Shown here: positions 1 to 64,000 of the stretch, one piece after another
Layout of the letters: each line of letters begins with the position of its first letter
Numbering within the stretch: position 1 is the stretch's first letter
Origin: Neisseria sp.
Lineage (GTDB): Bacteria > Pseudomonadota > Gammaproteobacteria > Burkholderiales > Neisseriaceae
DNA length: 64,000 bases
Reading direction: 5' to 3'
NCBI RefSeq assembly: GCF_030527965.1
Contig: NZ_JAUMZU010000013.1
Location: 1-64,000, forward strand
The notes under the pieces: generated by a model
Seen by the model: the letters and a program-made list of their open reading frames with translations, nothing else
Database searches by the model: none
What the model was told of the DNA's origin: nothing
Translations under genes and position numbers: made by a program

Positions 1-205
1 GCACAAAGCCGCTGCTTTTCAACATCAGCCCCACGCCGGCTTCGCCTTCTATTTCCGCGCCCTGCCGGCGTAGCGTTTCAATATCGCGGTAAACCGTACG
101 CACACTCACGCCCAGCTGCTCCGCCAAGGCATCAGCGGAAACAGGATAGCGGTTTTGCCGCAAATGGTGCAGCAATGTCAGTAAGCGTTCGGAACGGGTC
201 ATCAT
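1..205 (-). CDS. YafY/WYL-type transcriptional regulator, N-terminal part (runs off left edge)
   Basis: The first 68 residues are visible. They begin MMTRSERLLTLLHHL and form an HTH_11/DeoR-like winged helix, with the recognition helix around LAEQLGVSVRTVYRDIETL. This N-terminus is typical of YafY-family regulators that carry a C-terminal WYL ligand-sensing domain; the WYL part lies outside the window, so the full architecture is inferred. Two ATG codons (205 and 202) are possible starts. Family members usually repress stress, DNA-damage or defence genes. The target here is unknown; the closest gene is the EVE-domain protein, in the same direction upstream. Confidence 0.75.
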   Translation of the reverse strand, partial: MMTRSERLLTLLHHLRQNRYPVSADALAEQLGVSVRTVYRDIETLRRQGAEIEGEAGVGLMLKSSGFV

Positions 206-286
206 GCAATCGTTTATATCATAATCCATCCAGCAAATTAGCATGGTTTTCGCGCCGCTTCAGAAAAATACGCAGCAATAGGTAAG

Positions 287-724
287 CTATGTCGGTGCTT
301 CATCAGACAAGTGCATCGCGCTGGCAATCAAGCCAAAATCCTCCGCTGATATTTCCAATAAGCCGAAGCGGAACGGATAACCCCAGCGTTTCGGATCGCG
401 GATAAAGGAAAGATGCGGAATCAATGGACGTATGGAAGCGGCAGTTGCGGTGGTATCAAAACAGACATCTCGGCGAAACGGCTGAAAATCAGCCGCCATG
501 CTCACTTGATAAGGCTCGCCTGCGGATATTTCGCCTAATGCGGTAAATGCTTGCAATGGCGTTTTGCTGCCAAATATTTCTGTCGGCGAATAATAAACGA
601 TTTTATCGCCCGCACTTAGGCGACGCAAAGGCGCCCGTTTGCCGTGGCAGACCTGCATAAAGCCGCCTGCCACGCCGCATGCAACATGATCAGCAGACGC
701 TACCGCAATCCAATAACGTGTCAT
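287..724 (-). CDS. EVE domain-containing protein (UPF0310-like)
   Basis: A 145-residue protein made almost entirely of one EVE domain. It starts [14 protein letters not shown], has the G/A-rich loop with [20 protein letters not shown], and ends with the family-typical [17 protein letters not shown] domains are PUA-like modules thought to bind modified bases such as methylated cytosine; stand-alone EVE proteins are usually uncharacterised. The start codon overlaps the stop of the glutathione transferase gene by 4 nt, so the two are probably translationally coupled. Identification is by motif reading; the ligand is unknown. Confidence 0.75.
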
Positions 725-1338
725 GCTTGGTAACGTGCCTGCACTTCCCCGCTTTTAGCATAAGCAGGTCGGGCCATATGACGCGTCATATATTCGACAA
801 ACACCGGGTCTACCGCTATCACTTTGGCACCATGAATCAACCAAGCCAGCAACCCAGAATAATAAAGGTCAAGCATGCTAAAACGATCACCTACGATATA
901 ACTATGATCTTTCAGATGATCACGCAGCACATCCAAAGCAACATTAAAATCGCCATAACCGATGGCCAAACGTTGCTGATCGTTATTTTCTATCTGACGC
1001 CATTTATCTACCGCCCCGTATTCCAAGTTCAAGGCAAAACACAGCCAGCGATAATATTGCCCCCGCTCAGGCGTACCGACGGCCGGAATCAGATTTTTTG
1101 CCGGAAACTGCTCTGCCAGATAAGTCAGAACGGCGGCGGTTTCGGTCAGCACCGCACCTTTGTGCCTAAGCGCCGGCACCTTGCCCAATGGGTTAATCGC
1201 CAGATATTCCGGCTCTTTCATACTACCGCCGAACGACAGCGCAACCACATCATAATCCGCACCGCACTCTTCCAAGCCCCACAATACGTTGGTAGCGCGG
1301 GAAGGCGCATCGGCCATATAAAGGGTAAATTCTTTCAT
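721..1338 (-). CDS. Glutathione S-transferase family protein
   Basis: A 205-residue two-domain GST. The N-terminal thioredoxin fold (about 1-80) includes [14 protein letters not shown], the cis-proline loop NPLGKVPAL (Pro55) and the glutathione-binding ETAAVLTYL segment near residue 66. The C-terminal all-helical domain (about 90-205) ends with [14 protein letters not shown]. It likely conjugates glutathione to electrophiles in the cytoplasm; the substrate cannot be told. It lies between an NTF2-like gene (3 nt upstream) and the EVE gene (4 nt overlap), so the three probably form one operon. Confidence 0.85.
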
Positions 1339-1341
1339 CTT

Positions 1342-1764
1342 CTAGTCTCCTTGTTTATATTTCGATAAAGCAGAGCGAATAAGCATCTGTGTGCCGAACC
1401 AACCCCAGTAAATACGATGACGGAAAATCTTGCCGTCTTTCAATTCCATCCATTCAAGAATATCCACCTGCCCGCCTTCCGGCGTTTGATGAGGGTATTC
1501 CCAAATCAACACATCATCGCTTGCAAAATAGCGCCCGTCGCGATACCAACGCACCAACTCATTCGGGCGGCGACGCGTACCTTCTTCCAAAAAGGTGCGA
1601 ATTTGCGCCTTACCTCGCAAGATGCCATTTTCTTGGTTCAAAATCACCGGCACTAACGGCGATTCCAACTCGGCTTCTTCATGATACAGCGACAATAAAG
1701 CCTCGGTATCTCGATTTTTAGCCGCTTCATGCCACTGCCGGTAAATGGTTTCTGCATCAGCCAT
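1342..1764 (-). CDS. Nuclear transport factor 2 / SnoaL-like small protein
   Basis: A 140-residue cone-shaped NTF2-fold protein: MADAETIYRQWHEAAKNRDTEALLSLYHEEA at the front, then a beta-rich half ending WMELKDGKIFRHRIYWGWFG. The reading frame is open 24 codons further upstream, but that stretch encodes an imperfect uptake sequence. The ATG at 1764 has a good GGAGC ribosome site, so I start there. Such proteins bind or isomerise small hydrophobic ligands; nothing here fixes the substrate. First gene of a likely operon with the GST and EVE genes. Confidence 0.7.
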   Translation of the reverse strand: MADAETIYRQWHEAAKNRDTEALLSLYHEEAELESPLVPVILNQENGILRGKAQIRTFLEEGTRRRPNELVRWYRDGRYFASDDVLIWEYPHQTPEGGQVDILEWMELKDGKIFRHRIYWGWFGTQMLIRSALSKYKQGD

Positions 1765-1922
1765 GCCTTGCTCCTTTGCTTTTCCAGACAGGCATTCATG
1801 CGATAAGCCCGCTATCGCCTGTCTCACAGCCATCATAAAGAATAATAGTGTCAGTTTCTGTCAGTAGTATTTTCTCAACCGAAGCCCAAGGATAAATATT
1901 TTAATAAAGCCTGTCTGAAAGC

Positions 1923-1953
1923 AAACAGCCCTGCGGAGGTGGCAGGGCTGTTT
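1923..1953 (-). terminator. Hairpin terminator downstream of the small lipoprotein gene
   Basis: AACAGCCCTGC (1924-1934) pairs with GCAGGGCTGTT (1942-1952). It sits about 25 nt downstream of the minus-strand lipoprotein stop. The plus side has a T5 run after the stem, and the minus side reads GTTTGCTTT, so it may work in both directions. Confidence 0.6.
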
Positions 1954-1977
1954 TTACACACGATTTTTAGCTATGGC

Positions 1978-2217
1978 TTATTGTGCCGGAGCGGGTGCAG
2001 GTGCTTGTTGCTGCGGAGCCGGACGCTCGAAACCTTTAGATTTCATGCAAGCATCAAAAGCGGCACGGTCAGATGTTTCACCGACAGCTTGTTTGCACTC
2101 TTGCAAAGCTTGTTCAACGCTTGCTTGAGGAGCTTGTTCCTGCTCAGGTTTTTTAGTAGCAGAACAAGCGCTCAGAAACAGGCCGGCTGCGATAGAAGCA
2201 ATCAGCAATTTTTTCAT
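1978..2217 (-). CDS. Small lipoprotein
   Basis: A 79-residue protein with a short lipoprotein signal peptide and lipobox LSAC (Cys18), so it should be lipidated and membrane-anchored. The mature part is a charged linker, a small helical module with two cysteines (ECKQAVGETS...DACMKSKGF) that could form a disulphide, and a Pro/Ala/Gln-rich tail. I do not recognise a family with certainty; it resembles small hypothetical Neisseria lipoproteins. It has its own promoter region upstream and a hairpin downstream, so it is probably a single-gene unit. Confidence 0.6.
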   Translation of the reverse strand: MKKLLIASIAAGLFLSACSATKKPEQEQAPQASVEQALQECKQAVGETSDRAAFDACMKSKGFERPAPQQQAPAPAPAQ

Positions 2218-2556
2218 ATCTCAATTCCTTTATTGGTTTGAAAGAATATTTTCGGTCTACTTTTGCGTAAACACTTTTAATCTGAGTGAGGTTTAGGATT
2301 TTAGTTTCTCAAGGCAAACAGACAGGCAACGGGAAAGCGGCTTCCTCTTCTGTTTAAGTATCTGCTAACGCAGGAAAATATTTTTTCACAAGGCTGTTTG
2401 TAATAAAACGAAAAAAAAAGTTTTCAATTGTTGAAAGTCTGTCTGAAACAAGCCGCTACGGGGCAAAGGCCCGTTCCAAACGTAATCTGGCAAAGTGTGG
2501 CATAATGCGGTTTTCCTGCGGCAATCCAATTTATAAAGTATGCCGAAAACCACAAA
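2218..2556. other. Intergenic region between the lipoprotein and rhlE
   Basis: 339 nt with no convincing gene. It contains an A9 tract near 2411, a variant uptake sequence (TCTGTCTGAA, about 2443-2452) and, at 2498-2506, an extended -10 (TGGCATAAT) that may serve rhlE. Confidence 0.5.
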
Positions 2557-2568
2557 ATGGAGAAAACC

Positions 2569-3927
2569 GTGAACCCATTTTCTGCCCTCGGCTTAGGCGG
2601 CGAAATTGTCGCCGCCCTGACCGAACAAGGCTACGAAGCCCCTACCCCCATTCAGGCCGCCGCCATCCCCAAAGCACTGGCCGGTCACGACTTGCTGGCC
2701 GCCGCACAAACCGGCACCGGCAAAACTGCCGCCTTCATGCTGCCCAGCCTCGAGCGGCTCAAACGTTACGCCACACCGAGCACCTCGCCCGCCATGCACC
2801 CCGTGCGCATGCTGGTGCTGACACCCACCCGCGAGCTGGCCGACCAAATCGACCAGAACGTACGGGGCTACATCAAAAACCTGCCGTTGCGCCATACAGT
2901 ATTATTCGGCGGCGTATCGATGGACAAGCAAACCGCCGATCTGCGCGCCGGCTGCGAAATCGTAGTGGCCACCGTCGGCCGCCTGCTCGACCACGTCAAA
3001 CAGAAAAACATTCATCTGAACAAAGTTGAAATCGTGGTGCTCGACGAAGCCGACCGCATGCTTGACATGGGCTTTATCGACGACATCCGCAGCATCATGC
3101 AGATGCTACCGAAACAGCGCCAAACCTTGCTTTTCTCCGCCACCTTCTCCCCGCCCATCCGCAAGCTCGCCAGCGATTTCATGAATCGCCCCGAGATGGT
3201 GGAAGTGGCTGCACAAAACACCACCAACGCCAACGTCGAGCAGCACGTAATTGCAGTCGACACAGTGAAAAAGCGCAGTCTGCTCGAACGGCTGATTGTG
3301 GACTTGAACATGAACCAAGTCATCGTGTTCTGTAAAACCAAGCAAAGTGTCGACCAAGTTACCCGCAACCTCGTGCGCAGCGAAATTGCCGCCCAATCAA
3401 TTCACGGCGATAAATCTCAGCAAACCCGCTTGGAAACGCTCAATGCTTTTAAAGAAGGCAGCCTACGTGTTTTAGTAGCTACTGACGTGGCCGCGCGCGG
3501 TTTGGACATTGCCGAATTGCCGTTTGTCATCAATTACGAAATGCCGACCCAGCCTGAGGATTATGTACACCGCATCGGCCGCACCGGCCGCGCCGGTTCC
3601 GACGGCGTAGCGATTTCGCTGATGGATGAAACCGAACAAAAGATGTTTGAAGCGATTAAAGCGCTGACCGGCAACGACATTGCCATCGAACGCATCGAAG
3701 GTTTCGAGCCCACCTTCTTCGGCGCCCAGCCGGCAAAAGCACCGGCGCGTACCGCCCGCAACAAAACTGAGCGGAGCGAACGTACGTCTTCCGGCAACGA
3801 AAGCCGCAGCAGGCGTACCGAAGAAAAAGACGCCGGCTCCGCTTGCGGCAAAATTGCCGGCCGCAGCAGAAGAAGCCGGCGCGAGCGCCCCAAATGCGCC
3901 TTGGTTCAAGCCAACTACGGCTTATAA
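2569..3927 (+). CDS. rhlE: DEAD-box ATP-dependent RNA helicase RhlE
   Basis: A full DEAD-box helicase core. Numbering from the upstream in-frame ATG at 2557: Walker A AQTGTGKT 50-57, DEAD 163-166, SAT 194-196, HRIGRTGRAG 338-347, then a basic Arg/Ser-rich tail that could bind RNA. RhlE enzymes remodel structured RNA in ribosome assembly and RNA decay. The GTG at 2569 (MNPFSALGLG) is preceded at a good distance by GGAGA, whereas the ATG at 2557 has no ribosome site, so I prefer 2569. The gene is monocistronic, ending in a paired-DUS terminator. Confidence 0.85.
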   Translation: MNPFSALGLGGEIVAALTEQGYEAPTPIQAAAIPKALAGHDLLAAAQTGTGKTAAFMLPSLERLKRYATPSTSPAMHPVRMLVLTPTRELADQIDQNVRGYIKNLPLRHTVLFGGVSMDKQTADLRAGCEIVVATVGRLLDHVKQKNIHLNKVEIVVLDEADRMLDMGFIDDIRSIMQMLPKQRQTLLFSATFSPPIRKLASDFMNRPEMVEVAAQNTTNANVEQHVIAVDTVKKRSLLERLIVDLNMNQVIVFCKTKQSVDQVTRNLVRSEIAAQSIHGDKSQQTRLETLNAFKEGSLRVLVATDVAARGLDIAELPFVINYEMPTQPEDYVHRIGRTGRAGSDGVAISLMDETEQKMFEAIKALTGNDIAIERIEGFEPTFFGAQPAKAPARTARNKTERSERTSSGNESRSRRTEEKDAGSACGKIAGRSRRSRRERPKCALVQANYGL

Positions 3928-3941
3928 TCCACCCCAATATC

Positions 3942-3981
3942 AATGCCTGTCTGAAACCGAATTTTCAGACAGGCATTTTTT
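3942..3981 (+). terminator. Paired-DUS terminator of rhlE
   Basis: AATGCCTGTCTGAAA (3942-3956) and its exact inverse (3963-3977) form a 15-bp stem, followed by a run of T. Confidence 0.8.
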
Positions 3982-4228
3982 CATCGCAAAATCCCCGATT
4001 ACCACCACCGCAACACAATCCCGCCTATCAATTAGGCTTTCATTGCAATTGATTAAAACTGCTTGAAAACTTTTTCAGACAGGCATGGTCTATTTAATTC
4101 AAGCGTTGTAAAATTATTCCAAATAAGTAATCAAAACAATCCTATTTCACAACCGCCAGTCTTAATGAGGTTGTTTCATCCAACACCTTTCGGCACAATC
4201 CAACCCACTTTAGATACCGATTTTGGCT

Positions 4229-5518
4229 ATGAAGCGTTCCGCCCTATTCTTAATATTTGTTTCCGCCATCCGATGCGCAACCGCAGCGGAAGGAGAAGCT
4301 GCGCTGGAACATCCTGTTGCAGAAAACAATGGGCCGTACAAACCGGTAGAAAAGGCCCCGCCTTCCGATGCCGAGCTCAAAAATGCGCTGGAAACCGCCA
4401 TTACCACCAAAAACTGGGACAATATGGCCGACTTGCTGCAACAATACCGCGCTCGCTTTCTAGCCGATCAAGTATTTGCCGATTACGCCGAAGCACAATG
4501 GCGCAGCAGCAAAGGCGAATACATGCAGGCGCAGGCGCTATACCGTCGAGTTTTAGCGCAACGCCCAGATTGGCAAGCCGCGCGAGCCGCCATGATAAAC
4601 AACCTTTCCGCCGCCCGCTCCCAGCCGAAGGCCGGTGATTACAGCCGAAAGCTCCAAGCATCCGATGTCTGGCAGCTACCGGTACAGATCAGCCGCGAAA
4701 GCGCAGACGACTCCGCCGGCCGACGCACCAACAGCCGCTTGCGCAACGGTATTTTTACCTCCAAAACCAACGATGCCTTTCGTTTCAACCTAGGTGCCGA
4801 GCGTGATTTCGAGCTGACCGGCAACCATAAATTGCGCGTCGGCCTTACCAGCCGAGGCATGCACTACTGGGATTACTACGATCGCAGCACCCGCTCCGTC
4901 CGATTGGCTGCAGGCTATCGCAGCGCAGCAGGCAAACAAAGCTGGTCGCTTACGCCCTATACCGAGCAAAGCTGGCTGGGCAGTGAAAAATACATTCTCA
5001 ACAAAGGCGCTTCCGCCTCATACAGCAATAAACTGACCGACACTTGGCGCGTATCGCTCTCCGCATCCAGCATCAATCGCAGTTATAACAACCCCGATTA
5101 TGCCAAATACTACAACGGCACCTTAAGCAGCCTGTCCGGCTCCGCCGAATGGCACCCCGACGATGCTTGGACCTTCAACCTCGGCACCGATTATCGAGCC
5201 GATCAAACTGAAAACAGAACACGCGCATCCGACAGAGCCATTATACGCACCGGCATCTCCAGAAAATTTGAAAACGGCTTGCGTGCCGGCGCATCGGTGC
5301 AATACGGCCGGCGCGATTTCGGTCATTCCGAAACGCTCTACGGCTTCGGCAGAAAAGATAACGAATACAACGCCAGCGCTTCTTTATCATTCCAACCACG
5401 CCGCTGGAAAGGCGTTTCACCCAAATTGGATTATCGTTATTCCAAAGTCGACAGCAACGTCAAATCCTCCTCCAGCAAAACTTCCCAATGGTATATGAGC
5501 TTGGAAAAGCGCTTTTAA
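4229..5518 (+). CDS. Slam-family (DUF560) outer-membrane protein, short form
   Basis: A 429-residue exported protein. It has a signal peptide (MKRSALFLIFVSAIRCATAA), a short TPR-like helical region (about 30-115), then a C-terminal beta-barrel of alternating aromatic strands ending GVSPKLDYRYSK...YMSLEKRF, which matches the DUF560 barrel end. Slam proteins help surface lipoproteins such as TbpB cross the outer membrane. The helical part is shorter than the usual two-TPR N-domain, and no client lipoprotein lies next to it, so it is an orphan and its client is unknown. An in-frame TTG at 4223 is possible, but the ATG gives the cleaner signal peptide. Confidence 0.75.
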   Translation: MKRSALFLIFVSAIRCATAAEGEAALEHPVAENNGPYKPVEKAPPSDAELKNALETAITTKNWDNMADLLQQYRARFLADQVFADYAEAQWRSSKGEYMQAQALYRRVLAQRPDWQAARAAMINNLSAARSQPKAGDYSRKLQASDVWQLPVQISRESADDSAGRRTNSRLRNGIFTSKTNDAFRFNLGAERDFELTGNHKLRVGLTSRGMHYWDYYDRSTRSVRLAAGYRSAAGKQSWSLTPYTEQSWLGSEKYILNKGASASYSNKLTDTWRVSLSASSINRSYNNPDYAKYYNGTLSSLSGSAEWHPDDAWTFNLGTDYRADQTENRTRASDRAIIRTGISRKFENGLRAGASVQYGRRDFGHSETLYGFGRKDNEYNASASLSFQPRRWKGVSPKLDYRYSKVDSNVKSSSSKTSQWYMSLEKRF

Positions 5519-5546
5519 CAGGGCTCTCTTTACCTTGCCAAACACC

Positions 5547-5575
5547 AAAAAAGGGGGCAACTAAAAAGTTGCCCC
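5547..5575 (-). terminator. Intrinsic terminator of aceA
   Basis: GGGGCAACT (5554-5562), loop AAAA, AGTTGCCCC (5567-5575). On the minus strand the stem is followed by a T run (plus-strand A run about 5547-5552). It lies about 145 nt beyond the isocitrate lyase stop. Confidence 0.75.
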
Positions 5576-5720
5576 GAATACCTCAAATCAGAGATTTACG
5601 CTTCACAAACATACAGGTTCTCACCTGCATCTTCATCAGGCAGCTCAACTCTGCCTGACAAAGCCTTTCCGTTTCAAACAGGCTTCTACTCAAAAATGCC
5701 TGCCTGAAACGTTGTTCTCG

Positions 5721-7319
5721 TTAAGAGAACTGATTCATCGTATTGTCTTTACCGCCTGCCTTAAGGGCAGCTTCGCCGGCAAAGTATTCTTTATGGTTAT
5801 CGCCAATATCCGAACCGGCCATATTTTGGTGCTTCACGGTAGCGATGCCTTGGCGGATTTCCTCACGCTGCACGCCTTTCACATAAGCCAGCATACCCTG
5901 ATCAGCAAAGTAACCTTTAGCCAGATTATCCGTTGACAACGCTGCGGTGTGGTAAGTCGGCAGGGTAATCAAGTGATGGAAAATACCTGCTTGGGCAGAC
6001 GCATCTTTCTGGAAGGTGCGAATACGCTCGTCAGCCTCTTTTGCCAGCTCGGTTGCGTCATAATCCGCGCTCATCAATTTGGCACGATCATAAGCGGATA
6101 CGTCTTTGCCTGATTCCTTCCAAGCATCGAACACTTGCTGACGGAAGTTCAGCGTCCAGTTGAACGACGGGCTGTTGTTATACACCAGCTTGGCGTTCGG
6201 AATGGTTTCTCGGATGCGATCCACCATTTCTTTAATCTGGCCGATATGCGGTTTTTCTGTTTCAATCCATAGCAAGTCGGCGCCGTTTTGCAGCGATGTA
6301 ACACAGTCCAGCACAACGCGGTCAACGCCAGTACCTTTGCGGAATTGGAACAAATTGCTCGGCAAGCGTACGGGCCGGATGGTTTTGCCATTGGTATTCA
6401 CAATCACATCGCCGTGCTTGATTTGGCTTGCATCGGTAATTTCCTCACCGTCGAGGAAGCTATTGTATTGATCGCCCAAATCGCCCGGTTTTGAAGAATA
6501 GGCAATTTGTTTGGTCAGGCCGGCACCCAACGAATCCGTACGAGCCACAATCACACCGTCGTCTACACCCAATTCCAAAAAGGCATAACGCACGGCATTG
6601 ATTTTTGCCAAGAAATCCACATGCGGCACGGTTACTTTACCGTCTTGGTGTCCACATTGTTTTTCATCAGACACTTGATTTTCAATCTGAATACAGCAAG
6701 CGCCCGCTTCAATCATTTTTTTCGCCAACAAATAAGTGGCTTCTGCATTACCGAAACCTGCATCGATGTCGGCAATAATCGGCACGACATGGGTTTCGAA
6801 TTGGTCAATCTGACCCAAAATCTCCTGCTCTTTGGCTTTATCGCCCGAGGCGCGAGCCGCATCCAATGCGGTAAACAGTAAGTCCAACTCACGCGCATCG
6901 GCTTGTTTCAAAAAGGTATAAAGTTCTTCAATAAGAGCCGGAACGCTGGTTTTTTCATGCATCGACTGATCCGGCAACGGGCCGAACTCAGAACGCATAC
7001 CCGCAACCATCCACCCTGAAAGATATAAATAGCGTTTATTAGTGGTTTTCTGGTGCTTCTTAATCGAAATCAGCTTTTGCTGACCGACAAAACCGTGCCA
7101 GCAGCCCAACGATTGGGTGTAATTGGCAGGGTTCGCATCATATTCGGCCATATCCTTGCGCATAATGGCAGCGGTATATTTGGCAATGTCCAATCCAGTT
7201 TTGAACCGGTTTTGCAAACGCATGCGGGCAACGTATTCCGGGGTAATATCATGCCAGCTAGCACCCATTTGTTGCTTCAGTTCGTTTGCTTGTTTGATTT
7301 CTTCCTGATAATTCGCCAT
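5721..7319 (-). CDS. aceA: Isocitrate lyase
   Basis: A 532-residue long-form isocitrate lyase that splits isocitrate into glyoxylate and succinate, the first step of the glyoxylate shunt. Catalytic signature KQCGH is at 220-224 (Cys222), in place of KKCGH; the substitution is usual in this long subfamily. The metal-binding DIDAGFGN is at 184-191. The ATG at 7319 (MANYQEEIKQ) follows a GGAG ribosome site; the upstream open frame lacks the family pattern. No malate synthase is in the window. It is preceded by an unusually long A+T-rich leader, which may carry regulation by carbon source. Confidence 0.93.
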   Translation of the reverse strand: MANYQEEIKQANELKQQMGASWHDITPEYVARMRLQNRFKTGLDIAKYTAAIMRKDMAEYDANPANYTQSLGCWHGFVGQQKLISIKKHQKTTNKRYLYLSGWMVAGMRSEFGPLPDQSMHEKTSVPALIEELYTFLKQADARELDLLFTALDAARASGDKAKEQEILGQIDQFETHVVPIIADIDAGFGNAEATYLLAKKMIEAGACCIQIENQVSDEKQCGHQDGKVTVPHVDFLAKINAVRYAFLELGVDDGVIVARTDSLGAGLTKQIAYSSKPGDLGDQYNSFLDGEEITDASQIKHGDVIVNTNGKTIRPVRLPSNLFQFRKGTGVDRVVLDCVTSLQNGADLLWIETEKPHIGQIKEMVDRIRETIPNAKLVYNNSPSFNWTLNFRQQVFDAWKESGKDVSAYDRAKLMSADYDATELAKEADERIRTFQKDASAQAGIFHHLITLPTYHTAALSTDNLAKGYFADQGMLAYVKGVQREEIRQGIATVKHQNMAGSDIGDNHKEYFAGEAALKAGGKDNTMNQFS

Positions 7320-7816
7320 TGTTAAGTCTCCTTTGTTCTCGCTTGATTTTTGGATTGAATGTAGCCTTACTTGTCGAAACGAATACGGTCTCCCTGATAA
7401 AAGGCATAGCACCGTATGCAGCTTCGGGTGGTTTGCGGCTAACCCGTACTCAGCATATGTAACTACGTGTAGCACGGATGCGCGAAATGTACCTTGATTT
7501 TTCCGCCTTGCCAAGCCCCTTTTAAATAATCCTTATAACTTTCCTAAGCTTAAAAAACCCTTCTCAGAAAGCTATTTTTTGCATCTTTATACTGAAAAAA
7601 TGATTTATTTTTTTATTTTACTGCGCCAAACCCCAATAAATTTAGTATTTATTATTATATTACATTAATTATGAAAAGAAATTTTCCTTTCTTTTTATTT
7701 TTCAATTTATTGATTTAAATAAAATTTATTTTTAAATGATTTATACAACAATCCTCAGAATCAGAAATCCGATTATGTATTATTTAACATATATATTGTA
7801 ATTATACGTAATAAAA
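7320..7816. other. Long A+T-rich leader region upstream of aceA
   Basis: About 500 nt with no supported gene. The half nearest aceA has mixed composition with several weak hairpins. The distal half (about 7530-7810) is extremely A+T-rich with T and A tracts and several -10-like motifs, so it probably holds the aceA promoter and regulatory sites. A small RNA cannot be excluded. Confidence 0.45.
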
Positions 7817-7857
7817 ATGCCTGTCTGAAAATGCTGCTCGCGTTTTCAGACAGGCAT
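7817..7857 (-). terminator. Paired-DUS terminator of the lipid A acyltransferase gene
   Basis: ATGCCTGTCTGAAAA (7817-7831) pairs with TTTTCAGACAGGCAT (7843-7857). On the minus strand it is followed by TTTTTAT. Confidence 0.75.
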
Positions 7858-7875
7858 GATGGTTTTAACCTGAAC

Positions 7876-8745
7876 TTAATAAAATCCAGCATCGCCCTCA
7901 GGGCGGGTTTTAAAGCGTTTATGCAACCAATAATACTGAGCCGGATTCTCGCGTATACGCGCTTCAATAAAATCATTCATGCGCTGGGCGTCGGTTTCGG
8001 CGTTATCAGTAGGGAAATCCGCCCAAGCGGGATAGAAACGCAAAACCACCGTACCGTCGCTTTGCCGCGTAGGAATCGCCGGAATCACTTTGGCACCGGT
8101 CATAGAGGCGATCCGCCCCAGCCCGGCAATGGTTGCCGTCGGAATGCCGAAAAAATCGGCGAAAACAGAATCTTTACGGCCGAAATCTTGATCAGGCAAA
8201 TAAAGAAACGGCGCAGCACTTTTGCGCATTTGCTTGATAATCGCACGCAAACCTTCGGTTCGGCCGATTAAGAACACATTATCGTAACGATGACGGCCCT
8301 GCAAAATCTGATCGTCTAACGCTTTGTTTTTCTGGTGGGAGTACATGCTGATCAGCGGCACATCCTGATTGAGGGCATACACCGCCATTTCAAACGCTGT
8401 AAAGTGAGGATAGAGTAAAATCACTTTTTCTCCGGCGGCCAGCGCCTCGTCTAAATAATGTTTGTCTTGATAACGCACCAATGATTTGAGCCGCCCGGCA
8501 TCGCCATACCAATACAAGCCGTATTCGACCAACAGCTTGCCCATATGCTCGAAATGCTGTTTAAGCACAATATCGCGCTGCGCCTGTGTCCATTCAGGAA
8601 AACATTTGGCCAAATTAATCTGCCCGATTCTGCGGCGGGGAGCAACCGCGTAATAACTGATTCTACCCGCAATCGCACCGATTTTCTGAATCACGGGAAA
8701 CGGCAGCCGGCTAATCAATTTCAATAGAAAAAAAACAAATTTCAT
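7876..8745 (-). CDS. lpxL: Lipid A late acyltransferase (LpxL/HtrB family)
   Basis: A 289-residue inner-membrane enzyme with an N-terminal hydrophobic helix (MKFVFFLLKLISRLPF) and the acyltransferase motif HFTAFE (His114, Glu119; HX4E). It is highly similar over its full length to what I recall of meningococcal LpxL1 (for example PHFTAFEMAVYALNQDVPL and KRFKTRPEG near the end). It adds a secondary acyl chain to lipid A on the cytoplasmic face. Which of the two Neisseria paralogues it matches functionally should be confirmed. Single-gene unit between paired-DUS elements. Confidence 0.85.
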   Translation of the reverse strand: MKFVFFLLKLISRLPFPVIQKIGAIAGRISYYAVAPRRRIGQINLAKCFPEWTQAQRDIVLKQHFEHMGKLLVEYGLYWYGDAGRLKSLVRYQDKHYLDEALAAGEKVILLYPHFTAFEMAVYALNQDVPLISMYSHQKNKALDDQILQGRHRYDNVFLIGRTEGLRAIIKQMRKSAAPFLYLPDQDFGRKDSVFADFFGIPTATIAGLGRIASMTGAKVIPAIPTRQSDGTVVLRFYPAWADFPTDNAETDAQRMNDFIEARIRENPAQYYWLHKRFKTRPEGDAGFY

Positions 8746-8881
8746 AACATCTTTTCAGACAAGCATTGGCGGAGGCGACATTATATAGCGAATAAACCGA
8801 AGCGTTCTACGAACATTCCGGCCGGCCGTCTCGCCTGCCCATCCCCCCTACGCAAAATAGCTGATTTCCTCTAAAAACATA

Positions 8882-8913
8882 AAAGCCTGTCTGAAAATAT
8901 TCAGACAGGCTTT
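8882..8913 (-). terminator. Paired-DUS terminator of hpf
   Basis: AAAGCCTGTCTGAA (8882-8895), a 4-nt loop and its inverse (8900-8913). A TTTTATG tail follows on the minus strand, just after the hpf stop. Confidence 0.75.
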
Positions 8914-8930
8914 CAATCAAACGAATTTAT

Positions 8931-9254
8931 TTATTCTTCAGTATGCTCCGGCACAGCCACCGAGCGCACATTATTACTTTTTTCCTTATATTTCAAAATC
9001 GCACGGTCCAATTTATCCATCAGCACGTCAATCGCGGCATACATATCGGTGTTATCGGTTTGCTCCACATGCAAATCTTTGCCGGCCAGATGCACATGCG
9101 CTTCCGCTTTATTTTGCAACTTATCCACCGAGAGGGTTACAGTAACCTTAATCAGATTATCGGCATGGCGGTTGATGCGCGTCAATTTGCCTTCCACATG
9201 ATTTTTAATCGCTTCAGTAATATCAAAATTTAAACCGTTGATTTTCAGGTTCAT
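8931..9254 (-). CDS. hpf: Ribosome hibernation promoting factor (short HPF)
   Basis: A 107-residue protein with the full HPF/YfiA fold: MNLKINGLNFDITEAIKNHV, the basic strand KVTVTLSVDKLQNKAEAHVHL and DMYAAIDVLMDKLDRAILKYK. It lacks the C-terminal dimerisation domain of long HPFs, so it is the short gammaproteobacterial-type factor that makes inactive 100S ribosomes or stabilises resting ribosomes. It lies just downstream of rpoN in the same direction, the classical rpoN-hpf arrangement. Confidence 0.9.
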   Translation of the reverse strand: MNLKINGLNFDITEAIKNHVEGKLTRINRHADNLIKVTVTLSVDKLQNKAEAHVHLAGKDLHVEQTDNTDMYAAIDVLMDKLDRAILKYKEKSNNVRSVAVPEHTEE

Positions 9255-9330
9255 AGTTTTACTCCTTCGGTTGATAACAGACCTGCCTGTAAAAGCAGCC
9301 CTTCAAAAATCGCCATCGGGATTACGGCGC

Positions 9331-10686
9331 CTATTCCCTGCGCTGGCCGGCGGGCGGAATGCCCAGCGACTCGCGGTATTTGGCGACCGTGCGGCGGGCA
9401 ATATCAACGCCTTGCTGTTTAAGAAGGCTACTAATTGCCTCGTCTGAATACGGTTTTTTCTTGTTTTCTGCGGCTACCAGCTGCGTTACCATCGCTTTCA
9501 CGGCGCTTTGGCTGGTTCCTTCATTGTCATCATCTGCGGATACGGCTTGTGTGAAGAAATAGCGTAACGCAAACAACCCGCGCGGGCAAGACAAATATTT
9601 CTGGTTAACCGCGCGCGAAATCGTGCTCTCCGCCACCTCCAAATCATGCGCCGCGTCTTTCAGCAACATAGGGGTAAGGCCGATTTCTCCAAACACAAAA
9701 AAATCTTCCTGTTTATCCACGATATACTCGGCCAGCCGCAAAACCGTGCTTTTGCGTAACGCCAAACTGTCCACTTTCTGCCGTGCTTCCTGAATTTTTT
9801 CACGCCATACCGGATCCATCGCACTCTCTTCTTTCAGCGCTTCGCTCAATTCGGTATTGACTTGAATGCGCGGCCAGGCGGCTTCATTACTTTGCACCAG
9901 CCATTTGCCGTCTTTGCCTTCTTTGATAATGACATCGGGTTGGATATAGGAAGTCGGTTCGGCCGAAGCAAAACCATATGCAGGAAAAGGATTGAGTTTG
10001 CCCACCATTTCCAAAGCGGTTTGGATAACGGCAGCATCGTATTCGGGAAAATGTTTTTTTAGTTTGGTCGTATTCTGCTGCACACTTTTGCCCAAATCAT
10101 CCAAATGGCGGTGCACGATTCTGGCCGCACACTGCCGTGCAGGAGAAGCCGGCAGGCGCTGCAGTTGCAGCAAAAGCGATTCGGTCAGGCTCGCGGCGCC
10201 CACCCCCGGCGGGTCGAAAGTTTGCAAATAATCCAAGGCATCCCGCATTTCGTCTTCATCCAGCATCCATTCGAGCGGGCAATGGTCGATAACATCGGGA
10301 ATGCTGTCGGTCAGATAGCCTTGTTCGTCGAGAAAATCAATCAGAATATGCACGCGCGCGGCATCGGCGCGACTCAAAGGATGCTCACAAACTTGTTTGT
10401 GTAGATAATGGGTAAAGTCTTCTTCTTCGGCGATAGTCGCCCAGATGTCTTCCGCTTCATCGCCACTGATTTTATGGCGGCTGCCGACAGCGGCGGAAAC
10501 CATATTTTGCTCAAGAGGCGCCTCGGGCGTTTCTCCGCGTTCCAACAAAGGATTGTCTTGCAGCCAATCGTCTACTTCGCGCGCCAAATCCAGGCCGGAC
10601 ATTTGCAGAATGCGCAACGATTGCCGCATCGTCTGATTCAGCTGTTGCGTTTGCTTGAGTTTGAGGTGGAAGGATTGGCCGCTCAT
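9331..10686 (-). CDS. rpoN: RNA polymerase sigma-54 factor, apparently intact
   Basis: A 451-residue sigma-54. Region I is present (LKLKQTQQLNQTMRQSLRILQMSGLDL), then the core-binding domain, the helix-turn-helix (ESTISRAVNQKYLSCPRG) and the C-terminal RpoN box ARRTVAKYRE, which reads -24 promoter elements. In pathogenic Neisseria the rpoN-like gene is reported to have lost the helix-turn-helix region; here every domain is there, with no frameshift or stop. It sits between lptB and hpf, as in many proteobacteria. No sigma-54 activator (AAA+ enhancer-binding protein) is in this window. Confidence 0.9.
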   Translation of the reverse strand: MSGQSFHLKLKQTQQLNQTMRQSLRILQMSGLDLAREVDDWLQDNPLLERGETPEAPLEQNMVSAAVGSRHKISGDEAEDIWATIAEEEDFTHYLHKQVCEHPLSRADAARVHILIDFLDEQGYLTDSIPDVIDHCPLEWMLDEDEMRDALDYLQTFDPPGVGAASLTESLLLQLQRLPASPARQCAARIVHRHLDDLGKSVQQNTTKLKKHFPEYDAAVIQTALEMVGKLNPFPAYGFASAEPTSYIQPDVIIKEGKDGKWLVQSNEAAWPRIQVNTELSEALKEESAMDPVWREKIQEARQKVDSLALRKSTVLRLAEYIVDKQEDFFVFGEIGLTPMLLKDAAHDLEVAESTISRAVNQKYLSCPRGLFALRYFFTQAVSADDDNEGTSQSAVKAMVTQLVAAENKKKPYSDEAISSLLKQQGVDIARRTVAKYRESLGIPPAGQRRE

Positions 10687-10791
10687 AATGTGGTTTTCCG
10701 TAATACGGGAAATGGTTTGTTATTTTACCTCAGGCGGTATATCCGCCTGGTATATGGTTATTTTAAGCGTTTATCATCAAAAAGGAAATAA

Positions 10792-11526
10792 TCAATAATT
10801 AAAATTTTCACCTAAGTAAACAGCGCGCACCTGCTCGTTATTCACCAGCTCCTCCGGCGTGCCGGTTGCCAAAACCTTACCATCGCTGATAATGAAACCG
10901 CGGTCGCAAATACGCAAGGTTTCCCGCACGTTATGATCGGTTATCAACACGCCGATACCTCGCTCCTTAAGAAAACCGATAATTTTCTGAATATCAATAA
11001 CGGCAATCGGGTCGACACCCGCAAACGGCTCATCCAATAGGATAAACCGCGGCTGCATAGCCAAAACGCGGGCGATTTCCACCCTTCTGCGCTCGCCGCC
11101 CGACAAAGAAGGCGCAGGGTTGTTACGCAAGCGCTCAATATTCAAGTCGGCCAGAATCTGCTCCAAACGCCGGTTGATTTCTGCTTTGTCGCGGTTGTTG
11201 ATTTCTAAAATGGCGCGGATGTTTTGCTCCACCGTCATTTTACGGAAAATCGAGGCCTCCTGCGGCAAATAGCCCAAGCCCAACCGAGCCCGCTCATAAA
11301 TCGGCATATGCCGCAGCTCTTTACCGTCGAGCAGGATACTGCCGGTATCGGCGGCAATCAGGCCGACAATCATGTAAAAACTGGTGGTTTTGCCTGCACC
11401 GTTCGGACCGAGCAGGCCGACCACTTCTCCGCTTTTGATGTCAAGTGAAAAGTCTTTTACAACTTGTCGTTTTTTAAAAGTTTTTTGCAGGTTGCTGACC
11501 ACTAGGCTGCTTGTTGTTTGTTCCAT
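10792..11526 (-). CDS. lptB: LPS export ABC transporter ATPase LptB
   Basis: A 244-residue ABC ATPase of the LptB family. Walker [10 protein letters not shown] is at 40-48, the Q-loop Gln is at 89, signature LSGGE at 141-145, Walker B LLDEP with D-loop GVDP at 163-173, and the switch His at 198. The end, RAVYLGENF, is typical of LptB. It powers LptFG to extract lipopolysaccharide (here LOS) from the inner membrane. It follows lptA in the same direction, but 242 nt apart with DUS copies between, so it may have its own promoter. Confidence 0.95.
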
Positions 11527-11578
11527 AAAATCTCGTATTGCAGGCCGAAGCGCTGCGTATTATTAAATTTCGATTGTT

Positions 11579-11590
11579 TTCAGACAGGCA
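11579..11590 (-). repeat. Single DNA uptake sequence (TG-wadDUS)
   Basis: An exact TGCCTGTCTGAA on the minus strand, unpaired, between lptA and lptB. Confidence 0.8.
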
Positions 11591-11768
11591 TCATCACTAC
11601 CAAAAAATTGATTCAAATAAATATATTACTGTTGTTAACGCCTATATATTTAATGATTTTGACAGGCATAAGCCATCTATTTAGTAATCCACAATATTTT
11701 TTTGTAACGAAAAGGAAGTGATATCTTCCGTCTCCTCCCACAGCGCCGATTTTCAGACAAGCATTTGC

Positions 11769-12284
11769 TTATTTTTTGCTGGTGGGTTGTATCACAACCG
11801 TAACCCGTTTACCTGATTTGCCTGCTGAAGCGCCGCTGCCGTTTACCGTATAGACTTCGGTGCGGGTATTGTAGACAATGCTGTTGCCTTCCGCCCTATC
11901 TCCGCCTCGGGTTACCTTGGCATTGCCGGAAAGCCTAACCACACCAGTGTCGGAAGCATATTCCACATTGTTGGCCTGACCGTCAACTTTTCCGCCTTTA
12001 TCCAGCTCCTGGCCGAATTTGACGGGGCTGCCGCTGGCTTTCATAAATTGATTGCCCTTGGCATCTTTCGACACGGTTACGCTGCCCGCGCGGATATACA
12101 TAGTTCCCTGAGTGATGATTACATTACCGCTGAACGTAGTAGTTTGGTTTTTCTGATCAAGCGTGCCTTGATCGGCCTCGATTTCAATCGGCTTATTGCG
12201 ATCGCTTTCTACGGCATAAACCGGTGCGACGGTACATACCAACACACATGCGGCAACCGCGGTTTTAAGGTTTTTTAGGGTCAT
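11769..12284 (-). CDS. lptA: LPS transport periplasmic protein LptA
   Basis: A 171-residue protein with a signal peptide (KTAVAACVLVCTVAPVYA) and an OstA-type beta-jellyroll: KPIEIEADQGTLDQKN, TTFSGNVIITQGTMYI, ARAGSVTVSKD and VRLSGNAKVTRGGDRAEG. LptA subunits form the periplasmic bridge that carries LOS to LptDE. The start overlaps the end of lptC by 20 nt, the usual coupling. The basic C-terminus (TSKK) is close to the stop. Confidence 0.93.
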   Translation of the reverse strand: MTLKNLKTAVAACVLVCTVAPVYAVESDRNKPIEIEADQGTLDQKNQTTTFSGNVIITQGTMYIRAGSVTVSKDAKGNQFMKASGSPVKFGQELDKGGKVDGQANNVEYASDTGVVRLSGNAKVTRGGDRAEGNSIVYNTRTEVYTVNGSGASAGKSGKRVTVVIQPTSKK

Positions 12285-12846
12285 AAATGGTGGCTTTCAC
12301 TCGTGAAGGCAAATTCAATATGCCTTTTTCATTATCGTAAGTCAAACCGTTTGCCGTACCATGCGAACGACCATATTGGTATTCCACTTTGGCATCGGTG
12401 TGGGCATTTTCGGTTTTCGTATCAATCATCATACGGCTGGTTTTCAACATTCCGGCGGGTTTATCAGCTTCTGCGGCTTTGGTCATCACCACGTCGTTTT
12501 CAAAATAAACCTGCCTGTTTTCCGTATCATAACGGGCATTTTTACTCTTAACCTGATAAATCTGCCGCCCTTGGCTAAACATTTTCAAATCGGGCGTGGC
12601 AAATACCACTTCGTCTTTATTAGGCAATTGCCACGCTTTTTCGGCACTCAGATTTTCTCTAATCCGCCCTGCTTCATCAAAACGTATGCCGGAAATGCCG
12701 CGCATCTCATATTTCGGCTCGTTCGGATTAGGTGCCGTTTCTTCTACATGAATTTCACTGATACGGCCGAGCCATGCGCTCAAGCCGCCCAAAGCAACGG
12801 CCAACACCAAAGGAAACAGCCAGCCCGAGCGCAATTTAATCATCAT
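12265..12846 (-). CDS. lptC: LPS export protein LptC
   Basis: A 193-residue bitopic protein with one N-terminal transmembrane helix (WLFPLVLAVALGGLSAWL) and a periplasmic jellyroll (YEMRGISGIRFDEAGRI, FATPDLKMFSQGRQIYQV, RSHGTANGLTYDNEKGILNL). It hands LOS from LptBFG to LptA. It overlaps kdsC by 4 nt and lptA by 20 nt, so the three are translated as a coupled unit. Confidence 0.92.
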   Translation of the reverse strand: MMIKLRSGWLFPLVLAVALGGLSAWLGRISEIHVEETAPNPNEPKYEMRGISGIRFDEAGRIRENLSAEKAWQLPNKDEVVFATPDLKMFSQGRQIYQVKSKNARYDTENRQVYFENDVVMTKAAEADKPAGMLKTSRMMIDTKTENAHTDAKVEYQYGRSHGTANGLTYDNEKGILNLPSRVKATIYDPKKP

Positions 12847-13379
12847 TTAATATATTCTTCCAATGCCGTTTGCAGCGTGCCTCGTGCCTGCATAATCAAG
12901 TCGCACAATTCGCGAACCGCGCCTTTTCCTGCGCTTTTTCGGGTAATGTAAGCCGCATGTTGCAACACAAACTCGTGCGCTTCCGGCACCGCTACGGGCA
13001 GGCCGCAACGCACCATTACCGGCAAATCCACCACATCGTCGCCAATAAACGCACATTCCTGCTCTTCGACTGAAGCGACTTGCCGCAGTTCATTATAAAC
13101 GGCTTTTTTATCGTGCACGCCTTTGTAATAATACCCTATGCCGAGCTGTTTCGCGCGTATCCCGACCGACGGTGCATCCCGCCCGGTAATAATCGCCGTT
13201 TGCACACCGCTTTGCTGCAACATTTTCAAACCATGCCCGTCAAGCGTATGGAAAGATTTGATTTCCTCTCCGTTATCTCGGATATAGATGCGACCATCTG
13301 TCAGCACGCCGTCCACATCCATAATCAAGAGTTTGATACGGGCGGCACGTTGTTGGATTTCGTTATCAGATAAAGTCAT
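12843..13379 (-). CDS. kdsC: 3-deoxy-D-manno-octulosonate 8-phosphate phosphatase KdsC
   Basis: A 178-residue C0-type HAD phosphatase with nucleophile and acid/base Asp21 and Asp23 in MDVDGVLTDG, motif II in TAIITGRDAPSV, the KGVHDKK lysine and motif IV IGDDVVDLPVM. It removes phosphate from Kdo-8-P to give Kdo. It is encoded between kdsD (arabinose-5-P isomerase, earlier step) and lptC, linking Kdo synthesis to LOS export. Confidence 0.93.
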   Translation of the reverse strand: MTLSDNEIQQRAARIKLLIMDVDGVLTDGRIYIRDNGEEIKSFHTLDGHGLKMLQQSGVQTAIITGRDAPSVGIRAKQLGIGYYYKGVHDKKAVYNELRQVASVEEQECAFIGDDVVDLPVMVRCGLPVAVPEAHEFVLQHAAYITRKSAGKGAVRELCDLIMQARGTLQTALEEYIK

Positions 13380-13424
13380 CGCTATTCTTTCTTTTCCAGA
13401 CAGGCTTTTCGAAGAATGGGTACT

Positions 13425-14402
13425 TCAGGCAATGCGGGCAAGCAACAAATCGTGCATCGAAACCGCGCCTTGTAATTTGCCTGCTTCGTCAATCACCAGC
13501 AAACTGCTGATTTTCTGCTCCTGCATATTTTTCAGCGCTTCAGTCGCCAGCTTTTCCGCCGAGATGGTTTTGGGGTTCTGATTCATTACCTCGCCTAATG
13601 TAATGGCACTGACTTGCTCGCATTTTTCGAATACGCGACGCAAGTCGCCGTCGGTAAACACGCCTAAAAGTTTGTGCTCGTCATCCGTAACCACAACCAT
13701 GCCCAGACCTTTGGCGCTCATAGTCAGAATGCCTTCGCGCAATGTCGTTTCCAGCCCTGCAATCGGCAAACGCTCGCCCGTACGCATAATATCCGCAACC
13801 CTCATCAGCAAACGCTTCCCCAATCTGCCCGCAGGATGGCTCAAGGCAAAATCATCGGGTGTAAACGAGCGCGCCCGCAATAATGCCACCGCCAGCGCAT
13901 CACCCAATGCTAAAGCGGCCGTGCTGCTTGAAGTGGGCGCAAGGCCGAGCGGGCAGGCTTCTTTTGAAACGCTTGCGGTAATGTGCACATCGGCATTTTT
14001 CGCCAAGGTTGAATCAGGATTAGCCGTGATGCAAACCAAGGTGATTTTTTTGCGTTTCAAAGCGGGCAGCAGCGTAACGATTTCATCGCTCTCGCCTGAA
14101 TTGGATACCGCAATCACCACATCGCCGTCTACAATCATGCCTAAATCGCCGTGCGCTGCTTCGGCCGGATGAACGAAAAAGGCCGGAGTTCCGGTGGAAG
14201 CCAGCGTTGCCGCTATTTTACGGCAGATATGGCCTGATTTCCCTACGCCGGAAACCACCACCCGGCCGGTGCAGGCTAATATCGCGTCTATCGCTTCGAT
14301 AAAATGATTGTCAAGCGAAGCAGCCACTTCCAATAAGCTTTCCGCTTCCGTTTGCAGCACTTCGCGCGCCCAACCGATATAACTTTGTTGATTGTTTTGC
14401 AT
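13425..14402 (-). CDS. kdsD: Arabinose-5-phosphate isomerase KdsD
   Basis: A 325-residue sugar isomerase with an N-terminal SIS domain (VVVSGVGKSGHICRKIAATLASTG, VIAVSNSGESDEIV) and two C-terminal CBS domains (about 205-325). It converts ribulose-5-P to arabinose-5-P, the first step toward Kdo. The open frame extends 26 codons upstream; I start at MQNNQQSYIGW, which matches the family length. Head of the kdsD-kdsC-lptC-lptA block; divergent from transaldolase, with about 100 nt between start codons that must hold both promoters. Confidence 0.93.
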   Translation of the reverse strand: MQNNQQSYIGWAREVLQTEAESLLEVAASLDNHFIEAIDAILACTGRVVVSGVGKSGHICRKIAATLASTGTPAFFVHPAEAAHGDLGMIVDGDVVIAVSNSGESDEIVTLLPALKRKKITLVCITANPDSTLAKNADVHITASVSKEACPLGLAPTSSSTAALALGDALAVALLRARSFTPDDFALSHPAGRLGKRLLMRVADIMRTGERLPIAGLETTLREGILTMSAKGLGMVVVTDDEHKLLGVFTDGDLRRVFEKCEQVSAITLGEVMNQNPKTISAEKLATEALKNMQEQKISSLLVIDEAGKLQGAVSMHDLLLARIA

Positions 14403-14500
14403 AGCAGTTACGTTACCATCATTCAGGGCTATCCAAATCCACGTTTTCGCGTTAGGATTGACTTTTACCCGTTCACACAAGTAGACAAGAGGATTCTAAG

Positions 14501-15556
14501 ATGACCATTTTATCGGACGTTAAAGCATTAGGACAACAAATTTGGCTCGATAACCTTTCCCGCTCGCTCATCCAGAGCGGCGAGTTGGCGCAAATGCTGA
14601 AACAAGGGGTGTGCGGCGTAACCTCCAATCCGGCTATTTTTCAGAAAGCTTTCGCCGGTGACCCATTGTATGCCGAAGACATTGCAAAATTAAAAGCACA
14701 AAAGCTCAGCCCCAAAGCATGTTACGAAACCATGGCTGTAGCCGATGTACAGGCCGCCTGCGACGTATGCCTGCCTGAATTCCAATCCACCGGCGGCAAA
14801 ACCGGCTTTGTCAGCTTGGAAGTGGCGCCTGACCTGTCTCACGATGCCGCAGGCACCGTTGCCGAAGCCAAACGCCTGCACGCTGCGATTGCCCGTGAAA
14901 ATGTCATGATTAAAGTGCCTGCGACCGATGCCGGGTTGGCTGCCTTAACCGAATTGGTTGCCGCAGGCATCAGCGTCAACCTAACGCTGCTTTTTTCACG
15001 CGCTCAAACACTAAAGGCATATCAGGCCTATAGTGACGGCATCACAAAACGTCTGGCAGCCGGGAACTCGGTTGACCGCATCCATGTTGTAGCCAGCTTT
15101 TTCGTCTCACGCGTCGATAATGCGCTGGATGCCACTTTGCCCGAGCATCTGCAAGGTAAAATTGCCATTGCACTGGCTAAGGCCGCTTATTCGGACTGGG
15201 CGCAATTTTTCAGCAGCGCCAAATTCTCCGAGTTGCAACGGCAAGGCGCCAACCGTGTCGAACTTTTGTGGGCCTCTACCGGCGTAAAAAACCCCGCTTA
15301 CCCGGATACTTTATATGTAGACAGCCTGATTGGTCCGAATACCGTCAACACCGTACCCGATGCCACGCTTAAAGCCTTTATCGACCACGGCACCGCTCAA
15401 ACCACTCTGACCGCTGATGTCGACTCAGCCCAACGGCAGCTTGAGGAAACAGTCAAACTCGGTATTGATCTGGAAGCCCTTGCTACCCGTTTACAAGAAG
15501 ACGGTTTGAAACAATTCGAAGAAGCCTTTGAAAAATTGTTAGCGCCGTTGTCTTAA
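14501..15556 (+). CDS. tal: Transaldolase
   Basis: A 351-residue transaldolase of the longer (TalAB-distant, actinobacterial/Neisseria) type. The Schiff-base lysine is Lys138 in [11 protein letters not shown]. Other motifs are [21 protein letters not shown] and [14 protein letters not shown]. It transfers dihydroxyacetone units in the pentose phosphate pathway. The ATG follows AAGAGGA at a good distance. A single-gene unit with a strong paired-DUS terminator. Confidence 0.93.
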
Positions 15557-15570
15557 ACACAAGTGCACAG

Positions 15571-15610
15571 AATAAATGCCTGTCTGAATGTTTTCAGACA
15601 GGCATTTATT
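15571..15610 (+). terminator. Paired-DUS terminator of tal
   Basis: An 18-bp stem: 15571-15588 (AATAAATGCCTGTCTGAA) pairs with 15593-15610; loop of 4 nt. Confidence 0.8.
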
Positions 15611-15790
15611 CTGCCGTCCTCATCTTCACTCTATTTATCCCTACACTGTAGAAACGCTGCACATTATCAGCACGCTCAAGCAGCAGCGTATGGGAAAACA
15701 GACTTCCGTTTTAATTAAAGAGCATCTTTTATCAACATCAAACAAAACGGCGAAATAAGTTGTTAACACGCTCGGGCTTATCCAACACGT

Positions 15791-17179
15791 TTATGATTTC
15801 AACTCTTTTGCCCGTTTGGCAAATATAAAGCGAACCTGCAAACCATTAGGCCGAACATTGTTAGCCATGATTTTACCGTTGTGCTGCTCAACGATATGCT
15901 TGGTCAGCGCCAAGCCCAAGCCGGTGCCTTGTTTGTTTGCACTGCTGTCTGCCCGATAGAAAGCGGTGAAAATATGCGGCAGCTGGCTTTCCGCCACGCC
16001 GGGGCCGTTATCGGTTACTTCCACAATCCAATTTTTTGAATCTTGGTAAAGTTTCACTTGGATGGTGCTGCCCTCCGGGCTGTAATTCATGGCATTGCGT
16101 ATAACATTGTCGAAAGCACGGTAAAGATAGCTTTCGTTGGCTTGCATCTTGGTATCTTCGGGTACTTTATCGATTTGCAACTGTACCGTTTGATGGTTTT
16201 TCTCTGCCACAGCCTGGCTGTCTTCCACCAGATTGCGCAACAGAGGCACCAATGCAAGATTTTCTTTTTCCATCGGCACATTATCGGTTTCCAAACGGGA
16301 AAGCGTCAGCAATTCGCCCACCAAAGCATCCATCCGCACCAATTCGCTCTCCAAACGCTGCAAATATTGATCCTGCTTCTTCGGCTGCGCCTGAATCAGA
16401 CCGATGATTGCTTGCATGCGCGCCAACGGCGAGCGCATTTCATGGGAAACGTGGTGCAGCAAATGACGCTCTTTGCTAACCAATTTCTGCAACTGCTGGG
16501 CCATCTTGTCGAACTGGTCGGCCAATTGTGACAATTCGTCGTCCCGGTCGGTCATCTGCTGCGAAATCCGCGTTTCCAAATCGCCTGCCGCCAAACGGTT
16601 CATACCCCGACCCAAAATGCGGATGGGTTTGGTAATATTGTTGGCCAGAATATAGGCCAGCAATAAGCCCACCACAAAAATAAAGCTCAGAATAATGATT
16701 TCATGCCATACCGGCTCCAGCGGCAGGCCGGGAATAAACAACGGGCTGATAGGACGTTGCAGGCGGCGGTTTTTCCAATCTTTCACAAAAAACAAATATT
16801 CTTCGCCCCAGCGGTCGTATTCTATTCTTGCGTATTCCAAATTAACCTGTTTGATTGCCGCGCTACGGGCAGATTCTACGATTTTTGCTTCAATCGGCCG
16901 ACCCAATACGTCTTGCTTATTATCCCCGGTAATCATATACACGTTTTGGGAAATCGGATGCTCGCTCCATTCCTGCAAAATATCTTTCGCACCTTGGGCT
17001 CCGCGCGCTCTGAATGCCGAAATCATACTGTTGAGCAAGGTAGTTTCCAAAACGCGTTGCTGCTTGAAATGGTTTTCCGCAACGGTATTCTGCACCACCC
17101 AGAAAGAAAAACTCGCCACGAATATGGCGCAGATAATCACGGCGCAAAACGTGGCGAATATGCGTTGAAACAGTTTCAT
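15791..17179 (-). CDS. misS: Sensor histidine kinase MisS
   Basis: A 462-residue membrane kinase of the CpxA/EnvZ class: transmembrane helix 8-30, periplasmic domain about 31-158, second helix 160-180, HAMP domain (NNITKPIRILGRGMNRLAAGDL), phospho-acceptor His246 in HHVSHEMRSPLARM, N-box NVIRNAMNYSPEG, and G-boxes DNGPGV and GTGLGLAL. It pairs with the regulator encoded 18 nt upstream. In meningococcus MisRS senses envelope stress and controls disulphide and surface-structure genes; that role is transferred by homology and by conserved placement next to pglL. Confidence 0.88.
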   Translation of the reverse strand: MKLFQRIFATFCAVIICAIFVASFSFWVVQNTVAENHFKQQRVLETTLLNSMISAFRARGAQGAKDILQEWSEHPISQNVYMITGDNKQDVLGRPIEAKIVESARSAAIKQVNLEYARIEYDRWGEEYLFFVKDWKNRRLQRPISPLFIPGLPLEPVWHEIIILSFIFVVGLLLAYILANNITKPIRILGRGMNRLAAGDLETRISQQMTDRDDELSQLADQFDKMAQQLQKLVSKERHLLHHVSHEMRSPLARMQAIIGLIQAQPKKQDQYLQRLESELVRMDALVGELLTLSRLETDNVPMEKENLALVPLLRNLVEDSQAVAEKNHQTVQLQIDKVPEDTKMQANESYLYRAFDNVIRNAMNYSPEGSTIQVKLYQDSKNWIVEVTDNGPGVAESQLPHIFTAFYRADSSANKQGTGLGLALTKHIVEQHNGKIMANNVRPNGLQVRFIFAKRAKELKS

Positions 17180-17197
17180 GAAAAGGTCTGTTTCCGA

Positions 17198-17875
17198 TTA
17201 GTTTTTAACAAACAAATAACCCAAACCGCGCACGGTCTGAATCAGGGACGCATCGCCCAATTTATGGCGAATGCTGGAAATGTGAACATCAATGCTGCGA
17301 TCAAACTTAGCCAGTTTGCGATCAAGCGCTTCGATAGACAGAGTTTCTTTGCTAACCACCTGCCCCGCATGACGCATCAACACTTCCAAAAGGTTAAATT
17401 CGGTACTGGTCAATTCCAAAGGCTCCTCGCCGATGGTTGCCTGACGCTTGGCCGGATACAGGGTTACATTGCTTACCGAAATGCTGTTGGGCGCACTGCT
17501 TTGCTCGGCCGCACTTTGGGCACGTCGCAAAATGGCGTTGATGCGAGCCAACAGCTCGCGCGGTGTGCATGGTTTAGGCACATAGTCGTCGGCGCCCATT
17601 TCCAATCCGATGATGCGATCGATATCATCGCCCTTGGCTGTCAGCATGATAATCGGCACGGTGCTTTGCGCACGAACGGTTTTCAATACTTCCAAGCCAT
17701 TCATTTTCGGCATCATGGAATCAAGCACAACCACATCGTAATTACCGGATAAAATCTCTTGAACACCTGCCTCACCATCCGGCACACTGCGTACGTTCAA
17801 GCCTTCGGCTGTGAGATATTCGGTCAGCAGTTCGGTTAATAAAGCATCGTCATCTACCAATAACACATGGCTCAT
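17198..17875 (-). CDS. misR: Response regulator MisR (OmpR family)
   Basis: A 225-residue regulator: receiver domain 1-115 with acidic pocket D8-D10 and phospho-acceptor Asp52 (VVLDSMMPKMNG), LTAKGDD, and PKPCTPRELLARI (Lys101-region), then an OmpR-type winged helix (LTSTEFNLLEVLMRHAGQVVS, DVHISSIRHKLG). It is transcribed first in the misR-misS operon; the ATG is preceded by AAGGAAA. The Cys-containing PKPCTP is usual for this lineage. Confidence 0.9.
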   Translation of the reverse strand: MSHVLLVDDDALLTELLTEYLTAEGLNVRSVPDGEAGVQEILSGNYDVVVLDSMMPKMNGLEVLKTVRAQSTVPIIMLTAKGDDIDRIIGLEMGADDYVPKPCTPRELLARINAILRRAQSAAEQSSAPNSISVSNVTLYPAKRQATIGEEPLELTSTEFNLLEVLMRHAGQVVSKETLSIEALDRKLAKFDRSIDVHISSIRHKLGDASLIQTVRGLGYLFVKN

Positions 17876-18053
17876 TGTGTATTTCCTTATCTAGTTGTCT
17901 TTAAAATTCAAGGATGCCTTCCATTGGAGAATGGCTGAAGCTATCTTAACATGCAAAGCTGTATTTTTGGTAGCTGGCGCCATGACCCTTTTGCGCTTTT
18001 TTGCATGGCATGTTAAGGGCTTTACATTAGGCAACCGCCTTGCTTACACTGTT

Positions 18054-18065
18054 TTCAGACAGGCA
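18054..18065 (-). repeat. Single DNA uptake sequence at the end of pglL
   Basis: An exact TG-wadDUS on the minus strand, directly downstream of the pglL stop codon; unpaired. Confidence 0.8.
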
Positions 18066-19874
18066 TTATTCTTTTTTCTTACAAGGTGTTGCCTTCGGAT
18101 TAACTTTAGCATACTCAGCACAGGCCCGCTCCCAATCAGGGCGCAAACCGGCCAATGCGGGCGACTCGTCGATTTTAGACACATAAAAAGGCATCTGTGT
18201 CGGGTAATATTCATACATTTTGCGCATCCACTGCCGGCCGCCTTCCTTATCACCGATGCGGTAGAGATACATGCCCACCACATTGGCATTGGCATACGGG
18301 CGAAAACGCATGGCTTGCAAGGCCGCCTCTACCGCCCACGGCTGTACCGTTTCATCGGTAGGTGAAGCGCGGCGAGTCAGGGCAAGCTGGGCATAATAGC
18401 GCAGCAACGGCTCGGTAGCCGCGATTTTCAACATCCCGTTAATTTTCGCCTGCGTTTGCTCCGCTGTTTCCTTCTTATCAACTTCGTTGAATTTAACCAA
18501 ATCGTTATAAACAAAACCCAAACGCACCAAGCCGACGATGATAAATACGGTAGCCACGGCAACACCGCACCGCATCCATTTTCCGCCGAAATGCCTGTCT
18601 GAAAAAGTGCTGCCCTCCGCCGGCTGCACACCCAGCATCAAGCCGACCGGCACCAAAAAATAAACATACCACAGCGGATATTCCAGCAAAGAATGGCAAA
18701 GAGATACGGTCAACAAAGCCAAAGGGAAAAAATTTTCATTGCTGACAGGCTTTTTAAAATAAGGGTAAATAACCCAAGCCAAACCGCCAAACACCAGTAG
18801 TGTCCCAACCAACCCCATGTCTGCCAGAAGCTGTAAAACAATATTGTGCGAATGCGTGTAAAGAACGCTGGTTAAATCGTTGCGCCAACCAGTGGGAAAC
18901 ACATTGGTTAAAAAGCTTTGCTGCGAATAAGATTCCCAGCCGTGCCCCCATATCGGCGCCGCCAAAAAAATATGCCAGGCTCTTACCCATTCGACTTCAC
19001 GCGGAGAAGAAGCAAATTCATTGCTCTCCATCCGGTCGAGCGCACTAAAATAATCAATGCCGAGAACATCCATCAGCCGATCAAAAGAAAGCTGAACCGC
19101 CACCACCATCAACAGAGCAAACAAAAATATCTTCAGCGAACGATTGCCTTCGCTTCCTCTGCGCCAGCGCCAAAATAAAGCCAATATCGCCAATGCCGCC
19201 ACATAAACAAACAGGCTGCGCGAGTTGACCATGCCCATCACCAATGCCAGATAAACCGTCATAAAGCAGCCGAACCAATTCGATACCCGCCGCTGCGACC
19301 ATAAAAAAGCAGACGCCACCACACCCCACATCAAGTAATGGCCCAAATGATTACGCTGAGCCAGCTGGCCCATAATATTGTTGGTCGTGCTGGATAACAC
19401 ATAACCCTTCAGATAAACCGCCCAGCCGGTAAACTGCAAAATACACACCACCGACTGCAATAACGCCCCCGTTACCAATACCGAGGCAAAAACCGTTACC
19501 ACCCGCTCCTGCCCCACTTCCAGCACCCAGCCGCGGCACGCCCAAATCGCCAGCGCAATCACCACAAACGACCAAACCGCCATATCGCTCATACCCGGAT
19601 AAGGTAGTGCCATGATGCGAGCCTGCAACCACCAATAGACTGCAAGCGCAAAAAAATACCAACAGCCTTCAGGCACCCGCGCACTGATTCTGCCCGTTAC
19701 AGCGCTTCCCAATGCAAACAGCAACGCAAATAGTAACGACGCACTTTCCAAATAAAAACTGGAAAGCGGCCCGACCCGCCAAATCGACATAAACGGCACG
19801 ATACACACAAACGCCATACCGAAAACCAATAAGGTCATATCCGTTTTACGAGATTCCACATAATCCAAAATCAC
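18066..19874 (-). CDS. pglL: Protein O-oligosaccharyltransferase PglL
   Basis: A 602-residue polytopic protein (about 12 hydrophobic segments) with the Wzy_C/PglL signature QRNHLGHYLMWG, the periplasmic-loop histidine motif THSHNIVLQLLADMGLVG, HSLLEYPLWYVYFLVP and a C-terminal periplasmic part ending VNPKATPCK. It matches what I recall of meningococcal PglL along its length. It moves lipid-linked glycans onto Ser residues of exported proteins (pilin, AniA and others). The start is a GTG overlapping the DUF2069 stop by 4 nt, with AAGGAAGG upstream. The coding sequence carries an embedded uptake sequence (peptide FSDRHF). Confidence 0.9.
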   Translation of the reverse strand: MILDYVESRKTDMTLLVFGMAFVCIVPFMSIWRVGPLSSFYLESASLLFALLFALGSAVTGRISARVPEGCWYFFALAVYWWLQARIMALPYPGMSDMAVWSFVVIALAIWACRGWVLEVGQERVVTVFASVLVTGALLQSVVCILQFTGWAVYLKGYVLSSTTNNIMGQLAQRNHLGHYLMWGVVASAFLWSQRRVSNWFGCFMTVYLALVMGMVNSRSLFVYVAALAILALFWRWRRGSEGNRSLKIFLFALLMVVAVQLSFDRLMDVLGIDYFSALDRMESNEFASSPREVEWVRAWHIFLAAPIWGHGWESYSQQSFLTNVFPTGWRNDLTSVLYTHSHNIVLQLLADMGLVGTLLVFGGLAWVIYPYFKKPVSNENFFPLALLTVSLCHSLLEYPLWYVYFLVPVGLMLGVQPAEGSTFSDRHFGGKWMRCGVAVATVFIIVGLVRLGFVYNDLVKFNEVDKKETAEQTQAKINGMLKIAATEPLLRYYAQLALTRRASPTDETVQPWAVEAALQAMRFRPYANANVVGMYLYRIGDKEGGRQWMRKMYEYYPTQMPFYVSKIDESPALAGLRPDWERACAEYAKVNPKATPCKKKE

Positions 19875-20227
19875 AGCACAGCCTTCCTTTTACTCCGCAC
19901 AAAAGCCAGACAGGCAACAAAAAACACCATACTCAGCACCAACATCAACGCGGCGCAGATACGGCTGAGCGGTTGCACGTCAAACAAGCGCATCACGGCT
20001 TCGGCAAAATAAACCAACACCAGCATACACGACCACTGGAAAGTATATACCTTGCCTTTTAAAACGCCGGAGAGCGGCAAGCACAACGGTAAAGCCTTCA
20101 AAGCCAGCCACGAACCGCCCGCCCGCAAGGGTGCCAACCACAATTCCCACGACACGCTCAGCGCAATCATGGCAATCAGGCTGACAATGGCTGCCTGCTG
20201 CGGCCAGCGCTCTTTCCAATCACTCAT
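19871..20227 (-). CDS. DUF2069 inner-membrane protein
   Basis: A 118-residue protein with about four transmembrane helices (15-33, 44-58, 65-82, 90-110). The block WLALKALPLCLPLSGVLKGKVYTFQWSCMLVLVYFAEAVMR, which I give here only as a region (about residues 39-80), is characteristic of DUF2069. Function unknown. It is coupled to pglL by a GTGA overlap, so it may be co-expressed with the glycosylation enzyme, although the family is found in many bacteria without PglL. Confidence 0.75.
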   Translation of the reverse strand: MSDWKERWPQQAAIVSLIAMIALSVSWELWLAPLRAGGSWLALKALPLCLPLSGVLKGKVYTFQWSCMLVLVYFAEAVMRLFDVQPLSRICAALMLVLSMVFFVACLAFVRSKRKAVL

Positions 20228-20271
20228 ACCGAAATATTTAATCCAGTTATCAATTCAAGCTAAAACAAAGC

Positions 20272-20300
20272 TCGTCTGAAAGCCGGCCGGCTCCAGACGA
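20272..20300 (-). terminator. Hairpin terminator between tatC and the DUF2069 gene
   Basis: TCGTCTG (20272-20278) and CAGACGA (20294-20300) enclose a GC-rich inner stem (AGCCGG/CCGGCT). On the minus strand a T-rich tail (GCTTTGTTTT) follows, fitting termination after tatC. The arm resembles a different DUS dialect (CGTCTGAA). Confidence 0.65.
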
Positions 20301-20339
20301 TTGATGAATACCCTGTTGGCAATCCGCTCAAAAGCAAAA

Positions 20340-20351
20340 TGCCTGTCTGAA
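20340..20351 (+). repeat. Single DNA uptake sequence at the tatC stop
   Basis: An exact TGCCTGTCTGAA, unpaired, immediately beyond the tatC stop codon. Confidence 0.8.
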
Positions 20352-20354
20352 AAG

Positions 20355-21089
20355 TTAGTCTTCATTCGCCACAGGCTTGAAAAAACGGGCAAACAATATA
20401 CCCAATTCATACAAAACAATTAAAGGCATCGCCAGTAAAAATTGCGACACCACATCCGGCGGGGTAATGACCGCAGCCACGATAAACGCACCAACAATCA
20501 CATAAGGCCTGGCCGCTTTCAACGTTTGCAAGTCGACCACGCCCATCCGATGCAGCAAGACCACCACCACCGGCGTTTCAAAGGCCGCGCCAAACGCCAC
20601 AAACATGCCCAGTACAAACGACAAATACTTATCAATATCCGTCGCCATATTCACGCCGGCAGGCGTAACCCCCGCCAAAAACTTAAACACCACAGGGAAC
20701 ACTAAGAAATAAGCAAACGCCATGCCGCAAGCAAACAAAAGCAGGCTGGAAAGCACCAGAGGAAAAATCAACCGTTTCTCATGTTTGTAAAGCGCAGGCG
20801 CAACAAATGCCCATACCTGGTACAAAGTATGCGGCAAGGTAACCAGAAAAGCCGCCATCAAAGCCACCTTAACCGGCACGAAAAACGGCGCCGTTACCTC
20901 GGTAGCAATCATATGCGTACCCTGAGGCAAATTGCCCATCAAAGGACGCGCCACGAAAGTGTACAGTTTCTGGGCAAACGGCATTGCTGCAAAAAATGCC
21001 ACTAATGTTACGCCCGCCACCCACATCAAGCGGCGGCGCAATTCAATAAGATGCTCGACCAGAGTCTGCGTCTGCGTTTGCTCAGTCAC
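20355..21089 (-). CDS. tatC: Twin-arginine translocase subunit TatC
   Basis: A 244-residue protein with six transmembrane helices and the N-terminal TatC signature HLIELRRRLMW. Further signatures are FFVPVKVALMAAF, the Pro-rich loop YQVWAFVAPALY and FGAAFETPVVVVLL. TatC recognises RR signal peptides of folded proteins. The start is GTG (GTGACTGAG), in keeping with lower expression than tatA. The last gene of hisI-hisE-hinT-tatA-tatB-tatC. Confidence 0.95.
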   Translation of the reverse strand: MTEQTQTQTLVEHLIELRRRLMWVAGVTLVAFFAAMPFAQKLYTFVARPLMGNLPQGTHMIATEVTAPFFVPVKVALMAAFLVTLPHTLYQVWAFVAPALYKHEKRLIFPLVLSSLLLFACGMAFAYFLVFPVVFKFLAGVTPAGVNMATDIDKYLSFVLGMFVAFGAAFETPVVVVLLHRMGVVDLQTLKAARPYVIVGAFIVAAVITPPDVVSQFLLAMPLIVLYELGILFARFFKPVANED

Positions 21090-21123
21090 ATTCCACCCAC
21101 AAAGGAAAACACCTCAACCGATA

Positions 21124-21135
21124 TGCCTGTCTGAA
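21124..21135 (+). repeat. Single DNA uptake sequence between tatB and tatC
   Basis: An exact TGCCTGTCTGAA, unpaired. Confidence 0.8.
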
Positions 21136-21208
21136 AACAACCAACAGGCCGCTTACCCCTGCAGGGCAACAACCGGAATCAATATTAATAAAAATGATAT
21201 AGAAGAAT

Positions 21209-21730
21209 CTAACCGCGGCGCTTTCTAACGCGCAGCTTAGGTTTGGCACGGTATTTCGGGCGCATATCGCGTTGCTGCATCATTGCTCGCCGCTTCAGAG
21301 AAACCGGCGGCGGCGCATGGTGAAGGCTATAATCCGAACCATAATCATCGGCATCGAAGTCATACATATCAACCAGCGGCTTGCCCTGTTCATCCACACC
21401 GAAATCCGCCGGCACACGCTGGGGCGGCAAACGCTCCCAAGCAGGGCTGGCATCCGGCTGATCTGAAAAGGCCGGTTTTACCGCATCGCCGACGCCTTGC
21501 AAGCTCTCTTTAAACTGCTCGGCCGCCGCCTCAACGTCTTTTTTCACATCGGCAAGTTCAGACGCTTCTATTTGTTTGCCCAATTCGGCCTTCACATTAC
21601 TGACGAAATGCTGGAGCTTACCCGCCCACAATCCTGCCGTACGGGCGACTTTAGGCAGACGCTCCGGCCCCAAAACAATCAAGGCCACCACGCCGATCAG
21701 CAATAATTCTCCGAAACCGAATTCAAACAT
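21209..21730 (-). CDS. tatB: Sec-independent translocase subunit TatB
   Basis: A 173-residue protein. The N-terminal MFEFGFGELLLIGVVALIVLGPERLP is the TatB transmembrane helix, hinge and GPE motif. An amphipathic helix follows (about 25-75), then a long charged and Pro-rich cytoplasmic tail with a strongly basic end (RAKPKLRVRKRRG). It works with TatC in substrate binding. It lies 6 nt downstream of tatA. Confidence 0.93.
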   Translation of the reverse strand: MFEFGFGELLLIGVVALIVLGPERLPKVARTAGLWAGKLQHFVSNVKAELGKQIEASELADVKKDVEAAAEQFKESLQGVGDAVKPAFSDQPDASPAWERLPPQRVPADFGVDEQGKPLVDMYDFDADDYGSDYSLHHAPPPVSLKRRAMMQQRDMRPKYRAKPKLRVRKRRG

Positions 21731-21736
21731 GATTTA

Positions 21737-21952
21737 TCAAGCTTGTTTGTCTTTACTTTCGCCTTCAGCTTCGGCTTTATGCTCGATGACTTCGTCTTTC
21801 TTGGCTTCTTCCGAACCTTCGTTCAAGCCTTTTTTGAAGTCATGCACCGCGCCGCCCAAATCTTTGCCGACATTGCGCAATTTTTTCGTGCCGAATATCA
21901 ACACCACAATCACCAGCACGATAATCCAGTGGCCCATCGAAAAGCTACCCAT
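21737..21952 (-). CDS. tatA: Sec-independent translocase subunit TatA
   Basis: A 71-residue protein: [42 protein letters not shown] is recognisably TatA (residues 1-42), with one transmembrane helix, the FGTKKL hinge and an amphipathic helix, then an acidic Lys/Glu tail. It oligomerises to form the Tat passage. First tat gene after hinT in a conserved order. Confidence 0.95.
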
Positions 21953-22020
21953 GAATTTTCCTTTATTCTCAAATACTTTAAATCTAATCAGCCGCCAGTC
22001 AACCTGTTTTCAGATAGGCA

Positions 22021-22344
22021 TCAAACCGGGCGCCCCATAATATGAACATGCAAGTGAAACACTTCCTGCCCGCCGCCTTTTCCTGTATTAATCAGGGTTT
22101 TAAAGCCGTTGGTCAAACCTGCTTCTGCGGCAATTTCCGGCACTTTCATCATCATTTTTCCCAGCAAAGCCTCGTGCTCGGGCCGGGCATGAGCCAGTGA
22201 ATCAAAATGCACTTTGGGTATCAGCAGCAAGTGTACCGGCGCGGAAGGATGAATATCTTTGAAACACAGCATTTCATCATCTTCATACACCACACCGGCG
22301 GGAATTTGCTTATCTACAATTTTACAGAAAATACAATCGGTCAT
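22021..22344 (-). CDS. hinT: Histidine triad nucleotide-binding protein HinT
   Basis: A 107-residue HIT protein: MTDCIFCKIVDKQIPAG, LLIPKVHFDS and the catalytic triad HLHVHIMG near the C-terminus. It hydrolyses purine nucleoside phosphoramidates. The frame is open 33 codons further upstream, but the ATG at 22344 has GGAG and matches the family start. It lies between hisE and tatA. Confidence 0.93.
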   Translation of the reverse strand: MTDCIFCKIVDKQIPAGVVYEDDEMLCFKDIHPSAPVHLLLIPKVHFDSLAHARPEHEALLGKMMMKVPEIAAEAGLTNGFKTLINTGKGGGQEVFHLHVHIMGRPV

Positions 22345-22374
22345 CTCAACACTCCGAAAAAGGGCGGCCGAATT

Positions 22375-22386
22375 TTCAGACAGGCT
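22375..22386 (-). repeat. Single DNA uptake sequence (AGCCTGTCTGAA form)
   Basis: The minus strand reads AGCCTGTCTGAA, about 30 nt upstream of the hinT start; unpaired. Confidence 0.75.
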
Positions 22387-22445
22387 TGCCGTCTCGGCCA
22401 AACATATCCGACCCTGAATATTACAAGCCGGATTGTAATACAAAA

Positions 22446-22769
22446 TCAGCTTTCCTGCCGCGCCGCTTTTTCCGCCAAGCCCGACAAACCCTGCCGCCGC
22501 GCCAACTCGTTAACCACATCTTCCGCACGCAAACCGTGATGCGCAAGCAAAACTTGGGTGTGGAACCACAAATCGGCCACCTCATAAACCAAATGCGCCC
22601 CGCCGCCATCTTTAGAAGCCATCAGCACTTCGCCCGCTTCCTCAATAACCTTCTTCAAAATTTTATCTTCGCCCTTATGCAGAAGCTGCGCCACATAAGA
22701 GGTTTGCGGGTCTTGCCCTTTGCGCGAGTCAATCACGTCTTGAATTTCAAAGAGAATCTGTTGCGTCAT
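22446..22769 (-). CDS. hisE: Phosphoribosyl-ATP pyrophosphatase HisE
   Basis: A 107-residue all-alpha MazG-like enzyme: [25 protein letters not shown] and [21 protein letters not shown], with the acidic metal-binding residues of the family. It removes pyrophosphate from phosphoribosyl-ATP, the second step of histidine synthesis. I start at MTQQILFE; a start seven codons upstream is less likely. Encoded just after hisI, which performs the next step. Confidence 0.92.
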
Positions 22770-22811
22770 AATCCAACCTTTGTCAAACATCGCCCAACCA
22801 TCAAACCTGTT

Positions 22812-22823
22812 TTCAGACAGGCA
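22812..22823 (-). repeat. Single DNA uptake sequence between hisI and hisE
   Basis: An exact TG-wadDUS on the minus strand next to the hisI stop; unpaired. Confidence 0.8.
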
Positions 22824-22828
22824 TCGGT

Positions 22829-23227
22829 TTAAGCATGCGTTTTACCGTAAATTTTTTGCTCGTCTTTCAACACGGCATCCACAATCTGCCATTCGCCTTC
22901 CCGCCATACCCGATAAAAACAGCTTTCCCGCCCGGTATGACAAGCAATACCGCCCGCCTGCTCAATCAGCATCACCACCGCATCGCCGTCGCAATCCAAC
23001 CTCAATTCGCGCACCTTCTGCGTGTGCCCCGATTCTTCGCCCTTCATCCACTGCTTTTGCCTTGAGCGGCTGTAATAATGAGCGAAACCGGTTTCAGCGG
23101 TTTTTTGCAAAGCCTCCGCATTCATCCACGCCACCATCAGCACACGCAAGCTGAGCGCATCTTGCGCTATGGCGCAAACCAAACCTTTCTCATCAAACTT
23201 AACCGCATCAATTAATGCGTTAGACAT
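22829..23227 (-). CDS. hisI: Phosphoribosyl-AMP cyclohydrolase HisI
   Basis: A 132-residue enzyme with the HisI metal sites: [50 protein letters not shown] and [14 protein letters not shown], including the conserved Asp and Cys residues for Mg and Zn. It opens the adenine ring of PR-AMP in histidine synthesis. First gene of the hisI-hisE-hinT-tatABC row; probably a single long operon. Confidence 0.95.
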
Positions 23228-23281
23228 AATGCGTTCCTTATAGACTAATTATTTTCAGACAGGCATAGCGTCTGTTTCAAT

Positions 23282-23839
23282 TTATTTTTTCTGCGGTAAA
23301 GTGCCACCGACCACGCACGAGCCATAAACCTGCTGCTCCGGCTGCAAGCTGATTTTTGCCGCATCCAAAGGCGCACCGGTATAACAAGAAAAAGCATTCA
23401 TCGAATTTTTCGGCGAACCCTGAATGACTTTATCGCTATACACCAGATAAGTAAACACCTTGCGCGCAGGGTCATAATAGCGCATAACCTGCAGCGTTTT
23501 GAAAATCAGGCTGGAGCCCTTCTTAAAAATCTGCTGCGGCTTGGCCACTTCCGCTTCCCTATAAACCACTTGCGGCGCCGTCTGCACACAAGACACCGAA
23601 GCATCGGAAGCATCCTCTTCTAAATTAACCGCCTCTTTCAAACCGCCTTTTTTGGCATACGAAAGATAACAGGTAACACCCTTAACCTGCGGATCGTCAA
23701 AAGCATGCACCTCGATACGGTCGTTTTTACCGAGCATATTGAAAACCGTGCTGGCCTCACCGATTTTCTCGGTGCTGCCGCCCCCGCAAGAAGCAAGCAG
23801 CCAAAACAATGGCAATACAATCCAGATATTCCTTTTCAT
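23282..23839 (-). CDS. creA: CreA family protein (lipoprotein form)
   Basis: A 185-residue exported protein with signal peptide and lipobox LLASCGGG (Cys18), so here it is likely a lipoprotein. The CreA core is clear: STVFNMLGKNDRIEVHAFDDP, VKGVTCYLSYAKKGG, RYYDPARKVFTYLVYSDKVIQGSPKNS and the final AFSCYTG...VYGSCVVGG. Biochemical function is unknown in all bacteria. Stands alone between uptake sequences. Confidence 0.85.
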   Translation of the reverse strand: MKRNIWIVLPLFWLLASCGGGSTEKIGEASTVFNMLGKNDRIEVHAFDDPQVKGVTCYLSYAKKGGLKEAVNLEEDASDASVSCVQTAPQVVYREAEVAKPQQIFKKGSSLIFKTLQVMRYYDPARKVFTYLVYSDKVIQGSPKNSMNAFSCYTGAPLDAAKISLQPEQQVYGSCVVGGTLPQKK

Positions 23840-23951
23840 CGAAGCAAATTTCCTTTTTCAGACAGCCATAATCAAACAGCCGCCCACTATACCAGAAAAC
23901 AAAACTAAAGCCGCAGCTTCCGTTGGCACCCGTGACCGCTTAGCCTGCCGA

Positions 23952-23963
23952 TGCCTGTCTGAA
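23952..23963 (+). repeat. Single DNA uptake sequence
   Basis: An exact TGCCTGTCTGAA in the 280-nt gap upstream of creA, in which I see no gene. Confidence 0.8.
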
Positions 23964-24055
23964 ACGAGTGGCCAGAGCCTCGCAACATTCTTCCACACCA
24001 CAAAAACCCTTGATGCCCATTAAAATCAACTTACGCGTAAACCGCCTTGAGCATA

Positions 24056-24088
24056 AAAGCCTGTCTGAATCATTTTCAGACAGGCTTT
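24056..24088 (-). terminator. Paired-DUS terminator after the LysR remnant
   Basis: AAAGCCTGTCTGAA (24056-24069) pairs with TTCAGACAGGCTTT (24075-24088); TTTTATG follows on the minus strand. Confidence 0.75.
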
Positions 24089-24119
24089 ATTAAAGACTTA
24101 AATTAAGAGCTTGCTCAAT

Positions 24120-24602
24120 CTAACGACACTGCGCCAGTAACCATGACTTTACCTTTTGCACAGCCTCGCCATACCGCATGCGTTCCGATTCGCACAGCCA
24201 ATAAAATTGCGCCGGCAACACAGGTTCTGCCGCCACTTTCAGCAAACCCGCCGCCAATTCTGCCGCCACCAGTTTCAAACCCAACAAAGCCACGCCCTGC
24301 CCCGCCACCGCTGCCTGTATGGTATGGCTGGCATCTGAATAACGAGTGCCTCCTGCCGTATCCAAACGCACACCCGCCGCCTTCGCCCATGCCGGCCAAT
24401 TCGCCGCATCAAGCGCATAATGCCAATCGAAATGAATCAACGGCCATTGTTGGATGTTGTCGGTCAGATTCGCCAATAAATTCGGGCTGGTAACCGGTGC
24501 AAAGACCTCTTGAAATAACGCTTCGCAACGAATACCCGGATAATGCCCACTGCCGTAACGTACGGCCAAATCGACCGCGCCCGCATTCAAATCGGCCGGC
24601 AG
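24120..24602 (-). pseudogene. LysR-type regulator (GcvA-like), 5'-truncated remnant
   Basis: Only the C-terminal effector-binding part survives: LPADLNAGAVDLAVRYGSGHYPGIRCEALFQ is about where a GcvA-type LysR reaches residue 140 (given here as a region), then VAPVTSPNLL-like, GGTRYSDASHTIQAAVAGQGVALL and the C-terminus SWLLAQCR. The DNA-binding winged helix and linker are absent. Upstream of about 24602 the frame leaves the family pattern and soon meets a stop, so this is a deletion or rearrangement junction. It cannot act as a normal regulator. Confidence 0.7.
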
Positions 24603-24743
24603 GCAGAAGCAAAAGTAGATGAATTGGTGGAAAAATTATATAGCGAAACGCCTTAAACGCCTTATCATTCCCATGTTGTTTTTCCGCGCTGCGGCGGCCC
24701 TGATATATTATTAAACTGATACTCGGCAGCAAACGGCCGAAAC

Positions 24744-24776
24744 AAAAGCCTGTCTGAAAAATTCAGACAGGCTTTT
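24744..24776. terminator. Paired-DUS hairpin
   Basis: AAAAGCCTGTCTGAA (24744-24758), 3-nt loop, inverse (24762-24776). Lies between the LysR remnant and the DUF4198 gene and could insulate either strand. Confidence 0.65.
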
Positions 24777-24899
24777 ATGCAGTCCCTGCATCCTTATCAA
24801 AACCTAAATACCGCAACACACCTTCGCTATTCTTACCAAAGGCGTAGCAAAATCGCAAGATACTGAAAACCAACTTCAGGCAGCCTCTATTTACTAATC

Positions 24900-24934
24900 T
24901 TGAGCATAAATTGCCCATATGTTACGATATAACG
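24900..24934 (+). promoter_or_regulatory. Putative promoter with Zur-like operator for the DUF4198 gene
   Basis: TGTTACGATATAACG at 24920-24934 is an inverted repeat matching 13 of 15 positions of the Neisseria Zur consensus as I recall it (TGTTATDNHATAACA). It overlaps a possible -10 (TACGAT, 24923-24928) placed 17 nt after TTGAGC (24900-24905). Position and match suggest zinc-dependent repression; the promoter hexamers are weak. Confidence 0.5.
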
Positions 24935-24965
24935 TTTTTTAACATACTCTATGGAATAAAACAGA

Positions 24966-25802
24966 ATGAAACGTTTATTAATAGCCGGGCTACTGTGTGC
25001 AGGCGTATCAGCACAAGCTCATGAAGTATGGGTTAATGCACCTGCCAACATCTCATCGCAAGATATACTGCACGCAGATTTAGCATACGGCCATGATTTC
25101 CCGCATGCTGAAAAAATTGCAGAAGATCGTATTCATATCTTTGCTCCGCTCCAAATCACAGGCTCAAATGGCAAAGCACGCAATTTGGTTCAACACGGCG
25201 AAAATTATCAATACGCAGCTCCAAAGAAACTCAAAAAAGGAAGCTATGTCATTCAGGCAACCTATAAACCAACCTTCTGGTCGCAAGACGCAGCCGGAAA
25301 ATGGGCTCAGAAAAACTTAGCCGAACGCCCTGAAGCCGTTTCATGTGAGCAGAGTCAGATGTTTGGCAAAAGCGTGGTTGTCGTGGATGGCGGTGAAGAC
25401 TTGGCTACCATCAGCCGACCGGTCGGGCAAACCTTAGAAATCGTCCCGCTGGCCAATCCCAATACGCTTCAGCCCGGCAGCTTATTCCCTGTTCAAATTT
25501 TATTCCAAGGCAAACCGTTGGCAGGAGCAACCGTAACCGCTACGGCCGATACAATCGTTGTAAAAGACTTGGCGGCCACGCATGATCACCGCGAGCCCCA
25601 AGCATTTTCCGGCAAAACGGATAAAGACGGCAAAGTGAACATACTGCCACTCATCGAAGGCTTATGGAAAATCAAAGCAACGCATCGCGCACCTTTTGAT
25701 AATCCCAAAGTATGTGGCGAATCAGCTATTTACTCAACTCTAATTGCACCTATCGGCCATCAACGTGCAGAACACGAAGCACACCACCATCATCATCATT
25801 AA
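24966..25802 (+). CDS. Periplasmic DUF4198 metal-binding protein with C-terminal His tract
   Basis: A 278-residue exported protein. Signal peptide MKRLLIAGLLCAGVSAQA; cleavage would leave His at the mature N-terminus (HEVWVNAP), as in many DUF4198 proteins. It has two beta-rich domains, including a Big/carboxypeptidase-like C-terminal one (GKPLAGATVTATADT, TDKDGKVNILPLIEGLWKIKA). The end is HEAHHHHHH, with a second cluster THDHREP. The family is linked to nickel/cobalt or zinc uptake; with the Zur-like operator upstream I infer a zinc-related role. Monocistronic with a paired-DUS terminator. Confidence 0.75.
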   Translation: MKRLLIAGLLCAGVSAQAHEVWVNAPANISSQDILHADLAYGHDFPHAEKIAEDRIHIFAPLQITGSNGKARNLVQHGENYQYAAPKKLKKGSYVIQATYKPTFWSQDAAGKWAQKNLAERPEAVSCEQSQMFGKSVVVVDGGEDLATISRPVGQTLEIVPLANPNTLQPGSLFPVQILFQGKPLAGATVTATADTIVVKDLAATHDHREPQAFSGKTDKDGKVNILPLIEGLWKIKATHRAPFDNPKVCGESAIYSTLIAPIGHQRAEHEAHHHHHH

Positions 25803-25820
25803 ATCAAAATTGATTTAACA

Positions 25821-25858
25821 AAAAGCCTGTCTGAATTTTGTCAGACAGGCTTTTTATC
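25821..25858 (+). terminator. Paired-DUS terminator of the DUF4198 gene
   Basis: AAAAGCCTGTCTGA (25821-25834) pairs with TCAGACAGGCTTTT (25841-25854), then TATCTTTTT. Confidence 0.8.
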
Positions 25859-25986
25859 TTTTTACAGCCGCTTAATCTTTGCAGCACACTTCGCCGAATA
25901 AATAGCCGCCGCGGCATAATTCTTGTGCAGCAAACAGCTAAAAATTAAGCGTGCTTATTTATTGCGCTTACATCATCTGTTTGCGA

Positions 25987-26334
25987 TTACTGATCTTTAA
26001 ACTTATCCAACACCTCAACAGCCGAGCGCAAACGTTGCCATGCCAAACGTTGTTGATCGTGGAAAGCATTCCACAGCGCATCCTCGCTCATCACACTGTA
26101 TTCGCCTTTGGTTTCCAGATTCAGCTTCAAGCCTTCGTCTAAAGCATCGTTATAGCGACTGTATTCACCGTCAAAATAGAATTTCTCCATTTTTTTGGCC
26201 AGCGCCATACCACGTTTCCACTGCTCCTGCGCCGCTTCCAGCTGAGGCAGCAATTCCACCCATTGGCGATACGCTTCTTGTACTTCATCAATCCGCGCCT
26301 GAGCAGCAACGGGGTCTAAGGTTTTCTTTTTCAT
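25987..26334 (-). CDS. DUF4298 domain-containing protein
   Basis: A 115-residue mostly helical protein: EAYRQWVELLPQLEAAQEQW, ALAKKMEKFYFDGEYSRYNDALDEGL and WNAFHDQQRLAWQRLRSAVEVLDKF fit DUF4298. Function unknown. I start at MKKKTLDPVAAQ; an upstream ATG in frame (26373) would begin next to the 20-A tract and has no ribosome site. The A20 tract lies about 40 nt upstream of the start, where promoter or leader would be. Confidence 0.65.
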   Translation of the reverse strand: MKKKTLDPVAAQARIDEVQEAYRQWVELLPQLEAAQEQWKRGMALAKKMEKFYFDGEYSRYNDALDEGLKLNLETKGEYSVMSEDALWNAFHDQQRLAWQRLRSAVEVLDKFKDQ

Positions 26335-26373
26335 AGCGTTCTTTCTAAATGTTAAATGCCTGCCATATTTCAA

Positions 26374-26393
26374 AAAAAAAAAAAAAAAAAAAA
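26374..26393. repeat. Homopolymer of 20 A (T on the minus strand)
   Basis: An uninterrupted run of 20 A, flanked by TTC and CAAAC. It sits upstream of the DUF4298 start and downstream of the A+T-rich two-gene unit. Tracts this long usually slip during replication, and also during sequencing. Confidence 0.8.
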
Positions 26394-26477
26394 CAAACAG
26401 TCAGAGTCAGTATTTTTAATATCGTATAAACAAGACTTAAACTTTAATCAGCTACATAGAATTAAATTATGTACTAT

Positions 26478-26960
26478 TCAAACTTTGGGACTTTTCTTTT
26501 CCAGAAGTTTCTTAAACTCTTCTTTTCTGAGTTGTATCAATTTATTTGGCAAAAATATTGAATATAACAGAGATAGAATAGCAAGCCAAAGATACATAAC
26601 CTCAAGCACACAAATTAACAAACTATCTTTATAATTTGGATTATTCTTGAATAAAACCACTAAAAAAACAAGGATTAAAACACATATGTAGTTGTAGAAC
26701 AAAAAAGTATGTTTAGTATACCTTTGTTCATGCAAATCTTGGCTTAATTTTAACCGCCTCCAATTGGCATTCTCATCAAATTTCATTTCAGAAAACAAAG
26801 TCATAATTGCTATTAAAAAACCCGTGAGGATTGAGAATGCATTAACGATTAAATCAATAGCTTTTTCATTTCCATGAATCAAAGGCTGACCTAAAAAAGC
26901 CAACCAAAATGATATGATAGCAAAAAAAACAAATCGAATCAGCGGCGTATATTTCTTCAT
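26478..26960 (-). CDS. Four-helix inner-membrane protein, second gene of a RexB-like pair
   Basis: A 160-residue protein with four predicted transmembrane helices (7-24, 36-57, 86-104, 113-137), a charged loop between helices 2 and 3 (about 58-85) and a very basic C-terminus (KEEFKKLLEKKSPKV), so both ends should be cytoplasmic. I recognise no domain by name. It overlaps the upstream 338-residue gene by 4 nt, so the two are translated together. Size, helix number and gene order resemble lambda RexB (144 aa, four helices) after RexA. Codon use is far more A+T-rich than the neighbours, a sign of transfer. Confidence 0.6.
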   Translation of the reverse strand: MKKYTPLIRFVFFAIISFWLAFLGQPLIHGNEKAIDLIVNAFSILTGFLIAIMTLFSEMKFDENANWRRLKLSQDLHEQRYTKHTFLFYNYICVLILVFLVVLFKNNPNYKDSLLICVLEVMYLWLAILSLLYSIFLPNKLIQLRKEEFKKLLEKKSPKV

Positions 26961-27973
26961 AATTCTATCAAATTAAGTTGCTCAAGCTCGTGAAAGTAAT
27001 CACGAATTTGATCAAATACTTCTGACTGACTTAAAGTATTTGTACCTTGATATTTTGTAATTTGAATTTTCTTAAACAAGCGCACATCCGTAGGACGAAT
27101 TTTATCCCCTCTCCGTGTTTCAATATAAAATTCACTATCATTTTGATCTGATTCAACCACTTCCATTGCTTGTTGAGTAATAAATTCTTGGGCTTTAAGC
27201 GTAGCTCTCGTATTTCCTTCCAAACTTAATTCTAAGCATACATGAATATCTTCAGCTGTCTTATTTTCCTCATCCGTTGCCTCTTCTTTCATTAATCTTC
27301 TACAAATACTAGCACCAATTTGTTTAAATTTCGTATAAAAATTACCTTCCAATTTTTCATTAAAATCAATCATAGATAATTGATGTATTGATGCATTAAG
27401 ATGTAATTTCTTAGCTCCATATCTTTTAATTAATTCCAGATTATTAAGATTAGCAACAGGTTCAAAACACAAGTTTATTTTTGACAACTTACTTTTTTCA
27501 CCAGAGGGGGTTGAGTTGATTATTTTATCATTTAATCTATTTAAATAAGTGCAAATACTTTCATGACGAAGTCCATTACCTACAAATAATATATGATGCT
27601 CATTTATATAAAGATATGCTTCTTTTGCCACATATGACTGGCCATTCGGCGGTGGCAAGCTATCACCTTCGTCATAAATGATTGGAGCATCATTATTCAT
27701 TGTTCGCATATGCTCGCCTTTAACACCATGCACTATATGAATAGCAATCCCCTGTTTCTCTTTTTTAAGAGATTCATTCTGAATTTCCATATTGCTTAAA
27801 ACAAAGTTAAGATTTCTATATTGAATTCGATAGATAAAATCAAAATATTCAACTTGAGTGTCATTAACTGTGCTCGCGAAAGACAATAAACGACGCAAAT
27901 GGTCCTCCAGATCAAACCTAGATTGTTCTTGGGTAGAGCGTAAATATTGTATATTTTTTGAAATTTTTTTCAT
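26957..27973 (-). CDS. Soluble protein of unknown family, first gene of a RexA-like pair
   Basis: A 338-residue protein with no signal peptide or membrane segment. The N-terminal alpha/beta region holds FDLEDHLRRLLSFA and EYFDFIYRIQYRNLNFVLS, the middle YVAKEAYLYINEHHILFVGNG and INLCFEPVANLNNLEL, and the end is a helical QSEVFDQIRDYFHELEQL. I do not recognise it for certain. The layout (short N-terminal helix, strand-rich segment, EP motif, basic helices) and pairing with a small four-helix membrane protein recall lambda RexA. GGAAAG precedes the ATG. It starts 68 nt after the hrpA stop and may be read through from hrpA. Strongly A+T-rich. Confidence 0.55.
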   Translation of the reverse strand: MKKISKNIQYLRSTQEQSRFDLEDHLRRLLSFASTVNDTQVEYFDFIYRIQYRNLNFVLSNMEIQNESLKKEKQGIAIHIVHGVKGEHMRTMNNDAPIIYDEGDSLPPPNGQSYVAKEAYLYINEHHILFVGNGLRHESICTYLNRLNDKIINSTPSGEKSKLSKINLCFEPVANLNNLELIKRYGAKKLHLNASIHQLSMIDFNEKLEGNFYTKFKQIGASICRRLMKEEATDEENKTAEDIHVCLELSLEGNTRATLKAQEFITQQAMEVVESDQNDSEFYIETRRGDKIRPTDVRLFKKIQITKYQGTNTLSQSEVFDQIRDYFHELEQLNLIEL

Positions 27974-28041
27974 TTATTACTTTCCGAATTCAATTTAAAG
28001 AATAACTTGTATCACATTAATGGTTTTATAGAAATAAGCTA

Positions 28042-31000
28042 TTACATACTACCCCACTCCTTCCTCAGCCTCTTAACCGACACCGGACTAGGCGTTTTCA
28101 ACTCCTGCGCAAACAATGATACACGTAATTCTTCCAGCTGCCATTTAAACATTATCAGGCCGTCTGAAAGCGGCTGGTTTTGTTTTTGCAGAGCGTCAGC
28201 TTTTTCTTGCCACATTTGTTCCAATTCTTGAATTTCCGCTTCTCTTGCCGCGTCGCGGGCGGGGTTGGCGGAGTATTTTTCCATGCGCAAGGTCATGGCT
28301 TTGAGGTACACGGGCAGGCGCGGCCATTGTGTCCACGGCGTGCGGGTAGCAAAACCGGCGGCGAGCAGGGTTTGCAGGCGGTTGCGCAGCAGTTGGGTAA
28401 GCAGGTGTTTGCCGAGTTTGCCGTTAAGCTCGGTATAGGCGGCGGCAGTATCTTGCAGGTAGCGCGATAAGGCTTCTTTTACGGCGGGCAGGCGGCTGCG
28501 GGCGCGTTTGATTTGTTCTTTAAAGGCTTTTTCGTTGCGCGGCAGTTCGTCTTCGCCGATAAAGGCGCGGTCGCAGATGGCGGTAGTCAGGTCGTCGCGC
28601 AAGGTGTCGGCGCTAATGTGTTTCAGCAGCATGGCAGCTTGGGTAAAGCCGTTGATGCCTTTGCCGAGGTCTTTCATATGCTCTTTTAATTGCAATTGCA
28701 TCAGAGCAATCACGCCTTGGCGGTGGGCTTGGGCGGCGGCTTCAGCGGTATCGAACAGGCGCAGGGCGATGTTGCCGTTTTTTTCTTTTTGCAGGGCAAG
28801 GTAGCCGGTTAGCTGCTGCTTGCCGCGGGCAAATTTGATGGATTCGGGCAAGGTGCCGATATCCCATGATGTAACGTTGTCGCGCTCGAATTCTTGAGTG
28901 TTGTCGCGAAAGGTAACGGCAGCAGCTTGGCCAAACTCTTGTTGCAGCTGGTGCAGCTTGCGCCCGATGGTCAATTCTTGCCCGCCGTCGTCAATCACGC
29001 GCAGGTTGAAATAGCAATGGGCGGGCAGCTCGTGCGCCGTCCATTCATCGAGATTGATTTGTTCGAGCAGGCGCATATCGCCGGCGGTTTTGGCGATAAA
29101 ACGGGCAAGCTGGGGGATAATCGCTTCGTTGCGGTTGGGATTGCTTTCGAGAAAACGGGTGGTAAATTCCGGCACCGGTACGCAGATGCGGCGGATTTGC
29201 TTGGGCAGGGCTTTGATAAGCAATTGTATTTTTTCGCGCAACATGCCGGGCACCAGCCATTCCAAGCTGGCAGGATTCAGGCGGTTTAGCACGGGCAGCG
29301 GCAGGCTGAGGGTAACGCCGTCGAGCGGATGGTGCGGCTCGAAGCGGTAGCTGAGTTTGAATTTGCCGTCGGCGGTTTTCCAATAATGGGGAAACTGCTC
29401 TTCGGTGATGTGAGCAGCGGCATGCTGCATCAGGTCGTCGCGGGTCAGAAACAACAGGCGCGGGTTGGCACGTTCGGCGGTTTTCAGCCATGCTTGGAAG
29501 GTGCGCAAATCAGCAAGGGGTTTGCCATTTTTTTCAGGCAGGCTTTGTTGATGTTTATTTGAAAGGCTGTCTGAAACATCGGCAGTTGCGGCGGCTGGTT
29601 CTGCTTGGTGTTGATGATTGCCCGGCAGATTGCCTTCGTGTTGTTGCTGCGGCAGGCGTTCTTCATTACCGCCTGAAAGCATGTTTTCAGACAGGCTCTC
29701 GCCTGCGATATAAAGCTGCGGCAACCTTTGATGATAAAAATCAAATAGGGCTTCTTCGTCCACCAATACATCTTGCCGCCGCGATTTGTGTTCCAACTCG
29801 GCAATCTCGCGAATCAGCTTTTTGTTGTGCACAAAAAAATCGGCTTTCAAATCGCATTCCTGCGCCACCAGCGCGCCACGGATAAACAATTCACGCGCTT
29901 CTTCGGGCGCAACCCGACCGTAAGCAATCGGGCGACGCGGCAATACGGTCAGGCCGTAGAGGGTAACGCGTTCGCTGGCCACCACTTCGCCACGTTTCTG
30001 CGACCAATGCGGTTCGAAATAATGATGGCGCACCAGATGCGGCGCTTCGGCTTCTACCCATTCGGGCTGGATTTGCGCGACATCACGGGCATAGAGTTTG
30101 GTGGTTTCGGTCAATTCTGCCGCCATTATCCATTTTGGTTTGCTTTTAAACAAAGCCGAGGCGGGGAACAGATGAAAATGGCTGCCGCGCGCGCCGAGAT
30201 AATCATGACCTTCGGGCGATTTCATGCCGATATTGGCAATCAGACCGGTCAGCAGGGCGCGGTGGATTTGTTCGTATCCCGTTTCTTTGGCGGCGCGAAT
30301 GTTCGCCCGATGCTGCTTTTTATCCAGCTCTTTTTGCTTCCGTTTCGCCGATAAATCTTGATCGCCGGTGTTTTCAGACAGGCTTAGCTGCGCTTGGGCG
30401 GGAGGCCGTCTGAAAACGTTTTCTTTATTAGCCAAGCCCATTTCCACGGCAATATCGGCCAGCTGTTTGTGCAATTCGCGCCACTCGCGTATGCGCAGAT
30501 GCGAAAGAAAATATTGATGGCACCACTGCACCAACTGTTTATTGCTCAGCCCCTTATCACGCTCGCGCTGAAAGCTGTCCCAAATATTCAGATAAGCCAG
30601 AAAATCGGATTGCTTGTCGGTAAAACGTTCGTGTGCTTTGGCGGCTGCCTCGCGCGCTTCCAACGGGCGCTCGCGCGGGTCTTGAATCGACAGCGCCGCC
30701 ACAATCACCAGCATTTCCTGCACGCAATCGTGTTTTTTCGCCGCCAACAGCATACGGCTGATTTTCGGGTCTATCGGCAGCCGCGACATTTGTTTGCCCA
30801 AGGCGGTGAGGCGGTTTTGCTCGTTGACCGCACCTAATTCCAGCAATACTTGAAAACCGTCGTTGATATAACGCTGGTCGGGCGCTTCTAAAAACGGAAA
30901 CGCCGCCACGTCGCCCAAATTCAACGCTGCCATCCGCAAAATCACCGCCGCCAGATTGCTGCGGATGATTTCCGGATCGGTGAACTCGGGACGCTGATTG

Positions 31001-32208
31001 AAATCATCTTCCGCATATAGGCGGATGCACACGCCTGCCGACACACGACCGCAACGCCCGGCCCGCTGCCGCGCCGCCGCCTGCGAGATTTTTTCCACAT
31101 GCAACTGCTCCACCTTGGCGCGCGCCGAATAGCGTTTAACCCGCGCCAAGCCGGTATCAATCACATATTTGATGCCCGGCACCGTCAGCGAAGTTTCTGC
31201 CACATTGGTAGCCAATACAATACGCCGCTTGCTGCCTGAAGGACGAAAAATCTTGTGCTGCTCGGCATTGGAAAGCCGAGCAAACAACGGCAGAATGTCA
31301 TCGTTGCGGCGCAAAGTCGACTTGCGCAAAGCTTCCGCCGCTTCACGGATTTCGCGTTCTCCAGGCAAAAATACCAAAATATCGCCTGCGCCCAAACGCG
31401 CCAATTCGTCGGCGGCATCGACAATCGCATCGGCGGTTTCCATCTCCGCCTCATCTTCATCCTGCGCGTGCAGCGGACGGTAGAGAATCTCAACCGGAAA
31501 AGTACGTCCGCTCACTTCCAGCACCGGCGCATTGTTGAAATGCTTGGAGAAACGCTCGGCATCAATGGTGGCCGACGTAATGATGACTTTCAAATCAGGG
31601 CGGCGCGGCAGCAGTTGTTTCAAATAGCCCAACAGAAAATCAATGTTCAGGCTGCGCTCGTGCGCTTCGTCGATAATCAGCGTATCGTAAGCCGTCAAAT
31701 AACGGTCGGTTTGTGTTTCCGCCAGCAAAATACCGTCGGTCATCAGCTTGATATAGGCATCGCGCGAAGTGTTATCGTTAAAGCGAACCTTATAGCCGAC
31801 ACTCTGCCCGATAGGCTGCCCCAATTCCTCCGCAATCCGCTCTGCCACCGAACGCGCCGCCAAACGCCGCGGCTGCGTGTGCCCAATCAAACCGGCCGCC
31901 CCGCGACCCAACTCTAAACAAATCTTCGGCAACTGCGTGGTTTTACCCGAACCCGTTTCGCCGCAGATAATGGTTACCTGATGATTGGCAATGGCATTTT
32001 TAATGTCGCTCAACCGCTCGTGTACCGGCAGGCTGCCTGAAAACACAGGCTTAGGCAAATTGGCTTGGCGCTTCAGATAAATGTCGTGCGATTTTTGATA
32101 TTTTTCTTCAACTCTGGCCAACCCGCCGAATTTTTTCGGATTTTTAAAAGCGGATTGCAGAAAATGACGGTCTTTAGCAAGCGTTAAGGAAAGATCAGGA
32201 TGCGGCAT
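28042..32208 (-). CDS. hrpA: ATP-dependent RNA helicase HrpA
   Basis: A 1388-residue DEAH helicase with Walker A GETGSGKTT at 83-91, DEAH box IIDEAHERS near 177, LATNVAETSLTVPGIKYV, QRAGRCGRVSAG, the helicase-associated and OB-fold region, then the large HrpA-specific C-terminal domain (DUF3418). It unwinds mRNA and rescues stalled or collided ribosomes. It is somewhat longer than E. coli HrpA (about 1300), the extra part being a Gln/His-rich linker near 835-900 bounded by peptides encoded by uptake sequences (SLSEN). Three DUS dialects occur inside the gene. Confidence 0.93.
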   Translation of the reverse strand: MPHPDLSLTLAKDRHFLQSAFKNPKKFGGLARVEEKYQKSHDIYLKRQANLPKPVFSGSLPVHERLSDIKNAIANHQVTIICGETGSGKTTQLPKICLELGRGAAGLIGHTQPRRLAARSVAERIAEELGQPIGQSVGYKVRFNDNTSRDAYIKLMTDGILLAETQTDRYLTAYDTLIIDEAHERSLNIDFLLGYLKQLLPRRPDLKVIITSATIDAERFSKHFNNAPVLEVSGRTFPVEILYRPLHAQDEDEAEMETADAIVDAADELARLGAGDILVFLPGEREIREAAEALRKSTLRRNDDILPLFARLSNAEQHKIFRPSGSKRRIVLATNVAETSLTVPGIKYVIDTGLARVKRYSARAKVEQLHVEKISQAAARQRAGRCGRVSAGVCIRLYAEDDFNQRPEFTDPEIIRSNLAAVILRMAALNLGDVAAFPFLEAPDQRYINDGFQVLLELGAVNEQNRLTALGKQMSRLPIDPKISRMLLAAKKHDCVQEMLVIVAALSIQDPRERPLEAREAAAKAHERFTDKQSDFLAYLNIWDSFQRERDKGLSNKQLVQWCHQYFLSHLRIREWRELHKQLADIAVEMGLANKENVFRRPPAQAQLSLSENTGDQDLSAKRKQKELDKKQHRANIRAAKETGYEQIHRALLTGLIANIGMKSPEGHDYLGARGSHFHLFPASALFKSKPKWIMAAELTETTKLYARDVAQIQPEWVEAEAPHLVRHHYFEPHWSQKRGEVVASERVTLYGLTVLPRRPIAYGRVAPEEARELFIRGALVAQECDLKADFFVHNKKLIREIAELEHKSRRQDVLVDEEALFDFYHQRLPQLYIAGESLSENMLSGGNEERLPQQQHEGNLPGNHQHQAEPAAATADVSDSLSNKHQQSLPEKNGKPLADLRTFQAWLKTAERANPRLLFLTRDDLMQHAAAHITEEQFPHYWKTADGKFKLSYRFEPHHPLDGVTLSLPLPVLNRLNPASLEWLVPGMLREKIQLLIKALPKQIRRICVPVPEFTTRFLESNPNRNEAIIPQLARFIAKTAGDMRLLEQINLDEWTAHELPAHCYFNLRVIDDGGQELTIGRKLHQLQQEFGQAAAVTFRDNTQEFERDNVTSWDIGTLPESIKFARGKQQLTGYLALQKEKNGNIALRLFDTAEAAAQAHRQGVIALMQLQLKEHMKDLGKGINGFTQAAMLLKHISADTLRDDLTTAICDRAFIGEDELPRNEKAFKEQIKRARSRLPAVKEALSRYLQDTAAAYTELNGKLGKHLLTQLLRNRLQTLLAAGFATRTPWTQWPRLPVYLKAMTLRMEKYSANPARDAAREAEIQELEQMWQEKADALQKQNQPLSDGLIMFKWQLEELRVSLFAQELKTPSPVSVKRLRKEWGSM

Positions 32209-32253
32209 AATGGAAGAGGAAATTTAAATAAAACAAAGAGAATGATTATAGCA

Positions 32254-32285
32254 GAAGCCTGTCTGAAAACTTTCAGACAGGCTTC
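32254..32285. repeat. Paired-DUS hairpin upstream of hrpA
   Basis: GAAGCCTGTCTGAAA (32254-32268) pairs with its inverse (32271-32285). It lies between the hrpA start and the tRNA; role unclear, since it is upstream of hrpA. Confidence 0.65.
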
Positions 32286-32400
32286 CGTTTATTCGCTATC
32301 GGCCTGCATGTGCCGCCTCATCAAAAATATTGAAATACCTTCTAAATACAAAAAACATTTGACAGCAGAATAAAAACCCCATATAGTTCGCTCCTTCAGA

Positions 32401-32477
<77 letters not shown>

Positions 32478-32483
32478 AATACA

Positions 32484-32515
32484 AAAACGCCTTGCTTTTC
32501 GAGCAAGGCGTTTTG
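32484..32515 (+). terminator. Intrinsic terminator of the tRNA gene
   Basis: AAAACGCCTTGCT (32484-32496) pairs with AGCAAGGCGTTTT (32502-32514); T-rich tail. Confidence 0.85.
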
Positions 32516-32545
32516 CTTTACCTTGCATCAAATCAATCTATGAAT

Positions 32546-32573
32546 ATGACATAATACAAATTTGTGTTATACT
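32546..32573 (+). promoter_or_regulatory. Putative promoter with spacer operator upstream of the LytTR regulator
   Basis: ATGACA (32546-32551) and TATACT (32568-32573), 16 nt apart, enclose ATAATACAAATTTGTGTTAT (32551-32570), a 20-bp palindrome with one mismatched pair. An inverted repeat lying between -35 and -10 is the usual place for a repressor. It is about 150 nt upstream of the LytTR gene. Confidence 0.5.
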
Positions 32574-32720
32574 AGAACATTATTTAGGCGTTACTATCGC
32601 TTAAAACAACCCAACAAAAGTGAATTATCGCTAATTTATGTAGTTATACGATTAAATATTGATATCCGCAGCTTCCCGCGGTACGATATTATTATTTCAA
32701 CTAATCAATAAAAAAATACT

Positions 32721-33452
32721 ATGCCCAGCGCAATTATTGTAGAAGATGAAATTTTGGCTGCAGAACGTTTACGCGTCTTGCTCGAAGAATGCCAAGTGGT
32801 ATTGTTAAAAACGTTCCACCATGCGCAACCTGCTTTGGAATGGTTAAGCGTGCACGAAGTGGATATCGTTTTTGCCGATATCGGCTTGCCCGAAATGGAC
32901 GGCTTGGAATTTGTAGGCAGGATTAAGCGGATTGCAAAAAAGCAGCCGCACGTAATCTTTACCACCGCCTACGAAGAACATGCCCTGCGTGCATTCGAGC
33001 TGGCGGTGGCCGATTATCTGCTCAAGCCGATTAAACTGACACGTCTGCAAACGGCTCTGGCCCGAGTCAACGAAAAAGAGGAAGAAGAAGCCGGCGGCTT
33101 TACTCATTTCAAAGTGTTCAGCCGCGACCGCATGGTAGAAATCCCGTGGCAGCAGGCTCGCTATCTTCTGGCCGAACATAAAACGGTATTCCTGTTTACC
33201 GGAGACGGCAAAAGCTATGATTTGCCCAAAACGCTGGTGCACTGGGAAGAAGTGTTGGGCGACAAGGTTATCCGCGTGCACCGCAATGCGCTGGTGTTCC
33301 GCCACACGCTGGATTGCCTGATACGCTTGGACGACGACGACGACGAAGGCAACGCCAGCTGGGGTGCCCAAGTACTGGATATTCCCGAGCCGCTCCCCAT
33401 CAGCCGCCGCCAGCTTTCGGCCATCCGCCGAATCCTGCGAGACAACGGTTAA
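32721..33452 (+). CDS. LytTR-family response regulator
   Basis: A 243-residue regulator: receiver domain 1-115 with Asp53 as phospho-acceptor (FADIGLPEMDG) and DYLLKPIKLTRLQTAL, then a LytTR DNA-binding domain (about 125-200; VEIPWQQARYLLAEHKTVFLF, VIRVHRNALVF). It carries an unusual DDDDDE stretch near 205. AlgR-like in layout. No sensor kinase (LytS/AlgZ type) is next to it in this window. The ATG has no clear ribosome site, which may mean low or regulated translation. Target genes unknown. Confidence 0.82.
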   Translation: MPSAIIVEDEILAAERLRVLLEECQVVLLKTFHHAQPALEWLSVHEVDIVFADIGLPEMDGLEFVGRIKRIAKKQPHVIFTTAYEEHALRAFELAVADYLLKPIKLTRLQTALARVNEKEEEEAGGFTHFKVFSRDRMVEIPWQQARYLLAEHKTVFLFTGDGKSYDLPKTLVHWEEVLGDKVIRVHRNALVFRHTLDCLIRLDDDDDEGNASWGAQVLDIPEPLPISRRQLSAIRRILRDNG

Positions 33453-33465
33453 GCGATATTTTTTT

Positions 33466-33497
33466 AAATGCCTGTCTGAATTGTCAGACAGGCATTT
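33466..33497 (+). terminator. Paired-DUS terminator of the LytTR gene
   Basis: AAATGCCTGTCTGA (33466-33479), loop ATTG, inverse (33484-33497). Confidence 0.75.
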
Positions 33498-33588
33498 GCT
33501 TGTTCCACATCATGATACTGTACCAAACACACATGAATAATCAGAGTACAATAAGATTTTATTGCAAGCGATCGGATGGTAGCGGTTT

Positions 33589-34857
33589 ATGAATATCAGA
33601 AGTTTTTACACCTTCTTATGGCATGTCGCGCCTTGCTTTATCCGCCGCTATCTGAAAAAACGCGGACTGAAAAATCCGGCCTATCTGAAACATTGGGGCG
33701 AGCGTTTCGGCGAGCGTTTCGACCAACCGGTGCAAAACGCCATATGGGTGCACGCCGTATCGGTAGGGGAAACACGGGCGGCGGAGCCTTTGCTGAATAT
33801 TTTGCGTACGCACTTTCCCGAGCTGCCGATTCTGATGACGCAAATGACGCCCACCGGCCGCGAAACGGCGCAAAAGCTGTTTCCCGATGCACAATGCCGC
33901 TATCTGCCCTACGACAAACCCGCCTACATCCGCCAGTTTTTACAAGAACACAAGCCTCGCTTCGGTATCTTGATGGAAACCGAAATCTGGCCCAATTTAA
34001 TGCACGGCTGCCAAGAAGCCGGTGTTCCCTTATTTCTAGCCAACGCACGCCTGTCTGAAAAATCGCAACGCGGCTATTTACGCATCCGCTCCTTGGTGGC
34101 TCCTGCAATGCAAACCTTAAGCGGCTGCTACGCACAAACGGCCACAGATGCGGAGCGGCTGCATTTAATCGGTGCATCCAACGTGCATGTATGTGGCAAT
34201 TCTAAATACGACATCACGCCACCCTCTGAAGCGCAAAAAACAGCGGCGCAATTCAAAGCCATCATCGGCGAACGGGCCGTTGTGGTATGCGGCAGCACAC
34301 GGGTTTACAAAGAGCAAAACGAAACCGAAATGCTGCTGAAAGCATGGCAGGCCTACCGCGGCAACGCGCTGCTGGTTATCGTTCCGCGCCACCCCGAACG
34401 GTTTGACGAAGCCTACCAAACCGCATGCGCACTCGGTTTTAAAACGCAAAAACGCAGCGACAATCAACCCGTTGCGCCGGATACTCAAGTCTGGATAGGC
34501 GACAGCATGGGCGAGATGTTTACCTATTATCTGTCGGCAGACATCGCGTTTGTCGGCGGCAGCTTGGTTGACGCCGGCTGTCAAAACATCATCGAGCCGA
34601 TTGCCTGCAAAGTGCCCACGCTATTCGGCGCATCCATTTATAATTTCGCCGATGCGTGCCGCGGCGCAGAAGCAGCCGGCGCAGCCAAACAAATATTCAG
34701 CGCACAAGAATGGTATGCCGTTACCAACCGCTGGCTGAACGATGTGGCCGAACGCGCCGGTTATACCGCCGCAGCCGAACATTTTATCGGGCAACACCGC
34801 GGCGCCAGCCGTAAAATGGCAGATTTGATTGCCGAGTCGATTAAAGGCCGCCTGTGA
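33589..34857 (+). CDS. waaA: 3-deoxy-D-manno-octulosonic acid transferase WaaA (KdtA)
   Basis: A 422-residue GT-B glycosyltransferase with the Kdo-transferase N-domain (IWVHAVSVGETRAAEPLL, LMTQMTPTGRETA, LMETEIWPNLM) and a C-domain with VVCGSTRVYKEQNE, IVPRHPERF, IGDSMGEMFTYY and FVGGSLVDAGCQNIIEP. It adds Kdo to lipid A at the inner membrane, following the Kdo enzymes encoded at 12.8-14.4 kb. One DUS is embedded in the coding sequence (peptide ARLSEKS). Followed by an imperfect paired-DUS terminator. Confidence 0.94.
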   Translation: MNIRSFYTFLWHVAPCFIRRYLKKRGLKNPAYLKHWGERFGERFDQPVQNAIWVHAVSVGETRAAEPLLNILRTHFPELPILMTQMTPTGRETAQKLFPDAQCRYLPYDKPAYIRQFLQEHKPRFGILMETEIWPNLMHGCQEAGVPLFLANARLSEKSQRGYLRIRSLVAPAMQTLSGCYAQTATDAERLHLIGASNVHVCGNSKYDITPPSEAQKTAAQFKAIIGERAVVVCGSTRVYKEQNETEMLLKAWQAYRGNALLVIVPRHPERFDEAYQTACALGFKTQKRSDNQPVAPDTQVWIGDSMGEMFTYYLSADIAFVGGSLVDAGCQNIIEPIACKVPTLFGASIYNFADACRGAEAAGAAKQIFSAQEWYAVTNRWLNDVAERAGYTAAAEHFIGQHRGASRKMADLIAESIKGRL

Positions 34858-34868
34858 TTCCGGATTTT

Positions 34869-34903
34869 ATGCCTGCCTGAATCACCTTTTTTCAGACAGG
34901 CAT
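34869..34903 (+). terminator. Imperfect paired-DUS terminator of waaA
   Basis: ATGCCTGCCTGAA (34869-34881, one base off the consensus) pairs with TTCAGACAGGCAT (34891-34903). Confidence 0.65.
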
Positions 34904-34923
34904 TTCGTTACCCAGCAAATACG

Positions 34924-37092
34924 ATGAAATTTTTTATCAAAACCCCGCCGATTAATGCCAAAGTGATTGCCACGCTGCCGGTTTTCCTCAGCGTGTGCGT
35001 CGCCTCAATTGCCGTGCGCCATTTCAATCTGCAACAAGAAGCCATTCCGCTGGTGTTGGGCGTGATTGCAGGCGGGCTGGTTGATTTGGACAACCGGCTG
35101 ACCGGCCGGATAAAAAATATCTTCTTCACCATGCTGGCATTCGCCGTATCCACCCTGGCAACCCAGCTGACCATCGGCATGCCGGTGATCTTCGTATTCG
35201 CCATGACGCTCTTAGCGTTTTTCTTCACATTTATCGGCGCGGCCGGCGTACGCTACCGCACCATCGCCTTCGGCACGCTGGCCGTTTCGGTTTACACCAC
35301 GCTCACTTACGATCCCGCGCAACCGCTTTATGTCAATTCGCTGATGATTTTGTGCGGCACCCTGCTCTACAGCGGCATTACCCTGCTCTGCCACATGATT
35401 TTCCCGCACCGCCCGGTGCAAGAAAACATGGCGGCCGCCTACGCCGCATTGGCCGACTATCTCGATGCAAAAGCCGATTTTTTCGACCCCGACAAAGCGT
35501 GGCAGATTGAGCAGAAACAAATTCGGCTGGCAATGAGCAACAGCCAAGTCATCTTGGCTTTCAACCAATGCCGCAGCGCCTTGTTTTACCGCATGCGCGG
35601 CCAACACCGGCATCCGCGAACCAGCCGCATGCTGCGCTATTATTTTGCCGCGCAAGACATCCACGAACGCGCCAGCTCCAGCCATGTTCAATATCAGGAA
35701 ATGGCCGAAAAGCTGAAAAACAGCGATTTGATTTTCCGCTTTCTGCGCCTGCTCGAATTGCAGGCGCAAGCCTGCCGCAACGTAGCGGCCGCCTTACGCA
35801 ACAACCATGCTTATCATTACGACGAGCGCCTGGCCCGCTCCGCCAACGGCTTGGCTCAATCATTGGCTTTCTTCGCCCAAAACCACGAAGAAACCGACGT
35901 ACACCCGCTGCAGCGGCTTGTCGCTAATCTTCACAGCGTCAATCTTCAGCTCGGCAATCTGGAAAACAACCCTGAAAATGAAGAAAACAGCGACGCCACC
36001 CGCATCGCGCACAACGAAACCAGCGGCCTGCGCAATATTCTGAAAACCCTGTCGGGCCAATTCAATTTCCAGTCCGCCACCTTCCGCCATGCCGTAAGAA
36101 TGGCGATTATCGTATTCTTATGCTGCGCGCTTATCGGCATTACCCATCTGCATTTGGGCTACTGGGTTTTGCTGACTGCCGTTTTCGTGTGCCAGCCCAA
36201 CTATTCAGCCACTCAAAAACGGCTCAAACAGCGCATCATCGGCACGCTGGCCGGCGTTGTGGTCGGATCGGTTATGCCCTATTTCACGCCCTCGCTGGAA
36301 ACCAAGCTGATTGTCGTCGTCGCCTCAACCACCCTGTTTTACTTCTTCCGCACCAACAAATACAGCTACTCCACTTTTTTCATCACCATCCAAGCCCTAA
36401 CCAGCTTTTCGATTGCAGGTCTCGACAACATCAGCGCCATTCCGTGGCGGCTGTTCGATACCGTTATTGGCTCGCTATTGGCTTGGGCTGCCGTATCCTA
36501 CCTTTGGCCGGATTGGCATTATCTGGCGCTCAACAAAACCGGCATACAAGCCATACAAAGCGACGCCGGCTATCTGCGCCGCATTCTCGAGCAATTGCAA
36601 AACGGCGGCGGCGACCATGTCGACTACCGTATCGCCCGCCGCAACGCACACGAGCGCGCCGCCGCCCTTTCCAGCACCTTGTCTGATATGTCGGGCGAGC
36701 CGGAAAAATACGGCAGCGTATTACAGCAAGGCTTCAACCTGCTGAAAATCAACTATTCCCTTATCGGCTACATCTCCGCCCTCGGCGCCTACCGCAGCCA
36801 GATGCATAAAAACGAGACCGACCAAGCCTTTCTGAGCATTTTCTTCCAAGCCGTGCAGACACTGGTTTATCTATTAGACAACATCGGCAGCCTAACCAAA
36901 ACCGAGCTGGCCGAATACATGGTGCAAGTGCATCAAATGTTGCAAGATTTGCGCCAAACCGAATACCACGACGAACAAAGCAACGTATTATGGCAACAGC
37001 TTGCCATGATTGCCAATCTCATCGAACCTTGCCATGCGGCCCTCAGCAGCGTCGAAGCACAATTCGCCGAGCACCAAAAAGCCGCAGCTTAA
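34924..37092 (+). CDS. yccS: YccS/FUSC-family inner-membrane protein
   Basis: A 722-residue protein with two blocks of transmembrane helices: about 12-150 (N-terminal FUSC half) and about 385-520 (second half, IGITHLHLGYWVLLTAVFVCQPNYSATQKRLKQRIIGTLAG as region 400-440), separated by a long cytoplasmic helical domain (150-370) and followed by another (530-722). This is the YccS/YhfK architecture, related to aromatic acid exporter and aluminium-resistance proteins. Substrate unknown. Monocistronic between paired-DUS elements. Confidence 0.85.
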   Translation: MKFFIKTPPINAKVIATLPVFLSVCVASIAVRHFNLQQEAIPLVLGVIAGGLVDLDNRLTGRIKNIFFTMLAFAVSTLATQLTIGMPVIFVFAMTLLAFFFTFIGAAGVRYRTIAFGTLAVSVYTTLTYDPAQPLYVNSLMILCGTLLYSGITLLCHMIFPHRPVQENMAAAYAALADYLDAKADFFDPDKAWQIEQKQIRLAMSNSQVILAFNQCRSALFYRMRGQHRHPRTSRMLRYYFAAQDIHERASSSHVQYQEMAEKLKNSDLIFRFLRLLELQAQACRNVAAALRNNHAYHYDERLARSANGLAQSLAFFAQNHEETDVHPLQRLVANLHSVNLQLGNLENNPENEENSDATRIAHNETSGLRNILKTLSGQFNFQSATFRHAVRMAIIVFLCCALIGITHLHLGYWVLLTAVFVCQPNYSATQKRLKQRIIGTLAGVVVGSVMPYFTPSLETKLIVVVASTTLFYFFRTNKYSYSTFFITIQALTSFSIAGLDNISAIPWRLFDTVIGSLLAWAAVSYLWPDWHYLALNKTGIQAIQSDAGYLRRILEQLQNGGGDHVDYRIARRNAHERAAALSSTLSDMSGEPEKYGSVLQQGFNLLKINYSLIGYISALGAYRSQMHKNETDQAFLSIFFQAVQTLVYLLDNIGSLTKTELAEYMVQVHQMLQDLRQTEYHDEQSNVLWQQLAMIANLIEPCHAALSSVEAQFAEHQKAAA

Positions 37093-37105
37093 GCGCTTCC
37101 GCCTG

Positions 37106-37149
37106 CCCAATGCCTGCCTGAAACTTTTTTCAGACAGGCATTGGGTTTA
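37106..37149 (+). terminator. Paired-DUS terminator of yccS
   Basis: An 18-bp stem (37106-37123 with 37128-37145, one mismatch), extended beyond the DUS by CCCA/TGGG, then TTTAT. Confidence 0.75.
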
Positions 37150-37301
37150 TAATTCCAGCCATTCAGACAGGCATTGCCATACGCAAAAATAACTAGGCAC
37201 TAAATACAAGGCAGCATCAACAACCGCCGCAATAAAGCATAAAATCTCAACACAAAGTGCCTGAAAACACACCGTCAAACCACACACCAAGCGAGACCAC
37301 C

Positions 37302-38276
37302 ATGCTAACCGATGCATTCGGCCGCACAGTAGACTACCTGCGCATCTCCGTAACCGACCGTTGCGATTTACGCTGCACCTACTGCCTGCCCAAAGGCTTC
37401 AAAGGCTTCTCCATACCAAAAGACTGGCTGACCATCGACGAGATTGCCCGCGTTGCCGCCGCCTTCGCACGGCTGGGCACCAAGCGCTTCCGCCTGACCG
37501 GCGGCGAGCCCTTGTTGCGCAAAGGGCTTTCCGATTTGGCTGCCGAAATCAACCGCCAAGGCGGCGTTGAAGACATCTCCCTTACTACCAACGGCACCCA
37601 GCTTGCCAAGCATGCCGCTGATTTGCGCGCTGCTGGCGTTCGCCGCCTCAACATCAGCCTCGACAGCCTGCGCAGCGATTGCGTCAAAAGCATTACCGGC
37701 ACCGATTGCCTGCCCCAAGTGCTCGAAGGCATCACAACCGCCAAAGCAGCCGGCTTCGAACACATCAAAATCAACATGGTGCCGCTCAAAGGCATCAACG
37801 ATACCGACCTCGACGACATGGTCGCCTTTTGCATCGAACACGGCTTCATCCTCAACCTGATCGAAGCCATGCCGATGGGCACCACCGGGCAAGCACACGC
37901 CAAAGTCAGCCTGCAGCCCGTACTGGCCGAGCTGCAGCAAAAATTCCAGCTCATCCCGTTTGAAGGCAAAATCGGCGGCGGCCCCGCCCGTTACTGGCAA
38001 AGCCGCAACAGCCGCTTTACCCTCGGCCTGATTACCCCGATGAGCCAGCACTTCTGCGCCACTTGCAACCGCGTGCGCCTCTCTGCCACCGGCAACATCC
38101 ATTTGTGCCTGGGGCAAGAAGACAAAGTCGCCCTGCGCCCGCTGCTGCGCGACGGCTGCAGCGATGCCGAGCTGGAGCAAGCCATCCGCCAAGCCATAAT
38201 GAGAAAACCCGAAAAACACGAGTTTGTCGAAAACCCGAAAAAAATCATCCGCGTCATGGCCTTAACCGGCGGCTAA
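37302..38276 (+). CDS. moaA: GTP 3',8-cyclase MoaA
   Basis: A 324-residue radical SAM enzyme of molybdenum cofactor synthesis. The first [4Fe-4S] ligands are Cys21, Cys25, Cys28 (CDLRCTYC); the second cluster ligands are in CATCNRVRLSATGNIHLC. RLTGGEPLLRK is the GGE SAM motif, and the required C-terminal Gly-Gly (LTGG) is present. It makes 3',8-cH2GTP with MoaC. The frame is open 15 codons upstream from a GTG (37257), but MLTDAFGRTVDYLR matches the family start. No other moa gene is in the window. Confidence 0.92.
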   Translation: MLTDAFGRTVDYLRISVTDRCDLRCTYCLPKGFKGFSIPKDWLTIDEIARVAAAFARLGTKRFRLTGGEPLLRKGLSDLAAEINRQGGVEDISLTTNGTQLAKHAADLRAAGVRRLNISLDSLRSDCVKSITGTDCLPQVLEGITTAKAAGFEHIKINMVPLKGINDTDLDDMVAFCIEHGFILNLIEAMPMGTTGQAHAKVSLQPVLAELQQKFQLIPFEGKIGGGPARYWQSRNSRFTLGLITPMSQHFCATCNRVRLSATGNIHLCLGQEDKVALRPLLRDGCSDAELEQAIRQAIMRKPEKHEFVENPKKIIRVMALTGG

Positions 38277-38290
38277 TAGCGCCAATCAAC

Positions 38291-38330
38291 AATGCCTGTC
38301 TGAACACTTTCAGACAGGCATTTCCTTTTT
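38291..38330 (+). terminator. Paired-DUS terminator of moaA
   Basis: AATGCCTGTCTGAA (38291-38304) pairs with TTCAGACAGGCATT (38309-38322), then T-rich sequence. Confidence 0.8.
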
Positions 38331-38438
38331 TACCATCACAATAACCCTTTGCCGCCCCAAGCATTTTAACGCCCTGCCATACCGAAATCCCGCATGCCAT
38401 CAAAGGGGCAGAAAACTGATGGCCGCCAAGCAGTAGTG

Positions 38439-39613
<1,175 letters not shown>

Positions 39614-39627
39614 AATCGGATTCCACC

Positions 39628-40482
39628 ATGCAAACACCGCAATGCCTCACACGCCACAAACTGTTTGAAGGCGAGCAAGCGCGTTACCGCCATCATGCCG
39701 AAAGCACGCAATGCGACATGACCTTCTCCATTTACCTGCCGCCGCAAGCGATGGCAGGCCAGCGCGTCCCTCTGCTTTACTGGCTGTCTGGCCTAACCTG
39801 TACCGATGAAAACTTCAGTACCAAATCCGGCGCACAATGCTACGCCGCACAACACGGCATCGCATTGGTTATGCCCGACACCTCGCCGCGCGGCGCCGAC
39901 GTACCCGACGACAACGGCTGGGATTTAGGGCAAGGCGCCGGCTTTTACCTCAACGCCACACAAAGCCCGTGGGCAACCCACTACCACATGTACGACTACA
40001 TCGTGCACGAACTGCCGGCCTTGCTCACCGCCCATTTCCCGCAGCTAAACGGCCGATGCAGCATCTTCGGCCACAGCATGGGCGGGCACGGTGCCTTGCA
40101 AATTGCCCTGAAAAATCCGGAAAACTACGCTGCCGTATCTGCCTTTGCCCCTATCGTCAACCCCAGCGAAACCCCGTGGGGGCAGAAAGCCTTTATCGCC
40201 TACCTCGGCGCCGATCGCGACGACTGGTTGCCATACGACAGTTGCGCCCTGCTCGCATCCGCCGCACCTACCCTACCGATACTCATCAGCCAAGGCGATG
40301 CCGACGAATTTCGCCCGCGCGAGCTGCAAGCCGAGCGCTTCGTAGAACAAGCACGCCAGCGCGGCTTCCAAGTGCAATACCAACTATGCGCCGGCTATGA
40401 CCACAGCTACTACTTCATCGCCAGCCACATCGAAAGCCATATAGCCTTTCATGCCGATGCGTTAGGGATCACAACCCCATAA
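39628..40482 (+). CDS. fghA: S-formylglutathione hydrolase
   Basis: A 284-residue esterase-D type alpha/beta hydrolase with nucleophile motif GHSMGGHGAL, the oxyanion region YWLSGLTCTDENF, the acid in QGDADEF and the His in AGYDHSYYFI. It releases formate and glutathione from S-formylglutathione, completing the pathway begun by the upstream dehydrogenase (14 nt away). Meningococcal EstD is the recalled equivalent. Confidence 0.93.
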   Translation: MQTPQCLTRHKLFEGEQARYRHHAESTQCDMTFSIYLPPQAMAGQRVPLLYWLSGLTCTDENFSTKSGAQCYAAQHGIALVMPDTSPRGADVPDDNGWDLGQGAGFYLNATQSPWATHYHMYDYIVHELPALLTAHFPQLNGRCSIFGHSMGGHGALQIALKNPENYAAVSAFAPIVNPSETPWGQKAFIAYLGADRDDWLPYDSCALLASAAPTLPILISQGDADEFRPRELQAERFVEQARQRGFQVQYQLCAGYDHSYYFIASHIESHIAFHADALGITTP

Positions 40483-40521
40483 CACCCCGCTTACCTTAAC
40501 CCAACACACGCCATCATCCTT

Positions 40522-42798
40522 ATGAACATCACCCAAATTCTCGCCACCGAACTTGCCGCCACACCCGCTCAAATTACCGCTGCTGTTGCCCTCTTGGACG
40601 ACGGCGCCACCGTTCCCTTCATCGCCCGCTATCGCAAAGAAGCCACCGGCGGATTAGACGACAGCCAATTGCGCACCTTGGCCGAACGCCTGCAATACCT
40701 GCGCGAATTGCAAGAACGCAAAGCCACCGTATTAAGAAGCATCGAAGAACAAGGCAAACTCACGCCCGAGCTTCAGGCAGCCATCGAAGCCGCCGACAAC
40801 AAAACCGCGCTGGAAGACCTTTACCTGCCTTACAAGCCGAAACGCCGTACCAAAGCACAAATTGCCCGCGAAAACGGCTTGCAGCCGCTGGCCGATTTAC
40901 TGCTCAACACTCCGTCAGAAAACCCCGAACAAGCCGCTGTCGCCTATCTGAACGAACAAGTTCCCGACAGCAAAGCCGCGCTGGATGGAGCTCGCGCCAT
41001 TCTGATGGAACAATTCGCCGAAGAGGCAGAACTGATCGGCCAACTGCGCGACAAACTCTGGCAAGAAGCCGAGTTGCAGGCGCAAGTAATCGAAGGCAAA
41101 GAAACCGAAGGCGAAAAATTCAAAGACTATTTCGACCACCGCGAAGCCATTCACAGCATGCCGAGCCATCGCGCCCTTGCCGTCTTGCGCGGCCGCAACG
41201 AAGGCATTCTCAGCGTCGCCCTCAAATACCAGCCCGACGAAACCCCAATTACCGAACAAAGTGACTACGAAAAAGCCATCTGCCGACACTTCGCCATTCA
41301 AGATCAAGGCCGCCCCGCCGACAAATGGCTGCGCGACACCGTGCGCCTCGCTTGGCGTGCCAAAATATTCCTCTCGCTCGAACTCGACGCACTCAACCGC
41401 TTGAAAGAGCAAGCCGACAGCGACGCCATCACCGTTTTCGCTCGCAACCTCAAAGACCTGCTGCTTGCCGCCCCTGCCGGCCGCCTTACCACCCTCGGCC
41501 TCGATCCCGGCTACCGCAACGGCGTCAAATGCGCCGTTGTTGACGATACCGGCAAACTGCTGAGCACCGTCATCGTTTACCTACACCAAGAAAACCAAAT
41601 GCTGGCCACGCTCGCCCGCCTGATCAAACAACACCAAGTCAAACTCATCGCCATCGGCAACGGCACCGCCAGCCGCGAAACCGACAAACTGGCCGGCGAA
41701 CTCATCAAAAGCCTGCCTGAAATGCCGCTGCATAAAATCGTTGTCAGCGAAGCCGGCGCCTCCATCTATTCCGCCTCCGAACTGGCTGCGCGCGAATTTC
41801 CCGACCTCGACGTTTCCCTACGCGGCGCCGTATCCATCGCCCGCCGCCTGCAAGACCCGCTGGCCGAACTCGTTAAAATCGACCCCAAATCCATCGGCGT
41901 CGGCCAATACCAACATGATGTTAACCAAAGCCAGCTCGCCAAATCGCTGGACGCCGTGGTTGAAGACTGCGTAAACGCCGTCGGCGTCGACGTCAACACC
42001 GCCTCTGCACCACTGCTCGCCCGCATCTCCGGCCTCAACAGCACGCTGGCGCAAAACATCGTTGCTTACCGCGACGAAAACGGCGCCTTCGACAGCCGCA
42101 AAAAACTGCTCAAAGTGCCGCGTCTCGGTGAAAAAACCTACGAACAAGCCGCCGGCTTCCTGCGCATCAACGGCGGCAAAGAACCGCTCGATGCCAGCGC
42201 CGTCCACCCCGAAGCCTACCCCATCGTCGCCAAAATGCTGGCCGACCAAGGCATCGCTGCTGCCGAACTTATCGGCAACCGCGAACAAATCGCCCGTATC
42301 AAACCCGCCAGCTACACCACCGAACAATTCGGCCTACCTACCATCCTTGATATCCTGGCCGAACTGGAAAAACCCGGGCGCGACCCGCGTGGCGTGTTCC
42401 AAACCGCCACCTTTGCCGAAGGCATTCACGAAATCAGCGATTTACAGACAGGCATGATACTCGAAGGCGTGGTTAGCAACGTTGCCAACTTCGGCGCCTT
42501 CGTCGACATCGGCGTACACCAAGACGGCCTTGTTCACATCTCCGCACTAGCAGACCGCTATGTTTCCGACCCGCGCGAAATCGTCAAAGCGGGCGACGTC
42601 GTCAAAGTTAAAGTGCTGGAAGTTGATGCCGCCCGCAAACGCATCGCCCTCACCATGCGCCTGAACGACGAAACCAGCAACGCCAAACGCAGCGAAAGAC
42701 CGTCTGAAAACCGCCCGTCGCGCGGCAACAACAAAACGCCTCAACAAAAACAAGGCAACACCGCCATGGCCGATGCCTTTGCCAAATTGAAGCGTTAA
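40522..42798 (+). CDS. tex: Tex-family RNA-binding transcription accessory protein
   Basis: A 758-residue Tex protein: N-terminal helical domain with [18 protein letters not shown], YqgF/RNase H-like domain ([17 protein letters not shown]), HhH domains ([34 protein letters not shown]) and a C-terminal S1 domain ([30 protein letters not shown] as region about 645-675). It acts on transcription/RNA; the precise role is not settled. A short basic tail follows. Start 40 nt after fghA, so possibly co-transcribed. Confidence 0.93.
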
Positions 42799-42841
42799 AA
42801 TAGTAACCTTCTGGTATTTTAACCTATATCCAAACACCTTC

Positions 42842-42853
42842 AGGCAGCCTGAA
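42842..42853 (+). repeat. DUS of another dialect upstream of hsdM
   Basis: AGGCAGCCTGAA, closer to the Simonsiella-type DUS than to the local TGCCTGTCTGAA. It sits right at the left edge of the restriction-modification island. Confidence 0.65.
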
Positions 42854-42881
42854 AACATCTTCTCACTATAAGGAAACCATC

Positions 42882-44435
42882 ATGACCAGCACCCAACAAC
42901 GCGCCGAACTACAACGCCGAATCTGGCAAATCGCCAACGATGTTCGCGGCTCTATCGACGGCTGGGATTTCAAACAATATGTGCTCGGCACCCTGTTTTA
43001 TCGCTTTATCAGTGAAAATTTTGTGAACTACATCGAAGCCGGCGACGAAAGCGTCAATTATGCCGCCTTGCCCGATAGTGTTATCACGCCTGAAATTCAG
43101 AAAGACGCTATCAAAAGCAAAGGCTATTTCATCTACCCAAGCCAGCTCTTTAGCAACGTGGCAGCCCAAGCCAATAGCAATGAAAATTTAAATACCAATT
43201 TAAAAGCGATTTTTGATGCCATCGAAAGCTCTGCCAACGGTCATCCATCCGAGCCGGATATCAAAGGCTTGTTTGCCGATTTTGATACCACCAGTAGCCG
43301 CCTTGGCAATAGCGTAGCCGATAAAAACAAACGCTTGGCCGCCGTATTAAAAGGCGTAGCCGAATTGGATTTCGGCGAATTCTCAGATAATCATATCGAT
43401 TTGTTCGGCGATGCCTATGAGTTTCTGATTTCCAACTATGCCGCCAATGCCGGCAAATCCGGCGGCGAATTTTTCACCCCGCAACATGTGTCCAAACTCA
43501 TCGCCAAACTAGCCATACACAAGCAAAGCAGCATCAACAAAATTTATGACCCCGCGGTAGGTTCAGGCTCTTTATTGCTGCAAGCTAAAAAACAGTTTGA
43601 CGCGCATATCATTGAAGACGGCTTTTTCGGGCAGGAAATCAACCACACCACCTACAACCTTGCCCGCATGAATATGTTTCTACACAACATCAACTACGAC
43701 AAGTTCAATATCGCACTCGGTGATACCTTAATCAAGCCGGAATTTGGCGATGACAAACCTTTTGATGCCATCGTTTCCAATCCGCCTTATTCGGTTAAAT
43801 GGATAGGCAGCGACGACCCGACTTTAATCAATGACGACCGTTTTGCTCCTGCCGGCGTATTGCCTCCCAAATCCAAAGCCGATTTTGCTTTTATTTTGCA
43901 CGCGCTAAGCTATCTTTCCGCCAAAGGGCGTGCCGCTATTGTTTCTTTTCCGGGAATTTTCTACCGTGGTGGGGCGGAGCAAAAAATTCGCCAATATCTG
44001 ATAGAGAGAGATTGTGTTGAAGCCGTCATTGCCTTGGCACCCAATCTTTTTTATGGCACTACCATTGCGGTCAACATCTTGGTTTTACGTGGGCAACAAG
44101 ACAACAAAATCCGAAATCAAATTCAATTTATTGATGCCAGCAAATTATTTAAAAAAGAAACCAATAATAACGTGCTAACGGATGAGCATATAGAAACCAT
44201 TCTTAATGCCTTCGACCATAAGGAAAATATCGCACATTTTTCTCAAATGGTGGAAAAAGAGGCTATTGCTGCTAATGACTACAATCTGGCAGTCAGCTCT
44301 TATGTAGAAGCCAAAGACACCCGCGAAGTGATAAATATCACCGATCTCAATGCTGAAATCCAAAACACGGTAGAGAAAATCAGCCGCTTGCGTAGTGAGA
44401 TTGATCAAATTATCCAAGAGATTGAGCGAGTTTAA
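42882..44435 (+). CDS. hsdM: Type I restriction-modification DNA methyltransferase subunit HsdM
   Basis: A 517-residue N6-adenine methyltransferase: HsdM N-terminal helical domain ([22 protein letters not shown]), [17 protein letters not shown]-binding motif [13 protein letters not shown] and catalytic motif IV NPPYS. With HsdS it methylates the target; with HsdR it completes the restriction enzyme. AAGGAAACC precedes the ATG. Its base composition is distinctly lower in G+C than upstream tex. First gene of hsdM-hsdS-rhuM-hsdR. Confidence 0.95.
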
Positions 44436-44511
44436 ATCATTGACCGAAGTGATAGAAAATAAACCTTTTTATCACAGCACAAAGATAAAACAGAAAATAG
44501 AGCAAAAAAAC

Positions 44512-45663
44512 ATGAGCAAATTATTGGAAATGATAAAAACCGCGAAGGTTGAATGGAAGCCTTTAGGAGAAGTTGCAAAAATTCAGCGAGGGGCTTCTCC
44601 TAGACCAATAGCAAAATATATTACCGAAGATAAAGATGGAGTGCCTTGGATAAAAATTGGAGATACTTCACCTCAAGAAAAATATATTAATAATACGGCT
44701 CAGAAAATCACTAAAGAAGGGGCCTTAAAATCAAGAATGCTACAAAAAGGAGATTTTATTATCTCAAATTCTATGAGTTTTGGCCGACCATATATTTTAG
44801 GTATCAATGGAGCAATACATGACGGCTGGGCTTCTCTTAGTAAATTCCAAAAAGTACTAAATCCTGATTTTCTGTATTACTATCTTGCTTCGAATAAAGT
44901 CAAAAATTATTGGTTGGGGAAAATCAATAGCGGATCAGTTAGCAATCTAAATTCAGATATTATTAGCCAATTAACAATCCCAATCCCACCACTTCCCATT
45001 CAAGCCGAAATTGTCCGTATACTGGACAATTTCACGGAGCTTACAGCAGAGCTTACAGCCAGAGAAAAGCAATACAACTACTACCGCGATTTATTACTCA
45101 GCGAAACCGAACTCGCCAAAACCGGCTTTGAATGGAAAACGTTGGGGGAAGTGGCGGAAATAGGTACAGGTAGCCATGATACACAGGATGCCATTGATGA
45201 TGGCAGTTACATCTTTTACGCAAGAGGTCGAGAACCTTTAAGATTAAATATCTTTGATTTTGATGAGATTGCGATTATTACAGCAGGTGATGGGGTTGGG
45301 GTAGGGAAAGTATTTCATTATGTTCAAGGCAAATATGCCTTACATCAGCGAGCATATCGCATATTTCCAAACGAGTTAGTGAAACCAAAATTTGCATATT
45401 ACTATATAACAGCATACTTTTATCAATATATACAAAAAGTATCTGTAAATTCTTCAGTTACTTCGCTTCGTAAACCAATGTTATTAAATTTCCCTATAAC
45501 AATCCCACCTATTCCCGAGCAAGAACGTATCGTTGCTATTTTAGATAAATTCGATGCCTTAAACCATTCCATCAGCGAAGGCTTGCCTCGTGAAATCGAA
45601 TTGCGCCAAAAGCGATATGAATATTATCGGGAGTTGCTTCTAAACTTCCCAAAACCTTTATAA
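44512..45663 (+). CDS. hsdS: Type I restriction-modification specificity subunit HsdS
   Basis: A 383-residue two-TRD protein. The first recognition domain starts VEWKPLGEVAKIQRG, the second FEWKTLGEVAEIGTG; each is followed by a conserved coiled coil (AEIVRILDNFTELTAELTAREKQYNYYRDLLL; QERIVAILDKFDALNHSI, and RQKRYEYYRELLL). The two halves therefore repeat, each TRD reading half of a bipartite target that I cannot predict. The frame is open to 44395 via a GTG inside hsdM, but the ATG at 44512 (MSKLLEMIKTAKV) is the likely start. The lowest-G+C gene of the operon. Confidence 0.9.
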   Translation: MSKLLEMIKTAKVEWKPLGEVAKIQRGASPRPIAKYITEDKDGVPWIKIGDTSPQEKYINNTAQKITKEGALKSRMLQKGDFIISNSMSFGRPYILGINGAIHDGWASLSKFQKVLNPDFLYYYLASNKVKNYWLGKINSGSVSNLNSDIISQLTIPIPPLPIQAEIVRILDNFTELTAELTAREKQYNYYRDLLLSETELAKTGFEWKTLGEVAEIGTGSHDTQDAIDDGSYIFYARGREPLRLNIFDFDEIAIITAGDGVGVGKVFHYVQGKYALHQRAYRIFPNELVKPKFAYYYITAYFYQYIQKVSVNSSVTSLRKPMLLNFPITIPPIPEQERIVAILDKFDALNHSISEGLPREIELRQKRYEYYRELLLNFPKPL

Positions 45664-45677
45664 ATAATCATCAAGAT

Positions 45678-46685
45678 ATGGACGATTTAATCATCTACAA
45701 CACCGACGATGGCAAAGCACATGTTGCCCTGCTTGTCGTAGAAAATGAAGCATGGTTAACACAGAAGCAGCTTGCCGAACTTTTTGACACCTCTGTTTCA
45801 AATATAACCACTCACATCAAAAATATATTTGAAAACAAAGAATTAGATGGACTTTCAGTTATTAAGGATTATTTAATAACTGCCCAAGATGGTAAACAGT
45901 ATCAGGTAAAGCATTATTCTCTTGATATGATTTTAGCCATTGGTTTTCGGGTTCGTAGCCCTCGAGGTGTGCAATTTCGCCGTTGGGCAAATACTCAACT
46001 ACGTTACTATTTAGATAAAGGCTTTTTATTAGATAAGGAGCGGTTGAAAAATCCTCAAGGTCGTCTTGATTATTTTGATGAATTACTCGAACAAATTCGT
46101 GAAATTCGTGCGAGCGAAATGCGTTTTTATCAAAAAGTACGTGATTTATTTAAGTTATCTAGCGACTATGATAAGACCGATAAAACCACACAGATGTTTT
46201 TTGCCGAAACACAAAATAAGCTGATTTATGCGATTACACAGCAAACTGCTGCAGAATTGATTTGTAACCGTGCTAATGCGGAATTGCCTAATATGGGATT
46301 AACGTCTTGGAAAGGCTCTGTTGTTCGCAAAGGCGATATTATTACTGCCAAAAATTATCTTACCAATGATGAATTAGATTCTTTAAATCGTTTAGTGATG
46401 ATCTTTTTAGAAAGTGCTGAATTACGGGTTAAAAATCGTCAGGATCTAACGCTAAATTTCTGGCGTAATAATGTGGATAATTTGATTGAATTTAATGGGT
46501 TTCCGTTAATTACCGGCAAAGGAAAACGAACCGCAAAACAAATGGAAGCGCTAGTGAAAGAACAATATACCTTGTTTGATCAATCCAGAAAGCAACAGAA
46601 ACTCACTCAGGCAGAGGCTGAGGACTTGCAGATTTTAGAAAAATGGCAGAAAGATATTAACAAGCTAAAAAATAAGAGAAAGTAA
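45678..46685 (+). CDS. rhuM: RhuM-family protein inside the type I R-M operon
   Basis: A 335-residue cytoplasmic protein of the RhuM (virulence-protein) family: the N-terminal helix-turn-helix-like [50 protein letters not shown], and a C-terminal [17 protein letters not shown]-like block. The name comes from a Salmonella pathogenicity-island gene; biochemical function is not known. Members are very often encoded between hsdS and hsdR, as here, 14 nt after hsdS and 1 nt before hsdR, so a role tied to the restriction system is an inference from context. Confidence 0.85.
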
Positions 46686-46686
46686 C

Positions 46687-49600
46687 ATGAACGAAACCAA
46701 AACCATTGCGGAATCCAACAATTTTATTATTCTGGATAAATACACCAAAATCGAGCAAAACGGCAGCTACCAATCCGAGGCGGATTTGGAGCGGGAGCTG
46801 ATTGCCGATTTGCAAAATCAGGGTTATGAATACCGCAAAGATTTAAATACCCAGCAAAAGCTGCTTGCCAATATACGCGTGCAGTTGCAACAGCTTAATC
46901 AAATGCAGTTTTCAGACAGCGAGTGGCAACGCTTTCTAACCGAGTATTTAGATAAGCCGTCTGACAATCTGATTGAGAAAACCCGCAAAATTCATGATAA
47001 CCATATCTATGATTTTGTGTTTGACGACGGGCATATTCAAAATATTTATCTGCTGGATAAGAAAAACATCGCCCGCAATAGCATGCAGGTCATCAATCAG
47101 GTGGAACAAACCGGTACGCATGCCAACCGTTATGACGTTACGATTTTGGTGAACGGCCTGCCATTGGTGCAAATCGAACTGAAAAAGCGCGGTGTTGCCA
47201 TTCGTGAAGCTTTTAATCAGGTGCATCGCTATAGCAAAGAAAGCTTTAATGCCGAGCATTCGCTGTTTAAATATTTGCAGATTTTTGTGATTTCCAATGG
47301 TACGGACACCCGATATTTTGCCAATACCACCAAGCGCAATAAAAACAGCTTTGATTTTACGATGAACTGGGCAAAATCAGATAATACACTGATTAAGGAT
47401 TTAAAAGACTTTGCCGCAACTTTTTTCCAAAAACAGACTTTGCTGAAAGTATTGATGGATTATTCTGTTTTTGATAGTAGCGATACTTTATTGATTATGC
47501 GCCCATATCAGATTGCGGCAGCCGAGCGTATTTTATGGAAGATTAACAGCAACCATCTCAGCAAAAAATGGAGCGCTGTCGAAAATCATGGCTTTATCTG
47601 GCATACCACCGGTTCGGGCAAAACGCTGACCAGTTTTAAGGCGGCAAGGCTGGCAACCGAGCTGGATTATATAGATAAAGTGTTTTTTGTGGTTGACCGG
47701 AAAGACCTCGATTACCAAACCATGAAAGAATACCAACGCTTCTCACCCGATAGCGTGAATGGCTCTGACAATACCGCAGGTTTAAAAGCCAATATCGAAA
47801 AAGATGATAATAAAATCATCGTGACCACCATTCAAAAGCTGAATAATCTGATGAAAGGCGAAGACAATCTGCCAATTTATCAGAAGCAGGTAGTGTTTAT
47901 TTTTGATGAATGCCATCGTTCGCAGTTTGGTGAAGCGCAGAAGAATTTAAAAAAGAAATTTAAAAAATTCTGCCAGTTCGGTTTTACCGGTACGCCGATT
48001 TTCACAGAAAACGCGCTAGGCTCAGAAACGACCGCCAGTGTATTTGGGCGGGAGATGCATGCTTATACCATTACCGATGCCATTCGTGATGAAAAGGTTT
48101 TGAAATTCAAGGTAGATTATAACGATGTGCGCCCGCAATTTAAGAGCATGGAGAGCGAACAAGACGAACAGAAATTAACGGCTTTTGAAACCAAGCAGGC
48201 ATTATTACACCCCGAACGTATCCGTGAAATCACGCAATATATTCTGACGCATTTCAAACAAAAAACGCACCGCTTAAATGTTGGTAGCAAAGGCTTTAAT
48301 GCGATGTTTGCTGTAAGTAGCGTAGATGCCGCCAAGCTTTATTATGAGGAATTTAAAAAACAGCAAGCAGGCAAAAATAATCCTTTGAAAGTGGCAACGA
48401 TATTCTCCTTTGCTTCCAATGAAGAGCAAAATGCAAAAGGGGATATTATCGATGAAGGCTTTGATCCGGATGCGATGAACTCTACTGCCAAAGAGTTTTT
48501 GTATATGGCGGTTCAAGACTATAACGCTTGCTTCAAGACCAATTACAGCTTGGATAGCAAATCATTTCAAAACTATTATCGCGACCTTGCCAAGCGAGTC
48601 AAAGAGCAAGAGGTTGATTTGTTAATTGTGGTGGGCATGTTTCTCACCGGTTTTGATGCACCTACGCTTAATACGCTATTCGTTGATAAAAATCTACGTT
48701 ATCACGGCCTGATACAAGCTTACTCACGCACCAACCGTATTCAGGGGGCAGTTAAAACATTTGGCAATATCGTGACGTTTCGCGACTTGGAGCAAGCAAC
48801 CGTTGACGCCATTACTTTATTCGGCAACAACAATACCAGAAATGTGGTGTTGGAAAAAAGCTATCAGGAATATATGGAAGGCTACACCGACAATACCAGC
48901 GGTGAGGCCTGCCGCGGTTATTTGGAGGTTGTGGCCGAGCTGAAAAATAAATTTCCCGAGCCCGACAATATCGTTGGCGAACAGGATAAAAAAGACTTTG
49001 CCAAACTATTCGGCGAATATCTGCGAGTAGAAAATATTTTACAGAATTATGACGAATTCGCCGGCTTGGAAGCCTTGCAGCAATTGGATACGACCAATCA
49101 AACAGCACTTGAGCAATTTAAAGCAGATTATTATCTCAGTGATGATGATGTAGAAAACATGAAATCCATTGAGATTTTGCCCAAACGCATCGTGCAAGAT
49201 TATCGCTCTACATACAACGATATTCGCGATTGGCTGCGCCGCGAGAAAAATGAGGAAAAAAACCAATCCAATATTGATTGGCATGATGTGGTTTTTGAAG
49301 TGGATTTGCTTAAATCTCAGGAAATCAATTTAGACTATATTCTTGAATTGATTTTCGAGCACAATAAGAAAACCAAAAGCCAAGCGGATTTAGTGGAAGA
49401 AATACGCCGCATTATTCGTTCCAACTTAGAAAACCGCGATAAAGAAAGTTTGGTTGTGGATTTCATCAATCGAACCGATTTAAATAGCATCCCCGATAAG
49501 GCTACGATTATTGAAGCTTTTTTCACATTTGCCCGAGCTGAGCAACAACAAGAGGCGGAAAGCTTGATCGCATCGGAAAATTTGAACATCGAAGCAGCCA

Positions 49601-49770
49601 AACGTTATCTTTCTTCTTCATTAAAACGCGGCTACGCCAGCGAAAACGGCACTGACTTAAATGACATCTTGCCGAAAATGAGCCCGCTCAATCCGCAGTA
49701 TTTAACGAAAAAACAAGGTGTTCTGCAAAGAATCAATGATTTTGTGAATAAATTCAAAGGCGTCAGCTGA
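46687..49770 (+). CDS. hsdR: Type I restriction enzyme motor/endonuclease subunit HsdR
   Basis: A 1027-residue protein. The N-terminal PD-(D/E)xK nuclease is visible as [20 protein letters not shown] (about 147-166). SF2 translocase motifs follow: HTTGSGKTL near 306, DECHRSQFG near 407, [27 protein letters not shown] and AYSRTNRI. The helical C-terminal part binds HsdM. It translocates and cuts unmodified DNA. The frame is uninterrupted, so the system looks functional. Start 1 nt after rhuM, translationally coupled. Confidence 0.94.
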
Positions 49771-49817
49771 AACTTTTAAGTCAGATGGTTGGCAAGCTCA
49801 AAAGCATCCATCAAAAA

Positions 49818-49859
49818 ACGCAAAGCCTGCCTGAATACTTTCAGACAGGCTTTGCGTTT
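49818..49859. terminator. Bidirectional paired-DUS terminator between hsdR and aniA
   Basis: A 19-nt arm, AACGCAAAGCCTGCCTGAA (49818-49836), pairs with 49841-49859 (one mismatch). It lies between convergent hsdR and aniA. Confidence 0.75.
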
Positions 49860-49883
49860 TCATTGCTCAGGCCTTATCAGGCC

Positions 49884-51095
49884 TTATTTGGAAGCGGCGC
49901 TGGCTGCCGTTGAAGCTGCGCCCGTATCAGTTATGGGTGACGGTTTCAAGGTTTGCTTCATCAGGCTGTCGTTCCACGTTCCTGCCACTTTGATTTGCGC
50001 CAAAGCGCCAAGATTGACAGCTTCAATCAGGTTGTGGTTTAAGTAGGCGTAGGTGCCCGGCTGTTTGAAAGTATACATGGAGGCACCGGCAGAGCCTGCG
50101 CCGATAACCCAGCTTTCTAAGTTTTGAGCCGGCTTGTCGGCCAAATTACCACGCTCCCAAACATAATCGCCATGCCCGCCAATCAGATGAGGGTAAGACG
50201 GCCGGTTGGCTTGTGAGTGATAAAGCATAATGGTTTCACCCACCTTGGCTTTCAGCGCATTATCGCCGGTATAAGCGCCTTTTTTACCGCCAAACACGAT
50301 ATGGGTTGGAATCAGGCCGTTCATGACTTTGATGTCGTCGGCCATGGAAGCGGTTGAATCAGGATAGCGTTTATACTTGCCATTGGCATCTTTAGGCAGA
50401 TAAAAATCCTGTTCTCCAATATAGAAGGCTTTGTCGTAAGTTAATTTCCGACCTTCCTTATCTTTCAAGCCCTCTTTCGGCAATACTAAAATTGCGCCGT
50501 TCATACCATGAACGACATGCCAAGGGATCATAGCCCCGCCCGGGGCGCAATGATAAACAAATACGCCCGGCTTAATGGCTCGCCAACGCAGTTTAACTTC
50601 CTCTCCCGGCTGAACAAGCGTCAACTCTCCGCCTCCCAAAGCACCGGTAGCAGCATGAAAGTCAATGTTATGCGCCATTTTATTGGTTTTCGGATTTTTC
50701 AGGGTCAAGTCGACATAATCGCCTTCATGCACCACAATCATAGGGCCGGGCACGCTGCCATTAAAAGTAAAAGCCCATATAAACACGCCGGGTTCCACTT
50801 CGATTTCTTTTTCTTCAACCACCAGCGTCACTTCCACTACGCGCGGTTTGGCCGGAGCTTCGAGTGTGTGCTCCGGCACATTCGGCGGGGCAACCAATGT
50901 TTGTTTCACATGCTCCAATTTGCCGATTTCTTCCTCGCTTAAATTCGGCAGATCGGGTGTGTTCCCGGCAGATTGGGCTGCGGCCGGCTTCGCTTCTCCT
51001 GTTGCAGCGCTTTGCTGCGTATGATTGCTTTGCTGGCTGCAAGCTGTGGTTAAAAAGGCGGTAGTGATTAATGCATAAAGAATATGCTTTTTCAT
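49884..51095 (-). CDS. aniA: Copper-containing nitrite reductase AniA
   Basis: A 403-residue outer-membrane lipoprotein (lipobox TTACS, Cys19) that reduces nitrite to NO. It has two cupredoxin domains with copper ligands in [31 protein letters not shown] and the second-domain [19 protein letters not shown]. The Ala/Ser-rich C-terminal tail ([13 protein letters not shown]) is typical of Neisseria AniA, where such tails are O-glycosylated by PglL, also encoded in this window. GGAG precedes the ATG. Upstream lie FNR-like and Fur-like sites. No norB is in the window. Confidence 0.94.
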
Positions 51096-51200
51096 AGTGG
51101 TCTCCAGTGGGTTATTTGTTTTATTCCACTTGATTTGGTGTGTTCTTTTAACAGCGCTTTCAGTATATTCTTAAAGTAAAGATTCACCAATAATACATGT

Positions 51201-51214
51201 TTGATATAAATCAC
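51201..51214 (-). promoter_or_regulatory. FNR-like site upstream of aniA
   Basis: TTGATATAAATCAC matches 9 of the 10 fixed positions of TTGAT-N4-ATCAA. It lies about 106 nt upstream of the aniA start; a TATACT-like -10 (minus strand, 51162-51167) is downstream. Oxygen-sensitive activation of aniA by FNR is established in Neisseria. Confidence 0.75.
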
Positions 51215-51310
51215 CTTTTGTTCAATTTCAAATAAAATTGACAACAACTAGCTATTTATCAAAAATAATCATATAAATATCAATGATATATATAATTATA
51301 ACTAGTAAAT

Positions 51311-51329
51311 AATTATGATTCTCATCATA
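51311..51329 (-). promoter_or_regulatory. Fur-box-like site upstream of aniA
   Basis: On the minus strand TATGATGAGAATCATAATT matches about 14 of 19 positions of the Fur consensus. It lies about 216 nt upstream of the aniA start. Fur has been reported to activate aniA in meningococcus, which fits an upstream position. Confidence 0.5.
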
Positions 51330-51336
51330 ATAAAAC

Positions 51337-51387
51337 AAAAACCTTTTCAGACAAGCATCAACAATAATGCCTGTCTGAAAAGGTTTT
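51337..51387 (-). terminator. Extended paired-DUS terminator downstream of the TlpA-like gene
   Basis: AAAACCTTTTCAGACAAGCAT-type arm (about 51337-51358) pairs with 51367-51387, one mismatch; T-rich tail on the minus strand. Confidence 0.65.
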
Positions 51388-51440
51388 ATGGATAAACTCA
51401 AGACCGTATCCGAACGGCCAAAAACATTTCAAACTGCCTG

Positions 51441-51474
51441 TAAACCTAATGCTCGAAACGGAGCATTAGGTTTA
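51441..51474 (-). terminator. Perfect 14-bp hairpin right after the TlpA-like gene
   Basis: TAAACCTAATGCTC (51441-51454) pairs with GAGCATTAGGTTTA (51461-51474), loop of 6. No T-run follows, so it may be an RNA 3' end stabiliser or a weak terminator. It is not a DUS. Confidence 0.5.
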
Positions 51475-51482
51475 GCTCACTC

Positions 51483-51959
51483 TTAACCCATCTTGCATTG
51501 CGTTCGCACGGCCTTAACCGCCGCATCCAATTTCATCCCTTTCACTTCGCCGGCAATGCTTTGGCGGGCATCGCATTTTTCAGCATACACCACGGTATAA
51601 GGCACGCCGCCGAATGCGTTGCCCAGCGTTTTCATAAACGCGCGGCTGTCGTTACCCGCATAATGCCAGATAGGATAGGCGACCGGAGTTTGCTTCAAAA
51701 AGGCGCCGATACTCTCCGGCTTATCCACCGCAACGCCGACCAGCGAAACCTTCTTCTTATCCTGCTTCTGATACCATGCCGACATGGCGGGCATTTCTTT
51801 GCGGCACGGCACGCACCACGTCGCCCAGATATTCACCACCTTCACCTGCCCGGGCAGCGCCTGCAAATCCTGCGGTTTGCCGCTTTTCCAATCTTGCAGC
51901 TCGGCTGCAAACGCGGGCAATACCGCTAAAGAAGCCAACAACATCAAATATTTTTTCAT
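51483..51959 (-). CDS. TlpA-like periplasmic thioredoxin
   Basis: A 158-residue exported protein with a signal peptide (KKYLMLLASLAVLPAFA) and thioredoxin-fold active site WATWCVPCRKEMP (Cys49, Cys52). AVDKPESIGAFLKQ and GVPYTVVY (cis-Pro) follow. The CVPC centre is that of TlpA/ResA-like reductants used in cytochrome c or copper-site maturation. It is placed upstream of aniA on the same strand, but two hairpins separate them; a link to the copper enzyme is possible but not shown. Confidence 0.82.
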   Translation of the reverse strand: MKKYLMLLASLAVLPAFAAELQDWKSGKPQDLQALPGQVKVVNIWATWCVPCRKEMPAMSAWYQKQDKKKVSLVGVAVDKPESIGAFLKQTPVAYPIWHYAGNDSRAFMKTLGNAFGGVPYTVVYAEKCDARQSIAGEVKGMKLDAAVKAVRTQCKMG

Positions 51960-52054
51960 TATTTTTCCTTTCGATTCGGCGCCCTGCGGCAGCCTGCATC
52001 AGATTTTACGCGACAAAACATTCACGTCGGCATACAATAACCAAACCTCAGTAA

Positions 52055-52066
52055 TGCCTGTCTGAA
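52055..52066 (+). repeat. Single DNA uptake sequence upstream of the ArsC-like gene
   Basis: An exact TGCCTGTCTGAA, unpaired. Confidence 0.8.
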
Positions 52067-52096
52067 ACCAATCAAAACAATCTTTTAATAAATATC

Positions 52097-52453
52097 ATGG
52101 CCGACATCATTCTTTACCATAACCCCCGCTGCTCCAAATCGCGCGCCGCACTCGGTTTGCTGGAAAGCCGCCGTTTGCAGGTTGACGTTATCCGCTATCT
52201 GGATACGCCGCCCGATTTGCAAACACTGCAAAACCTGTTCAAAAAACTCGGCTTCGAATCGGCTCGCAGCATGATGCGGGTAAAAGACGATTTATACCAC
52301 AGCCTCAAGCTGGACGATCCGCATTTGGATAACGATGCGCTGCTGAAAGCCATTGCCCAACACCCCGCCCTGCTGGAGCGCCCGATTGCCGTTATCGGCG
52401 AACGCGCCGCCATCGGCCGCCCGCTGGAGCTCATCGAAGCGATTTTACCCTAA
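52097..52453 (+). CDS. arsC: ArsC-family arsenate reductase-like protein
   Basis: A 118-residue glutaredoxin-linked ArsC-type protein: catalytic loop YHNPRCSKSRAAL with Cys12, the arginine triad region RPIAVIGERAAIGRPLE and the YLDTPPD segment. It would reduce arsenate with glutathione/glutaredoxin. No arsenical efflux pump or ArsR is next to it, so the physiological substrate is uncertain. The next gene starts 4 nt after its stop. Confidence 0.85.
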   Translation: MADIILYHNPRCSKSRAALGLLESRRLQVDVIRYLDTPPDLQTLQNLFKKLGFESARSMMRVKDDLYHSLKLDDPHLDNDALLKAIAQHPALLERPIAVIGERAAIGRPLELIEAILP

Positions 52454-52457
52454 AGCC

Positions 52458-53108
52458 ATGAGTGTATTCAAAACCGGCAAAAGCCCGCTGCGCTATTTTC
52501 TATTCGGCTTGCTCATCAGCTTGTCGCTGCCGGCTTTCATGCTGTTTTATTGCATCTTCGATGTTTACCAAACCGGCAATGCCAAGCCTTACGACGGCCA
52601 ATCCGATGCCGCCGTGGTGCTGGGTGCCGCCGCTTGGGGCAATAACCCCTCGCCCGTTTTCCGCGAACGCATCAACCATGCCATTGCGCTTTACCAAAGC
52701 CAGAGGGTGGGCAAGCTCATTTTTACCGGCGGCACACCCAAAGCAGGCTACATGACCGAAGCCGAAGTCGGCCGCCGCTATGCGCTCAAACAAGGCATAC
52801 CCAAAAACGACATTCTGTTTGAAAACACTTCGCGCGACACCTTTCAAAACCTGCAAAACATCCGCCCGCTCTTGCGCGACAATAATATCGATTCCGTAAT
52901 TATCGTCAGCGACCCTTACCATCTGGCGCGCGCACGCACCATGGCCGCCGATTTAGGCATTAACGCAACTCTTTCTGCCACTCCGACCAGCCGTTATACC
53001 GACCAACAGAAACGGCGCCGTTTCCTGCTGCAAGAAAGCTATGCCCTGTTCAGCTACCGCTGGGATTACTGGAGCGAGCGCATTTTGAGCGCGCTCAGGC
53101 TTGCTTAA
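52458..53108 (+). CDS. SanA/YdcF-like DUF218 membrane protein
   Basis: A 216-residue protein with an N-terminal transmembrane helix (RYFLFGLLISLSLPAFMLFYC) and a periplasmic DUF218 domain: AVVLGAAAWGNNPSPVFRERINHAI, LIFTGGTPKAGYMTEA, ENTSRDTFQNL, VSDPYHLARARTMA. These are the marks of SanA (vancomycin exclusion) and YdcF proteins, thought to act in cell-envelope metabolism. Probably co-transcribed with the ArsC-like gene. Confidence 0.82.
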   Translation: MSVFKTGKSPLRYFLFGLLISLSLPAFMLFYCIFDVYQTGNAKPYDGQSDAAVVLGAAAWGNNPSPVFRERINHAIALYQSQRVGKLIFTGGTPKAGYMTEAEVGRRYALKQGIPKNDILFENTSRDTFQNLQNIRPLLRDNNIDSVIIVSDPYHLARARTMAADLGINATLSATPTSRYTDQQKRRRFLLQESYALFSYRWDYWSERILSALRLA

Positions 53109-53188
53109 ATTGGCAAAGGAACTTGATAGGGCGCATGCCGAATCTTTTTGCCACTCATCTTTTCGGTGCAAATAGAACGCAACATAAT

Positions 53189-53224
53189 AAATGCCTGTCT
53201 GAATACTTTCAGACAGGCATTTTT
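53189..53224 (+). terminator. Paired-DUS terminator
   Basis: AAATGCCTGTCTGAA (53189-53203), loop of 4, inverse (53208-53222), then TT. Lies between the convergent SanA-like gene and the 97-residue gene. Confidence 0.8.
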
Positions 53225-53246
53225 CAGCATATCAAAAACGCGCCAC

Positions 53247-53540
53247 TCAGCGCTTTTTCTGATTGGTATTCTTGCTGCCCTTCGGCTTTTTATCCGCCGC
53301 AGCCAGTCGTTGTGCCACAAATTCCACCATCAGCTCTTTTTTCTCCCAGAAAAAATGCTCCATTTTCGAGAGGGAATAGATTTTGCGCACCATGCCCGGC
53401 AGCCCGGCATGAATGATGGCGGCCACTTCCTTATTGGTTTCTTCCGCGTCCATCGCCTGCTGCAAAGTGAGGCCTTTATCGTCGAGATAGGCTTGCAGTG
53501 ATTTCTTCACGCTGCCGTGAATTTCAAATTGTCCGATCAT
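53247..53540 (-). CDS. Hypothetical 97-residue protein
   Basis: A 97-residue basic protein starting MIGQFEIHGSVKKSLQAYLDDKGLTLQQAMD with a C-terminal Lys-rich tail (KKPKGSKNTNQKKR). Predicted helical; no signal peptide or membrane segment. I do not recognise a family, though it looks like a conserved Neisseria hypothetical. The ATG at 53540 has AAGGAAAA upstream; the frame is open further up but the ribosome site decides the start. Convergent with the SanA-like gene. Confidence 0.6.
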   Translation of the reverse strand: MIGQFEIHGSVKKSLQAYLDDKGLTLQQAMDAEETNKEVAAIIHAGLPGMVRKIYSLSKMEHFFWEKKELMVEFVAQRLAAADKKPKGSKNTNQKKR

Positions 53541-53681
53541 ATCGTTTTCCTTACGTTTGATTTTATGTTGCCCGCCGTTGTTGCGAGTTCGTTTCATGCG
53601 GCAAGCATTCTAACAAATTTCGGGCGCGTCTCGGGCTGCTTCCTACAAACTTTAACGATATAATGCCGCTTTTGCCCCTTA

Positions 53682-53693
53682 TGCCTGTCTGAA
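53682..53693 (+). repeat. Single DNA uptake sequence overlapping the hemJ start region
   Basis: An exact TGCCTGTCTGAA ending 1 nt before the ATG of the next gene, leaving no conventional ribosome site. Confidence 0.8.
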
Positions 53694-53694
53694 A

Positions 53695-54114
53695 ATGTAT
53701 CTTTGGTTTAAATTTCTGCATGTGTTTTTCATCATCTCGTGGTTTGCCGGCCTGTTTTACCTGCCGCGCATTTATGTCAACCTCGCGATGACCGAGCCCG
53801 GAAGCGCAAGCTACGACCACCTGTTGCAGATGGCGGAAAAGTTGTTTAAATTTATGACACCGCTGGGCATCGGCGCGCTCTTGGCCGGATTGGCCATTCC
53901 TTTCACCACAGGCTGGTGGGGCAGCGGCTGGGTGCATGCCAAAGCGTGTGTCGGCTTGGCACTGGCCGCCTATCATGTTTACTGTTTCGTTTTATTGCAA
54001 GCCTTCCGCCGCCAAAGCAACCGCCGCAGCCACAAATGGTTTCGCGTGTTTAACGAAATTCCCGTTTTATTGATGATCGCCGCCCTTTATCTGGTGATTT
54101 TCAAACCTTTCTGA
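53695..54114 (+). CDS. hemJ: HemJ-like protoporphyrinogen IX oxidase
   Basis: A 139-residue protein with four transmembrane helices. The HemJ signature is clear: FKFLHVFFIISWFAGLFYLPRIYV (region 6-29, His9), the HAK motif (His81, Lys83), RWFNE-type WFRVFNEIPVLLMI and a final VIFKPF. HemJ oxidises protoporphyrinogen IX late in haem synthesis. hemL, an earlier step, lies 2 kb downstream. Older annotations call this family CopD-like/UPF0093. The ATG is directly after a DUS. Confidence 0.8.
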   Translation: MYLWFKFLHVFFIISWFAGLFYLPRIYVNLAMTEPGSASYDHLLQMAEKLFKFMTPLGIGALLAGLAIPFTTGWWGSGWVHAKACVGLALAAYHVYCFVLLQAFRRQSNRRSHKWFRVFNEIPVLLMIAALYLVIFKPF

Positions 54115-54125
54115 AGGATAACATC

Positions 54126-54599
54126 GTGAGCAACACTGAAATCGAACGCCGCTTCCTGCTGAAAAACGACGATTGGAAAGCCGCTGCCGGCGAGCGGAAA
54201 TTCCTGAGCCAAGGCTATCTGAGCGTGGAAAAAGAACGCACAATCCGCGTGCGCATCATCGGCGACCGCGCGTGGCTGACGCTGAAAGGCTATATTTCCG
54301 ACCTGACCCGCAGCGAATTCGAATATGAAATCCCGCTTCCCGACGCTCAAACCATGATGAACACCATGTGCCCGTTCAAACTGGAAAAATACCGCTACGA
54401 AGTCATCCACCAAGGCTTTACTTTTGAAATCGACCAATACCTTAACGAAAACGCGCCACTAATTGTGGCCGAACTTGAGCTGCCCTCGGAAAGCACCGCT
54501 TTTCCCAAGCCAGATTGGCTGGGTGAAGAAATCACATCCAACGGCCGCTACACCAACGCTTATTTAAGCAAACATCCTTATTCCGCATGGGAAAACTGA
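54126..54599 (+). CDS. CYTH domain protein, probable inorganic triphosphatase
   Basis: A 157-residue stand-alone CYTH tunnel domain: N-terminal EIERRFLL (usual ExExK, with Arg in place of Lys), ERTIRVRIIGDRAWLTLKG, RSEFEYEIPLPDA and EIDQYLNENAPLIVAELELPSE. Related proteins hydrolyse tripolyphosphate. The start is GTG (GTGAGCAAC) with AAGGATAAC upstream. It lies 11 nt after hemJ and overlaps the next gene by 1 nt, so the three are one operon. Confidence 0.8.
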   Translation: MSNTEIERRFLLKNDDWKAAAGERKFLSQGYLSVEKERTIRVRIIGDRAWLTLKGYISDLTRSEFEYEIPLPDAQTMMNTMCPFKLEKYRYEVIHQGFTFEIDQYLNENAPLIVAELELPSESTAFPKPDWLGEEITSNGRYTNAYLSKHPYSAWEN

Positions 54600-54940
54600 T
54601 GAAACGTTACCACCCCGCAATCATTTATGGCAGCATCACCCTGTTTTGCCTGCTGTTCGGCGTGACAGCTTATCTGCTCGGGCAGCCCGCCCAAAGCATT
54701 TTTGCTTTTGCATGGCTGGCCTGCGTGTTGGGCAACATGTCTTTTGCCATCATTTTCCATCTGAAAAAGCAACGCTATCTGCGCATGCTGGTAGGCGCCG
54801 TTGCCTTTGCCACCGTGCCGGCCGCCTTCGGCTGCTTTTCCCTAATGCCCTTACTTATCGCAGCCCTAGGTGGCGCGCTGTTTGCGTTGAATGCCGAACT
54901 TTTCCCTGCGATTCTTGAAATCATCGGACTCTTCAGCTGA
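54599..54940 (+). CDS. Small inner-membrane protein
   Basis: A 113-residue protein with about three to four transmembrane helices (8-28, 33-52, 60-82, 86-110) and no recognised domain. It begins MKRYHPAIIYGSITLFCLLFG. The start overlaps the CYTH stop as TGATG. Last gene of hemJ-CYTH-this gene. Confidence 0.6.
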   Translation: MKRYHPAIIYGSITLFCLLFGVTAYLLGQPAQSIFAFAWLACVLGNMSFAIIFHLKKQRYLRMLVGAVAFATVPAAFGCFSLMPLLIAALGGALFALNAELFPAILEIIGLFS

Positions 54941-54944
54941 CAAA

Positions 54945-54975
54945 AATGCCTGTCTGAAACGTTCAGACAGGCATT
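54945..54975. terminator. Loop-less paired DUS
   Basis: AATGCCTGTCTGAAC meets GTTCAGACAGGCATT without loop (54945-54975), a near-perfect 31-nt palindrome between convergent operons. Confidence 0.7.
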
Positions 54976-54995
54976 GGTGCTCAAAGCACGCTTAA

Positions 54996-55298
54996 TCAGA
55001 CCTTCATTAAATAGCCCAGCAAACCGGAGGAAGCCACCGCAATCAAAACCGTCGGCAGCATCGGCAAACGGCTGGCGGCAATCAAAGTAATCACCATAGC
55101 CACCAACTCATTCGGCTTATCTGAAACAAAATGCGGCGCAATCACCGAAATCAGCACGCAACCTGGTGCCGCTTCCATCACCGCTGCGGCGCGCGGGCTC
55201 AGCAGACGGTTGCGCAGAGCGAAAAAGCCGATTAAACGGGTTGTATAAGTCACGACCAGCATGCCGAGAATGGTCAGAAAAGATGCCCATGAAATCAT
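54996..55298 (-). CDS. azlD: Branched-chain amino acid exporter small subunit AzlD
   Basis: A 100-residue protein with about four transmembrane helices: LTILGMLVVTYTTRLIGFFAL, RAAAVMEAAPGCVLISVIAPH, ELVAMVITLIAASR and LPTVLIAVASSGLLGYLM. This is AzlD. It overlaps azlC by 4 nt. With AzlC it forms an exporter for branched-chain amino acids or analogues. The start is the ATG at 55298 (MISWASFL). Confidence 0.88.
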   Translation of the reverse strand: MISWASFLTILGMLVVTYTTRLIGFFALRNRLLSPRAAAVMEAAPGCVLISVIAPHFVSDKPNELVAMVITLIAASRLPMLPTVLIAVASSGLLGYLMKV

Positions 55299-56020
55299 GC
55301 TTTGCCTTCCAACCAATATGCCGCCGCCAAACCCGCCAGCGCGCCTACCGGCACATACCACGCGCCATCTGTTAAGAGATGAACGGATGCCGCCACCACA
55401 AGGCTGACCAGCCAAGGCCGTGCCGCTTTCCAGCCTTTCCACATGCCGCGCAGCAAAACCAAAAACACGGCCGGAAAGGCCATGCCGAAGCCCAAGGCCG
55501 CCGCATCGCCCAGATAAGGCCCGATAACCGTACCCAACGCAGTAAAGCTCACCCACATTACATACAAAGTCAGCGCCGTGCCCATGTAATAAAACCAGCT
55601 GAACGCAGGCAGGCCTTGCGCTTTGCGCTTTTGTGCGTCTGCCATGCCCAAAGCCCAGCTTTCGTCGGTCATAAGAAACAAAGCCGCCAGCGTTTTTTTC
55701 AAAGGCAGGCTGCGCAAATAAGGCGCCAGCGCCGCGCCCATCAAAATATGGCGCGTATTAATCATAAAAGTTACGCTGATAATCAACAAAGCCGGCAGCG
55801 GCTTGCGCCACAAGCCGACCGCCGCAAATTCCGAACCGCCGGCAAAATTCAAACCGGCCATCAGCGGCATTTCCAGTATGCTCACGCCCTTCGCCGCACC
55901 TTGGGCACCCAAAATCAAAGCAAACGGCAGCATGCCGATTAATATAGGCGCAACGTCTTTAATCCCTCGCCTGAATTCGGATTGCGGAGAATCGGCAGCA
56001 ATGGAGGCAGCATCAGCCAT
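55295..56020 (-). CDS. azlC: Branched-chain amino acid exporter large subunit AzlC
   Basis: A 241-residue protein with about seven transmembrane helices. AzlC marks are FRRGIKDVAPILIGMLPFALILG, LNFAGGSEFAAVGLW, INTRHILMGAALAPYLR, TDESWALG and FYYMGTALTLYVMWV. The frame extends seven codons upstream from a TTG; ATG at 56020 (MADAASIAAD) is the more likely start. Divergent from hemL. Confidence 0.9.
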   Translation of the reverse strand: MADAASIAADSPQSEFRRGIKDVAPILIGMLPFALILGAQGAAKGVSILEMPLMAGLNFAGGSEFAAVGLWRKPLPALLIISVTFMINTRHILMGAALAPYLRSLPLKKTLAALFLMTDESWALGMADAQKRKAQGLPAFSWFYYMGTALTLYVMWVSFTALGTVIGPYLGDAAALGFGMAFPAVFLVLLRGMWKGWKAARPWLVSLVVAASVHLLTDGAWYVPVGALAGLAAAYWLEGKA

Positions 56021-56126
56021 AAACGCGCTTCTCTTTCCCAATGTGTGAATAAAGTCCAGCCATTATAGAGAGCGCAGCGAAGCCAGACAACACGCCTGCG
56101 CCGCCCGCCTCGTTTATCCACTATAA

Positions 56127-56138
56127 TGCCTGTCTGAA
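56127..56138 (+). repeat. Single DNA uptake sequence upstream of hemL
   Basis: An exact TGCCTGTCTGAA, unpaired, 29 nt before the ATG. Confidence 0.8.
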
Positions 56139-56167
56139 AACCTTTTCGACTTTCACAAGGAATCGCC

Positions 56168-57451
56168 ATGAACCGCAACGAACAGCTCTTCAACCGCGCC
56201 AAAGCCATTATTCCGGGCGGCGTGAATTCCCCCGTACGCGCCTTCGGCAGCGTCGGCGGCATCCCGCGTTTTATCAAAAAAGCCGAGGGCGCTTACGTAT
56301 GGGACGAAAACGGCACGCGCTACATTGATTACGTCGGTTCGTGGGGCCCTGCGATTGTCGGCCACGCCCATCCCGAAGTGGTCGAAGCCGTGCGCGAAGC
56401 GGCTTTGGACGGTTTATCGTTCGGCGCGCCCACTGAAGCCGAAATCACGATAACCGAAGAAATCGCCAAAATCGTGCCCAGCGTCGAGCGCATCCGCTTG
56501 GTCAGCTCCGGTACCGAAGCCACCATGAGCGCCATCCGCTTGGCACGCGGCTACACCAAGCGCGATAAAATCGTCAAATTCGAAGGTTGCTACCACGGCC
56601 ACTCCGACAGCCTGCTGGTCAAGGCGGGCAGCGGCCTGCTGACGTTCGGCAACCCGAGTTCCGCCGGCGTGCCTGCCGACTTTACCCGCCATACCGTTGT
56701 TTTGCCCTACAACGACAACACAGCGCTGGAGCAAGCCTTCGCCGAATTCGGCAACGAAATCGCTTGTGTCATTCTTGAGCCGATTGCCGGCAACATGAAT
56801 CTGGTGAAACCCAGCAACGAATTTGTTCAAACCCTGCGCCGCCTTACCGAGCAGCACGGCAGCGTGTTGATTTACGACGAAGTGATGACCGGCTTCCGCG
56901 TTGCATTGGGCGGCGCACAATCACTGCACGGCATCACGCCGGATTTAACCACCATGGGCAAAGTCATCGGCGGCGGCATGCCTTTGGCGGCTTTCGGCGG
57001 CAAGCGCGAAATCATGGAATGCGTTTCACCTTTAGGCGGCGTATATCAAGCGGGCACTTTATCGGGCAATCCGGTCGCCGTGGCCGCCGGACTCAAAACC
57101 TTGGAAATCATCCAACGCCCGGGCTTTTACCAAACCCTGTCTGAACGCACCCGCGCCTTAACCGACGGCCTGACCGCCGCCGCACGCAAGCACGGCATGA
57201 CCTTCAGCGCCGACAGCATAGGTGGCATGTTCGGCCTCTACTTCGCCGAACGCATACCGCAAAGCTACGCCGACATGGCCGCTTCAAATACCGAAGCCTT
57301 CAAACACCTGTTTCACGGCCTGCTCGAGCGCGGCGTTGCCCTCGGCCCATCCGCCTACGAAGCCGGCTTTGTCTCCGCCGCCCATACACCCGAGCTGATT
57401 GACGAAACCATCAGCTTGGCCGACGAAGTGTTCGCACACATGGCGCGCTGA
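56168..57451 (+). CDS. hemL: Glutamate-1-semialdehyde 2,1-aminomutase
   Basis: A 427-residue PLP enzyme. The Schiff-base lysine is Lys265 in [19 protein letters not shown]; other marks are [48 protein letters not shown] and [10 protein letters not shown]. It makes 5-aminolevulinate for haem by the C5 route. AAGGAATCG precedes the ATG. Single gene with a paired-DUS terminator. Confidence 0.96.
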
Positions 57452-57457
57452 AGCGAA

Positions 57458-57499
57458 ATGCCTGTCTGAAACCGCCCGCACGGCTTTTCAGACAGGCAT
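57458..57499 (+). terminator. Paired-DUS terminator of hemL
   Basis: ATGCCTGTCTGAAA (57458-57471) pairs with TTTCAGACAGGCAT (57486-57499); the loop has a further CCG/CGG pairing. Confidence 0.75.
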
Positions 57500-57522
57500 C
57501 AACCCGAGCAGGAAACCCGACC

Positions 57523-58107
57523 ATGCCTTCCGTGAAAAGCGAACTGCGCCGCCAACTGCGCCGCGCCCGCCGCAACATAAGCGCAAGCCAACGCCGCCAC
57601 GCTACTTTGCAAGCCAACCGCCAACTGAAAAAATTCATCAAACGCGGCCAAAAAATCGCCGCCTACTGGCCGATAGGCGGCGAATTGCGTTTGGACGCGC
57701 TACTGGCAACCGCACAACGGCGCGGTGCTAAAATTTATCTGCCATACATCGAAAAAAACCGCTTGCGCCTCTGGTTCACCCCTTACCAATACGGCCAACA
57801 GCCCGAGCGCAACACGCAAGGCCGCATGAACATACCGCAATTTGCCGGCCGAAAAATCCGCGCTGACAAGCTCAATCTCATGCTGCTGCCGCTGGTCGGC
57901 GCCGACAGCCAAGGCTATCGGCTGGGGCAAGGCGGCGGTTTTTACGATGCCACGCTCGCCCGAACCCGCCCCGGCAAACCGCTTAGAATCGGCGTCGGAT
58001 TCGCCTGTCAGCTCGTCGATACGCTGCCGCACGAAGCGCACGATATCCGCCTGAACGCGTTTGTCTGCGAAAACGGCATCCGTCGTTTTCCTTCGTCGTT
58101 TGTGTAA
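57523..58107 (+). CDS. fau: 5-formyltetrahydrofolate cyclo-ligase
   Basis: A 194-residue 5-FCL (YgfA) enzyme: KSELRRQLRRARRNIS, KIAAYWPIGGELRL, the ATP/folate motif LPLVGADSQGYRLGQGGGFYDATLAR and GVGFACQLVDTLPHEAHDIRLNAFVCENGI. It turns 5-formyl-THF into methenyl-THF with ATP. Single gene. Confidence 0.9.
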   Translation: MPSVKSELRRQLRRARRNISASQRRHATLQANRQLKKFIKRGQKIAAYWPIGGELRLDALLATAQRRGAKIYLPYIEKNRLRLWFTPYQYGQQPERNTQGRMNIPQFAGRKIRADKLNLMLLPLVGADSQGYRLGQGGGFYDATLARTRPGKPLRIGVGFACQLVDTLPHEAHDIRLNAFVCENGIRRFPSSFV

Positions 58108-58229
58108 ACATCGGCCTTTTCAGACAGGCTTTCATTTTGCCTATCTTTACCGAACACACGGTTTTAATTCGGGCAGCGCACCCGTATATAGACGCCGTCT
58201 GTTCCAACACGTTGAAAAGGAAAACAAAC

Positions 58230-58466
58230 ATGCAACCCGTTTCCTATGCCGCCACCTATCCCCACACCTGCAACAAAGCCCTCTATGTTGCGATGGCGCT
58301 GCTTTTCGGCAGCTTCGGCATACATAAATTCTGCGCCGGCCGCGTGTGGATGGGTATAATTTACGTTCTGCTGAGCTGGACGTTCATTCCCGGCGTTATC
58401 GGCATCATCGAAGGCATTCTGGCCGCATTCAAACCCACCGATTCCCTCGGCGCGATTGTGGTTTAA
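58230..58466 (+). CDS. TM2 domain protein
   Basis: A 78-residue protein with two transmembrane helices linked by the TM2 motif GSFGIHKFCAGRVWMGIIYVLL, then IPGVIGIIEGILAAF. Function unknown. Reading can extend upstream in frame to 58137, but AAAAGGAAAAC before 58230 decides this start. Confidence 0.78.
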   Translation: MQPVSYAATYPHTCNKALYVAMALLFGSFGIHKFCAGRVWMGIIYVLLSWTFIPGVIGIIEGILAAFKPTDSLGAIVV

Positions 58467-58523
58467 TGCCTGAAGAAAACCGCCGCGAGCAGCGCTTCAC
58501 GCCGCTCAGGCCTTTCGACTAGA

Positions 58524-58543
58524 GCTGCCGCACTCGCGGCAGC
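58524..58543 (+). terminator. GC-rich hairpin after the TM2 gene
   Basis: GCTGCCGC (58524-58531), loop ACTC, GCGGCAGC (58536-58543). No T-run follows, so a terminator role is only likely. Confidence 0.45.
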
Positions 58544-58588
58544 AAACATTTGTGCAACATCAATGCTATTTTCAGACAGGCATATTCC

Positions 58589-59098
58589 ATGAACCCGCCC
58601 AAATGGCGCCGCTGGCTGCAAGAGAGTGCCAAGCTGGCCGTTTTGATACTGATTATTTTCAGCGCCGTCAATTGGTGGCGCAAACCTTCCCTGCCCGAGC
58701 ATTTTTCACAACAGCCGCTGCAAACACTCTCGCAAAAAACCGTCAATCTGGCGCAATTAAGCCAAAACAAAGTGGCCGTTTTGTATTTCTGGGGCACTTG
58801 GTGCGGCTATTGCAAACGCACCTCGCCGGTGGTTGAGCAGCTGCGTGCCGAAGGCATTCCCGTTTTAAGCATCGCCTTAAGCTCTGGCGACGATGAGAAG
58901 GTAAGCCGCTATATGCAAGAACACGGCTTGCGGTTTGAAACGGTCAACGACCCCGACGGCGCCCTATCCAAACAATGGGAAATAGCCGTTACGCCAACCG
59001 TCGTTTTCCTGAAAAACGGCGCCGTATCAGGCCACACAACCGGCCGCAGCGGCTATTGGGATCTGCGCATGCACCTTCTGCTGGCCGACTGGTTCTAA
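58589..59098 (+). CDS. Membrane-anchored thioredoxin-like protein (ScsD/TlpA type)
   Basis: A 169-residue protein with a signal-anchor helix (LAVLILIIFSAVNWW) and a thioredoxin fold: YFWGTWCGYCKRTSPVVEQL with Cys72 and Cys75, and cis-Pro in VTPTVVFLKNG. CGYC is the motif of ScsD-like periplasmic proteins linked to copper tolerance and disulphide reduction. ATG follows a DUS half; the frame is open 13 codons upstream. Second thioredoxin of this class in the window. Confidence 0.78.
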   Translation: MNPPKWRRWLQESAKLAVLILIIFSAVNWWRKPSLPEHFSQQPLQTLSQKTVNLAQLSQNKVAVLYFWGTWCGYCKRTSPVVEQLRAEGIPVLSIALSSGDDEKVSRYMQEHGLRFETVNDPDGALSKQWEIAVTPTVVFLKNGAVSGHTTGRSGYWDLRMHLLLADWF

Positions 59099-59116
59099 AC
59101 GCACCCGCCAAACGCA

Positions 59117-59151
59117 AAAAAGCCTGTCTGAAAAATTCAGACAGGCTTTTT
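59117..59151. terminator. Bidirectional paired-DUS terminator
   Basis: AAAAAGCCTGTCTGAA (59117-59132), loop AAA, inverse (59136-59151). Between the convergent thioredoxin-like and prolyl-oligopeptidase genes. Confidence 0.8.
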
Positions 59152-59165
59152 AAATGAAGCAAAGA

Positions 59166-61169
59166 TTATCCTGCCAACGCACTTTCCAAAAAGCATAACA
59201 CGCAAGCCAATTCCGCCGCCGTTTCTTCTTGCGTGCCGTTTCCCGTATGGCCGCCGTTTTCCGGCGCATAAAGCCAGGTGTTCGGCGAAACCTCGCTCAA
59301 CTTGGCGTAAAATTTCAACGCATGCGCCGGATGCACCCTATCATCGCTCAGGCTCGTAGTAATCAAGGCGGGCGGATAGACCGTGCCGGCCTGCACATTG
59401 TGATAAGGCGACAACGCAGTCAGATAAGGGCGCATGGCTTCGTCGGCCGGATCGCCGTATTCCTCTATCCAGCTCGCCCCTGCCGATAGCCCCGTGTAGC
59501 CGAGCATATCGGTCAGCGGCACTTCGCACACCAAAGCGCCGACGCTCTGCGGCTCGCGCACAAAAGCCGAAGCCGCCACCAAGCCGCCGTTGCTGCCGCC
59601 TTGCAAAGCAATCTTAGCGGCACGCGACAGGCCGCGTTCGCACACATCCTTTACCACCGCCAGCAAGTCATCCGCACTGCGGTGTTTGTGTTTGCCTTGT
59701 GCCGCACGATGCCAATATTTGAATTCACCGCCGCCGCGCACGTTCGCCAACACAAAAGCATAACCTTTTTCCAGCCAATGCCGCCCCATCGTGCCCAGGT
59801 AATGCGGCAGCTCGGGCACGCCGAAACCGCCGTACGCATAAACCAGCGTCGGCGTATCCGGCGAAGCGGCTTTACCGACGTGATAATAAGGCACGGCGGT
59901 GCCGTCGGCCGACTTCGCCCAGAATTGGTTGACAACAATACCTTGCGGGTCAAACTGTTTAGGCTGACGGCGCAAAACCGAAAGCTCCATCACGTTCAAA
60001 TCCAAGGCAAACAGCGTCAGCGGCTCGATAAAATGGCTGTCGGCCAGATACACCGTATCGCCGCCCCAAGGCTGGTCGGTTATCTCCAGCGCGCCGCCCG
60101 GCAAAGCGGGCAAATCCTGCTCTTGCCACATCCCGCCCGTATATTTCCAAGCTTTCAGACAGGCATTCACTTTATCCAGATAGCTCACCAGCACAAAACG
60201 CTTGGTGGTTTCCACCGCTTCCACCGCCTGATACTCGTTCGGCTCAAACAAAAGCTGCGCCTCGCCGATTTCGCCCTTGTTCAGCTTCACCGCCAGCAGC
60301 GAGCCGGCCGGATAAGTATGGTTGGCCCGCCGCCATTCTTCGCGCAGCAACACCATCAGCTGCCCCGCCAGATAGCCTGAAATTTCACAGTCTTTGGGCA
60401 AATTCAACAATTGAACGTCGCCTTGCGGGTCGACGCAAAAATAATCTTTGGTAAAAAAGCCGGTCGCCGCTTCAATCAAATCCACCGGCGCGCCCTGCCC
60501 GTCCAGATAGCGCCACGCGTTCACCATCACACCCGTTTCCGCCATCTGATAAACCGGCAGCGCCTCTTCAAAACACTGGCCGCGCCGCATCAGCCAAACT
60601 TGCCGCGGATAGCCCGAAACCGTCAGCTGCCGCTCGTCCCACGCCGGGCAAAGCCAAACGCTGTCGGCATCGCGCCACGCCACATGGCTTTTGCCGGCCG
60701 GAAAATGAAAGCCACCTTCCACAATGGCGCCTCGCGCCAAGTCGAATTCCAGCGTATAAGCCGTATCGCCACCCGCAATGCTCAACGTCAGCAAAACCTG
60801 CAACGGGTTCTCCACATAATGCGACACCCCGTCGAGATACACGTCATCGCCCAGCACTTCATCAAAATCCGCCACGCTGAATAAAATCTGCCAATCCGGC
60901 TGCCCTGCACGGTAAGACGCGGCAGAGCAAACCCGATAAACACCCTTGGGATAATCCGCATTCTGATGAAAATGATACATTCTGGCCCGATGTTCTTGAC
61001 AAAACGGAATCTGGCGCTCGTCTTGCAGCTGCGCCGTAATATCGTCTTTCAACGCATCAAACCGAGGCGATTGCGCAAAGCGGCGCAACGTTTGATCGTG
61101 AGCCTGCGAGGCAAACGCCGAAGTTTCCGGCGAATCCAAATCTTCCAGAAAAGCAAAAATATCCTGCAT
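59166..61169 (-). CDS. Prolyl oligopeptidase family serine peptidase
   Basis: A 667-residue protein with an N-terminal beta-propeller (about 60-370) and a C-terminal alpha/beta hydrolase with the triad: Ser in LQGGSNGGLVAA, Asp in SLSDDRVHPAHALKF, His in NGGHTGNG. FVLANVRGGGEF is typical. It cleaves short peptides after proline, or related substrates; no signal peptide is seen, so cytoplasmic. The propeller contains a peptide (NACLKAWKY) encoded by an embedded uptake sequence. I start at MQDIFAFLEDLD. Confidence 0.88.
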   Translation of the reverse strand: MQDIFAFLEDLDSPETSAFASQAHDQTLRRFAQSPRFDALKDDITAQLQDERQIPFCQEHRARMYHFHQNADYPKGVYRVCSAASYRAGQPDWQILFSVADFDEVLGDDVYLDGVSHYVENPLQVLLTLSIAGGDTAYTLEFDLARGAIVEGGFHFPAGKSHVAWRDADSVWLCPAWDERQLTVSGYPRQVWLMRRGQCFEEALPVYQMAETGVMVNAWRYLDGQGAPVDLIEAATGFFTKDYFCVDPQGDVQLLNLPKDCEISGYLAGQLMVLLREEWRRANHTYPAGSLLAVKLNKGEIGEAQLLFEPNEYQAVEAVETTKRFVLVSYLDKVNACLKAWKYTGGMWQEQDLPALPGGALEITDQPWGGDTVYLADSHFIEPLTLFALDLNVMELSVLRRQPKQFDPQGIVVNQFWAKSADGTAVPYYHVGKAASPDTPTLVYAYGGFGVPELPHYLGTMGRHWLEKGYAFVLANVRGGGEFKYWHRAAQGKHKHRSADDLLAVVKDVCERGLSRAAKIALQGGSNGGLVAASAFVREPQSVGALVCEVPLTDMLGYTGLSAGASWIEEYGDPADEAMRPYLTALSPYHNVQAGTVYPPALITTSLSDDRVHPAHALKFYAKLSEVSPNTWLYAPENGGHTGNGTQEETAAELACVLCFLESALAG

Positions 61170-61240
61170 AACAAAACCGCTTGAATTAAAAAACGCGATT
61201 ATAATATGCTTTTCAACCGATTTAAGCCCCGACACGCATT

Positions 61241-61801
61241 ATGGATATCGAAACCAAACGCCGCCAAACCCAAGCCATGCTGGATAACGCCGACCTGCTC
61301 TTCAGCGCCAACGAATGCCGCGACGCGCTACAGCGGATTGCCGCCGACATCAGCCGCGACTTAGCCGACAAATACCCGCTGATTCTGCCCGTGATGGGCG
61401 GCGCCGTCGTATTCAGCGGGCAGCTGCTGCCGTTGCTGCGCTTTCCGCTTGATTTCGATTACGTGCACGTTTCCCGCTACGGCGACAAGCTGCAAGGCGG
61501 CAATTTCAACTGGAAGCGCATGCCCGAAGCCGAAGCCATCCGCGGCCGCCATATCGTTGTGCTCGACGACATCCTCGACGAAGGCCACACCATGGCCGCC
61601 ATCCGCACCAAGCTGTTAGAAATGGGCGCAGCCAGCTGCCGCACCGCCGTGTTCGCCAACAAACTCATCGACAAAGCAAAACCGATAAGCGCCGACTACA
61701 TCGGCCTGAACGTACCCAACCGCTACGTTTTCGGCTACGGCATGGACGCCGCCGGCGCATGGCGCAATCTCGGCGAAATCTACGCCTTAAAGCAAGACTG
61801 A
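61241..61801 (+). CDS. hpt: Hypoxanthine-guanine phosphoribosyltransferase
   Basis: A 186-residue type I PRTase with PRPP loop HIVVLDDILDEGHT (104-117), LPVMGGAVVFSGQLLPLL, FDYVHVSRYGD and YIGLNVPNRYVFGYGMD. It salvages hypoxanthine and guanine. Slightly longer than typical Hpt, and hypoxanthine/xanthine preference cannot be read from sequence. Divergent from the peptidase gene, with about 70 nt between. Confidence 0.85.
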   Translation: MDIETKRRQTQAMLDNADLLFSANECRDALQRIAADISRDLADKYPLILPVMGGAVVFSGQLLPLLRFPLDFDYVHVSRYGDKLQGGNFNWKRMPEAEAIRGRHIVVLDDILDEGHTMAAIRTKLLEMGAASCRTAVFANKLIDKAKPISADYIGLNVPNRYVFGYGMDAAGAWRNLGEIYALKQD

Positions 61802-61837
61802 ACCCATAACGCAAAATAAACCGCACCACCCATTAAA

Positions 61838-61869
61838 AATGCCTGTCTGAATGTTTTCAGACAGGCATT
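61838..61869. terminator. Paired-DUS terminator between hpt and the transporter gene
   Basis: AATGCCTGTCTGAA (61838-61851), loop TGTT, inverse (61856-61869). Confidence 0.8.
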
Positions 61870-61890
61870 GGTTCATCTAAATCTCTATCT

Positions 61891-62862
61891 CTAGCCATTA
61901 GCGCTTTGCTTGGTGTCTTCGGCATTTTGCGCGAGCTTATCCGCCTTGGCCGACCAATAAGACGCCAGCAGCGAACCGGAAATATTGTGCCATACGCTGA
62001 AAATGGCGCTGGGCACAGCGGCAAGCGGGCTGAAATAAGCGGCGGCAAGCGCGGCGCCCAGCCCAGAATTTTGCATGCCCACCTCAATCGCCAGCGTTTT
62101 TTGCGCGTCATACGGCAGCTTGCAGAATTTGGCCGCCAGAAAGCCCAGCAGATAGCCGATACCGTTATGCAATACCACCACGCCGAAAATCAGCAAGCCG
62201 CTTTCCGCAATCTTCGGTTTGCTCCCGCCAACCACCGCGCCGATAATCAACACAATCGCCACCACCGAAACCACCGGCAACACACCCGCCGCCGCTTCGG
62301 TTTGTCGGCGGAACAACACATGCGCCACGATACCCAGCACAATCGGCAGCAACACCATTTGCAAGATGGAAACAAACATCTTGGCCGCCGAGATTTCCAG
62401 CCATTGATGCGCCAACACATAGAAAATCGCCGGCGTTAAAATCGGCGCAAGCAGCGTGCTGATGGAGGTAACCGCCACCGAAAGCGCCACATTGCCCTTG
62501 GCCAGATAAGTCACCACATTTGAGGCCGTGCCGCCCGGGCAGGCGCCGACCAAAATCACACCCACCGCGATTTCCGGCGGCAGCTTCAAACCTACCGCCA
62601 ACGCATAGGCCGTCAACGGCATGATGGCAAACTGCGCCACCACGCCCACCAACACGGCCTTCGGATGCCGGCCCAGAATTTTGAAATCGGCGGGCGTCAG
62701 CGTCAGCCCCATGCCGAACATCACCACACCGAGCAGCCACGGTATCAAAGGCCCCACCCATTTGAACGTTTCCGGCGCCACATAAGCAACGGTGGCAAAC
62801 AACGCCGCCCATAAAGCAAAAGTTTGACCGACAAATCGGCCTAATCGGTTTAATGTTTCCAT
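61891..62862 (-). CDS. Bile acid:sodium symporter (ASBT-NM-like)
   Basis: A 323-residue transporter with ten transmembrane helices, closely matching the meningococcal ASBT homologue whose structure is known: [70 protein letters not shown] and [16 protein letters not shown] (given as separate motifs). The sodium-site residues (SN in GGTASN, EVGMQ) are kept. The natural substrate in Neisseria is uncertain (pantoate and related organic anions have been proposed). Confidence 0.92.
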
Positions 62863-63017
62863 TATTAATCTATTAATCGGTATCGTTAAAAATCGTAAGG
62901 ATACCCTGATTTCCCGCCGAATAAAAGCCGCCGCCGCTGAAAAATGCCTTTCATCTGGTTTCTTACCGCAATGTTGTGTGCGGCAGCCAAGCCGGGCTGG
63001 TTTTTGCCGAGATAATA

Positions 63018-63055
63018 ATAATGCCTGTCTGAAAACCGATTCAGACAGGCATTAT
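63018..63055. terminator. Paired-DUS terminator at the end of the RTX gene
   Basis: ATAATGCCTGTCTGAA (63018-63033) pairs with TTCAGACAGGCATTAT (63040-63055); on the minus strand just past the RTX gene stop. Confidence 0.8.
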
Positions 63056-63067
63056 GTTTTAATCAGG

Positions 63068-64000
63068 CTAGCCCAATACTTCCTGCGCTTTCAAAATATC
63101 TTCCAGTTTCAGGCCGGATTCGAGGTTTTGGAAAGTAATGCTGTTTTGATAGGTTTGGCCGTCTTTCACGCCGGTGAAGGTTAGCGTATGGGTTGCATCG
63201 TTCCATGAGGCGTTGTCGGCATTTAAGGCTTGGGTGAATACCAGTTTGTCTTTGCCGATATCGAAATCGGTAATGGTGTCGCGGCCGCTGTTGCTGTTGG
63301 TAACGAACACATATTTGTCAAAACCGGTGCCGCTGCTGAGCGTGTCGTCGCCCGCGCCGCCGATGAGGATGTCGTTGCCCGCTTCGCCGCGCAAAACATC
63401 GTTGCCGCCGTTGCTGCTGCTATCCAGCAGGCTGGCCCAATTGCCGGCGATAAAATTGCGTACCGCATCGTCGCTGTTGTTGCCCAGATTTTGCTCCACA
63501 TAACTGTGCAAGGCCTGATAAGCATCGCTACCGTCGGCGGCGGTAAAGTTGAGACCTGCGGTGCTAACGTTATCGCCGAAAATAATATCGTGGCCGTTAT
63601 TGCCTTCGATGGTATCGGCGGTCGCCTTCATGGTGTACACCAGCTTGTTTTCGCCGATGCCCAGATCAACCGTGTTACGGGTGTCGCCGATTAAAACGTC
63701 GTTAACCAAACCGCCTTGTAATTCGTTATTCTGGCCGTTGGCATTGTCGGCCACGGTCAGGTGCTCGCTATAGGCATCGCCGGAAGGGTCGTTTACCCGA
63801 ATCGACAATACCGAAGTGTCGGTATCGGTGCCGTTATACACCTGATAAGTGATGTCGGGCACCTTACCCGTGTAGTCGGCATCGGAAGGCACAAAATGGT
63901 AGCTGCCGTCATAATTAATCCGTATCGTGCCGACACCGTCGATATCCAACGTTTCATTGGCTTCGGCGGTTTTGCCGCCCACGCTGAAATTCAAGATGCC
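63068..64000 (-). CDS. Large RTX/VCBS-type secreted protein, C-terminal part (runs off right edge)
   Basis: The last 310 residues of a longer protein; the frame is open to the window edge. An Ig-like/VCBS domain comes first (about 1-70; GTIRINYDGSYHFVPSDADYTGKVP, given as region), then NELQGGLVNDVLIGDTRN, DTIEGNNGHDIIFGDN, and a canonical calcium-binding nonapeptide run GGNDVLRGEAGNDILIGGAGDDTL. The last 60 residues (DKYVFVTNSNSGRDTITDFDIGKDKLVF) are a type I secretion C-terminal target domain. Likely a giant adhesin exported by an HlyBD-TolC system, which is not in this window. Confidence 0.85.
   Translation of the reverse strand, partial: GILNFSVGGKTAEANETLDIDGVGTIRINYDGSYHFVPSDADYTGKVPDITYQVYNGTDTDTSVLSIRVNDPSGDAYSEHLTVADNANGQNNELQGGLVNDVLIGDTRNTVDLGIGENKLVYTMKATADTIEGNNGHDIIFGDNVSTAGLNFTAADGSDAYQALHSYVEQNLGNNSDDAVRNFIAGNWASLLDSSSNGGNDVLRGEAGNDILIGGAGDDTLSSGTGFDKYVFVTNSNSGRDTITDFDIGKDKLVFTQALNADNASWNDATHTLTFTGVKDGQTYQNSITFQNLESGLKLEDILKAQEVLG

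Follow-up and report, generated by a model that had tools for sequence, protein, structure and literature searches.

RexAB was the first Abi system tied to phage defence, and its trigger remains unknown (PMC12894663). The number of RexAB-like systems described up to early 2026 was just five (PMC12894663). RexABpp (PP_5643/PP_5644), carried by prophage P1 of Pseudomonas putida, was reported in a 2026 paper as a working defence system in which defence takes both a RexA-like soluble protein and a four-transmembrane (4-TM) protein, the latter acting as the effector that arrests growth (PMC12894663). The pair lies downstream of a CI-like repressor with two genes between, and BLAST returned hypothetical proteins only (PMC12894663). 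In Butters gp30/gp31, one partner restrains the other and the roles are reversed (PMC12894663).

A two-gene unit in a 64-kb stretch of DNA from a Neisseria sp. (64,000 nucleotides, hereafter the window) resembles RexABpp, by its published description rather than by sequence, in joining a soluble protein (A) to a four-TM protein (B). The two differ in the size of the membrane protein, RexBpp having at least 181 aa (mutant Y181H) and B 160 aa, and in that RexABpp sits in a prophage, whereas the ORF list of the window revealed no repressor or prophage gene alongside A and B. Seven residues of RexBpp (PMC12894663) were absent as a set from the 15 membrane proteins checked, with at best three of the seven at any offset. 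We argue here that A and B probably act as a RexAB-type phage-exclusion (abortive-infection) system, with A as sensor and B as membrane effector, a claim about function that leaves descent aside.

The gene pair and its relatives

The preliminary description of this DNA presented two minus-strand ORFs overlapping by 4 nt, one for a soluble protein of 338 aa and one for a four-helix protein of 160 aa, and both ORFs and the transmembrane peaks were confirmed. The features are as follows.

26478..26960, minus strand: gene B, 160 aa, four predicted membrane helices, putative RexB-like effector (ORF, TM peaks, relatives)
26957..26960, minus strand: overlap of the end of A with the start of B, 4 nt (sequence; recurs in L002-L004 and L019-L025)
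26957..27973, minus strand: gene A, RexA-like soluble protein, 338 aa, putative sensor or trigger (ORF, relatives, weak phrog_23561 match)
27974..28041, minus strand: gap between hrpA and A, 68 nt, with no convincing promoter match
28042..28044, minus strand: hrpA stop codon, marking the edge of the cassette hotspot (in 31 of 39 genomes the following kb has GC below 0.40)

Kyte-Doolittle peaks predict four TM segments in B (10-28, 37-55, 86-104 and 114-132), with the conserved core around TM2, and none in A; by the same method those of lambda RexB fall at 8-26, 48-66, 84-102 and 116-134. The gene order, soluble then membrane, adjacent and on one strand, is the RexAB-type layout, and the 4-nt overlap suggests that translation of A and B is likely to be coupled. 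The genome holds a single copy of each gene. Relatives of both, at 29-59% identity and in the same order, occur in four other genomes, which indicates that the ORFs are more than chance.

The A+T-richness claimed for the pair was borne out, with a GC content of 0.315 in A, 0.298 in B and 0.309 over both, against 0.542 in hrpA, 0.465 in the downstream ORF and 0.499 in the window. The 12 lowest-GC windows of 1,496 nt all begin at 26101-26651, making A/B the lowest-GC stretch of the 64 kb. The names hrpA, presumably an RNA helicase gene, and DUF4298 follow the preliminary description. Promoter-like matches in the region number 6 against a mean of 9.1 in shuffled sequence, and with no convincing match in the 68-nt gap both read-through and a weak promoter of its own are possible for A. 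Terminator-like sites number 3 against a mean of 0.7, and one such site, a hairpin followed by a T-rich stretch, falls at 26884-26905 (minus strand), within the B coding region. A run of 22 A at 26372-26393 separates the pair from the next minus-strand gene, lying immediately upstream of that gene, and may be phase-variable or a weak point of the assembly. Uptake sequences are absent from A/B, as had been pointed out, but this is expected by chance and uninformative, since the commonest uptake-like word tested, TGCCTGTCTGAA, has 37 copies in 64 kb, or about 0.9 expected in the pair. The core GCCGTCTGAA has 2 copies in 64 kb against those 37, so this genome seems to use another uptake dialect.

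Searched separately, A and B pointed to the same five of 82 family genomes, comprising the own genome, three of the same genus and one of another genus. Identity to the window proteins is 37-38% for A and 58-59% for B in the three same-genus genomes, and 29% and 42% in the fifth, so that A (29-38%) diverges faster than B (42-59%). Among viral contigs the A alignment recovered 7 loci, each with B downstream, and the B alignment 21, all with A; 14 of these were newly read, with A directly upstream in every case, and the other 7 were the A-found contigs. Scanning viral contigs with the A sequence by itself, instead of the alignment, yielded no confirmed locus. Further pairs were found in Rhizobium, a Hyphomicrobiales MAG, Paenochrobactrum and a same-order genome (L018, with a shortened A), and plasmid-borne pairs in Ketogulonicigenium and Sinorhizobium. 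The Paenochrobactrum A (L028:36-1764) is shortened beside ORFs that look transposase-like by eye, and its B stays open. Full-length A relatives have about 300-340 aa. The family is patchy in its distribution: counting the own genome, the A1 search found it in 2 of 399 genomes at order level and the phrog_3482 search in 10 of 398 at phylum level, and the A8 search at class level in the own genome alone (1 of 369). No match came from tblastn of window A against phage and plasmid records or of Ketogulonicigenium A against phage records.

Searches of Pfam, PADLOC and NCBIfam assigned neither A nor B convincingly to a family. Comparison of A with PDB sequences by phmmer gave, among the matches listed, five designed proteins at E >= 0.33, taken as chance, and profiles of A and B returned nothing relevant from the same collection. 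A Kiwa-like system, offered in the preliminary description as the alternative, would share with A/B the general layout alone, a four-helix membrane protein (KwaA) with a soluble partner (KwaB, DUF4868). It appears barely credible here: at E <= 10 neither KwaA, KwaB nor DUF4868 was matched in PADLOC and Pfam, both of which presumably include Kiwa models, KwaB is absent among the five PDB sequences listed for the A profile, and the Kiwa gene order is the opposite one.

The relatives lie in prophages and beside defence genes. In Neisseria weixii (L003/L013), A/B sits inside a Mu-like prophage with Portal_Mu and a Mu F-like protein; upstream of A, two genes away, is an S24-type repressor, and the next gene downstream of B is a GH108 endolysin. 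L015 carries an HTH regulator in the same orientation two genes upstream, with an rve-type integrase gene in the vicinity. Repressors thus lie two genes off in these two loci and next to the lambdoid relative described below (cI), but not beside the window copy, which comes after hrpA. A Neisseriaceae MAG has A/B preceding an Eco57I-type methylase gene, with a D12 methylase further on, and the Ketogulonicigenium copy has a restriction subunit S gene and a DNA methyltransferase gene, as annotated, in its vicinity. As to the suggested search for the pair near other defence genes, relatives lie near restriction-modification genes and the window copy in a defence-rich site. The downstream neighbour of the window pair has relatives in 40 of 45 genus genomes. 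None of 29 other A/B loci has hrpA within about 1.5 kb, a check that the own locus fails likewise and in which other cassettes may intervene.

The endolysin gene in L013, together with weak matches of B to holins (phrog_263, E 0.056; TIGR01592, E 0.014), would suit a phage lysis pair with B as holin. This identity was rejected as very improbable, the context being a misfit outside the neisserial prophage: the pair in phage PhiR11_1 occupies the immunity region, between cI and N, and no endolysin appears among the neighbours listed for L029, L033 and L034, which are chromosomal or plasmid copies.

The rex slot and comparison with lambda RexAB

The link to lambdoid phages came from tblastn of Rhizobium B against a phage collection, which matched four records at E 4e-3, two of 2G7b and one each of PhiR11_1 and PhiR11_1_star, all Escherichia phages; the loci of 2G7b and PhiR11_1 were examined. 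PhiR11_1 is annotated with cro on the opposite strand, followed by cI, a protein of 283 aa, a membrane protein of 163 aa and N, and the order in lambda is cI, rexA, rexB, N, so that distant relatives of A and B fill the rexA-rexB slot. In 2G7b the A homologue follows cI, then comes the B match (unannotated) and one small ORF before N. The 283-aa protein belongs to phrog_23561 (E 9e-167), which also matches Rhizobium A (E 1.8e-4), and window A itself weakly matches phrog_23561 (E 7e-4) and phrog_3482 (E 1.2e-3). Profile-profile comparison of the neisserial and alphaproteobacterial set with the rex-slot phage proteins gave P=99.1 for B and P=95.5 for A, bearing in mind that pairwise hhalign E-values are not database E-values. 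The phage pair is thus related to A and B by profile and has the same order; it differs in its immunity-region location and in sequence, with 16-18% identity to the window protein in A and 24-29% in B. DNA of the phrog_23561 pair was found in 7 of 5,426 E. coli genomes.

With lambda RexA and RexB the pair shares gene order, approximate size (279/144 aa in lambda, 338/160 aa in A/B) and TM spacing, and the identical locus is filled by distant A/B relatives in PhiR11_1. However, rexA and rexB lie 15 nt apart, whereas A and B overlap by 4 nt, and at E <= 10 neither PF15969 (RexA) was found for A nor PF15968 (RexB) for B. RexA has a two-domain fold (structure 8TWQ). A first profile comparison with RexA/RexB gave P below 3 for every group. 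A deeper Rex set was assembled from five sequences, including a divergent RexA/RexB pair of 304 and 156 aa (L195:891-2202), the only PF15969 match among 369 class genomes. Against this set hhalign gave a co-linear alignment of 203 columns for A and RexA (P 1.3, E 0.04) and one of 87 columns for B and RexB (P 4.3, E 0.0096), neither of them significant. Controls comprised 100 shuffles per Rex profile, of free columns for RexA and of 7-column blocks for RexB. None of the 100 RexA shuffles reached the real score or span, and among the RexB shuffles 8 of 100 scored as high and 1 as high and as long. Natural decoys outscored RexA for A in 3 of 89 cases and RexB for B in 1 of 89, and the reversed RexA profile scored 20.5 against 21.5 for the real one, but over 35 columns instead of 203.

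The similarity of A/B to RexA/RexB is therefore suggestive but not significant. Direct homology found no significant backing in Pfam or hhalign, the divergent pair having added co-linearity without significance. The preliminary interpretation of a RexAB-like pair is supported in part: in kind, by the lambdoid cI-rexA-rexB-N slot, the prophage relatives near repressors and the defence-rich site, and not in descent from RexAB, which was tested without the profiles reaching significance.

A defence pair of sensor and membrane effector that shares no common descent with RexAB, and took the same niches convergently, is a possible reading, if a somewhat doubtful one. It would account for the lack of significance in the direct profile comparison, and the rex-slot phage proteins are likewise unmatched to RexA/RexB (P 0.16 for A, 0.28 for B), so that the slot could hold an unrelated system. 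The phrog_3482-type soluble proteins of L054, L055 and L059 are pertinent here, being related to A by profile (P=98.9) and differing in that the membrane proteins encoded after them, aligned together, do not match B (P=0.5). The membrane part may thus be replaceable, and sensor and effector may recombine, although the evidence is weak given that the three partners are diverse among themselves. This reading concerns descent only and is compatible with a RexAB-type function for A/B, so the probabilities of the two overlap.

Proposed mode of action

By analogy with RexABpp and lambda, the soluble protein A would be made together with B, a four-helix inner-membrane protein expected to stay inactive as long as the cell is healthy. 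During replication of an infecting phage, A would sense phage DNA or a DNA-protein intermediate and then switch B on, and B would harm the membrane, stopping growth before progeny are made. DNA sensing, activation of B by A and membrane damage are all carried over from the two described systems. The faster divergence of A than of B fits a sensor pressed by varied phages and a constrained effector.

The small overlapping operon and its mobile contexts would also suit a toxin-antitoxin-like pair, in which one partner restrains the other and the unit serves the upkeep of the prophage or cassette rather than defence; Butters gp30/gp31, with reversed roles, is a precedent (PMC12894663). It is nevertheless unlikely, since one would expect an antitoxin to be shorter than A, whose full-length relatives have about 300-340 aa, and since the soluble partner of RexABpp activates the membrane partner (PMC12894663). 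The RexAB-type reading can be held with fair confidence as regards how A/B works, as a statement on function rather than descent; the preliminary description had the unit right and probably its kind as well.

More broadly, it is about an even call whether A/B represents a patchy, widespread RexAB-like superfamily, lacking a named Pfam, PADLOC or NCBIfam family and spread over Pseudomonadota prophages, plasmids and chromosomal defence sites. In that case two or more types of membrane effector would partner its sensor, the sensor-plus-pore defence class would be modular, with lambda RexAB as a single local form of it, and Neisseria would store such cassettes after hrpA. The some thirty A/B pairs, several of them near-identical, offer a start of the sequence depth needed for structure, contact and trigger analysis, a depth that lambda RexAB does not have.

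The site after hrpA

Of the 45 genomes of the genus, 43 yielded hrpA, the own genome counted. The DNA following it was compared in the own genome and 38 others (L157-L194), leaving out G023, G024, G031 and G041; two pieces fall short of 8 kb. Over the kb that directly follows hrpA, GC is below 0.40 in 31 of 39 genomes (own counted), and at 4.5-8 kb past hrpA it is 0.44-0.61 (38 genomes with data). The post-hrpA genes vary among most genomes.

To characterise their content, 59 low-GC cassette proteins from 33 of the 38 genomes were set against 59 proteins encoded further downstream, the latter drawn from 98 eligible with at most two per genome. At E <= 1e-10 the cassette proteins matched 323 PADLOC families and the controls 33, counts that refer to families matched and not to proteins with any match; part of this contrast may stem from the choice of the cassette set by low GC and closeness to hrpA and of the controls by higher GC and distance. 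The top 25 PADLOC families in the cassettes include AriA, Old, GajA, AbiLi, PtuA and type II methylases, whereas each of the top 25 in the controls was matched by one protein alone. Pfam families in the cassettes include AAA_15/21, C5 and N4/N6 methylases, GmrSD_N, HamA and RloB, as well as Vsr, ApaLI, OLD TOPRIM, reverse transcriptase and SocA/Panacea.

Judged from these genomes, A+T-rich cassettes that differ from one another, many of them matching defence families, make the 3' end of hrpA a hotspot across the genus, and the window pair appears to be a stand-alone chromosomal cassette of this site. No title among the literature matches listed deals with the site, which may be in print, for example in work on minimal mobile elements. 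It provides a simple address for finding further Neisseria defence systems. Two genomes, G020 and G037, carry the hrpA 3' end twice, the second copy about 0.8 kb further downstream (L161:883-1083 and L159:887-1093), with an ORF that by eye resembles a PIN toxin between the two ends, as if the cassette had brought its own gene end.
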